Part shown: positions 1-37,814 of the stretch, in pieces
Layout of the letters: each line of letters begins with the position of its first letter
Numbering within the stretch: position 1 is the first letter of the stretch
Program-made: the position numbers and the translations under genes
Notes under the pieces: generated by a model
The model's input: the letters and a program-made list of their open reading frames with translations, nothing else
Database searches by the model: none
Told to the model about the DNA's origin: nothing
Virus record (IMG/VR): IMGVR_UViG_3300030522_000009
Coordinates: 1-37,814 of that record
Length of the DNA stretch: 37,814 bases
Direction: 5' to 3' (one strand)
Source: a virus

Positions 1-22
1 CCACCCCCCCGGTGGGGGGGGC
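1..22. other. Divergent copy of the end hairpin at the contig edge
   Basis: These bases directly precede the terminal repeat. They align, with about seven mismatches in 22, to the bases just before the other repeat copy (37667-37688), which lie in the 37661-37690 hairpin. CCACC and GGTGG can still pair around a C-rich loop. The simplest reading is a miscalled or variant copy of that hairpin at the contig edge; a genuinely different left end is possible. Confidence 0.5.
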
Positions 23-148
23 CCGCCCGCGTTTCCGCTGGACAAGATCCGCACTTAGCGTGAACATGGGGCCAGCGGTACACGTGTGTCCACACCACGG
101 AACCCGCACCCCACCACCACAGCCGCGGCCCCGGACCACCCCCGGTCC
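23..148. repeat. Terminal direct repeat, left copy (126 bp)
   Basis: Identical base for base to 37689-37814. It means the contig overlaps itself and the genome is circular, circularly permuted, or has direct terminal repeats. An HNH gene next to the terminase favours cohesive-end packaging, so an assembly overlap across a circular map is more likely than a true 126-bp terminal repeat. Inside are a CACGTG core in the run ACACGTGTGT and an inverted pair GTGTG/CACAC around 88-100. No ORF with a credible start was seen in 1-183; this may be a regulatory region for the genes that follow. Confidence 0.9.
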
Positions 149-158
149 GGGGCCGCGG
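123..158. terminator. Perfect 15-bp GC-rich hairpin before the first gene
   Basis: The arms 123-137 and 144-158 are perfect reverse complements around a six-base loop (ACCCCC). No T-tract follows, as is common for actinomycete terminators. It lies 25 bases before the first gene, so it could end readthrough from the right arm, act as an attenuator, or be a packaging or structural element. The contig's right end stops inside the second copy of this hairpin, at the equivalent of base 148. Confidence 0.5.
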
Positions 159-183
159 CGTTCCCAGGGGCAGGAGGGCGCGC

Positions 184-429
184 ATGGCCGACCAGCTCTA
201 CACCGGCACCCAGGCCGCCCAACTCGCCACCCGCTGGCGCCGCATGCTCAGCGCCGGCGCCGCCGCCGTCACCTCCCAGGCCATCTGCAACTGGCGCACC
301 CGAGGCCACATCGCTCCCGCCGGCCTCGACGAACACGGCCGGCCGCTGTACGCCCTCGCCGACATCGCCCGCGCCGAACAGGCCACCCGCAGCCGCGCCC
401 TGCGCCTCGTCGGCATCGGCGCCTCATAG
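184..429 (+). CDS. Small helix-turn-helix (MerR-like) protein
   Basis: An 81-residue protein. The start is ATG 184, preceded by the strong ribosome site CAGGAGGG. Residues 5-60 read like a MerR or excisionase-type helix-turn-helix: TGTQAAQLATRW, then a serine-glutamine-alanine helix and NWRTRGHIAPAG, then DEHGRPLYALADIARAE, the usual wing and second helix. This family binds DNA as a small regulator or recombination/packaging accessory. It is the first gene after the circular junction and lies in the same direction as the HNH and terminase genes, so a role in packaging or late regulation is possible, but the target cannot be read from the sequence. Confidence 0.7.
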   Translation: MADQLYTGTQAAQLATRWRRMLSAGAAAVTSQAICNWRTRGHIAPAGLDEHGRPLYALADIARAEQATRSRALRLVGIGAS

Positions 430-516
430 CTCCCGCTGCCCGGCGATCGGGCGAGGAGCCTGGCCGCAGCCCCCGCTGTCGGGGCCGCGCCCACAGATCA
501 CCTTGGGATGGTGAAC

Positions 517-554
517 GGCTGCCCGGGGCACCGGCGGACTCGCCCCGGGCAGCC
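517..554. terminator. 13-bp perfect hairpin between small genes
   Basis: The arms 517-529 and 542-554 pair perfectly (GGCTGCCCGGGGC with its complement) around a 12-base loop. It fills much of the 430-583 gap, in which I see no ORF with a ribosome site. It is a likely terminator or attenuator of the 184-429 gene. Confidence 0.55.
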
Positions 555-583
555 AACAACCCGCCCGCCACACAGGAGCAGCC

Positions 584-799
584 ATGGCCGAGTGGACCGC
601 CCAGCACCGCCTCACCCTCTACAACCAGATCGAGACCACCGCCGGCCCCATAACCGAACGCGGGCAGCAGTGGGCCGAGACCCGGGCCACGGGATTCGTC
701 CACCTCCTGTGCAACTGCGGCTACAGCACAGGCTGGATCCCCCGAACACGGATGCCCACGCCCGAGGACCTCAAGGCTCAGCACGGCGTCCCCTCATGA
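584..799 (+). CDS. Hypothetical protein, 71 aa
   Basis: Not recognised as a family member. The ATG at 584 follows CAGGAGCAGCC, a good ribosome site. The protein is hydrophilic with tryptophans near the start and a CNCGYSTGW segment in the middle; the single CxC pair is too little to call a metal site. It ends 16 bases before the HNH endonuclease, probably in one transcript. Many actinophages carry similar short proteins between the genome end and the terminase genes. Coding status rests on the start signal, spacing and codon bias. Confidence 0.6.
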   Translation: MAEWTAQHRLTLYNQIETTAGPITERGQQWAETRATGFVHLLCNCGYSTGWIPRTRMPTPEDLKAQHGVPS

Positions 800-815
800 G
801 CCTGAGCGTCTGACC

Positions 816-1232
816 ATGCCGTCCCGTGCGCCTCGCCCATGTACCTCACCAGGCTGCTCAGGCGATCCCGTACAGGGCTCAGCGAAGTGCCTTGACTGCC
901 TTGATCGTTCACGCCGTTCACGTCCCTCAGCGACAGCCCAGGGCTACGGGGACGAGCACCGTGAGCGTTTCCGCAAGGGCGTCCTGCAGCGTGATCCGAC
1001 GTGCGTGTGCACGTCGACGGAGCACAAGCACGGCAGCCCGTGCGGCGCGCGCAGCGAGCACGCCGACCACTACCCGCTGTCCAAGAAGGAACTGCGCGCC
1101 CGCGGCCTGGACGAGCACCACCCGAACTACGGCCGAGGCCTCTGCGCCTCATGCCACGCCCGGGCAACAGGCAAGCACCAGCCGGCCGGTTGGGCAGCCA
1201 CGCCCCGCGAGCCCGACGAGCCCCCTTTCTGA
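816..1232 (+). CDS. HNH endonuclease, probable packaging partner of terminase
   Basis: A 138-residue protein with an N-terminal four-cysteine cluster (C9, C14, C25, C28) and a clear HNH domain: E81-H82-A83-D84-H85 followed by PLSK, then N104 and C110-x-x-C113-H114 with K120. The DH/N/H residues form the metal-dependent nuclease centre. In many HK97-like phages an HNH protein encoded beside the terminase is needed for the large terminase to cut at cos (established for HK97-type phages). Its place directly before the terminase genes fits that role. Start ATG 816 has only a weak ribosome site; no better in-frame start was seen. Confidence 0.85.
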   Translation: MPSRAPRPCTSPGCSGDPVQGSAKCLDCLDRSRRSRPSATAQGYGDEHRERFRKGVLQRDPTCVCTSTEHKHGSPCGARSEHADHYPLSKKELRARGLDEHHPNYGRGLCASCHARATGKHQPAGWAATPREPDEPPF

Positions 1233-1397
1233 CCGAGCGTGACGGCCGGACCAGGGGGAGGGGGGCTCGGATCTCTGGGGGTGGAGGGGGTCGGAACGCG
1301 GGGGGGAGCCCCCTCTCGCGCTGACAGGTAACGAGATCCGCCGTACCGCGGCCACCGCCGTAACCGAACGTGACCGCCGGGGCGGTCGGAGGTGATC
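1233..1397. other. G-rich gap; candidate cos/packaging site or G-quadruplex
   Basis: No gene seen. Between about 1255 and 1310 the plus strand has consecutive runs of five to seven Gs (GGGGGAGGGGGG, GGGGG, GGGGG, GGGGGGG) separated by 4-11 bases, enough to form a G-quadruplex. The last run also pairs with CCCCC a few bases later as a short hairpin. Because it sits between the HNH endonuclease and the terminase genes it is the natural place for a cos or pac site. That is inference: no cut site can be read directly. Confidence 0.4.
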
Positions 1398-1625
1398 ATG
1401 AAGCTGTGGATCGTCGCCGAGGTGAAGAGCTTCGACACCAGGGGCTGGGCGCTCGACTGGGAGTTCGCCGGAGCCTTCGCCACCAGGGAGGAGGCGGCCG
1501 GCGTGTGCACGCGCCCGGGCCTGTGCCTGTTCTCCGCCGAGCTGGGCGTGTTCGTCGGCGGCGGTGACACCATGCCTGCGCCGGACCTCGCCTTCCCCTC
1601 GGGCACGGGACAGACCCATGGGTAA
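1398..1625 (+). CDS. Hypothetical protein, 75 aa, before small terminase
   Basis: Start ATG 1398 follows GGAGGTG at ideal spacing; an in-frame GTG lies two codons earlier inside that ribosome site. The protein is acidic and rich in tryptophan and phenylalanine at its N-terminus, has two cysteines in the middle (about 36 and 42), and has no domain I recognise. Its end overlaps the start of the small terminase by 8 bases, so the two are probably translationally coupled. It may be a packaging accessory by position only. Confidence 0.65.
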   Translation: MKLWIVAEVKSFDTRGWALDWEFAGAFATREEAAGVCTRPGLCLFSAELGVFVGGGDTMPAPDLAFPSGTGQTHG

Positions 1626-2100
1626 GCGTGGGCCCGCTCCGAAGCCGACTCAGCTGCGCGTGCTGCACGGTGACCGCCGGGACCGGATCAACACCGACGA
1701 GCCGCAGCCCGACGCCGGTGAGATCCTCCCGCCCGACTGGCTGAGCGAGACGGCCCTTGAGGTCTGGGAGACGTTCGCCGGCGACCTCGAAGCCAAGCGC
1801 GTGCTGACGGCATGGGACACCGAGGCGTTCGCCAACTGGTGCGACGCCGTCGCCCGTCGACGCGACGCCGCGCAGCACGTCGAGGACGAGGGCGCCGTCG
1901 TCGAGCTGGAGGTGTTCAACAAGAACGGCGAGCTGACCGGCCACCGCCGCGCCAAGAACCCCTGGCTCCTCGCGCTGGACGCGGCCGACGCCCAGGTGCA
2001 GCGCTACGGCGCCCGCTTCGGCCTCACCCCCAGCGACCGCGCGCAGCTCAAGATCCCCAATCAGGGGGAGGGGAAGGGCGCGGAGCGGCTGCTGTCCTGA
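1618..2100 (+). CDS. terS: Terminase small subunit (P27-like)
   Basis: A 160-residue protein starting MGKRGPAPKP at ATG 1618, the characteristic opening of P27-family small terminases. It binds the packaging site on phage DNA and hands it to the large subunit. The middle is a helical segment (about 45-85) typical of the oligomerisation core, and the end is basic and glycine-rich. Length is normal for the family. An upstream in-frame ATG exists at 1564, but the MGKRGP motif decides the start. The overlap with the preceding gene and the 15-base gap to the large terminase support one operon. Confidence 0.88.
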   Translation: MGKRGPAPKPTQLRVLHGDRRDRINTDEPQPDAGEILPPDWLSETALEVWETFAGDLEAKRVLTAWDTEAFANWCDAVARRRDAAQHVEDEGAVVELEVFNKNGELTGHRRAKNPWLLALDAADAQVQRYGARFGLTPSDRAQLKIPNQGEGKGAERLLS

Positions 2101-2115
2101 CGCGGGGAGGGCGCC

Positions 2116-3936
2116 ATGGCTCCGCGGACCACCACCCGCCCCACCACCCGCAAGACAGCCAGCCGCCGCCCCGCACGCCGTACGCGTACGGTCCGCGTCG
2201 ACCACCACAAGCGGTGGCGGCCGGCCAGCCGCCGCGGCGGCGTCTGCGGCTACACCCTCGACGGCAAGACCTGCACCCGGCGCGGCGCGCACTACTGCGA
2301 GCCGCGCGCGGACAAGGTCGTCAAGTTCTTCGCCGAGCTCCTCATCCACCCCGCCGGCGCCCTGGCCAACACCCGCTTCGAGCTGGCGGCCTGGCAGGAG
2401 CACGAGATCGTCCGGCCCCTGTTCGGCGAGGTCCACTGGTCGCAGCAGTGGGGCCGCTACGTCCGCCGCTACACCCGCGCCACCGTCGTCATGGGCCGCA
2501 AGAACGGCAAGAGCGCGCTGCTGTCCGGGATCGCGCTGTACATGCTGTGTGCGGACGGCGAGGAGTCCGCCGAGGTCTACGGCGCCGCGGCGAACACCCG
2601 CCAGGCGGGCAAGGTGTTCGAGCCCGCCACGAAGATGGTGAAGAAGTCCCCGGTCCTCGCCCAGCGGCTGACGCACATCAAGAACCAGCGGCGCCTGGTC
2701 GACGAGAAGACCGGCAGCCACTACGAGGTCATCCCGGCGGACGCCGACGTCGAGCTGGGCCACAACCCGCACGCGTTCATCCTCGACGAGGTCCTCTCCC
2801 AGCCGGACGACTCGCTGTGGGTGGCCATGCGCACGGCGGCCGGCGCGCGCGTGCAGCCGCTGATGCTGGCCATCACCACCGAGACCAAGGACGGCGTCTC
2901 CTTCGGCGCCGAGTTCATCGACGAGGCCGACCGCGTCCTCGAGGACCCGGCCCGGGCGCCGCACCACTTCGTCTTCGTGCGCAAGACACCGCGCACGGTC
3001 GACGAACTCGAGCGGCTGTGGCGGCTGTTCCCCGCCCGCCCGGAACTGCCCGTCTCCCTCGACCCGTGGGACGAGGCGAACTGGGCCTGGGCCAACCCGG
3101 CGTTGGGCAGCTTCCTGTCGATCACCTCGCTGCGCGAGGAGGCCGACGAGGCCCGCAAAAGCCCCGCGGCCGAGGCCGGCTTCCGCCAGTTCCGGCTGAA
3201 CCAGCGTGTCTCGCAGGTGACGCGGTGGATCCCCATGGACCTGTGGAACGCGTGCACCCGGGAGATCGCCCCCACCCCCGACTGGGTCCGGGAACGGCTC
3301 AAGGGCCAGCGCTGCTGGGGCGGCCTGGACCTGTCCAGCAAGCTCGACCTGACCGCGCTCACGCTGCTGTTCCCCGACGGCTCGGCACTGTGGCGGTTCT
3401 GGGTCCCGGAGTCCATCACGCCCGTCCTCAGCGAGCACACCAACGGTGCCTTCGGGGAGTGGGTCAAGGACGGCTGGATCACCGAGACCGAGGGCGACAC
3501 GATCGACTACGACCGCATCTACGACGACGTCGAGGCCGACCACAAGGACTTCAAGATCGTCGACATCACGTACGACAAGTGGTGCGGCGAGCCGGTGCGC
3601 CAGGAGATCGTGAAGCGGACCCGGCTGAAAATGCTGGAATCGAACACGACGTTCGACCGGATGACGCCCCCGATGACGGACCTGATGCGCCGTCTCAAGA
3701 CGCAGGGTGCACCCGAGTTCGCCCACTACGGCAACCCGGTCGCGCGGTGGATGGCCGACAACGTCGAGAAGAAGAGCCCGCGCGACGACCCTGTCCGGCT
3801 GCGGCCCGTCAAGCCCGACCGCGACAAGTCCGGCAAACGCATCGACGGCATGGTCAGCCTGATCCTCGGCGTCGACGGCGCGATGCGCGGCCTGCCCACA
3901 CCGTCCGTCTACGAGAGCCAGGGCATGGCCCTGTGA
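2116..3936 (+). CDS. terL: Terminase large subunit
   Basis: A 606-residue motor and nuclease that pumps DNA into the prohead. It has a Walker A-type loop GRKNGKS at 127-133, Walker B FILDE at 221-225, and an RNase H-like nuclease half beginning GGLDLSSKLDLTAL at about 402-415, with a further acidic block (YDRIYDDVEADHKDFKIVD) near 465-485. Length and order match the Terminase_1 family. The first 40 residues are very basic and may be a disordered tail. Start ATG 2116 follows GGGAGGGCGCC. Confidence 0.95.
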   Translation: MAPRTTTRPTTRKTASRRPARRTRTVRVDHHKRWRPASRRGGVCGYTLDGKTCTRRGAHYCEPRADKVVKFFAELLIHPAGALANTRFELAAWQEHEIVRPLFGEVHWSQQWGRYVRRYTRATVVMGRKNGKSALLSGIALYMLCADGEESAEVYGAAANTRQAGKVFEPATKMVKKSPVLAQRLTHIKNQRRLVDEKTGSHYEVIPADADVELGHNPHAFILDEVLSQPDDSLWVAMRTAAGARVQPLMLAITTETKDGVSFGAEFIDEADRVLEDPARAPHHFVFVRKTPRTVDELERLWRLFPARPELPVSLDPWDEANWAWANPALGSFLSITSLREEADEARKSPAAEAGFRQFRLNQRVSQVTRWIPMDLWNACTREIAPTPDWVRERLKGQRCWGGLDLSSKLDLTALTLLFPDGSALWRFWVPESITPVLSEHTNGAFGEWVKDGWITETEGDTIDYDRIYDDVEADHKDFKIVDITYDKWCGEPVRQEIVKRTRLKMLESNTTFDRMTPPMTDLMRRLKTQGAPEFAHYGNPVARWMADNVEKKSPRDDPVRLRPVKPDRDKSGKRIDGMVSLILGVDGAMRGLPTPSVYESQGMAL

Positions 3937-3953
3937 CCACCAGGAGGTGACGG

Positions 3954-4145
3954 GTGGATCGCTGGGACGTCCTCGCACTGCTCGGGATTGTGCTGCTCGG
4001 CGTGGGGCTGTGGCTGCTCGCGCCGTGGCTCGGCCTGGCCGTGGCCGGCGGCGTGCTCCTGGTCGTCGGCCTGGGCGGCTCCGTCTACGCCGAGAAGTCC
4101 GCCGCCCGCCAGGAGCTCATCGACGCGAAGAAGGGCGGTGTGTGA
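3954..4145 (+). CDS. Small two-helix membrane protein
   Basis: A 63-residue protein from GTG 3954 with an excellent ribosome site (AGGAGGTGACGG). Two hydrophobic helices, about 7-26 and 28-45, are followed by a short charged tail ending KKGG. It lies between terminase and portal and overlaps the portal start as TGATG, so it is coupled to it. Such small membrane proteins are common at this position in actinophages; their job is not known to me. A head-assembly membrane anchor or a lysis accessory are both possible. Confidence 0.75.
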   Translation: MDRWDVLALLGIVLLGVGLWLLAPWLGLAVAGGVLLVVGLGGSVYAEKSAARQELIDAKKGGV

Positions 4146-6187
4146 TGGGCTTCCTGCGTTCCGCGGTACGGTCCGCGGCCCGGGCCTCCGCCGGGCCGCT
4201 GTCCTCGATCGCCACCCCGGAGAAGTGGGTCGTCGACTGGTTCACCGGCAACATGGCCAACAGCGCCGGCGTCCGCGTCGACTACGACACCGCGATGATG
4301 TACGCGCCCTTTTTCGCCGGCGTCCGCGTCATCGCCGAGGACCTCGGCCTTCTGCCTCTTTTCCTCTACGAGCGGCTCAAGCGCGGCAAGGACCGTGCGA
4401 CCGGGCATCCGCTGTACCCGCTGCTGCACGACGCGCCCAATCCGATGATGGGCGCGATGAGCTTCAAGGAGGCTCTGCAGGGCCACGCCATCACCTGGGG
4501 GCGCGGCGTCGCGTACGTCGTCACCCACGAGCGCACGGGCGTGATCGAGGAGCTGTGGCCGCTGCGCCCCGACCGGCTGCGCGTCAAGATCAGGCAGATG
4601 GGCAAGGGCCGCGTCGAGCGCTGGATCCAGTACCGCGACGACGTCAACGGCATCTACGCCAACCTGGCGCCGGGCGAGTACCTGTGCATCAACGGCCTCG
4701 GGGACAACGGCGTGACGGGCTACTCCGTCGTCGAGCTGGCCGCCAACTCGATCGGCCTGGGCCTGGCCACCGAGCACTACGGCGCGAAGGTGTTCAGCAA
4801 CGGCGCGGCCCCGGCCGGCGCGCTGAGCCACCCGCAGAACCTGAGCCCCGACGCCCGCAAGCGCATGGCCGACGACTGGGAGAACATCCACCGCGGCATC
4901 GACCGCGCACACCGCGTCGCCATCCTCGAAGAGGGCGTGACCTGGCAGGCCGTCGGTCTGCCCAACGACGCCAACCAGTTCCTGGAGACCCGAAAACTCC
5001 AGGTCACCGACATGGCGCGGTGGCTCCGTCTCCCGCCCCACAAGATCGGCGACCTGGACCGCGCCACCTTCTCCAACATCGAGGAGCAGCAGCTCGACTA
5101 CGTGTCGTCCGCGCTGAACGCGTGGCTGACCCGCTGGGAACAGGCCGTCCTCACCCAGCTCCTCCTCCCGGAGGAGCGGGCACGGTACTTCCCCGAGCAC
5201 CTGGTCGACGCGCTGCTGCGCGGCAACACCGCAGCCCGCTACCAGGCGTACGCGGTAGGCCGCCAGTGGGGCTGGCTGTCCGCGAACGACGTCCGCGAGC
5301 GGGAGAACATGAACCCCGTCGACGGCGGAGACGCCTACCTCGTCCCGCTCAACATGATTCCCGCCGGCGGTGGCACGGCGCCGCCCGCCGTCGAGGACGA
5401 CGACGCCCGAGCCCGCCGGTACGCGCGGCTGCTGCGCGGTCGTGGCGTCGTCGCGCGGGAGCGGCTCGGGGACGCGTGGGCGCCGAAGATCGAGGAGGCC
5501 GACCAGGAGATCGCCGACCTGGAGCGCAAGAAGGTCGGCGCCCTGGTCGACGACCACCTCTACGGTGAGCGCGGCCGTCGTTCGGTGGCCGCGTTCCTCG
5601 CCGCGCTGTCCGTGCTGTATGCCGAGGACGGGCCGATCGCCGAGGCGATGACCACGCTGTGGCTGCCGATCATGACGGCGTTCGCCGGCGACGTCGCCGA
5701 GGACGCCGCCGAGGAGGTCGGCCACGAGGACGACATCGACCTGTCCGTGTGGGCGCGCGCGTACACCCTCGCGCACGTCGCCTACCGGATCGGCTCCGCC
5801 TTCGGGCAGCTGCGCAAACAGGCCGAGAAGGCCGACACCCAGGAGGACGCGGCGACCGCGGTCGTCGAGCGGCTGATCAAGTGGCAGGAGGAGCGGCCCG
5901 CGCAGACCGCCCGCTGGGAGTCCTCCCAGATGTCGAACGCCGCGGCGCGGGAGACGTGGAAAGAGGCCGGCGTCCAGACCCTCAAATGGGTCACCCAGGG
6001 CTCCGAACACTGCCCGTACTGCACCAAGCTCGACGGAGCCACGACCGAGATCGAGGTCCCCTTCATCGCCAAGGGCGACGAGGTCGAGGGCGCCGAGGGC
6101 GAGGCCTTGAAGGCCAAGCGCAACACCTTCCACCCGCCAGTGCACGCGGGCTGCAGATGTCAGGTGGTGCCCGTTGTCAGCGACTGA
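4145..6187 (+). CDS. Portal protein fused to MuF-like minor head domain
   Basis: A 680-residue protein. Residues 1 to about 405 are an HK97-type portal, the dodecameric ring through which DNA enters and leaves the head. After a charged helical linker (about 415-580), the last 100 residues match the C-terminus of Mu gpF-like minor head proteins: C623-P-Y-C626, LDG at 629-631, a PF motif at 639-640, then H663, H667, C670 and C672 in HPPVHAGCRC, the usual metal-binding end. Portals alone are usually about 400-500 residues and MuF is often a separate gene, so this is a fusion. Start ATG 4145 overlaps the preceding stop; the longer upstream frame lacks a start signal. Confidence 0.9.
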   Translation: MGFLRSAVRSAARASAGPLSSIATPEKWVVDWFTGNMANSAGVRVDYDTAMMYAPFFAGVRVIAEDLGLLPLFLYERLKRGKDRATGHPLYPLLHDAPNPMMGAMSFKEALQGHAITWGRGVAYVVTHERTGVIEELWPLRPDRLRVKIRQMGKGRVERWIQYRDDVNGIYANLAPGEYLCINGLGDNGVTGYSVVELAANSIGLGLATEHYGAKVFSNGAAPAGALSHPQNLSPDARKRMADDWENIHRGIDRAHRVAILEEGVTWQAVGLPNDANQFLETRKLQVTDMARWLRLPPHKIGDLDRATFSNIEEQQLDYVSSALNAWLTRWEQAVLTQLLLPEERARYFPEHLVDALLRGNTAARYQAYAVGRQWGWLSANDVRERENMNPVDGGDAYLVPLNMIPAGGGTAPPAVEDDDARARRYARLLRGRGVVARERLGDAWAPKIEEADQEIADLERKKVGALVDDHLYGERGRRSVAAFLAALSVLYAEDGPIAEAMTTLWLPIMTAFAGDVAEDAAEEVGHEDDIDLSVWARAYTLAHVAYRIGSAFGQLRKQAEKADTQEDAATAVVERLIKWQEERPAQTARWESSQMSNAAARETWKEAGVQTLKWVTQGSEHCPYCTKLDGATTEIEVPFIAKGDEVEGAEGEALKAKRNTFHPPVHAGCRCQVVPVVSD

Positions 6188-6380
6188 GCAACCGCGGAAC
6201 GGGATCGAGGAAGGCACCTGCTCGGAGTGCGGTTGCCTCGCCGAGCGTGGTCCGTCCGGTGCTTGGTGGCACGTACGCCGCGCGGACAGCTGCGGCCGGG
6301 GCCCGGCTCGTTTCGCCGTACGCCAGCAGCAGACCGCGTCGCGTGACCGGCAGATACGACACCCCGGGAGGGACAGATGA
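6174..6380 (+). CDS. Small zinc-ribbon-like protein with TTG start
   Basis: A 68-residue frame beginning at TTG 6174, with AGGTGG seven bases upstream inside the portal gene, and ending in an ATGA overlap with the protease gene. It contains CSECGC near residue 16 and a second lone cysteine near 40, a possible but incomplete metal site, and a basic, glutamine-rich tail. The tight start and stop overlaps on both sides argue that it is real. No function recognised. Confidence 0.6.
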   Translation: MSATEQPRNGIEEGTCSECGCLAERGPSGAWWHVRRADSCGRGPARFAVRQQQTASRDRQIRHPGRDR

Positions 6381-7105
6381 AGGGTCAGCGTCATTACCTG
6401 CGCGGCTACGTCCAGCGCGCCGACGACGACCAGGGCGACGACGACACGGGCAAGCCGCTCACGATCGTCGCCGCGACCGAGGGCCGCAAGGGCGACGGCC
6501 TCAACCTGGTCATGAAGGGCGCCGAACTCGGCCGCTTCAAGGACAACCCCGTCGTCGGCTACGGGCATTCGTACTGGGGCCGCGACGGCCTGCCCATCGG
6601 CCGCTCCGACAAGACGTGGATCGACGGCGAGCGCCTGCTGATGGACATCGTCTTCGACAGCGACGAGGACGAGTTCGCCCGCAAGGTCGAACGCAAGTAC
6701 CGCAAGCGGATGATGAACGCGTTCTCCATCGGCTTCAACGTCTGGAACATCGACGACTCCGGCACCCCCGAGGGCTGGGAGCTGTTCGAGGTCTCCGCGG
6801 TCCCGCTGCCCATGGACCCCAACGCGATCGTCGAGTCCGGCCGCGACGGCCACCTCGCCCTGGTGCGCGGACTCCTCGACGTCCCCGACGCGCTCACCGA
6901 GGCCGACGTCGCCATGCTGCGTCAACTCACCAGCGGGCGCGCCGGGGCGGTCCTGTCGAAGAAGAACAAGGGCCTCGTCGAGAACGCGATCACCGCGCTT
7001 CAGGAACTCCTCGACGCCGCCGGCGCGAGCGACGACCAGGACGACGACGCGCGCGCCGCGCACCAGGCCCGCCTGCGGCGCCTGGCCGGCCTGCGCGCCA
7101 GCTGA
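6377..7105 (+). CDS. HK97-family prohead maturation protease
   Basis: A 242-residue serine protease (S78-like) that trims the capsid N-terminal domain during head maturation. The visible core is NPVVGYGHSY with H64, then an acidic and basic helix and RMMNAFSIGFNVWN with S117, followed by ELFEVSAVPLPMDPNAI around 135-152. H64 and S117 fit the catalytic histidine and serine. Residues after 165 are an acidic helical extension. Start ATG 6377 follows GGGAGGGACAG and overlaps the stop of the preceding gene. It lies directly before the capsid gene, as expected. Confidence 0.92.
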   Translation: MKGQRHYLRGYVQRADDDQGDDDTGKPLTIVAATEGRKGDGLNLVMKGAELGRFKDNPVVGYGHSYWGRDGLPIGRSDKTWIDGERLLMDIVFDSDEDEFARKVERKYRKRMMNAFSIGFNVWNIDDSGTPEGWELFEVSAVPLPMDPNAIVESGRDGHLALVRGLLDVPDALTEADVAMLRQLTSGRAGAVLSKKNKGLVENAITALQELLDAAGASDDQDDDARAAHQARLRRLAGLRAS

Positions 7106-7157
7106 CTTCCGCCCCCGCACCGCGGGCGGCACCACCCACACCCAGAAGGGGACGGAA

Positions 7158-8408
7158 ATGACCACCCTCAAGATCCGCGAGCTCAAGGCCAAGCGCAGCC
7201 AGCTCGGCCACCAGGCCACGGCCCTCATGCAGACCGCCACCGACGACGGCAACCGGGCGATGACGTCGGACGAGGAGACCCAGTTCGACAAGGTCATGGA
7301 CGAGCGCGACCAGGTCGACCGCACGATCGAGCGCATGGAGCGGCTCCTGGACGACGACCGCCAGGGCATCGACGACATCCCCGACGACGGCCGCCCGGGC
7401 AACCGCAACGCCAAGGCCCAGATGACGGCGTGGAACGCCTACCTGCGCGACGGCCGCCCCGGCCTGAGCGCCGAGCACGCCCGCGCGCTGAACGCCGGCA
7501 ACGACCCCGAGGGCGGATTCCTCGTCGCACCGGAGCAGTTCGTCAACGATCTGCTCGCCAACGTCGACGACCTGCTGCCGCTGCGCGGCCTGGCCACCGT
7601 GATGCGCCTGACGACCGCCGAGTCCCTCGGCGTGCCGACCCGCGACGCCGACCTCGCCGACGCCACCTGGACTTCCGAGGTCGGCACCGGCAGCCAGGAC
7701 GACGCGCTCAGGTTCGGCAAGCGGGAGCTGCGCCCGCACCCGCTCGCCAAGCGGGTCAAGGTCTCCCGCAAGCTGCTGCGCTCGGCGGCCATGGACCCCG
7801 AGAAGATCGTGCGCGAGCGGATGGCCTACCGCCACGCCACCGCGCAGGAGAACGCGTTCATGACCGGCGACGGCAACCAGAAGCCGCTCGGTCTGTTCAC
7901 CGTCGGCAACGCCGACCTCGGCGGCATCACAACCAGCCGGGACCGGGACGTGCCCACCGACGGCACGAACTTCGTGAACAACTCCACCGACGGCTACGCG
8001 GCGGACGCGCTGATCGACGCGAAGTACGCCCTCAAGCCGCAGTACCACCTCAAGGCGCGCTGGCTGTTCCACCGGCTGATCCTCGCCGAGGTCCGCAAGA
8101 TCAAGGACGCCAACGACCAGTACGTGTGGAAGGCCGGCCTCGGCGACCAGCCGGACACCATCCTCGAAATCCCCCACGTCCTGTCGGAGTTCGCGCCGTC
8201 GACGATGGCGAACAACGACTACATCGGGATGCTCGGCGACTTCTCCAACTACTGGATCGTCGACGCCCTGCAGTTCGAGATCCAGCGCCTGATCGAGCTG
8301 TACGCCGAGACCAACCAGATCGGTTTCATCGGCCGCATGGAGTCCGATGCCATGCCGGTCCTGGAGGAGCCGTTCGTACGGCTGCAGTCCAACGACACCG
8401 TCGCCTGA
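7158..8408 (+). CDS. HK97-fold major capsid protein
   Basis: A 416-residue shell protein. Residues 1-85 are a charged coiled-coil delta domain (helices about 5-30 and 40-65) that would act as internal scaffold and be cut off by the protease. The mature part begins around NAGNDPEGGFLVAPEQF (112-128), the typical opening of actinophage HK97-type capsids, and continues with the P and A domains (TSEVGTG near 172, KVSRKLLRSAAMD near 200, and a C-terminal segment rich in hydrophobics). Length fits the family with its delta domain. The ribosome site GAAGGGGACGG precedes ATG 7158; a short GC hairpin lies in the 52-base gap before it. Confidence 0.95.
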   Translation: MTTLKIRELKAKRSQLGHQATALMQTATDDGNRAMTSDEETQFDKVMDERDQVDRTIERMERLLDDDRQGIDDIPDDGRPGNRNAKAQMTAWNAYLRDGRPGLSAEHARALNAGNDPEGGFLVAPEQFVNDLLANVDDLLPLRGLATVMRLTTAESLGVPTRDADLADATWTSEVGTGSQDDALRFGKRELRPHPLAKRVKVSRKLLRSAAMDPEKIVRERMAYRHATAQENAFMTGDGNQKPLGLFTVGNADLGGITTSRDRDVPTDGTNFVNNSTDGYAADALIDAKYALKPQYHLKARWLFHRLILAEVRKIKDANDQYVWKAGLGDQPDTILEIPHVLSEFAPSTMANNDYIGMLGDFSNYWIVDALQFEIQRLIELYAETNQIGFIGRMESDAMPVLEEPFVRLQSNDTVA

Positions 8409-8462
8409 GCCCGGCCCCCCTGATCGACCACCCCGGCCGCAGGGCCAGGAAGGAAACGTCCC

Positions 8463-8840
8463 ATGAGGACCGACATCAAGAACCACATCTCGGTGGCGCA
8501 GTCCATCGCGCCCGCCGCGTACACCGCGACCGCCACCGGAACCGGTGTCGACCTGGCCGGCTTCGACGCGGCCGCCGTCGAGATCACCGTGGGCGCGGTC
8601 GCGAACAACGCCTTCTCCGTCGAGGTCCAGGAATCCGACGCCTCCGGTTCCGGCTACACCGCGGTGGCGACCGCCGACCTCGACGGCACCGAGCCCACGA
8701 CGCTCACCGCGGCCACCACCACCCTGATCGGCTACCACGGCATCAAGCGGTACATCCGCGCCGTGGCCACCGACACCGCCGCCGGAGACGCCGTCTTCGG
8801 CGTCTCCGTCATCCGGGGCAACGGGCGGGTGAAGCCCTGA
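8463..8840 (+). CDS. Putative head decoration protein
   Basis: A 125-residue protein of short alternating hydrophobic/threonine/alanine segments, predicted to be all beta. It has no cysteine and is directly downstream of the capsid gene with a strong ribosome site (AGGAAGGAAACG). Position and composition suggest a capsid decoration or head-surface protein; this is inference, as no family motif is decisive. The pattern TITVGA..N.FSVEVQESD and a C-terminal IKRYIRAVATDTAAG are similar in style to small beta-barrel head proteins of other actinophages. It overlaps the next gene as TGATG. Confidence 0.55.
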   Translation: MRTDIKNHISVAQSIAPAAYTATATGTGVDLAGFDAAAVEITVGAVANNAFSVEVQESDASGSGYTAVATADLDGTEPTTLTAATTTLIGYHGIKRYIRAVATDTAAGDAVFGVSVIRGNGRVKP

Positions 8841-9184
8841 TGCGCGTCGAATTCACACGCCCTGTGGCAAGCCCCGGGGTGTCCGCGTACGCCGGACAGA
8901 TCCTCGACCTGCCCGAAGAGGACGCCCTCAAGCGCATCGAGGCCGGCCACTGCACGGCCGTCGACCAGCCCAAGCAGTCCCTGCGCGAGAAGTTCCTCGG
9001 CCGCAGGGGCAAGAGCGGATCGGACACCGCACCGCCCGCCGAGCCGGACGCCAAGCCGCTGGACAAGATGACCGTCGAGCAGCTCAAGGCGTACGCCGAC
9101 GAGCACGACATCCCCCTGCCCGAGGCCGGCAAGAAAGCGGACCTCATCGCCGCGATCGAGGCCGAACTCACGGACCGCGAGTGA
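8840..9184 (+). CDS. Head-region protein with C-terminal SAP/HeH-like domain
   Basis: A 114-residue protein. The N-terminal 45 residues (KRIEAGHCTAV near 31-41) look like a short beta/helix segment found in actinophage head genes. A proline-rich, charged linker follows. Residues 76-111 (KMTVEQLKAYADEHDIPL, then KKADLIAAIEAEL) match the helix-extended-loop-helix pattern of SAP, LEM or HeH domains, which bind DNA or act as anchors. It is translationally coupled to the preceding gene and 18 bases before the connector gene. A role in the head interior or at the connector is possible. Confidence 0.6.
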   Translation: MRVEFTRPVASPGVSAYAGQILDLPEEDALKRIEAGHCTAVDQPKQSLREKFLGRRGKSGSDTAPPAEPDAKPLDKMTVEQLKAYADEHDIPLPEAGKKADLIAAIEAELTDRE

Positions 9185-9202
9185 CGAAGGGGGTGGGGTG
9201 CC

Positions 9203-9802
9203 GTGGCAGCTGCCACCGCCAATGAGCTGCGCCTGTTCCTGCGGCACCCCGGCGCCTTCACCGACGACGAGACCGCCCAGGCCGAGCTCCTCATCGAGCT
9301 CGCCGAGGGCGAGATCAACGACGTCACCGGGCAGTCCCTCGAACTGGCCGAGGACACCGTCGTCCTCGACGCGCCCACCCGCCAGGACCCCTGGCCGCAC
9401 GTCCCGGGCACCGGCTCGCACAAGCTCCTCCTGCCGCGCTGGCCGGTGACCGCGGTCGACTCGGTCACGATCCTCAACGACACCGAGGCGGACGAGGTCC
9501 TCGTCTACGGCGCGGACCACGACTACACGTGGTCCGCCGCCGGCATCCTCACCCGCGTCAACGGCTGGTGGCCGACCTGGGACCGGTCCGTCCAGGCCGT
9601 CTACACCGCCGGCCACGACCCCTACCCCGTCGGAGCCAAGCGCATCGTGCTGCGGATGGCAGCCGCCGCCTGGGGCAACCCGATGCTGCTGGCCTCCGAG
9701 TCCCTCGGCGACCACTCCCGCAGCTTCTCCGCCGAGGCCCTGGGGATGTCCATGTCGGACAAGGACCGCAAGCTCCTCGGCGTGTACCGGGCGCGGACAT
9801 GA
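9203..9802 (+). CDS. Head-tail connector (adaptor) protein
   Basis: A 199-residue protein starting at GTG 9203. The first 40 residues are helical (NELRLFLRHPGAF, DDETAQAELLIELAEGEIND), the hallmark of gp6/gp15-like head-to-tail adaptors that sit under the portal ring. A central part with LPRWPVTAVDSVTI, typical of the actinophage branch, follows, then a C-terminal helical part containing RIVLRMAAAAWGNP. Gene order (after the capsid, before the head-closure protein) agrees. The start codon lies inside a perfect 14-base palindrome (GTGGCAGCTGCCAC). It overlaps the next gene as ATGA. Confidence 0.8.
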   Translation: MAAATANELRLFLRHPGAFTDDETAQAELLIELAEGEINDVTGQSLELAEDTVVLDAPTRQDPWPHVPGTGSHKLLLPRWPVTAVDSVTILNDTEADEVLVYGADHDYTWSAAGILTRVNGWWPTWDRSVQAVYTAGHDPYPVGAKRIVLRMAAAAWGNPMLLASESLGDHSRSFSAEALGMSMSDKDRKLLGVYRART

Positions 9803-10143
9803 TCGGCCACTGGCTCAACCGGCAGCTGCAGGTGTGGCGGCCGGAGAGTACGGACGACGGCTACGGCGGGGAGACCACCACCCACGTTCAGCAGCCCGAT
9901 CCGGTCCTCGCGAAGGTCGACCAGCCCTCCGCCACCGACCGGCTGCTGGCCGCGCAGACCAGCAGCAAGCACAGCCACGACATCTTCCTCCTGCCGGGCG
10001 CCGACGTCCGGCGCCTCGACGAGCTACGGGACGCGTCGACCGGCGATTCCTGGAGGGTGCTGCACGTCGTGGCCCCATCGAGCACCCGCTACCGCAAAGC
10101 ACAGTCCGAACTCATCCAAGGGGAAGGGGAGCCCGATGGCTGA
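9799..10143 (+). CDS. Head closure / head-tail joining protein
   Basis: A 114-residue small beta protein starting at ATG 9799 in an ATGA overlap. Features of the Phage_H_T_join (gp16-like) family are visible: an N-terminal LNRQLQVWRPES, a middle with VLAKVDQPSATDRLLAAQT, then HDIFLLPGADVRRLDELRD and a final WRVLHVVAPSSTRYRKAQSELI, where the strand and basic ending are typical. It would close the head after packaging and join it to the tail. It overlaps the following gene by 8 bases. Confidence 0.8.
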   Translation: MIGHWLNRQLQVWRPESTDDGYGGETTTHVQQPDPVLAKVDQPSATDRLLAAQTSSKHSHDIFLLPGADVRRLDELRDASTGDSWRVLHVVAPSSTRYRKAQSELIQGEGEPDG

Positions 10144-10474
10144 CCTGAATCTGATCACGGTCCCGGTCGCCACCGGCATCGCCGACGTCGCCGCCCAGGC
10201 CGTCGCCGCGGCGGGCGGCGGCGACACCGCCCCCGTCGGGCCCGGCCGGTTCCTGTACGTCAACAACGGCTCGGGCGGCTCCATCACGGTCACACTGGCC
10301 ACCCCCGGGCAGGTGTCCGGGATCGACATCGCGAACGTCGCCGTGGCGATCGCCGCCGGCGACCACGCGCTCATCCCTCTCAGCAACGTGTTCCGCGGCG
10401 CCACCGGCCGTGCCGCGATCACCTACAGCGGCGTCACCACCCTGACCGTCGCAGCCTTCGAGCTGGGCACGTGA
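10136..10474 (+). CDS. Putative beta-rich head or neck protein
   Basis: A 112-residue protein, alanine/valine/glycine-rich, with no cysteine and predicted beta strands throughout (FLYVNNGSGGSITVTLATPG, AVAIAAGDHALIPLS, AAITYSGVTTLTVAAFELG). A small decoration-like protein between head-closure and gp10-like genes is frequent in Streptomyces phages. Function is not established. The composition resembles the 8463-8840 protein, so a related fold or duplicated decoration role is possible. It starts with ATG 10136 after AAGGGGAAGGGGAG and ends in a GTGA overlap. Confidence 0.55.
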   Translation: MADLNLITVPVATGIADVAAQAVAAAGGGDTAPVGPGRFLYVNNGSGGSITVTLATPGQVSGIDIANVAVAIAAGDHALIPLSNVFRGATGRAAITYSGVTTLTVAAFELGT

Positions 10475-10653
10475 GCGCCGAGCACGAACGCCCGGGCGCA
10501 CCGCAGAAGCCGCACGTCGCGCGCGAGGCGCACGAGTGCAAGCAGCTCGCCGAGGACGAGACACGGCCGACCGCCGACCGGCTGGTATGGGCGGTCCTCG
10601 CCGTCGCCGCCGAGCTGCACATCATCCGCAAAGAGAAACGGCGCGGCCGGTGA
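10471..10653 (+). CDS. Small hypothetical protein, 60 aa
   Basis: It starts at GTG 10471, overlapping the previous stop by four bases, and ends in another GTGA overlap. It is polar and histidine- and glutamate-rich, with a short hydrophobic helix (about 38-52: RLVWAVLAVAAELHII) and a basic tail. The overlaps on both sides are the main support. No family recognised. Confidence 0.55.
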   Translation: MSAEHERPGAPQKPHVAREAHECKQLAEDETRPTADRLVWAVLAVAAELHIIRKEKRRGR

Positions 10654-10871
10654 CCGGGTGGATCGCGCTCGCGGCCTCTGCTGCTGCCCTCGTCCTGGCC
10701 TGCCGCTGGACCCGTGAGACAGCGGCCCATACACGCCGGGCCGAGGCGGCAGCAGCCCGCTCCGAGGCGGCGCACCGCAAGGCTCAGGCTCTGAGAGAGG
10801 AGGGGCTCGATGGCACGCAGGCGGGCGACGGTGACGATCACCGGTCTGGCGCGGCTGAGGCAGCGTCTTGA
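10650..10871 (+). CDS. Small membrane-anchored hypothetical protein, 73 aa
   Basis: GTG 10650 overlaps the preceding stop. One N-terminal membrane helix (about 4-19) is followed by an alanine/glutamate/arginine helix likely to be a coiled coil, then a polar tail. The last 62 bases overlap the gp10-like gene in another frame, which is long for a real overlap, so the C-terminal end could be spurious even if the start is real. Function unknown. Confidence 0.45.
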   Translation: MTGWIALAASAAALVLACRWTRETAAHTRRAEAAAARSEAAHRKAQALREEGLDGTQAGDGDDHRSGAAEAAS

Positions 10872-11184
10872 GGATCTGCCCGAGGAGATCAGGCAGGCAC
10901 TCGTCAAAGGGGTGAGGGAGTCGGCCGAGGCCGTACGCGACGACGTCCAGCGCAACGTGCCGGCCGACACCGGCAACCTGCGCGAAAGCGTGGACATCCG
11001 CTACCGGGAGGGCGGTCTGGTCGCCGACGTGGGCTGGTTCGAGCCGGCCGACTTCTACGCCGCCTTCGTCGAGTACGGCACCCGCCGCCAGCCCGCTCAG
11101 CCGTCCCTGCACCCGGCGCTGCAGCGGGAACGCGGACGCTACGCCGCCCGGCTGACGGACGAGGTACGGCGGGTGCTGCGGTGA
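10810..11184 (+). CDS. HK97 gp10-like neck/tail-completion protein
   Basis: A 124-residue protein with the typical gp10 layout: a basic N-terminus (MARRRATVTITGLARL), a helix with LPEEIRQALVKGVRESAEAVRD, then NVPADTGNLRESVDIRY and a beta part with AAFVEYGTRRQPAQPSLHPAL, the family's signature end. It is an adaptor at the head-tail junction and lies before the tail terminator gene as expected. The ribosome site GAGAGAGGAGGGG precedes ATG 10810. Confidence 0.88.
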   Translation: MARRRATVTITGLARLRQRLEDLPEEIRQALVKGVRESAEAVRDDVQRNVPADTGNLRESVDIRYREGGLVADVGWFEPADFYAAFVEYGTRRQPAQPSLHPALQRERGRYAARLTDEVRRVLR

Positions 11185-11609
11185 GTACGCCCACCCCCGG
11201 GCTGGCCGCACTGCCCGCGCAGGCCGGCGTCCGTACCGCGCTGCTCGCCGATGTGCCGCTCATGGGCCTGGTCAAGGGCGTCTTCGACTGGGTCGGGGAG
11301 AAGCAGGCCTACCCCTACATCGTCATCGGTGAGGCGGTGGAGACCCCGGCCAACGCGCACGACCGGCACGGCTCGGAGGTGCTGGAGACCCTGCACATCT
11401 GGGACCAGAACAGGGGCTTCGCCCAGAGCCTCACGATCGCGGCCCGTGTGATCCAGGCCCTGGACCACACGCCGCTGGCCATCGAGGGCCATGTCCACCG
11501 GTGGACGCGGTTCGTGTCCCTGCAGACGCTGATTGACCCCGAGCCCCCGGGCGACATCCGGCACGTGCCGATGACGTTCCGTATCGGCACCGAGGTTGCC
11601 CCCGCGTAA
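11181..11609 (+). CDS. Tail completion / terminator protein (DUF3168-like)
   Basis: A 142-residue protein starting at GTG 11181 in a GTGA overlap. The order of features fits DUF3168 tail terminators: a helical start, AYPYIVIGEAVETPAN, HGSEVLETLHIWDQNRGF, a helix (AQSLTIAARVIQALD), and a C-terminal beta part ending HVPMTFRIGTEV. It would cap the tail tube when it reaches full length and join it to the head. The next gene is the tail tube protein, which fits. Confidence 0.82.
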   Translation: MSTPTPGLAALPAQAGVRTALLADVPLMGLVKGVFDWVGEKQAYPYIVIGEAVETPANAHDRHGSEVLETLHIWDQNRGFAQSLTIAARVIQALDHTPLAIEGHVHRWTRFVSLQTLIDPEPPGDIRHVPMTFRIGTEVAPA

Positions 11610-11625
11610 CCGCCCGATCAACGAC

Positions 11626-11640
11626 CGGCCCCGGGCCGGA
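11626..11640. other. Short GC hairpin before tail tube gene
   Basis: CCGGCC and GGCCGG pair around a three-base loop in the 53-base gap between the tail terminator and tail tube genes, 10 bases before the strong ribosome site AAGGAGGAG. It may stabilise the 5' end of a highly expressed mRNA or be a processing site. Confidence 0.35.
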
Positions 11641-11662
11641 CCCCTAGCAAGGAGGAGCGGCC

Positions 11663-12097
11663 ATGGCCGGCCTTGACGCATTCGGCACGCAGTTCAAGAG
11701 GGACTCCACGGGCTCCGGCTCGTTCGTGGCGATCGCCAACGTCCCGGACATCTCCGGGCCGTCGAGGTCGCGTGAGGCCATCGAGGTCACCGCCCACGAC
11801 AGCCCGGACCAGTACCGGGAGTTCGTCAAGGGCCTCAAGGACGGCGGGGAAGTCGAGATCACCATCAACTACGACCCCGGTGAGGCGACCCACCAGGCCC
11901 TGGACGACGACTTCGAGGAACACGACCTGCGCGACTACCAGGTCGTCGTCCTGCCCGGCGAGGCGGACGAGCACACGTGGGAGTTCTCCGGGCTCATCAC
12001 GGACCTGGGGGACGAGTTCCCGCACGACGACAAGATGGAACGGACCGTCACCTTCAAGATCTCCGGCAAGCCGACGCTGACTGCGACCGGCGCCTGA
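11663..12097 (+). CDS. Major tail tube protein
   Basis: A 144-residue beta-rich protein. Visible features fit tube proteins of the lambda gpV type: a conserved opening (FVAIANVPDISGPSRSREAIEVTAHDS), a central EVEITINYDPG segment, then HTWEFSGLITDLG and a terminal ERTVTFKISGKP strand. It polymerises as hexameric rings into the tail tube. The very strong ribosome site (AAGGAGGAG) agrees with a high-copy product. It lies just before the tail chaperones. Confidence 0.88.
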   Translation: MAGLDAFGTQFKRDSTGSGSFVAIANVPDISGPSRSREAIEVTAHDSPDQYREFVKGLKDGGEVEITINYDPGEATHQALDDDFEEHDLRDYQVVVLPGEADEHTWEFSGLITDLGDEFPHDDKMERTVTFKISGKPTLTATGA

Positions 12098-12116
12098 CGA
12101 GAACGGGGAAGAACCG

Positions 12117-12527
12117 ATGGCACTGCTGACGAAGGCCCAGATCAACTCCGCCGTCGACCGCAAGTGGGAGGACGTGCCCGTGCCCGAGTGGGGCGAGGGT
12201 GCGCAGGTCCGGCTCATGGAGCTCACGGCCGCCGACCGCGGCTACATCGAGGCCGGTTCCGTCGTGGCCCAGGGGCAGAACCCCCAGCTGAAGGTGGATT
12301 CCCTCAAGGTCTACCGCCAGAAACTCGTGGCGTTCGCGATGGTCGACGAGAACTTCGAGCGGCTGTACTCCAACAAGGAGATCGGCGACCTGGACGGGAA
12401 GTCCGGTGCGGTGATCGAGCGGCTGGCGGCCAAGGTCCAGGAGCTGTCGGGCATGGGCCGGTTCGCCGTGAAGGAAGCCGAGGGAAACTCCGCCGCCGCC
12501 CCGGGCGGCTCTTCCGTTTCCGGCTAG
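12117..12527 (+). CDS. Tail assembly chaperone, G-type (zero frame)
   Basis: A 136-residue protein, mostly helical and acidic, starting at ATG 12117 after GGGGAAG. Its position between tube and tape measure genes is that of gpG-like chaperones, which coat the tape measure during tail assembly. The second half (about 58-110) carries conserved-looking helices with KVYRQKLVAFAMVDENFERL. Near its end is the heptamer CCCGGGC at 12500-12506, in phase for -1 slippage onto the next frame, so a minority of ribosomes likely make a longer product. Confidence 0.83.
   Translation: MALLTKAQINSAVDRKWEDVPVPEWGEGAQVRLMELTAADRGYIEAGSVVAQGQNPQLKVDSLKVYRQKLVAFAMVDENFERLYSNKEIGDLDGKSGAVIERLAAKVQELSGMGRFAVKEAEGNSAAAPGGSSVSG
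12500..12506 (+). promoter_or_regulatory. Probable -1 ribosomal frameshift site CCCGGGC
   Basis: It fits the X XXY YYZ rule exactly in the zero frame (C CCG GGC). After slipping, the tRNAs would re-pair on CCC and GGG. The -1 frame then reads through the zero-frame stop at 12525-12527 into the T-type chaperone frame. I did not find a clear downstream stem-loop. Such slips in tail chaperone genes are well established in long-tailed phages. Confidence 0.75.
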
Positions 12528-12841
12528 CGGAACACCTCGGGATGACGGTGGCCGACCTGGACTCCCGGCTGGGTTCGGCCGAGCTGACCGAGTGGATGGC
12601 GTTCGAGAGACTCACCGGCCCGCTCGGCAGGCGCAGGCACGACATCCAGGCGGCCACCATCGCGGCCACCATCGCCAACGCCAACCGGGGCAAGAAGGGC
12701 AAGAAGTTCAAGGTGACGGACTTCCTGCTGCCCTACGGGACGCAGCGCAAGAGCCCCGAGGAGATGCTCGCGACGATCCGCGCCGTCAACAGATCGATGG
12801 GGGGTACCGAGCATGTCCCAGGTGGACGAGGTGAAGGTTGA
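12506..12841 (+). CDS. Tail assembly chaperone, T-type extension made by frameshift
   Basis: The 111 codons of the -1 frame have no convincing start of their own. Joined after residue 130 of the zero-frame chaperone (12117-12506 then 12506-12841) they give a fusion of 241 residues. The segment LAEHLGMTVADLDSRLGSAE and the following TEWMAFERLTGPLGRRRHD have the look of T-type chaperone ends in actinophages: short helices, many arginines, then an alanine-rich helix (IQAATIAATIANAN) and a lysine/glycine patch. Its end overlaps the tape measure start by 29 bases. Confidence 0.75.
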   Translation, partial: RLFRFRLAEHLGMTVADLDSRLGSAELTEWMAFERLTGPLGRRRHDIQAATIAATIANANRGKKGKKFKVTDFLLPYGTQRKSPEEMLATIRAVNRSMGGTEHVPGGRGEG

Positions 12842-14414
12842 GATTGCCGCGGACATGGGCACCACGGCCGCGACGATCAGCGACACGGCCGGCGGCCTCG
12901 ACACACTGGACGCCGCTGCCAGGTCCGCCAGTGACGGCCTCGGCCAGGCGGACGCCGAGGCCAATGGTCTCACCGGCCGGATGGACGCGGTCGGGGCCGG
13001 GGCGCTCGGCGCCGCGGCTGCGTTCGCCAGCATGGGCGACATCGTCAACGGCGCCGTCGACCTGTGGAACACGGGCGAGCAGCGGGCCGACGACCTCGCC
13101 CGCGCACAGAACGATGTGGCCCAGGCGGCGCTCGACGTCAAGCAGGCCAACGTCGACATGAGGCAGTCGCAGATCGATGCGAACCAGGCGCAGCTGGACG
13201 GCACTCAGTCGGGCATCGACCTCAAGCAGGCACTCCTCGACCAGAAGGTCGCGCAGCAGGACTACAACGACGCGGTCAAGGAGTTCGGGCCCAACTCCCT
13301 CGAGGCCCAGCAGGCGCAGATCGACCTGAGCCAGGCGGACGCGGACGCCAAACAGGCCAAACTCGACGGCAAGCAGGCGACCGAGGACTACAGCCAGGCC
13401 CAGGTCGACGGCAAGCAGGCGGCGATCGATGCCAGCAACGCGCAGCTGGACCTCAACGAGGCTCAGCGCAACGTGGTAGGCGCAGGCGTGATGGGCTCCT
13501 GGATCGGCACCGTCTCGCAGATCGGCACGGCCCTGTTCGGCCTGATCGGCACCTTCGCCCTGTTCGGGGCCCAGACCCTCGCCACCGCGGCGACCGCGGT
13601 CGGCTCGGCCATCTCCACGGCGGCGGCCTGGGTGGGCAGCTGGGTCACGATGGCCGCGGCCTCGACGCTGAACGCGATCAAGATGGCGGCCGCGTGGCTG
13701 ATCTCCATCTGGCCGATCGCCCTGATCATCGCTGCCGTCGTCGGCCTGGCAATCGTGATCATCAAGAACTGGGACACGATCAAGGTGTGGACCCTCAGGA
13801 TCTTCACCGGGGTCTGGAGCTGGCTCAAGGGCCTGTGGGACGACGTCGTGGCCCTGTTCAACTGGGCCATCGGCATGGTGAAGGCGATCTTCCTGAACTT
13901 CACCCCGCTGGGCATCATCATCAAGAACTGGGGTGCGATCACCGGCTGGGTCTCCACCCAGTGGAGCAGCATCGGAGGGACGATCTCCAACTGGGTCGGC
14001 AGGATCAAGGGCTTCTTCGGCGGCATGTGGGACGGCGTCGTCAGCGGCCTCAAGGCGGCCCTGAACGGCATCATCAGCCTCCTCAACGGCGGCATCTCCT
14101 CCGTCAACACCCTGATCGGCGGGGCCAACCGGCTTCCCGGCGTGAACATCGGCTTCATCCCGCACATCCCCTTCCTGGCCGAGGGCGGCGTCACGACCGG
14201 CCCGACCATGGCCATGATCGGCGAAGGCCGTGAGCAGGAAGCGGTGCTCCCGCTGAGCAAGCTCCAGGGCCTGCTGAACACCGCAGGCGGCAGCTCTCAG
14301 CGCGTCGTCCTCGAATTCGAGGGCGCCGAGGACGCCTTCATCACCTGGTTCCAGGACGCCACCCGCCGCAAGGGCGGCGGATCCGTCGGCAGACTCGCAG
14401 GGGAGGAGGGGTGA
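12813..14414 (+). CDS. Tape measure protein (short)
   Basis: A 533-residue protein that sets tail length and is chaperoned by the G/T products. Residues 100-218 are a continuous heptad coiled coil of 17 units, most with the form (I/L/V)DxxQAx; three degenerate units (149-169) keep the phase. A strongly hydrophobic middle follows (about 222-330), with several membrane-like helices typical of tape measures, then a glycine/isoleucine-rich part and a conserved-looking LAEGGVTTGPTMAMIGEGRE near 453-472, common in tape measure C-termini. At roughly 1.5 angstrom per residue it predicts a tail of about 80 nm (rule of thumb). Confidence 0.9.
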   Translation: MSQVDEVKVEIAADMGTTAATISDTAGGLDTLDAAARSASDGLGQADAEANGLTGRMDAVGAGALGAAAAFASMGDIVNGAVDLWNTGEQRADDLARAQNDVAQAALDVKQANVDMRQSQIDANQAQLDGTQSGIDLKQALLDQKVAQQDYNDAVKEFGPNSLEAQQAQIDLSQADADAKQAKLDGKQATEDYSQAQVDGKQAAIDASNAQLDLNEAQRNVVGAGVMGSWIGTVSQIGTALFGLIGTFALFGAQTLATAATAVGSAISTAAAWVGSWVTMAAASTLNAIKMAAAWLISIWPIALIIAAVVGLAIVIIKNWDTIKVWTLRIFTGVWSWLKGLWDDVVALFNWAIGMVKAIFLNFTPLGIIIKNWGAITGWVSTQWSSIGGTISNWVGRIKGFFGGMWDGVVSGLKAALNGIISLLNGGISSVNTLIGGANRLPGVNIGFIPHIPFLAEGGVTTGPTMAMIGEGREQEAVLPLSKLQGLLNTAGGSSQRVVLEFEGAEDAFITWFQDATRRKGGGSVGRLAGEEG

Positions 14415-14418
14415 CGCC

Positions 14419-17298
14419 ATGGCGCAGTGGCCGCTGAAGCGGATCGGCGAGGTACTCATCGACGGCGTGTGGGTGGGCGTGCCGCTGCGCGAGGGCACCG
14501 CCGTCACCATCACCCGCGGCATCGGCGCCGAGGCCACCACCGCACAGCCCGCCGGCACGTCGGTAAAGATCCTCGACCCCGATGCCGAGTACAGCCCCCG
14601 CAACGCCGAGTCAGATCTGTACGGGAAGTTCGGCCGCAACACGCCCTTCCGGTTCCGCGTCGACGACGCCCCCGCGGCGGGCGCTGCGCTGCTCACCGAC
14701 ACCTTCACGCGTACCGCGTCGAACGGCTGGGGCACCTCCACATCTGGGGCCACCTGGACCATCTACGACCCCCTCGGGTCCTCGCCTCCGGCGTCCGAGT
14801 ACTCCGTGTCCAGCGGCGCCGGGAAGGTCATCTCGTCCACCCTGAACGCGTCCCGGTACATCGCCACCGACGGCCTCGACCTCGACGACTACGAGGCCAC
14901 CTTCACCGTCAACGCGAACCAGACCGCCGAGGACAACAACACCGACGAGCGGATTTTCTTCGCCGCCGTCCTGCGCATCAACCGCACCGACCACAAGTAC
15001 TACATGGCCCTCATCTCGCTGCGCCCGAGAACCGGTGTGTTCGGCATCGGCGGCCTCTCCGTCGACGCCCAGCTCGCCAAGGTCAACCTGCTGACGGGGA
15101 ACAACCCCACGCTCACCCCGCAGCGCACGGTGCCCGGCCTGGGCTACTCCGTCACGTCGAAGCTCCGGGTACGGGTGCGCTGCGACGGACCCGAACTGGC
15201 TCTGCGCGTATGGGCCGACGGGGACCCGGAGCCGGAGAACTGGCACGCCCAGGCGTACGACGACGAGTTCACCTCGGGCGAGTTCGGGTTCCGCGCGTCC
15301 TGCACCGCCGATGACACCACGGTCCCCATCACCTATTCGTTCGACGACCTGTCGGTCCTCCCCCTCGTCCCTGACGACGGTGCCGTCCGGCTCGTCGCCG
15401 AGCTGTCCGGCATCGACCCTTACCAGGACGAGTCGGGGGCCGACGCCTACGTGGACGCGGACGCCGCCGGTGTCCTGCGCCGGTACGACGGGCAGCAGAA
15501 GACGGCCGCCTCCGCCCTGCGCACCCATGTGGCGGGCTACCGGCCCGTCGCCTACTGGTCGTTCGAGGAGGGGGCGCAGGGCAGCACCTCGGTCGTACAG
15601 GCCGCCGACACCTCCCTGGCCGGCCCGCTCACCGTGTCCAGGGTCGACTTCGCCCGCGACGACACGCTCGCCGGCAGCGACCCCCTGCCCAACCTCCAGG
15701 CGGGCGCCACCATCAAATCGACGGGCATTCCCGGTTTCAGCACGGGCCGGTGGGCCGTCTACTTCATGCTGAAGTTCACGACGCAGGGCTTCCCCACGGA
15801 CGCCACCGAGCACCAGATCCTGTCCTTCTCCACAGCCAACGTCACGCTCACCGCCTACGCGCTCCTCAGCGGGGGCACCGCCAGGATCGTGCTGCGCGGC
15901 GTGGACGCGGACGGAGTAGCGGTCGCCGGCGCCGCAGCCATCCTTCAGAGCGACCTGACGGCCGCCGGGAACCTGGGGTTCCTCGACCGCTGGCAGCAGT
16001 TCAAGATCTACGGCCAGGAGTCGGGCGGATCCACCACCTACACCATCGCCGCACTCGACCCCGACAACACGGGCATCACCTCCAGCCTCACGGCCGCCGC
16101 GCACACCGCCGACCGGGTCCGCACCATCGCCACCACCGTGGGCAGCGGGGCGGCAGGAGTGGGCCTGGGACACCTGAGCATCTGGGGCGTGGCCTTCACC
16201 GACGCCTACAACTCCAGCCTCAACAACACCGTCGTCTCCTACGAGCTGGGCGCTCCCGGCCTCACGACGAAGGACTGGCTGTCGTCCCTCAGCGTGGACT
16301 TCGGCCAGGCCCTGGAGATCGAGGGCCCGGCCGAGACGCGGCTCGGCCCGTACTACTCGGCCCCCTTCATCGCTCTGGCCCAGGCCGCGGCGCGTACGGA
16401 CATCGGCCTGATGACGGAACTGCGGAACCGGCTGGGCCTGCGGTACGTGTCCCGCCAGGCCCTGTACGACCTGCCGGTCGACCTCGTCCTCGACTACTCC
16501 AGCGGCATGGTCTTCTCGCCCTTCCGCCCGAGGGACGACGACAAGGGCCTCATCAACCGGATCGTCGTCAAGCGCCGTGAGGGCTCCTACGCCAACGCCG
16601 AGGTGGCCCAGGGCCCGCTCTCCGTCCAGCCCCCTCCCGACGGCATCAACGTCAACGAGGACGGCGTCGACACGATCGTCCACCAGGACAGCCAGCTCCC
16701 GTCACAGGCCGGCTGGCGGCTGCACCTGGCCACCTGGGACCAGATGCGCGTCGCGAGCCTCACCCTCAAGATGGCCAACCCCCGCCTGCACCCGCTCCTC
16801 GCCACCGTGCTGGGGATGAAGGAGGGCTCGCGCATCCAGGTGATCAACACGCCCAGGCGGTACGGGCACGACGGGTTCGACCTGCTCGTGCGGGGAAGCA
16901 AGGAGACCCACGCCGAGGGCGTCTTCGACATCACCTTCAACTGCGTCCCCTACGGCCCGTACGTGACCGGCCTGGTGGTGGACGGCGCGGCCGCAGTGGT
17001 CGACGGCGACGCCCGCGTGGACACCTCCGGCTCCACCCTCAACGAGGACGTCACCGAGACGGAGACCTCGGTCGAGGTGGCCGTGGCGAACGGCCGCCGC
17101 TGGGTGTACACCGCGGCGTACCCCGACCGCTTCCCCTTCAACGTCCGCGTCGGGGGCGAGGTGTGGACCGTCACGGCGATCACGGGTACGTCGTCGCCCC
17201 AGACGTTCACGGTGATCCGCTCGGTGAACAAAGTCGTGAAATCCCACCTGACGGGCGCCGATCTGCGCCTTAACCGCTACACCCCTGTGACTCTCTGA
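14419..17298 (+). CDS. Large tail-tip protein with lectin-like inserts
   Basis: A 959-residue protein. Residues 1-85 resemble the distal tail domain of actinophage minor tail proteins (GAEATTAQPAGTSVKILDPD, then RNAESDLYGKFGRNTPFRF). Residues 93-315 look like a concanavalin/LamG-type lectin module (DTFTRTASNGWGTSTSGATWT to YSFDDLSVLPL). A second lectin-like module lies around 377-604 (VAYWSFEEG to GHLSIWGVAF). The C-terminal 350 residues return to a tail-hub-like sequence (LKMANPRLHPLLATVLGMKEG near 782). The lectin modules suggest sugar binding on the host wall. The ribosome site lies in the end of the tape measure gene (GGGGAGGAGGGG). Confidence 0.8.
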   Translation: MAQWPLKRIGEVLIDGVWVGVPLREGTAVTITRGIGAEATTAQPAGTSVKILDPDAEYSPRNAESDLYGKFGRNTPFRFRVDDAPAAGAALLTDTFTRTASNGWGTSTSGATWTIYDPLGSSPPASEYSVSSGAGKVISSTLNASRYIATDGLDLDDYEATFTVNANQTAEDNNTDERIFFAAVLRINRTDHKYYMALISLRPRTGVFGIGGLSVDAQLAKVNLLTGNNPTLTPQRTVPGLGYSVTSKLRVRVRCDGPELALRVWADGDPEPENWHAQAYDDEFTSGEFGFRASCTADDTTVPITYSFDDLSVLPLVPDDGAVRLVAELSGIDPYQDESGADAYVDADAAGVLRRYDGQQKTAASALRTHVAGYRPVAYWSFEEGAQGSTSVVQAADTSLAGPLTVSRVDFARDDTLAGSDPLPNLQAGATIKSTGIPGFSTGRWAVYFMLKFTTQGFPTDATEHQILSFSTANVTLTAYALLSGGTARIVLRGVDADGVAVAGAAAILQSDLTAAGNLGFLDRWQQFKIYGQESGGSTTYTIAALDPDNTGITSSLTAAAHTADRVRTIATTVGSGAAGVGLGHLSIWGVAFTDAYNSSLNNTVVSYELGAPGLTTKDWLSSLSVDFGQALEIEGPAETRLGPYYSAPFIALAQAAARTDIGLMTELRNRLGLRYVSRQALYDLPVDLVLDYSSGMVFSPFRPRDDDKGLINRIVVKRREGSYANAEVAQGPLSVQPPPDGINVNEDGVDTIVHQDSQLPSQAGWRLHLATWDQMRVASLTLKMANPRLHPLLATVLGMKEGSRIQVINTPRRYGHDGFDLLVRGSKETHAEGVFDITFNCVPYGPYVTGLVVDGAAAVVDGDARVDTSGSTLNEDVTETETSVEVAVANGRRWVYTAAYPDRFPFNVRVGGEVWTVTAITGTSSPQTFTVIRSVNKVVKSHLTGADLRLNRYTPVTL

Positions 17299-17307
17299 GG
17301 AGGAACC

Positions 17308-17820
17308 GTGGCCGTTTTCCCCGAGATCCTGGCTGGGGACCGCCTCACGGACGACCTGATGACGTCCATGCTCGCCCAGCACGTCGTCAAGGCGACCAGC
17401 GAGACCGTCACCTCCAGCACGACGTTCCAGAACGACGACGAACTGTTCCTGCCCGGCGTCGCCAACGCCACCTACCTCGTCGATGTATGCCTTCTGCACA
17501 GTTCGGGCACGACCGGAAAGTTCAAGTGCCAGTTCACGGGCCCTGCCGGAGCGGCCTTCGCCTGGGGCGTGATCGGTGTTCAGAATGCCCAGACATCCTC
17601 GACCTCGGCAGAGATCGTCAGCATGCCGTCGAGGACGATCACCGACTCGCAAGAGGCCGGCGGAACGAACCTCGGCGGAACCACGATGTTCATCAAGGGC
17701 GTTTTCACCACCAGCAGCACGGCGGGAAACCTGCAGCTCCAGTTCGCCCAGATCGTGTCCAACGCCGCCGCGACGCAGGTTCGGGCGGGCTCGTACATGA
17801 CCATGCGCAGGATCGCCTGA
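17308..17820 (+). CDS. Minor tail protein, possible receptor-binding or tip protein
   Basis: A 170-residue protein from GTG 17308 after AGGAGGAACC. N-terminal PEILAGDRLTDDLMTSMLAQ is the kind of opening seen in tail-fibre-like actinophage proteins; the rest is beta-rich, threonine/serine-rich and low in charge, and ends in MTMRRIA. It lies between the tail tip gene and lysis genes, the usual place for receptor-binding proteins. No enzymatic motif seen; the exact role is not proven. Confidence 0.65.
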   Translation: MAVFPEILAGDRLTDDLMTSMLAQHVVKATSETVTSSTTFQNDDELFLPGVANATYLVDVCLLHSSGTTGKFKCQFTGPAGAAFAWGVIGVQNAQTSSTSAEIVSMPSRTITDSQEAGGTNLGGTTMFIKGVFTTSSTAGNLQLQFAQIVSNAAATQVRAGSYMTMRRIA

Positions 17821-17847
17821 CCCAACCTCCCCGCACGCCACCCGCCA

Positions 17848-17879
17848 CCCCGCGCCATCCGGCCGGGGCTTTCGTCTTT
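17848..17879 (+). terminator. Terminator between tail and lysis genes
   Basis: CCCCG at 17848-17852 pairs with CGGGG at 17864-17868, extended inward by a GCC/GGC pair, and is followed by CTTTCGTCTTT. This is the T-bearing kind of hairpin common in Streptomyces. It lies just before the endolysin ribosome site. Confidence 0.65.
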
Positions 17880-17892
17880 CATGGAGGAACGC

Positions 17893-18813
17893 ATGGCCCC
17901 ACCGATGTCCGACACCACGTTCCTCGCCGCGCTCCGAGCCGAGGGCGCCACCGTGGTCGAGGTCGGCGCCTGGCGCACCAACAACCGCAACAAGAAGGGC
18001 CCGTGGGGTCCGGTGCACGGGGTGATGATCCACCACACCGTGACGTCCGGCTCGGCCAAGACCGTGGCCCTGTGCCAGAGCGGGTACGCAGGCCTGCCCG
18101 GGCCGCTGTGCCACGGCGTCATCACCAAGGACGGCAAGGTGCACCTGGTGGGGTACGGCAGGGCGAACCATGCCGGCCTCGGCGACGACGACGTCCTCCA
18201 GGCGGTCATCGCCGAGCGCGCGCTGCCCCTGGACGACGAGGCGACGACGGACGGGAACCGGCACTTCTACGGGTTCGAGTGCGAGAACCTCGGCGACGGC
18301 GAGGACCCCTGGCCGCCTGCGCAGCTGCTTGCGATCGAGCAGGTCGCCGCAGCGATCTGCCGGCACCACGGCTGGTCGGTCGCTTCCGTCCTCCGGCATC
18401 TGGACTGGCAGCCGGGCAAGGTCGACCCGCTCGGCGTCGACTGGCGACTGATGCGGGCGCGGATCGCCGCACGGCTCGGCTCCGGCAAGCCTGCCGCGGT
18501 GACGCCGGCGCCGTCGACCCCCAGCGTCAGCCTGGCCAAGTTGATCAATGCGGCACGTACGGACCCGGCCAAGTCGGGGACGCCGGTGTCGTACGCCGGT
18601 GTGCGCACCGTCGAGGCCGCGCTCATCGATGCCGGGCTGCTCGCCAAGAGGTACGGCGACGGGCACTTCGGCACCGTCACGGTCACCGCGTACGCGCGGT
18701 GGCAGCGCTCGAAGGCCGGTGGCAGCTACCGCGGCGACGACGCCGACGGCCTGCCCGGTCGCGATTCCCTGACCCGACTCGGCCTCCTGGCCGGATTCAA
18801 GGTGGTGGACTGA
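17893..18813 (+). CDS. Endolysin: N-acetylmuramoyl-L-alanine amidase
   Basis: A 306-residue lysis enzyme. Residues 41-190 are an amidase_2/PGRP-type domain: GVMIHHTV with H47/H48, LCHGVITKDGKVHLVGYG, NHAG (H93), then HLDWQPGKVDP with H169 and D178 as likely zinc ligands together with H47. A linker rich in proline and threonine (about 200-212) leads to a C-terminal module of about 95 residues (LAKLINAARTDP, RTVEAALIDAGLL, and a GLPGRDSLTRLG end) that looks like a peptidoglycan-binding domain. Start: ATG 17893, with GGAGG five bases upstream; the earlier in-frame ATG at 17881 overlaps that ribosome site and is less likely. Confidence 0.9.
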   Translation: MAPPMSDTTFLAALRAEGATVVEVGAWRTNNRNKKGPWGPVHGVMIHHTVTSGSAKTVALCQSGYAGLPGPLCHGVITKDGKVHLVGYGRANHAGLGDDDVLQAVIAERALPLDDEATTDGNRHFYGFECENLGDGEDPWPPAQLLAIEQVAAAICRHHGWSVASVLRHLDWQPGKVDPLGVDWRLMRARIAARLGSGKPAAVTPAPSTPSVSLAKLINAARTDPAKSGTPVSYAGVRTVEAALIDAGLLAKRYGDGHFGTVTVTAYARWQRSKAGGSYRGDDADGLPGRDSLTRLGLLAGFKVVD

Positions 18814-19100
18814 TGTTCCCTTCGATCATGCGTACCCTCGTCCCGCTCCTCGCTGGGTGGGTGCTCACATTCCTCACCGGCCTGGGCCTGACTGTGGAAT
18901 CGGGCACCGTCGCCGGCGGAATCACGATCGTCGTGGCCGCCGCGTACTACATCGTGTTCAGGGTTGCCGAGCGCGTGGCCGAGCGGCTGCGCGTGCCGTG
19001 GCTGCGTACGGCCGCAGGCCTGGCCCTCGGCTACGCCCGGCCGCCCCGGTACGAGTCCACCGACGACGTCCAGGCACTGATCAGAGCGAGCCGTACGTGA
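18813..19100 (+). CDS. Holin
   Basis: A 95-residue membrane protein starting at ATG 18813 (TGATG overlap with the endolysin stop). Two hydrophobic helices (about 8-25 and 33-50, including IVVAAAYYIVF) are followed by a basic and polar tail. Size, the two helices and the place right after the endolysin fit a holin that makes membrane lesions to release or activate the lysin. There is no sequence signature, so the assignment is by topology and context. Confidence 0.75.
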   Translation: MFPSIMRTLVPLLAGWVLTFLTGLGLTVESGTVAGGITIVVAAAYYIVFRVAERVAERLRVPWLRTAAGLALGYARPPRYESTDDVQALIRASRT

Positions 19101-19441
19101 GCAGCCAGGGCACGGGTATCCCCGTCGTCGACGCCGCCGTCATCTGGAGCGTCGCCGGCGCCGCCATCGTCGGCGGTGTCGTCCTCATCTGGCGCGCGGT
19201 CCGGGGCGCACGGCGGATCATCGAGAGGATCGACGATTTCGCCGACGACTGGGCGGGCACGGCGGCACGCCCAGGCGTCCCCGAGCGGAAGGGCGTCATG
19301 GCGCGCCTCGACCGGATCGAGGGCCGCATCACCGCCGTCGAGCACGAGCTGCAGCCCAACTCCGGACACTCGTTGCGGGATGCCGTCGACCGGGTCGACC
19401 GGCGCACACAGACCCTCGCACCCGACACCGACACCTCATGA
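19097..19441 (+). CDS. Second lysis-cassette membrane protein (DUF2746-like)
   Basis: A 114-residue protein from GTG 19097 (GTGA overlap). An N-terminal membrane helix (about 12-33) precedes a charged helix with AARPGVPERKGVMARLDRIEGR, then HSLRDAVDRVDRRTQTL, an obvious coiled-coil segment. This arrangement is familiar from DUF2746-type proteins next to actinophage holins. It may be a holin partner or antiholin; this is inference from position and topology. Confidence 0.65.
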   Translation: MSSQGTGIPVVDAAVIWSVAGAAIVGGVVLIWRAVRGARRIIERIDDFADDWAGTAARPGVPERKGVMARLDRIEGRITAVEHELQPNSGHSLRDAVDRVDRRTQTLAPDTDTS

Positions 19442-19445
19442 CACA

Positions 19446-19479
19446 GCCCCCTGCACGGCCCAATGGCCGTGCAGGGGGC
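19446..19479 (+). terminator. Strong terminator after lysis cassette
   Basis: A perfect 15-bp stem (19446-19460 with 19465-19479) and a CAAT loop, followed by GTCTTCGTCG. It lies five bases after the last lysis gene and separates the late operon from the cargo genes. Confidence 0.85.
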
Positions 19480-19610
19480 GTCTTCGTCGTATGTGGTGTC
19501 CACCCGGAGAGCACGTCGGCCCCCGCCCGTAGGAACGGAGGCCGACGGCAGTACACCGGGCGCTGGTCCAGGCGTACATTGCGAGTGTCAGCACGCAACC
19601 GGGAGTCAGT
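19480..19610 (+). promoter_or_regulatory. Gap upstream of the cargo operon
   Basis: 131 bases after the lysis terminator and before the XRE/TPR gene. It must hold the promoter of the cargo operon if that operon has its own. It contains a seven-bp inverted repeat (GTCGGCC at 19515-19521 and GGCCGAC at 19540-19546). No clear -35/-10 pair was seen; assignment is by position only. Confidence 0.3.
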
Positions 19611-20834
19611 ATGCCCGAGAACTCGTCACCTACAAGGGGCGTCGGGGACCGCGTCCGCGCTCTCCGCGCCATCCGCGACTACTCACTTACACAGCTCAGC
19701 ACGCGTTCCAACGTGTCTCGCAGCATGATCTCGGCGGTGGAAAACGGCAGCCGACCAGCTACACCCGCCATCGTCGGCGCACTGGCGCGCGCGCTCGGTG
19801 TCACGGTGTCCGTCCTCCACGGCCAGCCCTACGTTCATATGCTCCAGCAGGACCAGCTCGATGCGCTGCTGGGGCCCATCACCAGCGCACTCGACTCGTG
19901 GGACATCCCACCTGATGACGGGATGCCCCCGCTATCGCTCGACGAGATCGCCGTCCGCACCTCGGCCATCTCGAAGCGCAGGGCCGCCGGAGAGTTCGGC
20001 GAGGTCGCCGATGCCCTGCCCGAACTCATCGCCCTCTTGTCCGTCGCCGCGCAGGAGGCAGCGGCCGGCCGCGACCGAGAGCGGGCGCACAACATGCTGT
20101 CCGAGGTGTGCCGTACGACGGCGATCGTCGGCTACCGGCTCGGCTACCTGGGGCTGGCCCGGCAAGCTCTGGCCCGTATGGCAGCGTCCGCGCCGCTCTC
20201 CGGCGATCCGCGGCAGGTCGCCGTCGAGCGGTATGAGAGGGCGGTGATGACGCATGCGGAGACGTCCCGGCCAGACCGGGGTGTGGCTCTCGTACGCCAG
20301 GCCATCCGCGACCTGGACGACGACGGCGAGCCGTCGACCATGGCCGTCCGCGGCACCCTGATCCTGCGAGCGTCAGCGCTGTCCGCAGCTCACGACGATC
20401 ACTCGGCGGCGGCTGAGTGGCTGGGCCAGGCCCGCGACCTTGCAGAGGCCGCCGCCGCTGCGGATGCCGCCGAAGAGTTGCCCGGCGCCCGGTACGCGCT
20501 TGCTTTCGGGGACCTCAACGTACGGCTCGGCGAGCTGGACCTGGCCATGCACCGGGACGACTACGAGGGGGCCCTGCGGGTCGCGTCCGAGGTCCACTGG
20601 CCCGAGGACTACCAACCGACTCGCGTCGCGGGATTCCTGATCCGAAGGGCGAGCGCGGAGGCGTGGACAGCCCACGGTGACGACTCCTTGCGGTCGCTGC
20701 AGGAGGCGCGTGATCTGGCGCCGCTCCTGACGCGCTACCACCCGGAGGTCCACGAGACCGTGGGCACTCTCCTGCGCGCACGCCAGCGGGCAACCGAGGA
20801 GCTGAGGACGTTCGCAGAATGGAGCGGCGTATAG
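19611..20834 (+). CDS. XRE-family regulator with TPR-like C-terminal part
   Basis: A 407-residue protein. Residues 10-66 are a Cro/C1-type helix-turn-helix (VRALRAIRDYSLTQLSTRSN, then VSRSMISAVENGSRPATP). The remaining 340 residues are a run of alanine-rich helical pairs resembling TPR repeats (for example EVADALPELIALLSVAAQEA and YRLGYLGLARQALARMAASA). Such XRE-TPR regulators are very common in Streptomyces chromosomes, and many respond to a small signal or partner through the helical domain. It heads a cargo operon between the lysis cassette and attP. Start ATG 19611 follows GGGAGTC. It is probably a lysogenic-conversion gene, not a phage core gene. Confidence 0.8.
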   Translation: MPENSSPTRGVGDRVRALRAIRDYSLTQLSTRSNVSRSMISAVENGSRPATPAIVGALARALGVTVSVLHGQPYVHMLQQDQLDALLGPITSALDSWDIPPDDGMPPLSLDEIAVRTSAISKRRAAGEFGEVADALPELIALLSVAAQEAAAGRDRERAHNMLSEVCRTTAIVGYRLGYLGLARQALARMAASAPLSGDPRQVAVERYERAVMTHAETSRPDRGVALVRQAIRDLDDDGEPSTMAVRGTLILRASALSAAHDDHSAAAEWLGQARDLAEAAAAADAAEELPGARYALAFGDLNVRLGELDLAMHRDDYEGALRVASEVHWPEDYQPTRVAGFLIRRASAEAWTAHGDDSLRSLQEARDLAPLLTRYHPEVHETVGTLLRARQRATEELRTFAEWSGV

Positions 20835-20865
20835 CGCACGCTGGATATCCCGTCAAGGGATTCTG

Positions 20866-20903
20866 AAGGCCCGCCGTCCACACTTTGTGGACAGGTGGGC
20901 CTT
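20866..20903 (+). terminator. Hairpin between the first and second cargo genes
   Basis: AAGGCCC (20866-20872) pairs with GGGCCTT (20897-20903), and GTCCAC with GTGGAC in the inner part, around ACTTT. It may terminate the XRE/TPR transcript or act as an attenuator in the cargo operon. The run after it is TGCC, without a T-tract. Confidence 0.5.
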
Positions 20904-20960
20904 GCCATGTCGGCAGGATGTGACGGTCAGCACACGCACCGCAACCGTGGAGGCAGCACC

Positions 20961-21554
20961 GTGCCCCAGGTCGATCCAGCCGTCCCCACCACCCTCACCA
21001 CCGGCATCGTTTTACCCACCAGAGCAGAGGTGGACCCGGCGATTACCCACTGGCTCCTGGCAGCGACCGAGTCCCGCGCCCGGGCGCGTACGGAGTGGCA
21101 GGAGTCCGGCGTCACCATGCTTAAGACGGGGACCCTTTTCTCCGCGATCCGCATGTCCGCGCGCCTCGTGCACGCCGCCGCCGGCACCACCGACACCGGC
21201 GCCGTCGACGGCTACCTCGTCCGCGCCCTCGTCGGTGGCCCCGTCATCCACGATCCTGACCGTTGCCGGTACTCCGCCCTCGTTCCCGCCAGCACAGCCC
21301 GCCGATGGACAGCCTGCCGGGACGCCGAGGCTCTCGGGCGCGACGCCTACGTGGCAGTCCCACGCCCCGGGCTGACCACAGCGGACGCCAGTACGGGAGG
21401 CCCGTACTGGTCGGTGTCGATGGAGTCTGCGGGGATGTTGTGCGTGCCCGCTGCCGTCGCCGCGCTTGTCGAGATCGGCCGCTACGAGCTGGCCGGCCAA
21501 CCCCCGGCCGTAGGTACCGCCCTCTCTCCGCTTCCTGGGAAGGGGCGCCGGTGA
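20961..21554 (+). CDS. Cargo protein of unknown function, 197 aa, with a TTA codon
   Basis: Start GTG 20961, preceded by GGAGG. An upstream in-frame ATG exists at 20895 but has no ribosome site and lies within the hairpin. The protein has an alpha/beta look with WQESGVTMLKTGTLFSAIRM, a hydrophobic VDGYLVRALVGGPVIHD, and a final GMLCVPAAVAALVEIGRYEL. I recall this kind of sequence as widespread in Streptomyces, usually near XRE regulators and mobile elements, but with no known function. Leucine 18 is coded by TTA (21012-21014), a rare codon in Streptomyces that makes translation depend on the bldA tRNA. Confidence 0.65.
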   Translation: MPQVDPAVPTTLTTGIVLPTRAEVDPAITHWLLAATESRARARTEWQESGVTMLKTGTLFSAIRMSARLVHAAAGTTDTGAVDGYLVRALVGGPVIHDPDRCRYSALVPASTARRWTACRDAEALGRDAYVAVPRPGLTTADASTGGPYWSVSMESAGMLCVPAAVAALVEIGRYELAGQPPAVGTALSPLPGKGRR

Positions 21555-21712
21555 GACCGAAGCCGGACACGACGATAGAGAGCCGCTACCGGAGGCTCGC
21601 CGAGCACTGCTCCCGCTGCCCCGACTGCAACGCCGACCCGACCACAGCATGTCCGCAAGCCGCCCGGCTGCGGCGAGCCTGGTCGCGAGCACGACGAGGA
21701 GCGACCGCATGA
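21551..21712 (+). CDS. Small cysteine-rich cargo protein, 53 aa
   Basis: It starts at GTG 21551 in a GTGA overlap with the previous gene and ends in an ATGA overlap with the next. It contains HCSRCPDCNADP and a further TTACPQAARL, so four cysteines are spaced as in a small zinc-binding fold, followed by an arginine-rich end. Very likely a real partner in the operon; function unknown. Confidence 0.6.
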   Translation: MRPKPDTTIESRYRRLAEHCSRCPDCNADPTTACPQAARLRRAWSRARRGATA

Positions 21713-22314
21713 CCCGGGACGCTGCGAGCCTGGACGTCGTCCGGCACATCAGTATCTTCGAGGTCCCCGCCCGCCTGACCGCTGAGCAGCGAGCTGGCGA
21801 GGTGTGCGTCTGGTGCAGCACACTCCTGCCGCCGGGTGTCCTCCGCGTCGAACTCGGCGGCTCGCTCGATTGGAGCCCGCACGGCTGCACGGCCTGCTAC
21901 GAGGCCCACCGCGCATGGGTAGAGGCGTACTACGGCTGGGCCGGTCACATGCGAGGCTGCTGGCTCTGTGCGAACGCGGCCCGGTGCGATGTCGCGGACG
22001 GTTACCGGGTCCAGCTCCTGGACGCGGTACAGCGAACAGACAAGCGGCCTGTGGCCTGCGCACAGTGCCACCAGGAGGTGCTTCCCTCGGAGCGATTCGA
22101 GCCGCTGCCCTGGGAAGGCAACTCGGCTCCGCGGTTCGATTACACCCACATCGCGATGTGCGTGCTACCGCGGTACTGCCAGAGCTGCGGCCTGCTGCTA
22201 CAGGCTGGCGAGGAGTTCACGACGTACGAGCACTCGTCGGCGTCGGCGGGCGGAGCGACGGTCTACCTCCACGTCGAGCCGTGCAGGAAAGCACCGACCT
22301 TAACCCACCCCTAG
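21709..22314 (+). CDS. Cysteine-rich cargo protein, 201 aa, with a TTA codon
   Basis: The ATG at 21709 overlaps the preceding stop (ATGA); an in-frame ATG 60 bases upstream lies within the previous gene and is less likely. It contains several cysteine pairs: VCVWCSTLLPPG, HGCTACYEAH, GCWLCANAARC, VACAQCHQEVLP and YCQSCGLLLQAG, giving three or four possible zinc knuckles. The fourth-last residue is a TTA leucine (22300-22302). It ends the cargo operon, five bases before a cluster of three hairpins. Its composition suggests a metal-stabilised binding protein; no enzyme motif seen. Confidence 0.6.
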   Translation: MTRDAASLDVVRHISIFEVPARLTAEQRAGEVCVWCSTLLPPGVLRVELGGSLDWSPHGCTACYEAHRAWVEAYYGWAGHMRGCWLCANAARCDVADGYRVQLLDAVQRTDKRPVACAQCHQEVLPSERFEPLPWEGNSAPRFDYTHIAMCVLPRYCQSCGLLLQAGEEFTTYEHSSASAGGATVYLHVEPCRKAPTLTHP

Positions 22315-22318
22315 AACT

Positions 22319-22355
22319 CCCGCTGCCGACACGCGACGCCCGCGCTGGCAGCGGG
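22319..22355. terminator. First of three tandem hairpins
   Basis: CCCGCTGCC (22319-22327) pairs with GGCAGCGGG (22347-22355), nine bp with a 19-base loop. It begins five bases after the cargo operon stop. The gap is shared with the convergent XRE gene ending at 22473. Confidence 0.6.
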
Positions 22356-22359
22356 AAGG

Positions 22360-22398
22360 CTCGGCCGCCTCGAACGCCCCCGCTAACAGGCGGCCGAG
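22360..22398. terminator. Second of three tandem hairpins
   Basis: CTCGGCCGCCT (22360-22370) pairs perfectly with AGGCGGCCGAG (22388-22398), eleven bp with a 17-base loop. Being symmetric, it can act on both convergent transcripts. Confidence 0.6.
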
Positions 22399-22439
22399 GG
22401 GGAGCCGCCTGCGCACTCCCTTGGCGCTGGCGGCTCCCC
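22399..22439. terminator. Third of three tandem hairpins
   Basis: GGGGAGCCGCC (22399-22409) pairs perfectly with GGCGGCTCCCC (22429-22439), eleven bp with a 19-base loop. It lies 33 bases past the end of the minus-strand XRE gene, so it can serve as that gene's terminator. Confidence 0.6.
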
Positions 22440-22472
22440 GCCGCATCGACCAGGCCGACCGTACGGGTTGGC

Positions 22473-22721
22473 CTATCGGTCCTTGCGGACCACGTCCAGG
22501 GATGCGCCGAGTGCGCCCTCGATCCGGAGAAGCGTGGACAGACGGGCATCCCGCTGCCCGCGCTCGATCTCTGAGTAGGCCGCTCGATCTATTCCGGCCC
22601 GCTCAACAAGCTCCTCCTGGGTGAGGCCGGCGGCGCGCCTGGCTTCACGGAGCCGTGCGCCGAACGCGATGCGCAGCGCGAGGAGCTGAGCCTGATCAGG
22701 GGGCGGGGCAGGGAGCGACAC
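22473..22721 (-). CDS. Small XRE-family DNA-binding regulator
   Basis: An 82-residue protein, GTG start at 22721, with a weak GCAGGG ribosome site. Residues 17-75 are a classic Cro/C1 helix-turn-helix: AFGARLREARRAAGLTQEEL, then RAGIDRAAYSEIERGQRDAR and TLLRIEGALGASLD. It is almost only the DNA-binding domain. It is transcribed towards the cargo operon and away from attP. Upstream is a perfect 18-base palindrome (22756-22773) that may be its operator. It could regulate the cargo operon, the 22871 gene or itself; it may also be a host-type regulator brought along. Confidence 0.8.
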   Translation of the reverse strand: MSLPAPPPDQAQLLALRIAFGARLREARRAAGLTQEELVERAGIDRAAYSEIERGQRDARLSTLLRIEGALGASLDVVRKDR

Positions 22722-22870
22722 CCTGCCAAGTTCGTCACTTCATGTTCGAATGTCCGTAGGCGAATTCGCCTACATTTTTCCCATGGCTGATACGGGGCGA
22801 AGGCATTCAACCGAAGTAGTTCGGACATCAATAAGTAGGCTCTGAGGGGATCGAACCGAGAAGCGAGTGA
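22722..22870. promoter_or_regulatory. Divergent promoter region with 18-base palindrome
   Basis: Between a minus-strand XRE gene and a plus-strand hypothetical gene. It holds GTAGGCGAATTCGCCTAC at 22756-22773, a perfect palindrome, followed by ATTTTTCC. An outer inverted pair, ATGTCCG (22750-22756) and CGGACAT (22822-22828), brackets the middle. It is visibly richer in A/T than its surroundings. A shared operator for the XRE regulator is the likely function. No -10/-35 was assigned with confidence. Confidence 0.55.
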
Positions 22871-23203
22871 ATGGTGAGCAGACGTAAGCCTGACCGATGC
22901 CCTGACCGTCCCGACTGGCTTCCGGATACCGAGGCGTCGCGCATCGCGACTTACCGGATCACTCCGCCCGAGATCCTCGCCTGCTATGTATGGCGGGTTG
23001 GTGAGTGTTTCGTGTGCCGCGCGAAGAATCGTTTCGTCACGATCATCGGTCACCGGGGCAGCGAGGCCGACAAGGCGGTACCTCTGGCGATGTGCGGCAG
23101 CTGCGTCTTGGTCCAGGAGGAACGGCGCCGGGCCCGTATGGTCCGTCGGGGCCGCCCGTACGTTCCTGGGGGCATCGGGCAGCGGGAGCGGCGCGAGGAG
23201 TAG
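22871..23203 (+). CDS. Hypothetical protein with cysteine pairs, 110 aa
   Basis: Start ATG 22871 has only GAAGCGAG upstream. The centre holds ECFVCRAKNRF and MCGSCVLVQEERR, two CxxC pairs about 30 residues apart, as in a small zinc ribbon; the end is strongly basic. It lies between the divergent promoter region and the attP arm repeats; its last codons come within 20 bases of the first arm-type sequence. No family recognised. Confidence 0.55.
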   Translation: MVSRRKPDRCPDRPDWLPDTEASRIATYRITPPEILACYVWRVGECFVCRAKNRFVTIIGHRGSEADKAVPLAMCGSCVLVQEERRRARMVRRGRPYVPGGIGQRERREE

Positions 23204-23211
23204 CCGCGACG

Positions 23212-23271
23212 CTGCCCCGGCCTGGGGCAGATCTGGGGCAGACCTGGGGCAGGAGTGCCCACGCTGCCCCA
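23212..23271. repeat. attP left arm: integrase arm-type repeats
   Basis: Three direct copies of CTGGGGCAG start at 23222, 23233 and 23244, exactly 11 bases apart, and two inverted copies (CTGCCCC at 23212-23218 and CTGCCCCA at 23264-23271) flank them. Such helically phased repeats beside the core are what the N-terminal domain of a tyrosine integrase binds. Matching copies lie on the other side of the core at 23506-23525. Confidence 0.7.
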
Positions 23272-23317
23272 CGAAGACCCACTCAAAGCCAGGGTCTCGA
23301 TCAAGCGGAAAACGAAA

Positions 23318-23348
23318 GAGACCGCCTCCCACCTTGGGAAACGGCCTC
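23318..23348 (-). terminator. Terminator downstream of the tRNA-Pro fragment
   Basis: On the minus strand an imperfect stem (GAGGCCG-TTCCC... GGGAGGCGGTCTC pattern, outer pairs 23318-23320 with 23346-23348) is followed by TTTCGTTTT. It lies about 20 bases beyond the tRNA 3' end in the tRNA's direction. It could replace the host's tRNA terminator after integration. Confidence 0.55.
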
Positions 23349-23366
23349 TAACGATCTTCTCTAGCT

Positions 23367-23414
23367 GTCGGGGTGGCGGGATTTGAACCCACGACCTCTT
23401 CGTCCCGAACGAAG
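23367..23414 (-). other. attP core: 3' half of tRNA-Pro(CGG)
   Basis: Read on the minus strand it matches the tRNA-Pro anticodon arm onward: CTTCG TTCGGGA CGAAG (anticodon CGG), the variable loop, the T arm with GTTCAAATC, and the acceptor end CACCCCG plus A. The 5' half (D arm) is not present: the bases beyond 23414 do not continue the gene. This is the pattern of a phage attachment site that rebuilds the 3' end of the host tRNA gene on integration. It lies 120 bases from the integrase stop. The exact core length needs attL/attR sequences. Confidence 0.88.
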
Positions 23415-23505
23415 ATCGACGATCATTACAGGGTCCCTCCCATTTCCTCTGGTGTGCAGGTCAGCGGGGCTCTATGTAGTTGACGCAGCGTCAGGTGCGG
23501 CCGAT

Positions 23506-23525
23506 CTGGGGCAAATCTGGGGCGA
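23506..23525. repeat. attP right arm: integrase arm-type repeats
   Basis: CTGGGGCAA (23506-23514) and CTGGGGCGA (23517-23525) are 11 bases apart, in the same orientation as the three copies on the left side. They lie right after the core and just before the end of the integrase gene. They probably form the second arm of attP. Confidence 0.65.
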
Positions 23526-23534
23526 AAATTGTGA

Positions 23535-25085
23535 TCATGGTCTGATGGCCCGCGGTTGGCGGAGAGGCGTGACGCCCTCAGCGCGCTCTACGAGCAGCCG
23601 GTCCAACGCTCCCACAGCTGACCTCGGGTGCATCGCCAACCGGGCGTCCAGAGCCTCCTGCCACACCTCCGTCAAGCCCAACATCAGCCGTTCTCGCATC
23701 GCGTCCGTCACGTGCGAGTACCGCGCCTGCACCGAGCCGTCCAGGTGCCCCATCCGCTCGTCCATGAGCTTGGGAGGTGTCCCCAGATCCTCCATCAGGG
23801 TCTTGGCCACGTGCCTCAGCCCGTGTGGAGTCAGCCCTTTGGCTACTGGCGCCCAGCACACCTCGGCCCGCTCTGTAGCCCCACGGCCGCGGGCAGGGAC
23901 CCCGGGCCAGGGCTCGGCCAGTAGAGGCACCAGCCGCTTCGGCTGTGGCGCCTTCGGGGGGTACCAACCGGTGGCGGCCGGCTGGAACAGCCACGTGGCG
24001 AATCCGCTGCGCCGATGGTGCGCGGCGTGCTCGCCGGTCGTTGCTCCCCTCTCGTATCCCAGTTCGGTCATGACCTCGATAACACGGGCGCGCGTTCCTT
24101 CCGTCACCCGCTCCGGTCGGTTCAGGACGTTCGATACGGTCCCTACGGAGACTCCAGCGCGGGCGGCCACTTCCTTCAGTGTGATTCCGCTCCCAGACTT
24201 TCCATTCGGAGCGCCGTATCCCGTGAAGAAATATTTCTTTCCGTGACAGTCGCAGGCTTTCAGGGTGCGGCTCTTGCGGAACTCAATCAAGAGTCGGGAA
24301 AGCCAGGGCGTGACATCGAGAGTCCGGTACGAATCCTCTTTCGGTGGACCCTCCTCTAGCTCCCCGGAATCCAGTTCGTACAGCTGGTGCTCGACACGGA
24401 TTGTTTTCTCCCGGACGTATTCGGGCTCTAGGCCGACGAGTTCACCCCACCGCATTCCTGTCTCGGTGTCGGCCACGATGAGGACGAACTCGTCGTCGCG
24501 GCCGGACAGGAGGCTCGCGCGCTCGGCCACCAGAAGGGCGCCGAGCGCGTTGGTGATCGCTTTCTCCGGGGCACGTCGGGCCGAGTTGCCGGCGCGGCGC
24601 CCGCGGCCTCGCTTACGGGCCGCAGGGTTGGTAGGGATCAGTCCCTGTTCCACCGCGTCGCTCAGCATGACGTGCAGCGTGCCGCGCCACGTCTTGATGC
24701 TGGACGGCTTGTAGCCGGCATCCTTCTCGGTGCGCTCCCACCGCAGCACGGTTTCCTTGTCGAGCTGCTTGAGCGTCAGGTCCCCGAAGTGGGGGAGGAG
24801 GTGCTCCTCGATGTGGTGGCGGTAGTTCTGCATGGTGGACGAGGCGAGCTCCTGCTCGGCGTACCACCGGTTCGCGTACTCCGCGAACGTCTCCAGGCCG
24901 AGCTTCGGATCGCGGTGCCGGCCGCTGCGCACGTCTGCCTCGGCGTCACGCGCCGCCTTCAACGCTTCCGACTTGGTGCGGTAGATGCAGGCGTCCCCGG
25001 CCTCGTCACGAACCGTGAGCTTCGTACCCGCCGCGTCGCGGTAGCGGGCCCGGAAGCCCCCAACCAACTGCTCAGTCCACGCCAT
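23535..25085 (-). CDS. int: Tyrosine integrase with inserted LacI-type HTH
   Basis: A 516-residue site-specific recombinase that would integrate the phage at the host tRNA-Pro gene. Residues 1-60 are an AP2-like arm-binding part, about 65-155 the core-binding SAM-like domain, and the catalytic domain begins around 180. Catalytic residues are visible: R212 (TGMRWGELVGLE), K249, H421 and R424 (HGLRHVAKTL), H447 and Y456 (ARYSHVTD). Between K249 and H421, residues 301-347 are a complete LacI-family helix-turn-helix (TLKEVAARAGVSVGTVSNVL then NRPERVTEGTRARV), coded at 24045-24185. Most integrases of this type are about 380-420 residues, so the extra length is largely this insertion and its flanks (about 285-415). 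All catalytic residues remain. Confidence 0.92.
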   Translation of the reverse strand: MAWTEQLVGGFRARYRDAAGTKLTVRDEAGDACIYRTKSEALKAARDAEADVRSGRHRDPKLGLETFAEYANRWYAEQELASSTMQNYRHHIEEHLLPHFGDLTLKQLDKETVLRWERTEKDAGYKPSSIKTWRGTLHVMLSDAVEQGLIPTNPAARKRGRGRRAGNSARRAPEKAITNALGALLVAERASLLSGRDDEFVLIVADTETGMRWGELVGLEPEYVREKTIRVEHQLYELDSGELEEGPPKEDSYRTLDVTPWLSRLLIEFRKSRTLKACDCHGKKYFFTGYGAPNGKSGSGITLKEVAARAGVSVGTVSNVLNRPERVTEGTRARVIEVMTELGYERGATTGEHAAHHRRSGFATWLFQPAATGWYPPKAPQPKRLVPLLAEPWPGVPARGRGATERAEVCWAPVAKGLTPHGLRHVAKTLMEDLGTPPKLMDERMGHLDGSVQARYSHVTDAMRERLMLGLTEVWQEALDARLAMHPRSAVGALDRLLVERAEGVTPLRQPRAIRP

Positions 25086-25115
25086 GGCGCCCCCAACCCC
25101 GGCGCGGCAGCAGGA

Positions 25116-25361
25116 CTACCGCGCGGGTTCCCGCATCTTCAACTGCGGCTCGGGGACGTCCTCGCTGAGGTCGACGATCTCGCCGTTCCAGAGCTGCCAG
25201 ACGTCCGCAATGTCCAGCCAGGCGAAGGCGCCGCAGTTCAGGGCCGCCACCTGCTCCTCGCTGTAGGTGCCTTCGTGGAGGATGAACACCGCTCCCCCGC
25301 GATGGGCCTTCACTACAACCGGTGCATCTCCTTCGGTCCGCCCCAGCCTGAATGTGATCAC
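25116..25361 (-). CDS. Hypothetical protein upstream of integrase, 81 aa
   Basis: The best start is GTG 25361, with GGGGGGCGG just upstream; a longer frame reaching 25418 lacks a ribosome site. It contains APVVVKAHRGGAVFILHEGT, then YSEEQVAALNCGAFAWLDIA and WQLWNGEIVDLSEDVPE. It is transcribed with the integrase (30-base gap). No HTH is visible, so it is not an obvious excisionase. It may be an integration accessory or unrelated; proteins of this kind occur beside integrases in Streptomyces elements as I recall, but without known function. Confidence 0.55.
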   Translation of the reverse strand: MITFRLGRTEGDAPVVVKAHRGGAVFILHEGTYSEEQVAALNCGAFAWLDIADVWQLWNGEIVDLSEDVPEPQLKMREPAR

Positions 25362-25462
25362 GCTTCCGCCCCCCTGAACCGATCGCGTACGGCTTGTCCC
25401 ACCGCCGAGTCCGGTCACGATACATATACAGAGCGTCTACACAACAGTGCGAATCAGTCACG
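25362..25462 (-). promoter_or_regulatory. Putative promoter of the integrase operon
   Basis: The 101 bases between the repressor and the 81-residue gene hold the most A/T-rich stretch nearby (about 25419-25432, GATACATATACAGA). On the minus strand a TTCGCA-like -35 sits 17 bases before TGTATA, giving a plausible promoter. A GTAGAC half-site (25435-25440 on the minus strand), as found in the operator cluster, overlaps it, so the repressor may also control integrase. Confidence 0.4.
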
Positions 25463-25924
25463 TCAGTCAGCGCCAGTCCCACCCTCGCGCTCCTGCCGAA
25501 CGCTCTCGTCCGCCTCGATCATCACTCGCCACCTGCGCTGATCGGCCTGGGGCATGCCCGCGAGGTGCGCCACGATCACCTTGACGTCGTCGCCGTATCC
25601 CGACAGCTCCGTCCCCTTGTAGTTCATGAACTGGCGGGCTGCGGCTCGCGTAACCAGGTCGAGCGGCTTGTTTAGCCCGGCCGAGTAGGCGAGGAGATCG
25701 TCATCGTCGGGGGGCGTCTTCACGGTGCCAGTCGCCATCTTGTTGAACTGCGAACGGCTCAGCGTGTATCCGGCCTGACGGGCTCGTGTCTCCATGGTCG
25801 CGTAGGAGTCGCCGGCGTCGTTGACCTCGCGAACCAGTCGGGACAGCTGATCTCGGTCCAGGTCGCGCGCCAGGTGCTCGGGAACCGCCTTCCCTTCCGA
25901 GCTGGTGCGATCGTCTGCCTTCAT
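25463..25924 (-). CDS. Probable immunity repressor (XRE-like HTH)
   Basis: A 153-residue protein. The start chosen is ATG 25924, with AGAGAGG upstream; the frame runs on to 26113 but through the operator region and without a ribosome site. Residues 27-100 look like a lambda-repressor-type DNA-binding domain: LSRLVREVNDAGDSYATMET, RARQAGYTLSRSQFNKMATG and the hydrophobic helix LLAYSAGLNKPLDLVTRAA. The C-terminal 50 residues are charged and helical, perhaps for dimerisation. Divergence from a Cro-like gene and the operator cluster between them point to the master repressor. Confidence 0.75.
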   Translation of the reverse strand: MKADDRTSSEGKAVPEHLARDLDRDQLSRLVREVNDAGDSYATMETRARQAGYTLSRSQFNKMATGTVKTPPDDDDLLAYSAGLNKPLDLVTRAAARQFMNYKGTELSGYGDDVKVIVAHLAGMPQADQRRWRVMIEADESVRQEREGGTGAD

Positions 25925-26012
25925 CGGGCCTCTCTTTGCGACATGCGCTGTCTCATGCGCGGCGTGGGGGTGTTCCGTGCTGTGGCTGGTCAGCCCGGTT
26001 GTGTCATCTCCA

Positions 26013-26035
26013 GCCGTAGACGATGTGTCTACGGC
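26013..26035. promoter_or_regulatory. Operator 1: perfect 9-bp inverted repeat
   Basis: GCCGTAGAC (26013-26021) and GTCTACGGC (26027-26035) are perfect inverted arms with a five-base spacer. The inner half-sites GTAGA and TCTAC are separated by seven bases, as in operator 2. It lies nearest the repressor gene. Confidence 0.7.
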
Positions 26036-26090
26036 ATCCCAGTAAATCGCCGGGTGGGGGGCTCCAGCAAGGAGCAAAGTGAGCCGATCC

Positions 26091-26107
26091 GTAGACGGAT
26101 CATCTAC
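26091..26107. promoter_or_regulatory. Operator 2: GTAGA - 7 bases - TCTAC
   Basis: GTAGA (26091-26095) and TCTAC (26103-26107) with the same seven-base spacing as operator 1, less perfect at the flanks. It is centrally placed between repressor and Cro-like gene. Confidence 0.6.
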
Positions 26108-26115
26108 AGTCATGC

Positions 26116-26136
26116 TCTACTGTCTACGGCTGTAGA
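26116..26136. promoter_or_regulatory. Operator 3: clustered half-sites
   Basis: TCTAC at 26116-26120 and again at 26123-26127, then GTAGA at 26132-26136. The last two form a near-palindrome of 14 bases in the opposite arrangement to operators 1 and 2. It lies 26 bases before the Cro-like start, where it would overlap the rightward early promoter. Confidence 0.5.
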
Positions 26137-26161
26137 TGGTTCGAGCCGCTGGAGAGATGCT

Positions 26162-26590
26162 GTGAGAGTGCGCTATCGCCTGCGAGACCCTGACACGTTC
26201 CGTCGCCTGATGGAGACGCCGGGGCGGGGAGTGCCCTATACGGTGCGGACTCTTGCCGACGTGACGGGCCTCGGGCCGGGCGTAGTGGGGCACCTCCTCA
26301 CCGGTCGCATCCAGAGCTGTGAAATGCAGGACGCGCATCGAGTCGCGGAGGCGCTCGGTGTCGGCGTTCTGGTCCTTTTCGCGCCCCCTGCGTCTCCGGA
26401 TCCGCGCAGTCTGCCCCAACCGGGAAACATGATGGAGGACGAATGCCGTCACGATCGAGTCCCCCACCCGGACTCATATACGTCAACGACACCGAGGCCG
26501 GCCCCGGCATCGCCAGTCGGCTCGGCGTCCGTCCTGGCACGATCCGCACCTGGCGTGCGTATGGCCGAGGCCCGCGTACCTGGCGCCTGA
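26162..26590 (+). CDS. Cro-like helix-turn-helix protein
   Basis: Start GTG 26162 (CTGTGAGAGTGCGC), with GGAGAG seven bases upstream. Residues 1-80 include FRRLMETPGRGVPYTVRTLA, DVTGLGPGVVGHLLTGR and a helix with AHRVAEALGVGVLVLFAPPA, a compact HTH of the kind that faces the repressor in Streptomyces elements. As I recall, its relatives end soon after LFAPPAS, whereas this frame runs 60 residues further and overlaps the next gene by 148 bases in another frame. A lost stop codon or small frameshift is likely; the extension is doubtful as a functional part. Confidence 0.72.
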   Translation: MRVRYRLRDPDTFRRLMETPGRGVPYTVRTLADVTGLGPGVVGHLLTGRIQSCEMQDAHRVAEALGVGVLVLFAPPASPDPRSLPQPGNMMEDECRHDRVPHPDSYTSTTPRPAPASPVGSASVLARSAPGVRMAEARVPGA

Positions 26591-26673
26591 ATGGCCGGAT
26601 CGTGTCCAGCGTCGAGGTGATCGACGAGTACCTCGCCACCCAGGCCGCCGCCACGGTCAGAGGTGTTGTGTGA
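26443..26673 (+). CDS. Small HTH protein (excisionase-like), 76 aa
   Basis: ATG 26443 follows GGAGGACGA, a strong ribosome site. The pattern YVNDTEAGPGIASRLGVRPG, TIRTWRAYGRGPRTWRLNGR and VIDEYLATQ is a MerR/excisionase-type winged helix-turn-helix. It overlaps the Cro-like frame upstream and the next gene by four bases (GTGA). A candidate recombination directionality factor, together with the next gene. Confidence 0.7.
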   Translation: MPSRSSPPPGLIYVNDTEAGPGIASRLGVRPGTIRTWRAYGRGPRTWRLNGRIVSSVEVIDEYLATQAAATVRGVV

Positions 26674-26966
26674 GCCTGCCCCGCCTCCTGTACACCGCGC
26701 CTGAGGTCGCTGAGGCGCTGGGCGTCTCCGCCTACTGGCTGTGTGAGCAGGCCCGGAGCGGCCGGATCCCTGCCAAGAAGGTCGCGGGCGCGTGGCGATG
26801 GACCCGGGCGGAGGTCGAAGCGCTGGTCGGGCAGGACATCGCCCCCGTGCCGCGACAGCCCAAAACCACGCCCAGGAGGGCCCGCCGCACTCCGCAGCCC
26901 AGCGCCGAGACGGCGCCGGTCGTCCAACTGATCGCTCGGCCACCGCGCCGACGCCACATCGCCTGA
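26670..26966 (+). CDS. Excisionase-family HTH protein, 98 aa
   Basis: GTG 26670 overlaps the preceding stop. Residues 7-52 are a textbook HTH_17/excisionase domain: LYTAPEVAEALGVSAYWLCE, QARSGRIPAKKVAGAWRWTR and AEVEALVGQ. The tail is basic and proline-rich. With the integrase on the other side of the repressor, this is the better of the two excisionase (RDF) candidates; small winged HTH proteins of this kind bend attP/attR arms in related systems. Confidence 0.75.
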   Translation: MSLPRLLYTAPEVAEALGVSAYWLCEQARSGRIPAKKVAGAWRWTRAEVEALVGQDIAPVPRQPKTTPRRARRTPQPSAETAPVVQLIARPPRRRHIA

Positions 26967-26979
26967 CCGCACGAAAAAC

Positions 26980-27013
26980 GGGGCCGTGCCCGGCTCCTAC
27001 CAGGCACGACCCC
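26980..27013 (+). terminator. Hairpin after the excisionase genes
   Basis: GGGGCCGTGCC (26980-26990) pairs with GGCACGACCCC (27003-27013), with one mismatch, around a 12-base loop. It separates the regulatory genes from the long early operon and could be a terminator or attenuator. Confidence 0.6.
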
Positions 27014-27047
27014 TCGGCCACCTCACCCACTGACGAATGAGGAACCC

Positions 27048-28136
27048 GTGAACGCATCATCCCAGAACCCGTCGGGGGACCTGCCCCCGGAATCCCCGTA
27101 CGGCCCGCGGCCGTTGCCGACTCCGGCGGGGGTGTTCGCCGCGTACGGCGCCGTCCTCCCGGTGCCCGCTGGTTCGGCCCCCGCCGCACGGCGGCCTGCG
27201 GCCACGGCGGACCCGGACGTGCCGGACTCGCTGGCCGTCGTGGCGGCGGCCGGCCTGATCGGCCCGGTCATGGAGAAGGAAGGCGTCACCGCCCGCGAGG
27301 TCGCCCGGGCGGAGGAGCAGGCAGGCCTCCTGTTCGACCCCGAGCGAGCCGAGGCCATCGCGGACGCCGCGTACCGCCTGGGCGTCGACGACACCAAGGC
27401 GGAGAGGGCGGAACTCGCGCTGCTCGGCCAGGACCCCGAGACCCTCGCCTGGTTCCACACCCGTCTGAACACGGTGGCCGCGCTGTGTGCGGGGCGCCGC
27501 CCCGAGGACCTGCTGACGGTCCGCGAGGTCCTCACCGCCGCCGACGGCCGCCAGTCCTCGGGCGCCCCGCTCACGATCACGTGGGACGGCTCCGTGACGG
27601 GCCTGACCGGGGACACCCCGTACGAGGACACGGTGGTCCCGTGCACGACCGTCAGGGGCGGTCCGGCTGCCCTGGTCCTCGACGACAGCGAGCGCCTGGC
27701 GCTCGGCGGGCTGCTGCTCGCGTCCCTCCACACCGCGGAGGCCTGCCAGACGAAGAGCTGCGGTCGGACCGCCGAGGAAATCGACGAGTCCAACCCGTTT
27801 GTGTCCGGCTGGATCTGCGTGAAGGTCGCCGGCACCGACGGCCCGGCCCGCTGGTGGTGCTCCGTGTGGTGCGCGAACTCGGCGATCACCGCGATCACCG
27901 CGGGCGGCGCCGAGCTGGCCGCCGCCGACCTCGCGGCGGCCGTCGACCCGAACGCCCAGGCGCCGTACGAGGTGCGGGTCGACGGCTCCGAGCCGCACCG
28001 GTTCGAGCCCGAGAGGCTGGGCGAGAGCGACGCCACGCGGCGGCCGGCCCGGTGCCGGCACTGCCCGGGGGCCCGTACGGACGCCATCCACATCTGGGCG
28101 GACGACGACCAGGCCGCCGTGGGCGGTGGCCTGTGA
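27048..28136 (+). CDS. Hypothetical early protein, 362 aa
   Basis: GTG 27048 follows GAGGAACC. Not recognised as a known enzyme. The first 65 residues are proline/alanine-rich and probably disordered. Then come helical parts (AGLIGPVMEKEGVTAREVARAE; RAEAIADAAYRLGVDDTKAE), a central segment with CQTKSCGRTAEEIDESNPFV and WWCSVWCANSAI, and at the end RCRHCPGARTDAIHIWADD, a likely zinc knuckle. It overlaps the next gene as GTGA. It may be a DNA-binding or accessory early protein; first gene of the early operon. Confidence 0.6.
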   Translation: MNASSQNPSGDLPPESPYGPRPLPTPAGVFAAYGAVLPVPAGSAPAARRPAATADPDVPDSLAVVAAAGLIGPVMEKEGVTAREVARAEEQAGLLFDPERAEAIADAAYRLGVDDTKAERAELALLGQDPETLAWFHTRLNTVAALCAGRRPEDLLTVREVLTAADGRQSSGAPLTITWDGSVTGLTGDTPYEDTVVPCTTVRGGPAALVLDDSERLALGGLLLASLHTAEACQTKSCGRTAEEIDESNPFVSGWICVKVAGTDGPARWWCSVWCANSAITAITAGGAELAAADLAAAVDPNAQAPYEVRVDGSEPHRFEPERLGESDATRRPARCRHCPGARTDAIHIWADDDQAAVGGGL

Positions 28137-28780
28137 GTTCGGTGCAGGAGACCTATCTGGGGTGGGAGGAGCTGACCCACCGCGCGGGCTGCGTCAAGCC
28201 CGGGTTCGAGGTCAGTGTCCGCCGCACCGACGACGCGCTGCGCTATCACAGCGGTCTGGCGTACGAGGAGCGCGTGGAGCACGGCTGCAAGGACGAGTAC
28301 TGCGGCCACAGGAACACGTTCACGGAGACGGTGGTGCGGATCGTGTGCCGCTCGTGCGGGGTGGCCGAGGTCATCACCGGCGAGGACACCGAGGACACAG
28401 GCCGCTCCTCGACGAGCACGAAGTGGCTCGGCTACGGGATGGCGCCGCGCCGTATGGCGGGACTGCTGCTGTGGCCCGGCGACCCGTGGCTGACGCCCGG
28501 CCGCGCTGAGTCCGCGGAGCCGCACGACTTCCTCGTCACCGGGCCCGGCGCCAAGCGGGTCACCAAGGAGGACGTCCTGGGTCAGGTCACCCAGGGCCGC
28601 GGCAAGCGCGGCGCGGTGATGTGGACCGGGTGTGCCGTCCCGCGTGAGGACGGCCCGTACGGCATGCTCGACAAGATCCGCTGGGCGCAGGTGCGGGACG
28701 GCTTCAAGACCCCGGCCGCCGCCGCCAAGTGGATCGCCACCGAGCTGGACGCCGTGAGCGGGACCGGTGGTGCCGGATGA
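28133..28780 (+). CDS. Hypothetical early protein with cysteine cluster, 215 aa
   Basis: It starts at GTG 28133 in a four-base overlap. An N-terminal region with HGCKDEYCGHRNTF and IVCRSCGVAEVI holds four or five cysteines spaced like a zinc ribbon (about 50-82). A central RRMAGLLLWPGDPWLTPG and a C-terminal helical part (IRWAQVRDGFKTPAAAAKWI) follow. No catalytic motif recognised. It ends in an ATGA overlap. Confidence 0.6.
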   Translation: MSSVQETYLGWEELTHRAGCVKPGFEVSVRRTDDALRYHSGLAYEERVEHGCKDEYCGHRNTFTETVVRIVCRSCGVAEVITGEDTEDTGRSSTSTKWLGYGMAPRRMAGLLLWPGDPWLTPGRAESAEPHDFLVTGPGAKRVTKEDVLGQVTQGRGKRGAVMWTGCAVPREDGPYGMLDKIRWAQVRDGFKTPAAAAKWIATELDAVSGTGGAG

Positions 28781-29292
28781 GCGCCATCGAGGAGACGAGC
28801 ACGGCCGGCGCGGCTGGGCAGGACATCCGGGACGGTAGTCAGCCGTCCGGGACGGCGTTCGCCCACACCGTCGTGGCCGCGTTCATGCCGCACCTGCCGT
28901 ACGCCGACGCGGTCCACGCCGAGCTGGCCGCGTGGGAGCTGCACCCGGAGGTTCTGGAGGCCGGTGTGCGGGCCGGCGGCCCGGGCGGGCAGCGGGAGCT
29001 GTTCCTGCGCCTGGTGTGGCCGGCCGGGCACGAGGACCTCGCCGAGTCCGTACGGCCGGACGGGCTGACGCTCGCCTGGACGCACATCACCGGCTGGTCC
29101 GTCCACACCCTCGACGAGGCCCGCCTGCTGGACGTCGACGAGTTCGTGGCGCCGGCGGTCCTGGCGGAGTACGTGCTGCACCTGGCCGAGCACGGCCTCG
29201 ACCGCGACTGGGTCCCCGAGGACCCCGCCCGGTGGGAACACGCCCTCGTCGTCGAGATCGCCTGCATCCTGCTCGACGAGGGGGGCCGGTGA
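28777..29292 (+). CDS. Hypothetical early protein, 171 aa
   Basis: ATG 28777, ATGA overlap with the previous stop; an in-frame ATG 48 bases upstream lies inside that gene and is less likely. The protein is acidic with a mixed helix/strand look: FAHTVVAAFMPHLPYADAVH, LFLRLVWPAGHEDLAESVRP and HALVVEIACILLDEGG. No cysteine cluster and no motif that I recognise. It overlaps the LuxR-like gene by four bases. Confidence 0.6.
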   Translation: MSAIEETSTAGAAGQDIRDGSQPSGTAFAHTVVAAFMPHLPYADAVHAELAAWELHPEVLEAGVRAGGPGGQRELFLRLVWPAGHEDLAESVRPDGLTLAWTHITGWSVHTLDEARLLDVDEFVAPAVLAEYVLHLAEHGLDRDWVPEDPARWEHALVVEIACILLDEGGR

Positions 29293-29777
29293 CCGCGACC
29301 CTCACGGACAGGCACCTGGCGCAGCTGCGTATCGCGGGTCTGGCGCGGCCGAGGCCGCCGTACCCGGGCCAGGAGTGGAAGCCGCGTACGCCCGCCGAGG
29401 AGCACCTGCTGAGCGAGGGCCACCGCCTGGACCGGCTGCGGCTGCTGCTCCTGGAGGAGATCGGGCGGCTGCGCCGGCAGACCGCGTGCGCGCCGCGTGC
29501 GCAGGTGATCGCCGCCGCTGTCCGTAAGGCGGAGCGGCTGCGGGAGTGCCCGCTGTCCCCGGCGCTGCTGGCCGTGGTCGCGGCGGCGGCCGTCGGGGAG
29601 GCGCCGGAGGACACCGCGCGCCGGCTGTGTCTGTCCTACGAGTCGGTCAAGACGAACCGGCAGCGGGCGGTGTCCCGCCTGGGGGCCCGGAGCATGACGC
29701 ACGCGGTGGCCCTGGCCCTGGCGCACGGCTGGCTGCTGGCCGAGGACGTCCTCGGCGACGGCGGTGAGGCCCGATGA
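29289..29777 (+). CDS. LuxR/GerE-type helix-turn-helix protein
   Basis: A 162-residue protein from GTG 29289. Residues 88-148 are a GerE-type DNA-binding domain: LSPALLAVVAAAAVGEAPED, TARRLCLSYESVKTNRQRAV and SRLGARSMTHAVALA, with the usual VKTN recognition helix. The N-terminal half (1-85) is basic and helical, without a receiver or ligand-binding domain. It is probably a phage transcription regulator, for example of early-to-late switching; it has no sensor partner nearby. Confidence 0.78.
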   Translation: MTATLTDRHLAQLRIAGLARPRPPYPGQEWKPRTPAEEHLLSEGHRLDRLRLLLLEEIGRLRRQTACAPRAQVIAAAVRKAERLRECPLSPALLAVVAAAAVGEAPEDTARRLCLSYESVKTNRQRAVSRLGARSMTHAVALALAHGWLLAEDVLGDGGEAR

Positions 29778-29992
29778 CCGGGCTCGTGATCTCGCTCGTC
29801 GTCTTCGGTGTCGGCATGGCCGCCTGGTTCGCCCTGGGCGTGCTGGTCGAGTACCTGGCCGCCCGGGGGACCGTGCCCGAGCGCCTGGCCGTGCACGTCC
29901 TGCCCGGCCGGCTGCCCTCCTACGTCCGCGAGGACCTGGCGATCTCCCGCCGGGACCGCGCTCAGTACCGCGTACGCAAACCCGGGGCCTGA
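29774..29992 (+). CDS. Small membrane protein, 72 aa
   Basis: ATG 29774 in an ATGA overlap. One long hydrophobic helix (about 4-28: GLVISLVVFGVGMAAWFALG) is followed by a basic tail with SYVREDLAISRRDRAQYRVR. It ends just before two tandem hairpins. It could be a membrane-anchored accessory or host-interference protein; unknown. Confidence 0.6.
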   Translation: MTGLVISLVVFGVGMAAWFALGVLVEYLAARGTVPERLAVHVLPGRLPSYVREDLAISRRDRAQYRVRKPGA

Positions 29993-29998
29993 GGCCCC
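29984..29998. terminator. Short hairpin over the stop codon of the membrane-protein gene
   Basis: GGGGCC (29984-29989) pairs with GGCCCC (29993-29998) around TGA, the stop codon of the 29774 gene, just before the larger hairpin. Confidence 0.45.
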
Positions 29999-30008
29999 AC
30001 CAAATTCT

Positions 30009-30044
30009 CCGGGCGGGACGTGACCTGTTACCCGTCCCGCCCGG
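30009..30044. terminator. Perfect 12-bp hairpin in the 29993-30072 gap
   Basis: CCGGGCGGGACG (30009-30020) pairs with CGTCCCGCCCGG (30033-30044) around a 12-base loop. It follows the small membrane-protein gene and precedes the next ribosome site (AAGGAATGG) by 14 bases. Terminator or attenuator. Confidence 0.65.
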
Positions 30045-30072
30045 GCCCCGACACGACAAGGAATGGACGCCC

Positions 30073-31269
30073 ATGCGTCGCGAAGAACTGCGGATCATCA
30101 CCGAGGCCATCGAGGGCCTCATCCCCGCCGCCGCGCCCGCCCATCTGATCGTCACGGTGGCCGAGCGGCTGCCCGGATCCGTCGCGCTGCGGAACACCTG
30201 GCACGGCACCCCCGGCGACGTGGGCAGGACCGTGTTCACCGCCCTGTACGGCCGCCCCGACACCACCCCGCCGGCCAGCCCGCTCGCTCAGGCCCAGGAC
30301 GCCAAGGGCCGCCGGGACCTCGGCGGGGAGATCGGCGCGCTGATGGCCGCCGACCAGGAGCTGACGTCGGCGCCCTGGTACCCGGCGCGCCCGGGCGACC
30401 TGGTCCACGTCGCGTACGAACAGGCCGGCGCGATGCCCGCGTTCGGGGAGACGTACGTCATCGGTCCTGCGTCCGCGCACGGCCTGATGAGCATGATCCT
30501 GCTGGCGCACACCCTGCCGGACTCGACGCCCGAGGACGACGTCAAGGCCATGACGGGCTGCTTCGAGGCCGAGGTCTCCGACGACCCGCTGTACGGGGTG
30601 TGGTTCGAGGCGGGGCCGCACCGGCTGACGATCGTCCGCGACGGCCAGGTCGTGCACGACGGCGCCGTTCGCCGCGTCGGTGGCGTGGCTGCGGCCGGCC
30701 TGATGCTGAGGACTTTCGCGCAGGCCGTGACCGAGGCGGAGGGCTACCTGGAGCGTGGGGAGCCCGAGCTGGCGCTGGCCCGGCTGCGGTCGCCCGGGCC
30801 GCTGCCGCCGTGCGGAGCCCCCGGCATCATGCCCGACCATGAGCCGTGTGCCCGCCCGCGCGGCCACGGCGGCCCGCACTGCGACGACCCGGACTACCGC
30901 GAGGCTCCGCACGAGTGCCCGGCGCTGCCCGAGCAGCTGCACGCCGTGGTGACCGTCGACGCGGACTGCGCCGACGTTCACTTCGCGGGCCTCTACGAGG
31001 AGCGGGAGGTGGCCGTCGACGTCGCGGCCGGCCACGAGGCCTACGTCGAGGAGCACACCGCGCAGTCCGTGAGGGACTACGCCCACGGCACGGTGGCCGT
31101 TGTCCTGCCCGGCCCCCGGCAGTTCCGGCGGACCGGTGTGCAGATGGCGGTCGTCGTGCCCTTGCGGGTCCTGCCCGACCCGCGCGCCGAGGACGAGTGG
31201 GCGGCCGAGGGCATGGCCGCGTCCATGGAGCCCGACCCCGACTACGGCAAAGACCTGGACGACGAGTGA
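30073..31269 (+). CDS. Hypothetical early protein, 398 aa
   Basis: ATG 30073 with AAGGAATGG upstream. The N-terminal 80 residues (RREELRIITEAIEGLIPAAA; VTVAERLPGSVALRNTWHGT) suggest a small helical domain that I recall as recurring in Streptomyces phages without known function. The middle has FGETYVIGPASAHGLMSMIL, then a cysteine/histidine-rich block (PCGAPGIMPDHEPCARPRGH and GGPHCDDPDYREAPHECPAL) that could bind zinc. The end has strands with VVTVDADCADVHFAGLYEER. It may be a multi-domain replication or regulatory accessory; nothing catalytic was seen. Confidence 0.6.
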   Translation: MRREELRIITEAIEGLIPAAAPAHLIVTVAERLPGSVALRNTWHGTPGDVGRTVFTALYGRPDTTPPASPLAQAQDAKGRRDLGGEIGALMAADQELTSAPWYPARPGDLVHVAYEQAGAMPAFGETYVIGPASAHGLMSMILLAHTLPDSTPEDDVKAMTGCFEAEVSDDPLYGVWFEAGPHRLTIVRDGQVVHDGAVRRVGGVAAAGLMLRTFAQAVTEAEGYLERGEPELALARLRSPGPLPPCGAPGIMPDHEPCARPRGHGGPHCDDPDYREAPHECPALPEQLHAVVTVDADCADVHFAGLYEEREVAVDVAAGHEAYVEEHTAQSVRDYAHGTVAVVLPGPRQFRRTGVQMAVVVPLRVLPDPRAEDEWAAEGMAASMEPDPDYGKDLDDE

Positions 31270-31793
31270 GCGCGGCCCGGACCCGGCGCAACATGCGCAG
31301 GGAGAACGTGCGCCAGTTGAGCCAGCGTGAGCCGGAGCTGAGCCACCGGCAGATCGCGGAGCGGCTCGGGATCTCCAAGGACACGGTCCGCCGCGACCTG
31401 GACGCGCTCGCCGAGGAGCCCGGCGCGGATGGCGCAGTACCGGATGCGCCGGGTGCGCCGCAGGTCAGCGTGGGTGGCGCGGCACCGGATGCGCCAGATG
31501 AGCCAGACGAATCACGCGGGGCGCTGCCCCGTCGTACGGCGCCTCTGGCCGGCGCACCGGATCTGAGCCAGTGGCCCGCGCTGCGCCGGGACCTGGCGCA
31601 GATGGCGCAGTCCGGGATGAGCGTGGAGGCGCTGGTGCATCAGGCGGTCGTCGCCGTGGCGCACGGCTACCGCCAGGCCCTCGACCGTGGCGAGCTGCGG
31701 CCCGGTGACCGGTTCCTCGTCTCCGGCGTGACGCTGCGGCCTGCCGCGCTGCTCGCCGACCGCGCCGTGCCCGACTCGGCACGGCACCCGTGA
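31266..31793 (+). CDS. HTH (DeoR-like) DNA-binding protein, 175 aa
   Basis: GTG 31266 in a GTGA overlap. Residues 25-48 (ELSHRQIAERLGISKDTVRR plus DLDAL) are a clear winged-helix HTH of the DeoR/GntR kind. A proline/alanine/aspartate-rich linker (about 50-95) contains duplicated PDAP motifs, whose DNA forms two 20-base near-palindromes. The C-terminal helical part holds MSVEALVHQAVVAVAHGYRQ. It is probably a regulator or initiator-type protein; the duplicated DNA could be its own binding site. Confidence 0.68.
   Translation: MSAARTRRNMRRENVRQLSQREPELSHRQIAERLGISKDTVRRDLDALAEEPGADGAVPDAPGAPQVSVGGAAPDAPDEPDESRGALPRRTAPLAGAPDLSQWPALRRDLAQMAQSGMSVEALVHQAVVAVAHGYRQALDRGELRPGDRFLVSGVTLRPAALLADRAVPDSARHP
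31431..31495. repeat. Pair of palindromic repeats inside the DeoR-like gene
   Basis: Two copies of a 20-base unit with GGCGC(A) and (T)GCGCC arms around a GTACCGGA or GCACCGGA centre, at 31431-31450 and 31476-31495 (two differences). A partial third copy is at 31551-31562. They may be binding sites for a dimeric HTH protein, perhaps the one encoded here. Coding for PDAP repeats is an alternative explanation. Confidence 0.45.
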
Positions 31794-31795
31794 CC

Positions 31796-31836
31796 GGGCC
31801 GCCCGCCCCGACCTCCCCCTGACGGGCGGGCGGCCC
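31796..31836. terminator. Perfect 13-bp hairpin after the DeoR-like gene
   Basis: The arms 31796-31808 and 31824-31836 pair perfectly (GGGCCGCCCGCCC with its complement) around a 15-base loop. It is a likely terminator; it lies 40 bases before the lipoprotein gene. Confidence 0.65.
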
Positions 31837-31875
31837 ACCTCGACCGAGCACGACCCGTACGACGTGGAGGACGGC

Positions 31876-31998
31876 ATGGTCAAAAACGCCCTGGCCCTGG
31901 TGGCCGCCTTGCTGCTGCTGGTGGCCGGATGCGGCCAGCCGTCCTCGCACGCCGTCCCGCACCCGAGCCCCAACGCGCCGCCATGCGCGCCCCGGTAG
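31876..31998 (+). CDS. Small lipoprotein, 40 aa
   Basis: ATG 31876 with a good ribosome site (GTGGAGGACGGC). Residues 2-4 include a lysine, residues 5-17 are hydrophobic (ALALVAALLLLVA), and LVAGC with C19 is a clear lipobox. The mature part is only about 22 residues, proline- and serine-rich, with a second cysteine near the end. It would be anchored on the outer face of the membrane. Small phage lipoproteins often block superinfection or DNA entry (known in other phages); that role here is inference. Its end overlaps the next gene by 16 bases. Confidence 0.7.
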   Translation: MVKNALALVAALLLLVAGCGQPSSHAVPHPSPNAPPCAPR

Positions 31999-32237
31999 CA
32001 GCGGTGGCCGCCCCCTGGCCGCCCGCACTGCTCCCCGGGCTGTGGGTCGACCTCGGCGACTGGCACACCAAGCGGCAGGTCTGGCTGAAGGAGCCCGCCG
32101 CCCGCTTCACCTGCCGCCACGGCTGCGCTCACGAGGCCTTCGGGGCCCGGGCCGTCGCGGCCTTCACCACCCGTATCACCACCGACCACGCCCGGGCCTG
32201 CCCGGGCCCGAACAGACAGGACCGCCACGATGGCTGA
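31983..32237 (+). CDS. Small zinc-knuckle-like protein, 84 aa
   Basis: ATG 31983 lies in the end of the lipoprotein gene; there is no strong ribosome site, so translation is probably coupled. It contains FTCRHGCAHEAFG, then TTDHARACPGP near the end, a possible C-C-H-C metal site. The N-terminus is hydrophobic with tryptophans. It overlaps the next gene by 8 bases. No known function. Confidence 0.55.
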   Translation: MRAPVAAVAAPWPPALLPGLWVDLGDWHTKRQVWLKEPAARFTCRHGCAHEAFGARAVAAFTTRITTDHARACPGPNRQDRHDG

Positions 32238-32619
32238 GTCACTGACCAGACCGACCCCGAGCCTCCTCGCCGAGCCGCGCCCGGCTCCGCCCTACAGCCG
32301 TAGCGCGTGGGAGCGGGCAGTGATGACCGGCACCCTGCAGGTGCACGCCCGCCTCCTGGCCTTCGTTCTGGCCCATCACGCCGGCGACAGCGGGCACATC
32401 CCGGCGGGACACGTCCAGGACGCCCGGCACCTCGCGCCGCAGCTCGGCGCGTCCGGCAAGGTCACCCGGATCTCCCTCAACTTCCTGATGTCCGAGGGCT
32501 ACATCAGCCGCCCGCCCATCCAGGAATGGACCGAGGACCGGCCCCGGCCGATCACGCTCACGATGCCGCCGGCCGCGGGTGTGCGTCAGGAGCCTCCTCA
32601 TCCCGGCGGCCAGCCGTGA
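32230..32619 (+). CDS. Winged-helix-like early protein, 129 aa
   Basis: ATG 32230. A central helical core (WERAVMTGTLQVHARLLAFV; LAPQLGASGKVTRISLNFLM; SEGYISRPPIQEW) looks like a winged-helix DNA-binding domain similar to those in phage replication proteins. The N-terminus and C-terminus are proline-rich. It lies two genes before the probable replication initiator and may help it, or act as an early regulator. Confidence 0.58.
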   Translation: MAESLTRPTPSLLAEPRPAPPYSRSAWERAVMTGTLQVHARLLAFVLAHHAGDSGHIPAGHVQDARHLAPQLGASGKVTRISLNFLMSEGYISRPPIQEWTEDRPRPITLTMPPAAGVRQEPPHPGGQP

Positions 32620-32843
32620 CCGAGCGTCAGTTAGCGCTGCTGCCCGCTGATCCGCCCCGCTGGGGCGGTCCGCCCGCCGTACCCGCTGTGCCGATCCGGA
32701 CCTCGGGCCAGACCGAGTACTCGGTCACGTGCAGCGGCCCGGGCGGCTGCGGCGCGCACCACCGGCACGTCAGCACCGGCATCAAAACCGGCCCGTGCGG
32801 CGCCGAGTACAGCATCTCCGACCCGAACGACGACCCCCCTTAG
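32616..32843 (+). CDS. Small hypothetical protein with TTA codon, 75 aa
   Basis: GTG 32616 in a GTGA overlap. The sixth residue is a leucine coded by TTA (32631-32633), rare in Streptomyces. Residues 39-63 include SVTCSGPGGCGAHHRHVSTG and a later KTGPCGAEYSI, a possible metal site. It ends 32 bases before a perfect hairpin. Confidence 0.55.
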   Translation: MTERQLALLPADPPRWGGPPAVPAVPIRTSGQTEYSVTCSGPGGCGAHHRHVSTGIKTGPCGAEYSISDPNDDPP

Positions 32844-32874
32844 GACGCCGTGGCCCGTATGCCCGCCCCGCGCG

Positions 32875-32900
32875 AGCCCCGTCACTGCTGTGACGGGGCT
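32875..32900. terminator. Perfect 11-bp hairpin before the initiator gene
   Basis: AGCCCCGTCAC (32875-32885) pairs with GTGACGGGGCT (32890-32900) around TGCT. It lies in the 32844-32960 gap and separates the initiator gene from the preceding cluster. Terminator or leader structure. Confidence 0.6.
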
Positions 32901-32960
32901 GGAGGCGCGGCCCGGGCCGCTGTCCTTCCCCGCCCCTGCAGAACCTCAAGGAGCAGTGCT

Positions 32961-33986
32961 GTGCCAGACCAGCAGCCGGACCGCGCGAGCGGGTCCGTCC
33001 CGCACACCTTCCGCCTGCGGATGGCGTGGCAGTGGGTTCCCCGGATGCCCGTTGCCCTGCGCCGTCAGAAGGCCTTCCTGTATGCCGTGCAGACGGTGGC
33101 GGCGATGGCCGACACGGCCGGCCGTACGCGCTGGCACGTCGAGGGCGAGGACACCCCCGGGCGGCCGCTGCGGCTGAAGGAGCTGGCCGCGGCGATGGGG
33201 TCGGACGAGAAGGACGCCCGCCGCTACCTGACGGCCGCGATCGCCGCCGGGGTCCTCACGGCCGAGCAGGCCCCCAGGCGCGGCCGTACGACCGTGTATG
33301 TGCTGCTCCTGCCGCCGTACACGCCGCGGTGGGAGGCCGCTCTCGCCGTCCTCACCGCGGGCGGCGCGGACGCCGTCGAGGATGACGGCCACGCCCCCGC
33401 CGGCCGGACCGACTTGGGGGAGGCGTCCCCCTTTCTCGACAGCCCTGCCGCACACGCGAGTTCGGGGGACGCCTCCCCGAACTTCCCCCCTGTTGCTGCC
33501 AGTCAAGAACGGGGGACGCCTCCCCGTTGGAGTTCGGGGGACGGTTCCCCGTCGAGAACGGGGGACTGTCCCCCCAATAAACCAGGTAGTACCACGGACA
33601 CCCCCCACGAGATGGCTGGTGAAGGACCTCAACTGCGGGACGCACGTGGGCACAACGAGACCCACGAGCGGGCCGAGGCCGAACCGGACACCTCGGCGGG
33701 CATGCCGCTGCGCTCCGTGGACGGCGCACACTCCGGGGCGCGTACCGGCCGTCCTCGCGCCTCCGTGCCCGACGGGCAGATGCCGCTGCTGATGACCGTC
33801 CCGGCCCCCCACGGCCCCCACGAGCCCCCTGCGGCCCCCGCCCCGGGTGATCGCCCCATCGGCGCGCCCCGGGACGGCTGGCGGCGCCTGGTGGCCCGCG
33901 AGCGGCCCGACGACGCCCACGCGGTGTTCCGCGACCGCTGGAAGGGCGAACACGCCCGCTGCCTGCCCGACCCCACCGGAACCTGA
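32961..33986 (+). CDS. Probable replication initiator with winged-helix domain
   Basis: GTG 32961 with AAGGAGCAG upstream; the frame also extends to 32850, but that start lies across the hairpin and lacks a ribosome site. Of 341 residues, about 15-120 form a winged helix (RQKAFLYAVQTVAAMADTAG; RLKELAAAMGSDEKDARRYL; VLTAEQAPRRGRTTVYVLLL) like those of phage replication initiators and replisome organisers. The middle (about 150-225) is serine/glycine/proline-rich because its DNA carries the iteron-like repeats. The end has DGWRRLVARERPDDAHAVFR. In lambda-type phages the origin lies inside the initiator gene, which fits here. The initiator role is inference. Confidence 0.65.
   Translation: MPDQQPDRASGSVPHTFRLRMAWQWVPRMPVALRRQKAFLYAVQTVAAMADTAGRTRWHVEGEDTPGRPLRLKELAAAMGSDEKDARRYLTAAIAAGVLTAEQAPRRGRTTVYVLLLPPYTPRWEAALAVLTAGGADAVEDDGHAPAGRTDLGEASPFLDSPAAHASSGDASPNFPPVAASQERGTPPRWSSGDGSPSRTGDCPPNKPGSTTDTPHEMAGEGPQLRDARGHNETHERAEAEPDTSAGMPLRSVDGAHSGARTGRPRASVPDGQMPLLMTVPAPHGPHEPPAAPAPGDRPIGAPRDGWRRLVARERPDDAHAVFRDRWKGEHARCLPDPTGT
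33416..33575. repeat. Iteron-like repeats; candidate replication origin
   Basis: Five copies of a unit around CGGGGGACGCCTCCCCG have their G-runs starting at 33416, 33464, 33511, 33536 and 33560, so spacings are 48, 47, 25 and 24, close to multiples of 24. Each is itself partly palindromic (GGGGA facing TCCCC). Directly after them the sequence turns A/T-rich for this genome (AATAAACCAGGTAGTACC, about 33576-33593), as expected for a duplex-opening element. They lie inside the winged-helix gene that may encode the initiator. Confidence 0.6.
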
Positions 33987-34018
33987 CCCCGCTCCCCGAC
34001 CCGGAAGGACCCCGTGCA

Positions 34019-34360
34019 ATGCCCTACCAGAAGCCGCGCCCCGCCCCGCCCAACGGCCCCGGCCAATGCCCACGCTGCTCGGCCGAGGTGTTCTGGTGCG
34101 TCACCGAAGCCAACCGCGTCCCCCAGGCCGTCGACCGCGACCGCGACCCGAAAGGCAACCAGGCCATGCGCATCGACCGCGTCGGCCGCTACCTCGTCCG
34201 CCAGCTCACCAACGAGCGCAAGACCCCCGAGGGCAGCGAAACCCTCCACCAGCCCCACATCGCCACCTGCCCCAACCCGGCGCCCAAGCCCGCCAGGAAG
34301 CGGCTCTCCGCCGCCCGGGTCAGCGTCGGCATCCGCCCGGTCAGGTGGCAGCAGCGATGA
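34019..34360 (+). CDS. Hypothetical protein with CPRC motif, 113 aa
   Basis: ATG 34019 after GGAAGGAC. It contains GQCPRCSAEVFWCVTEANRV near the N-terminus, a likely zinc ribbon, and at the end a basic helical part (KPARKRLSAARVSVGIRPVR). The middle has NQAMRIDRVGRYLVRQLTNE. It is the kind of small nucleic-acid-binding protein common in the early regions of actinophages; no specific role recognised. It overlaps the next gene as ATGA. Confidence 0.62.
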   Translation: MPYQKPRPAPPNGPGQCPRCSAEVFWCVTEANRVPQAVDRDRDPKGNQAMRIDRVGRYLVRQLTNERKTPEGSETLHQPHIATCPNPAPKPARKRLSAARVSVGIRPVRWQQR

Positions 34361-34710
34361 CCCACCAGCCCCACACCGGACACCGCGCCGTCATCCAGAC
34401 CGCCCTCGAGGACTGGTGGCTCAACACCGACCTCAGCAAGCCCTTCGAGCCCCACGACGTCGCCACCCAGGTCGACACCTACCTCACCCACAGCGGCTAC
34501 ACCATCACCCCCGACAACCCCAGGACACCCATGCCCACCCGACGCGCCATCACCGGCACCGTCCTCGTCGCGCTCCTCTGCGCCGCCTCCACCACCGGCA
34601 CCGCCATCCGCCACGAATGGGGCTGGACCATGGCCGGCGCCCTCATCACCGGCTTCCTCACCCGCGAAGCCACCCGCGCCATCAACGACCGCCGCCAGAA
34701 CCGCACATGA
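34357..34710 (+). CDS. Membrane protein, 117 aa
   Basis: ATG 34357 in an ATGA overlap. A soluble N-terminal half (1-62; HRAVIQTALEDWWLNTDLSK) is followed by two hydrophobic helices (about 64-82 and 88-102: ITGTVLVALLCAASTTG and TMAGALITGFLT) and a basic end. It may be a membrane-anchored accessory; no known family. It overlaps the next membrane protein as ATGA. Confidence 0.6.
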   Translation: MTHQPHTGHRAVIQTALEDWWLNTDLSKPFEPHDVATQVDTYLTHSGYTITPDNPRTPMPTRRAITGTVLVALLCAASTTGTAIRHEWGWTMAGALITGFLTREATRAINDRRQNRT

Positions 34711-34883
34711 CCGACACCCCGAGCCCACTGATCACCCTCATCTGCCTGGCTGCCGCCGCCATCACCCTCATCAGCCTCACCGCCCGCCACACACGCCGAC
34801 GCACCGTCAACCGCCTCCGCCGACACGGCCACCTCGACGCCGCCAACCTCATCGACCCCCACGACGAATGGAACGACCGGTGA
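34707..34883 (+). CDS. Small membrane protein, 58 aa
   Basis: ATG 34707, ATGA overlap. One hydrophobic helix (about 8-26, LITLICLAAAAITLISLTA) and a strongly basic, histidine-containing tail (RHTRRRTVNRLRRHGHLDAA). It forms a pair with the preceding membrane protein. Function unknown; supported by overlaps at both ends. Confidence 0.58.
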   Translation: MTDTPSPLITLICLAAAAITLISLTARHTRRRTVNRLRRHGHLDAANLIDPHDEWNDR

Positions 34884-35137
34884 CCACGCCCACCACCAGC
34901 GACATCACCGCCGCCAACCTGCGCACCGCACGCGAAAAGGCCGGCCTCACCCGCGCCGCCTTCGTCACCCTCCTTGCCGAACACGGTCACACCACCAGCA
35001 TCCACACCCTCCGCTCCAAGGAAACCCGCCGCAACCACACCATCGACGTCGACCTGACCGTCGCCGCCAGCCGCGCCCTCGGCATACCTGTCACCCACCC
35101 CCTCGGCCTCACCAACCCCACCGGCAGACAGCCGTGA
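34880..35137 (+). CDS. Small XRE-like HTH protein, 85 aa
   Basis: The start is GTG 34880 (GTGA overlap); an ATG four codons earlier is possible but inside the previous gene. Residues 10-70 read as a helix-turn-helix: NLRTAREKAGLTRAAFVTLL, HTTSIHTLRSKETRRNHTID and LTVAASRALGIPVTHPL. This is another small regulator of the early region, with no visible partner. Confidence 0.68.
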   Translation: MTTPTTSDITAANLRTAREKAGLTRAAFVTLLAEHGHTTSIHTLRSKETRRNHTIDVDLTVAASRALGIPVTHPLGLTNPTGRQP

Positions 35138-35256
35138 CCCCTCGCACGCGCGCGCCAGCGATCACGCGCGCGCGAACGCAGGTACGCCCGCGCGCGAAAC
35201 ACCACCCCTACCCACCAGTACGAATGCCCGCCCGCCACCACCCGGAAGGAACGATC
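35138..35256. other. Gap with three alternating CG tracts
   Basis: No convincing gene; a GTG at 35134 could extend the next frame through it, but the ribosome site GGAAGGA favours a start at 35257. It contains three alternating CG tracts (about 35144-35156, 35163-35174 and 35186-35198), the first two with CACGCGCGCGC in common. Alternating CG can adopt Z-DNA. It may hold a promoter, a protein-binding site or neither. Confidence 0.4.
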
Positions 35257-35964
35257 ATGACCACAGTGCCACCCAGCCCCTACAGCCCCTACGCCACCGC
35301 CGACCCCGACGTACGCCACCTCATCCCGCTCCCGGAGGAGTACGGACCCCCCGCCCCCGGCCGTCTCCTCCCCGCCGGCTGCCACGAACTGGCCGTCGTG
35401 TCAGACGACTCGGCCGAGATCGACCCCGCCACCCGGCCGCTCCCCAGAGGCCTGTGCGCCCCGTGTGTCGCCTCCATGCGCGGCCTCGCCGTCCCCGACG
35501 ACACCAGGCCTCTCACCAACTGCCGCACCTGCGGTGGCGAGACCCGCTACAACCACCTGTGCGCCCTCTGCCGCGCCGAGGCCCACCAGCTCTGGCAGAC
35601 CGTCCGCACCACCCCGGCACCCACCCCCACACAGCAGCCGGCCACCGGGTCCTTCGTCGTCCTCGGCGGCCCCCTGCGCATCACCCCCGACAGCTTCTGC
35701 GAGCACGGCGACCTCGCGTTCACCGCCCGCCTGCAGGGCTACCGCACCGTGGGCGACCAACACGACGAGCGACTCGATCTCGTCCTCCCACGCTGCTACC
35801 TCGCGAAAGTCGTCGGCTCCGTCCTCGCCATCGTCGACCACGAATCCGGCACCAACCCCGAAGCACACGAGCGCTTCACCGACACCGTCAACCAGTCCCA
35901 GGCCACCGTCCGCGGCGCCCTCCAGCACCTCGCCGCCCTCCGGAACAACGAGGACCAGCGATGA
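35257..35964 (+). CDS. Hypothetical protein with zinc-ribbon core, 235 aa
   Basis: The start is ATG 35257, with GGAAGGA seven bases upstream. An N-terminal proline-rich segment precedes three CxxC pairs: GLCAPCVASMRG, LTNCRTCGGETRYN and LCALCRAEAHQLW (about 66-110), which should form one or two zinc-binding folds. The C-terminal half is an alpha/beta part (DLAFTARLQGYRTVG; RLDLVLPRCYLAKVVGSVLA; VRGALQHLAALRN). No enzymatic motif seen. Coupled to the next gene by ATGA. Confidence 0.62.
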   Translation: MTTVPPSPYSPYATADPDVRHLIPLPEEYGPPAPGRLLPAGCHELAVVSDDSAEIDPATRPLPRGLCAPCVASMRGLAVPDDTRPLTNCRTCGGETRYNHLCALCRAEAHQLWQTVRTTPAPTPTQQPATGSFVVLGGPLRITPDSFCEHGDLAFTARLQGYRTVGDQHDERLDLVLPRCYLAKVVGSVLAIVDHESGTNPEAHERFTDTVNQSQATVRGALQHLAALRNNEDQR

Positions 35965-36464
35965 CGGCCGTCGGCTGGGACGACCAGGGCGACGAGTCGT
36001 GCAGCGGCCCCTGCTGCCCACCGGCCGCACCCGCCGAGACACCCCGCGGACCCGGTCTCCTCGCGCGCATCGGCATCACACTGCGCACCGCGAGGAAGGG
36101 CCAGCCGCCGCAAGTACACCCGCACGAGCGGGGCGCGGGCACGGACGACGTGTTCAAGGCCGTCGTCAAGGACCGGCAGGGGTTCACCGTCCTGTACGGG
36201 ATGTACGGCGCCAAAGCCACGGCCGTCGTCACCGGCGCCGTCGCCAACATCGACCTCACGCCCGTCATCAACCTCGGCGTGCGCTCACTGAGGATCGCCC
36301 TCGCCATCGGCCCCACCCGTGCCGAAGTCGAACAGATACTCGAACGGGACTTTGGTCCCCTCCCGTTCATCTGCCCACAGTGCAGCCGCAGCAGCTGGCA
36401 CCCCCAGGACAAGCAGTACGGCTACTGCGGCGCCTGCCACGCCTACACCGGAGAACCCTCATGA
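35961..36464 (+). CDS. Hypothetical protein with C-terminal zinc ribbon, 167 aa
   Basis: ATG 35961 in an ATGA overlap. The N-terminus carries several cysteines (SCSGPCCPPAAP). The middle is an alpha/beta segment (KAVVKDRQGFTVLYGMYGAK; NLGVRSLRIALAIG). The end has FICPQCSRSSWHPQDKQYGY plus CGACHAYTG, a clear four-cysteine zinc ribbon. I recall this kind of protein as common in Streptomyces phage early regions. Role unknown. Confidence 0.62.
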   Translation: MTAVGWDDQGDESCSGPCCPPAAPAETPRGPGLLARIGITLRTARKGQPPQVHPHERGAGTDDVFKAVVKDRQGFTVLYGMYGAKATAVVTGAVANIDLTPVINLGVRSLRIALAIGPTRAEVEQILERDFGPLPFICPQCSRSSWHPQDKQYGYCGACHAYTGEPS

Positions 36465-36868
36465 AGCAGCCCACCGCCGAGGACCTCGCCGCCGTCCGCG
36501 AGCAGCTGCGCGAGGAGATCAGCGACGCCCGCGGCACCCTCAAAGATCTCCGCCAAGAGATCAAAACCGCCCGCGAACTCATCGCCGCCACCCGCCAGTT
36601 CGTGACCCGACTCGTCGAGGAAGACGTCAAGGCCACCCTGAAAGCAGAGGTCACCACGCAGGTCGCCCTCCTCGGGAAGATGACCAAAGAGGCCATGCGC
36701 AAGTCCGTCGACAAGGTCAACAAGGAGTTCGACACCCTCGCCGACCTCCTCATGGGCCGCGAACGAGCGCCCGGGGACCGCGAGAAGCGCTCCATCCCCG
36801 AACTCCTCGAAGACCCAGCCATCCTCGCCCGCGCCCAGCGCAACGCCCGCCAGGCCGACCATGACTAG
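36461..36868 (+). CDS. Coiled-coil protein, 135 aa
   Basis: ATG 36461 in an ATGA overlap. Almost entirely helical: LAAVREQLREEISDARGTLK, DLRQEIKTARELIAATRQFV, TRLVEEDVKATLKAEVTTQV, then KMTKEAMRKSVDKVNKEFDT, with regular hydrophobic spacing suggesting a long coiled coil from about 5 to 95. No cysteine or catalytic residue pattern. It could act as a scaffold or oligomerisation partner of the neighbouring zinc-ribbon proteins. Confidence 0.62.
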   Translation: MKQPTAEDLAAVREQLREEISDARGTLKDLRQEIKTARELIAATRQFVTRLVEEDVKATLKAEVTTQVALLGKMTKEAMRKSVDKVNKEFDTLADLLMGRERAPGDREKRSIPELLEDPAILARAQRNARQADHD

Positions 36869-37613
36869 CTGCGCCGCCCCCGACTGCGGACGCCCCCGGG
36901 ACACCGGGGGCACCCGCCGCCTCTGCCACCGCTGCACCGACCGCCTCACCGCACACCTGCACGAACTCCAGTGGCAGCTCCCGCACCTGCGCGCCAGCCT
37001 CTACCCCGAACGCAGCCCCACCACCGGCACCGTCCATGGCGGACGCGCCCACTCACCCATGCCCGCACGAGCCGATGTACTCAACCTCCTCGGCGCCGGT
37101 TCCAACTCGGCCGTCCTCGACGACCCTTACGACCAGGCGCGCGGCGACCAGGACGGCCCGATCCCGATCGACACGATGCTCCGGGGCTGGGCCGAGATGC
37201 TCGCCGGCCACATCCGCCTCGCCCCCACCCCGTGGCGACGCCCCGGGCGTACCTGGGTGGCCTGGCACATCGCGTACCTCCCCTGGACCCTCAGCGCCGA
37301 CTGGGTCGGCGACTTCCACCAGGAACTCGCCGCCGTCCTCACCCGCGTACGGCGCATCACCCACACTGAACCCCAACGCCACGCCCAGGACGCCCCGTGC
37401 CCCTCCTGCGACGCCTTCGGCCTGGTCGACGAGGACTGGGCCAACTACATCGAGTGCACGGTGTGCGAACTCCTCCTCACCCGCGCCGAATACGCCGCCC
37501 ACGCCCAGCGCGTCATGCCCGGCCTCTACCGCACCGCCCTGTCGATCCTCGTCAAGCAGCAGAAGAAGCAGGCACCCGTCGACGCCGAAAGGCAGTCAGA
37601 AGCGGCGTCCTGA
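36861..37613 (+). CDS. Hypothetical protein with two zinc-binding segments, 250 aa
   Basis: ATG 36861 overlaps the preceding gene by 8 bases. The N-terminal CAAPDCGRPRDTGG and RLCHRCTDRL (about 4-27) form one cysteine cluster; CPSCDAFGLVDEDWANYIEC with TVCELLLTRAEY (about 179-212) forms another. Between them is a tryptophan-rich helical part (MLRGWAEMLAGHIRLAPTPW; WHIAYLPWTLSADWVGDFHQ). It is the last gene of the early operon, ended by the 37661-37690 terminator. A nucleic-acid-binding role is plausible but unproven. Confidence 0.65.
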   Translation: MTSCAAPDCGRPRDTGGTRRLCHRCTDRLTAHLHELQWQLPHLRASLYPERSPTTGTVHGGRAHSPMPARADVLNLLGAGSNSAVLDDPYDQARGDQDGPIPIDTMLRGWAEMLAGHIRLAPTPWRRPGRTWVAWHIAYLPWTLSADWVGDFHQELAAVLTRVRRITHTEPQRHAQDAPCPSCDAFGLVDEDWANYIECTVCELLLTRAEYAAHAQRVMPGLYRTALSILVKQQKKQAPVDAERQSEAAS

Positions 37614-37660
37614 GCCGCTGTCACACCCCCGTGCCACACTGTCCCCGCGACCGCTCACAC

Positions 37661-37690
37661 GGCCCGCCACGACCCCCGTCGTGGCGGGCC
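37661..37690 (+). terminator. Perfect 13-bp terminator at the right end
   Basis: GGCCCGCCACGAC (37661-37673) pairs with GTCGTGGCGGGCC (37678-37690) around a four-base CCCC loop. It ends the early operon and lies at the start of the terminal repeat. The 47 bases between the last stop codon and this hairpin hold no ORF. A degraded copy is at 1-22. Confidence 0.8.
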
Positions 37691-37814
37691 GCCCGCGTTT
37701 CCGCTGGACAAGATCCGCACTTAGCGTGAACATGGGGCCAGCGGTACACGTGTGTCCACACCACGGAACCCGCACCCCACCACCACAGCCGCGGCCCCGG
37801 ACCACCCCCGGTCC
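37689..37814. repeat. Terminal direct repeat, right copy (126 bp)
   Basis: Identical to 23-148. It ends inside the second copy of the 15-bp hairpin (arms 123-137 and 144-158 on the left). With the left copy it shows that the genome is circular or terminally redundant. It has no gene. Confidence 0.9.

Follow-up and report, generated by a model that had tools for sequence, protein, structure and literature searches.

A LacI-type helix-turn-helix inserted in the catalytic half of a Streptomyces phage tyrosine integrase and conserved among its relatives

Tyrosine integrases of the lambda and Tn916 type normally read DNA through their arm-binding, core-binding and catalytic domains. In Tn1549 Int a family-specific beta-hairpin (H248-P263) is inserted in the catalytic domain and touches DNA, and according to the available part of the published account its deletion leaves DNA binding in place while cleavage and strand exchange are impaired (PMC5871717). 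For actinobacteria, Ghinet et al. 2011 (PMC3218068) described the AICE tyrosine integrases of elements that sit at the 3' ends of tRNA genes and named a pSAM2 subfamily; in the available part of that paper LacI is mentioned once, as a separate regulator gene in a figure of Frankia elements and not as an integrase domain. At the level of titles and abstracts no published LacI domain within an integrase was found, most subscription journals and supplements lying beyond that search. The present study analyzes an integrase locus in a stretch of 37,814 nucleotides from a virus (IMG/VR record IMGVR_UViG_3300030522_000009; hereafter the window). A sequence-only reading had placed a LacI-type helix-turn-helix (HTH) within the catalytic half of this integrase, and that arrangement holds and has been kept in relatives that belong to elements flanked by direct repeats of a tRNA end.

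The left half of the window carries the genes for terminase, portal, capsid and endolysin, and the DNA matches among phage records (window 14000-37800 compared) were short and fell at the lysin genes of 13 Streptomyces phage records. The window is that of a Streptomyces phage, and its integrase would insert viral DNA into the bacterial chromosome. The protein matched the phrog_1 integrase family (E 1.7e-46) and exceeded the Pfam cut-offs for Phage_int_SAM_3, Phage_int_M and Phage_integrase (PF00589, residues 416-461, 29.3 bits against a cut-off of 27.1). The catalytic R-K-H-R-H-Y set is present in order, and in a 39-sequence alignment R212, K249, R424, H447 and Y456 were invariant with H421 at least 90% conserved, in keeping with the earlier assignment of all six residues; the window's own copy should therefore be active, as we infer from this set. 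A whole-protein AlphaFold2 model (48 sequences, mean pLDDT 82.8) matched Tn1549 Int (6en2; Z 18.9, 282 residues, 3.4 A) and lambda Int (1z19; Z 15.6, 248 residues, 3.1 A). In the model the N-terminal region has strands at residues 3-7, 10-16 and 22-24 and a helix at 38-53, an order of elements from which residues 1-55 are probably the arm-binding domain. This strand-strand-strand-helix order and the putative arm repeats flanking the core place the integrase in the heterobivalent class. Locus features are collected in Table 1. C278 and C280 before the HTH and H356 after it (24018-24254) are invariant in 48 of 48 aligned members with or without the HTH, and may form a metal site at the foot of the insertion. 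The small open reading frame directly upstream is conserved in the phage clade and had no Pfam or PHROG match; it occupies the position where many chromosomal relatives have, next to the integrase, a gene that is putatively excisionase-like by its motif, and by this position it is possibly a new recombination directionality factor.

Table 1. Features of the integrase locus, in window positions
Feature	Position	Strand	Basis
Three arm-type repeats TGCCCCAG, 11 bp apart, far side of core	23222..23251	-	sequence
Putative attP core, 48 nt identical to 3' half of Streptomyces tRNA-Pro(CGG)	23367..23414	-	exact 14-mer run against tRNA-Pro of L013 and L011
Two arm-type repeats GCCCCAGAT, 11 bp apart, between integrase gene and core	23504..23523	-	sequence; also in L001, L003, L111, L120
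Tyrosine integrase gene (516 aa)	23535..25085	-	open reading frame and translation; Pfam integrase and LacI domains; phrog_1
Catalytic domain, C-terminal part, residues 356-482, with H421, R424, H447, Y456	23640..24020	-	PF00589; conserved columns
Inserted LacI-type HTH, residues 301-346, without hinge helix	24048..24185	-	PF00356; homologs; fold match; absence in sisters
Catalytic domain, N-terminal part, residues 175-288, with R212 and K249	24222..24563	-	invariant columns of the 39-sequence alignment; model
Core-binding SAM-like domain, residues 66-160	24606..24890	-	Phage_int_SAM_3 / Phage_int_M; matches to lambda Int and Tn1549 Int structures
Arm-binding-type N-terminal domain (predicted), residues 1-55	24921..25085	-	AlphaFold2 secondary structure; arm-type attP repeats
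Small open reading frame (100 aa) directly upstream of integrase gene	25116..25418	-	similar frames in L001, L003, L111

The LacI-family HTH had been assigned to residues 301-347 (24045-24185), and Pfam LacI (PF00356) matched residues 302-345 there with 59.1 bits against a cut-off of 27 (HMM search E 3.7e-16). AlphaFold2 gave helices at 303-310, 314-322 and 329-342 with pLDDT of 83-90 in the ten-residue blocks from 301 to 340, and flanking linkers at 293-299 and 347-350 with pLDDT below 50; in the model the HTH thus forms a domain of its own, made of three helices and joined to the rest by linkers of low confidence. The structure prediction bears out an HTH fold at 301-347: modeled alone (34 sequences, mean pLDDT 88.0), the segment matched the LacI-family headpieces, best of all CelR (5ysz; Z 9.8, 49 residues, 1.1 A), and the top 36 structural matches, with Z of 5.0-9.8, were LacI-family proteins by title or by known family, row 37 having Z 4.7. 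A LacI hinge helix sitting in the minor groove had also been proposed and has to be given up, the RNxSARQLRAG-type stretch of host regulators being absent from the integrases, which continue downstream of the HTH with a variable linker and then their own H-[WPH]-RR helix. None of the 19 Pfam matches (threshold E 1) was to a periplasmic-binding-protein-like ligand domain, and the remaining chain is integrase.

An assembly artefact or a frame fusion is unlikely as a source of this architecture and was set aside because homologs in independent genomes and viral contigs share the same insertion: Pfam LacI matched at the same place in 45 of 48 aligned homologs, and by a family HTH profile the three without it are L119, L121 and L122. 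Single scans gave 2 loci among viral contigs and 45 among genome contigs, and a profile scan of viral contigs gave 13 loci, two of them repeating earlier contigs. Among Streptomyces, 139 of 295 genomes matched at E up to 1e-13, and by hand count the best match reached E up to 1e-100 in 68 of 295, with at most five candidates scored per genome. A class-wide search with L119 (threshold E 1e-40, at most three candidates scored per genome) matched 15 of 394 genomes and yielded true HTH-less sisters next to HTH-bearing ones. A phylum-wide survey with the C-terminal part of the integrase (loci L050-L079) matched 129 of 396 genomes at E up to 0.001, with no close relative beyond the centre genome and a best other match of E 2.5e-9. 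By the tree labels, HTH-bearing integrases are spread over streptomycetes, micromonosporas and pseudonocardias.

The length of the insertion was measured on a common alignment, from the strand ending in F-x-G to the invariant histidine before the next helix. This span is 64-69 residues in 58 HTH-bearing proteins and 5-6 residues in 14 of 19 HTH-less proteins, including the closest sisters (L159, L160, L162-L164 and L168). Since these closest sisters cross the point with 5-6 residues, as against about 67, the HTH is an insertion. The other HTH-less proteins have 25 and 18 residues in the span (L153 and L154) or 65-69 residues of sequence unrelated to the HTH (L165, L166 and L169). A tree of these 77 rows (58 HTH-bearing and 19 HTH-less), built without the HTH columns, needs three changes of label. 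The starred branches force at least two of the changes, and the HTH-bearing L002 groups beside an HTH-less clade with support of 86. The tree is compatible with one capture and several losses as well as with two captures. There was also a different insert in the HTH-less L122 (6001-7686, residues about 420-461), where a segment rich in cysteine and resembling a zinc finger separates the same helix from the H-x-x-R box, matching phrog_5500 at E 5e-5 and PF24623 at E 8.6e-4, the latter below its cut-off; the catalytic half of these integrases may accept DNA-binding modules repeatedly.

Patterns in the recognition helix point to the source of the HTH. Twenty LacI-like host genes were fetched, chosen by similarity to the query, and eight of them (L180-L187) have the form GVSxGTVSNV[LI]NRPD followed by VR[NS]xxxxQLR in the hinge region. 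The integrase HTHs have the same GTVSN-type helix class, including those of the divergent L049 and L175 lineage, and identity over the HTH with the best-matching host regulator was 63-73% in six of seven integrases compared and 55% in L029. This supports capture of the HTH from one class of host LacI regulator, and the agreement of insertion position and recognition helix argues for a single capture with losses. In the host GTVSNV[LI]NRPD regulators the HTH is followed by a hinge region, whereas the integrases lack the hinge and no ligand-binding domain was matched in them.

The putative attP core starts at the 5' side of the anticodon stem, 120 nt beyond the integrase stop codon, and the GCCCCAGAT and TGCCCCAG repeats around it are putative arm sites. 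This core, identical to the 3' part of a tRNA, and the direct repeats in relatives mark the integrase as tRNA-targeting. When a 35-base stretch of tRNA-Pro was searched for with up to two mismatches, the integrase gene of HTH-bearing elements was bracketed by two copies of this stretch in the same orientation, 16-28 kb apart, in nine of 12 genomes; no bracketing pair was found in the other three genomes searched (G005, G1042 and G1044). Elements lying between direct tRNA repeats are naturally taken to reflect past integration by these integrases. The core is oriented oppositely with respect to the integrase gene in the window clade (window, L001, L003, L111 and L120) and in the chromosomal clade (for example L013), which would put the integrase at opposite ends of the integrated element. 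In a 19.3-kb chromosomal element (L208) four proteins were scanned, with only a weak FtsK match (E 0.0069) and a match to DUF2637 (3.1e-5), too little to call the element conjugative. C-terminal remnants of the same integrase family occur in L015 (9082-9231), L031, L035, L037, L038, L040, L042 and L044; those of L015, L035, L037 and L044 adjoin tRNA-Pro, and L031 lies beside a second element, L022, a pattern suggesting that a single site was used repeatedly or in tandem. Several matches covering only the C-terminal part had prompted the idea that attP lies within the integrase gene and that the LacI segment was left behind when an element integrated into a host lacI gene, but the partial copies look like remnants, and the idea is rejected because the core, a tRNA-Pro half, is outside the gene and the gene is full length in integrated elements.

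Taken as a working explanation, and one toward which we lean without great confidence, the captured headpiece would be an extra DNA-binding module in the intasome of an active integrase. A temperate Streptomyces phage would use an active heterobivalent integrase to target the 3' half of tRNA-Pro(CGG), and an ancestor of the family would have captured a host LacI headpiece of about 45 residues into the short loop before helix 362-372. Without its hinge helix, the headpiece would hang on two flexible linkers with a reach of roughly 10-15 residues and, being inserted directly before helix 362-372, would start from core-site DNA; the presumed counterpart of this helix in Cre and XerD recognizes the core site through the major groove. 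With the integrase on attP, the tethered headpiece would take hold of a half-site close to the core or the arm sites and thereby stabilize or orient the intasome, from which recombination would benefit. Against an intasome module it can be said that a LacI headpiece alone, lacking hinge helix and dimerizing domain, should bind weakly, that no site for the HTH was found in the loci scanned and that several HTH-less relatives still sit at tRNA genes. We judge such an accessory grip on DNA the most likely role, self-regulation next, and docking of a protein or a vestigial state less likely.

Because LacI headpieces normally bind promoters, the HTH could instead bind the promoter of the integrase gene or of an excisionase gene and tune integrase synthesis, coupled to attP assembly, a role to which we give a modest chance. 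It resembles a class of host regulators with the word TGAAACGTTTCA exactly present upstream in four of eight stretches (L203-L206, upstream of the LacI regulators L180, L181, L183 and L184, all with the [IL]GTVSN helix). TGAAACGTTTCA is the probable operator of this class, with L186 lacking it, and the four occurrences make TGAAAC a plausible half-site for I/L-G-T-V-S-N helices. It is missing upstream of the L-type L186 (stretch L207) and of three V-type regulators (stretches L200-L202), and the window helix has V at the first contact position, as have those V-type regulators. The lack of a hinge or dimerization domain speaks against self-regulation, as does a search for the palindrome, which gave no support to the suggestion that the integrase senses an operator either: no TGAAACGTTTCA-type palindrome with up to one mismatch occurs in 60 loci (690,207 bases), although this says little because shuffles of 25 loci give none either, and the window helix differs at the first contact position. 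In the whole window there were three palindrome sites at up to three mismatches versus 2.62 expected. TGAAAC occurs between the integrase gene and the tRNA in six of 24 loci, these being related, against 0.8 expected from mononucleotide shuffling, and is missing from the window's att and integrase-upstream stretches. TGACCTG, AAGATC and paired arm-like repeats were tried as sites specific to the HTH and rejected: they also lie beside the HTH-less integrases L160, L163 and L164, and TGACCTG, before the tRNA end, also at the HTH-less L153 and L154. No att motif can be assigned to the HTH because HTH-less integrases have the same motifs, and a binding site for it was not found in the att regions, integrase-upstream DNA or family loci scanned.

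The absence of a DNA target in these searches and the flexible tether would also fit a headpiece that has lost DNA binding and docks an excisionase or a host factor, and an excisionase-like gene does lie beside the integrase in many relatives; this appears improbable, the DNA-recognition helix being the most conserved part. From 114 of 1,035 possible pairs of 46 sequences, those with pS of 0.05-0.55, which are related and not independent, dN/dS was 0.13 in the recognition helix (residues 312-324), 0.30 in the HTH, 0.24 and 0.22 in the catalytic parts, 0.29 in the core-binding domain and 0.34 and 0.45 in the linkers. The recognition helix is the most constrained region measured, as a 13-residue stretch compared with whole domains, and the HTH overall is under about the same constraint as the core-binding domain, which weighs against the intasome module. 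T316 and S318 were found in 46 of 46 sequences, S313 in 45, and N322 and T331 in 44; we take these positions to be DNA-backbone contacts in Lac repressor. The same purifying selection argues against a functionless passenger tolerated in a loop. Such a passenger could account for the functional look of the HTH-less sisters, and the three label changes in the tree would fit losses, but no row of the 55-row main clade lacks the HTH, 29 of the 30 best Streptomyces loci have it (the remaining one is a frame interrupted by stops), and a vestigial state is accordingly more improbable still.

A tRNA-Pro(CGG) anticodon arm lies at most 4 kb downstream of the integrase in 33 of 51 rows examined (48 HTH-bearing and 3 others), with one or two mismatches in three of them (L048, L111 and L120); of the 18 rows without it, eight have fewer than 60 bases of downstream DNA, and among the remainder L007 and L028 are beside tRNA-Val and L029 beside tRNA-Pro(GGG). 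Control of attB specificity by the HTH, through reading of part of the tRNA gene or of the DNA next to it, is unlikely, and the least credible role considered: all 33 rows are HTH-bearing, but the HTH-less sister L168 is at tRNA-Pro(CGG), the two rows at tRNA-Val bear the HTH, and the HTH does not explain tRNA choice or att layout because HTH-less sisters have tRNA sites and att motifs.

Returning to the headpiece as part of the intasome, a speculative and rather unlikely extension is that these are integrases with two inputs, in which the headpiece must find its own half-site, in element or host DNA, for synapse or for integrase expression. If so, recombination would be gated by a captured regulator head, and other inserts such as the zinc-finger-like one of L122 would be parallel solutions. 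There is a practical side as well, in that the database records of the two annotated homologs examined both carry the name LacI family DNA-binding transcriptional regulator; with such labels, integrases of this kind may be overlooked, and with them the elements that they mark. The HTH-less sisters are natural comparisons, and the architecture suggests a way of grafting an extra DNA-binding head into an integrase.

The window protein is a tyrosine integrase, of a known kind, with one borrowed known domain. It shares with lambda and Tn916-type integrases the order of domains, the fold, the catalytic residues and an attP with a core and arm repeats, and differs from them in the LacI-type HTH in the catalytic domain and in a longer segment from the next helix to the H-x-x-R box. 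In Tn1549 Int, as far as the available part of its description goes, the insertion is a short hairpin near R225, which we take to be the first catalytic arginine, whereas in the window integrase it is a sequence-reading type of HTH placed far after that residue. What is added to the known arrangement is a further, presumably sequence-specific reader in the catalytic half, kept by selection across actinobacterial groups.

Follow-up and report, generated by a model that had tools for sequence, protein, structure and literature searches.

In bacteriophage lambda the origin of replication lies within gene O, and its iterons are imperfect inverted repeats to which O binds as a dimer, with an AT-rich tract after them (PMC7466680). 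The locus described here comes from a viral record of 37,814 bases (the window, meaning the whole stretch of DNA that was analyzed) and resembles the O/ori-lambda module of lambdoid and Stx phages in several respects. The putative initiator gene carries its own iterons mid-gene, the iterons are imperfect inverted repeats (dimer-bound in lambda and probably so in the window family), less stable DNA lies beside the last iteron, and the number of iterons varies among relatives (PMC7466680). The first-pass annotation had already drawn the comparison with lambda, and aptly, but it counted the palindromic units as a difference when they are in fact a likeness. The differences lie elsewhere: iterons of the window family are GC-rich (GTTCGGGGGAC..CCCCGAAC) with a spacing of 24–47 bp, and no P-like loader or DnaB-interacting partner was found in a search that covered the DnaC/IstB and DnaB families in 30 records. 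By sequence, the window protein falls outside the lambda O family; neither it nor any of 50 homologs has a Pfam match to Phage_rep_O, and its fold resembles lambda O-like models only distantly. No description of this initiator family was found among open-licence papers, and we conclude that the locus is very probably an in-gene origin of the lambda O kind whose initiator belongs to an undescribed family.

Three other systems invite comparison. The rep/iteron loci of the Streptomyces plasmids pWTY27, pFP11, and SCP2 are alike in that an actinomycete initiator binds inverted repeats, either beside its gene or within it; pSLA2 also belongs among these loci. RepA of pWTY27 binds a long inverted repeat, and the iterons of that plasmid are described as adjacent to genes, not inside them (PMC3583192). 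A tblastn search of 72,556 plasmids returned nothing for the window protein or its relative L099, and for L100, another relative, a single weak match over 37 C-terminal residues; kinship with plasmid proteins was rejected, as no match spanned the whole length. In TubR/tubC plasmid partition, a winged-helix protein is likewise paired with an iteron array, and TubR is a structure match of the window protein, but no tubulin-like GTPase or ParA is present in any of the 30 records. Finally, the DNA pattern used to search for the array also recovered unrelated phage proteins (L014, L030, L036, L031, and L037) in which GC-rich palindromic arrays directly follow a winged helix. An HTH_36 domain is present in the three that were tested (L014, L031, and L037). 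These proteins share the layout of an in-gene array after a winged helix and differ in sequence and spacing; a weak HTH_36 match occurs in 6 of 50 members of the window family, and profile comparison gave no support for kinship (hhalign probability 2%).

The window has a G+C content of 60–76 per cent (per 500 bases), and a Pfam scan of its main open reading frames (ORFs) identified terminase, portal, capsid, tail tube, amidase, and tyrosine integrase genes, with no other replication gene. In the integrase ORF (23535–25085, minus strand) a LacI-type helix-turn-helix (PF00356, E = 3.7e-16, amino acids 302–345) sits between the core-binding and catalytic parts, and the homolog in L094 has one as well (E = 7.8e-6). 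The putative initiator gene occupies positions 32961–33986 on the plus strand and encodes 341 amino acids from a GTG start. Its product itself matches nothing in Pfam or PHROG, and a sequence search against solved structures gave weak matches only. The first-pass reading of this ORF as a winged-helix gene is borne out by an AlphaFold2 prediction made with 50 homologs (pLDDT 83.7, pTM 0.77), which places the winged-helix domain, conserved across the 50 aligned sequences, at 32991–33386 (plus strand) and the recognition helix at residues 83–96. The predicted fold matches winged helices of a generic kind, among them repressors and TubR, a partition protein. Toward the C-terminus a short QMPLL motif (33777–33791, plus strand) is common to part of the family, and in other members a zinc-finger-like CxxC..HxxC terminus takes its place; the family swaps its C-terminal module, either zinc-finger-like or QxPLL. 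The latter presumably resembles a beta-clamp-binding motif. Immediately downstream of the putative initiator (34019–34360), and in 20 related loci, lies a gene for a small cysteine-containing protein (phrog_5984), a possible partner of the initiator.

Five 15-bp palindromic cores lie inside the ORF just past the predicted winged helix, and all five units that had been proposed for positions 33411–33600 are present. Unit 1 (33413–33435, core 33417–33431) is on the minus strand, inverted relative to the others, and unit 2 (GTTCGGGGGACGCCTCCCCGAAC, 33460–33482, core 33464–33478), with arms of 8, is followed on the plus strand by unit 3 (33507–33529, core 33511–33525), unit 4 (33532–33554, core 33536–33550), and unit 5 (33556–33578). 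The common unit sequence CGGGGGACGCCTCCCCG proposed initially is exact in two units only: units 1 and 4 each carry two mismatches to it, and unit 5 is divergent and symmetric, with a different core (33560–33574, GGGGGACTGTCCCCC). Likewise, the last three of the spacings given at first (48, 47, 25, and 24) stand, and the first is 47 rather than 48. The array is more than would be expected by chance, given that the gene contains eight palindromic repeat pairs against a mean of 0.54 and a maximum of 4 in 500 synonymous-codon shuffles, and that matches to GGGGGACNNNNCCCC in 24 genomes are nearly confined to it, all but two falling within the array. One iteron-like site outside the array, GGGGGACCTGCCCCC at 27074–27088 near the start of the ORF at 27048–28136, may be a chance match. 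The five units occupy all three reading frames, and the repeat is therefore not a peptide repeat.

Homologs of the window protein include OnionKnight gp46 and Chymera gp45, both from Streptomyces phages and both with an array at the same place; among 51 distinct homologs every named host, of phages and prophages alike, is Streptomyces. A scan of viral contigs with the DNA array only gave 36 loci, 25 of which encode a homologous protein with the array inside the ORF, and it also gave L042, an array fragment of the family. Protein-based scans contributed 33 viral loci and another 19 in Streptomyces genomes; an initial scan of viral sequences with the window protein by itself had produced no matches, for lack of conserved peptides. 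The first-pass annotation had named repeats missing from homologs that keep the gene as evidence against an origin, and the opposite was seen: 49 of the 51 distinct homologs, some of them recovered through the protein only, have the array at the same position, as scored by an automatic finder that required at least three units. One of the two that fail, L063, is cut by a contig end and has a fuller copy (L088) with an array, and the other, L067, carries palindromes of another sequence; L086 and L087 have three clear units each only. Under a GGGG/CCCC rule 13 homologs seemed to have no array, and on reading, all but L067 proved to have changed cores (e.g. GTTCGGGTCACCGCGACCCGAAC) that keep the same spacing in the absence of the GGGG..CCCC form. 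Conservation of the array extends to silent positions. Among codon pairs that encode the same amino acid with fourfold-degenerate codons, third-base agreement is 0.76 in the array vs. 0.50 in the winged-helix part; it is also high 3' of the array (0.66) and in the C-terminal part (0.69), so silent conservation is not special to the candidate unwinding element described below. When the right-half ORFs of the window were compared with loci that had been fetched because they carry this gene or the array, 79 loci had the winged-helix domain and 20 had the next most common early gene.

Compensatory variation among homologs had been proposed at the outset as a check, and the iteron core and the recognition helix do indeed differ in step. 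With iteron positions numbered 0–22 in the 23-mer GTTCGGGGGACNNNNCCCCGAAC, the residues that covary with pairs 7/15 and 3/19 are D82 and E83 of the window protein, encoded at 33204–33209 (plus strand) at the start of the recognition helix. Residue 82 matches pair 7/15 in 53 of 53 members: Asp82 is found with G at position 7, Arg82 with C:G, and Ser, Asn, or Ala82 with T:A or C:A. Across 48 genomes this residue accounts for the entire label entropy at position 7, and the next best of 142 alignment columns reaches 0.57. For position 3 the best column is residue 83 (0.94), with Glu83 accompanying C:G at pair 3/19 in 40 genomes and Val, Ile, or Leu accompanying other pairs in most others; the exceptions are Gln with C:G or C:T, Leu with C:T, and one Glu with C:A. 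The pairings at residue 82 agree with the chemistry established for protein–DNA contacts: aspartate would face the cytosine, and arginine the guanine, opposite position 7.

This association is manifest in phylogeny as well. On a first tree, built without the columns for residues 82 and 83, position 7 and residue 82 each changed six times and always jointly. Searches of viral contigs for GGGCC..GGCCC and GGGTC..GACCC cores then added five new members that all fit the code: four carry Arg82 with C:G, a match that a lone previous member had led us to predict, and the fifth carries Ala82 with T:A. A search for cores with A:T at position 7 (GGGAC..GTCCC) found none. The whole set contains at least eight coincident changes on the tree, and the six independent pairs that have support all agree (p = 0.031, the minimum for six pairs, in a tree test that recombination could blur). 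The first locus set was found in part by a GGGGGAC pattern and is consequently enriched in Asp82, a bias from which the protein-based and alternative-core sets are free. The sequences argue strongly that the protein would bind the array. We consider it likely, with somewhat less assurance than for the origin itself, that these proteins form an undescribed phage initiator family in which residue 82 sets pair 7/15 and residue 83 sets pair 3/19, and that, since a single piece of DNA holds both, initiator and origin diverge in concert many times over into separate replication specificities.

Spacings across the family cluster at 24/25, 35/36, and 46/47, about 11 bp apart, and others are rare. Their coherence is 0.92–0.94 at a period of 10.5–11 vs. 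0.44 at a period of 3, or 0.93–0.96 vs. 0 when each distinct spacing is counted once, which is suggestive of helical phasing, the distinct groups being few. Palindrome pairs 1, 3, 7, and 8 are complementary above all-genome shuffles (242 units), and among one genome's own units complementarity is not above shuffles, except weakly at pair 1. Covariation of the arms between genomes would then reflect two site halves read by one protein, presumably a dimer, that differs from genome to genome. A hairpin would be expected to compensate within a genome too, and the pattern thus fits a dimeric protein rather than an RNA hairpin.

Directly 3' of unit 5 lies a candidate unwinding element (33575–33645), composed of the least stable 50 bp of the gene (33575–33624), which begin immediately after the array, and the start of a stretch that is conserved in the family (CCCAGG..TACC...GGCTG.GGT...CAACCTCAGG). 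For the DNA 3' of the array, the median over the family lies at the 3rd percentile of stability within a locus. The A/T-rich patch reported in the first-pass annotation does exist, and the least stable 50-mer falls there, but the enrichment is modest, at 40 per cent A+T in the first 50 nucleotides after unit 5 vs. a mean of 30 per cent. In the window a strong negative GC skew (−0.17 to −0.42) extends over 34000–37500, starting just past the array. A drop in skew at the array, weaker than that of the window, is seen in 29 of 33 loci of the family; GC skew had been put forward as a means of checking the origin, and the drop is indeed there, but it is confounded by coding and constitutes weak evidence.

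There is reason to think that these features together mark an origin. It is highly likely that the window gene belongs to a temperate Streptomyces phage and encodes its replication initiator, a winged-helix protein, and that the five in-gene iterons are both its own binding sites and the phage origin. The initial claim that the genome has no other replication gene holds for DnaB, DnaC/IstB, PolA, D5_N, and Prim-Pol over the whole record, and none of these families had a match in the 30 records, although each was found in named control genomes. The chain of events that we infer, from dimerisation and physical binding through melting and host helicase recruitment to origin activity, would begin with initiator dimers binding each palindrome, where the recognition helix would read each half-site at pair 7/15 through residue 82 and at pair 3/19 through residue 83. 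On the sites, offset from one another in steps of roughly a helical turn, a nucleoprotein complex would form, the DNA of lower stability just 3' of unit 5 would melt, and the host helicase and replisome would be recruited for theta replication, the host helicase being invoked because the phage is without a helicase, loader, primase, or polymerase of the tested families.

A bound array might instead serve as an operator or looping site through which transcription of the early operon is controlled. The winged-helix fold is closest to MarR-type repressors, and palindrome binding by a dimer suits a repressor, yet the array is mid-gene and not at a promoter, the sites are almost absent elsewhere in the 24 genomes, the least stable DNA adjoins the last site, and phages that used the array in this way would be left without a replication gene of the tested families. 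We regard an operator as unlikely. Scattered operators were rejected, as the sites are confined to the array bar two single matches. A centromere-like site, with the protein as a partition adaptor like TubR or ParB, is quite improbable: both a ParA-type ATPase and a tubulin-like GTPase are absent from all 30 records, and the tyrosine integrase of the window implies a prophage that is probably chromosomal and for which partition would be needless, even though TubR is among the structure matches and such proteins bind iteron arrays too. An origin is favoured over an operator or centromere because other replication genes of the tested families are missing, the sites are confined to the array, and the DNA on its 3' side is unstable.

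That the palindromes act as hairpins in RNA or single-stranded DNA, for instance in control of translation or transcription, is slightly less probable than a centromere; such strong GC-rich palindromes in a presumably transcribed region might suggest it, but complementarity of the arms within a genome does not exceed shuffling of that genome's own units except weakly at one pair, the spacing suggests helical phasing, the core sequence tracks a recognition-helix residue, and no Rfam match was returned even at E = 1. Least probable of all is a low-complexity protein linker whose coding sequence is repetitive by coincidence. Linker peptides such as SSGD.SP do recur, but all three reading frames are represented among the units, conservation at silent positions exceeds that in the structured domain, and the spacing is not a multiple of three; on these grounds a repeat at the protein level was rejected. 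As read from sequence, the array is very probably a lambda-like replication origin that is recognized by the protein encoded across it.

A likely origin and initiator can thus be assigned to temperate Streptomyces phages that are without a replication gene of the tested families and in which the annotation of this gene has gone no further than hypothetical. Because one residue covaries naturally with one base pair, the specificity of the initiator is directly testable, and the code could yield sets of mutually compatible Streptomyces replicons. Unrelated phage proteins with an HTH_36 domain show this layout too, so in-gene arrays may be common, and palindromic iterons within a gene may be a general sign by which phage origins can be found.
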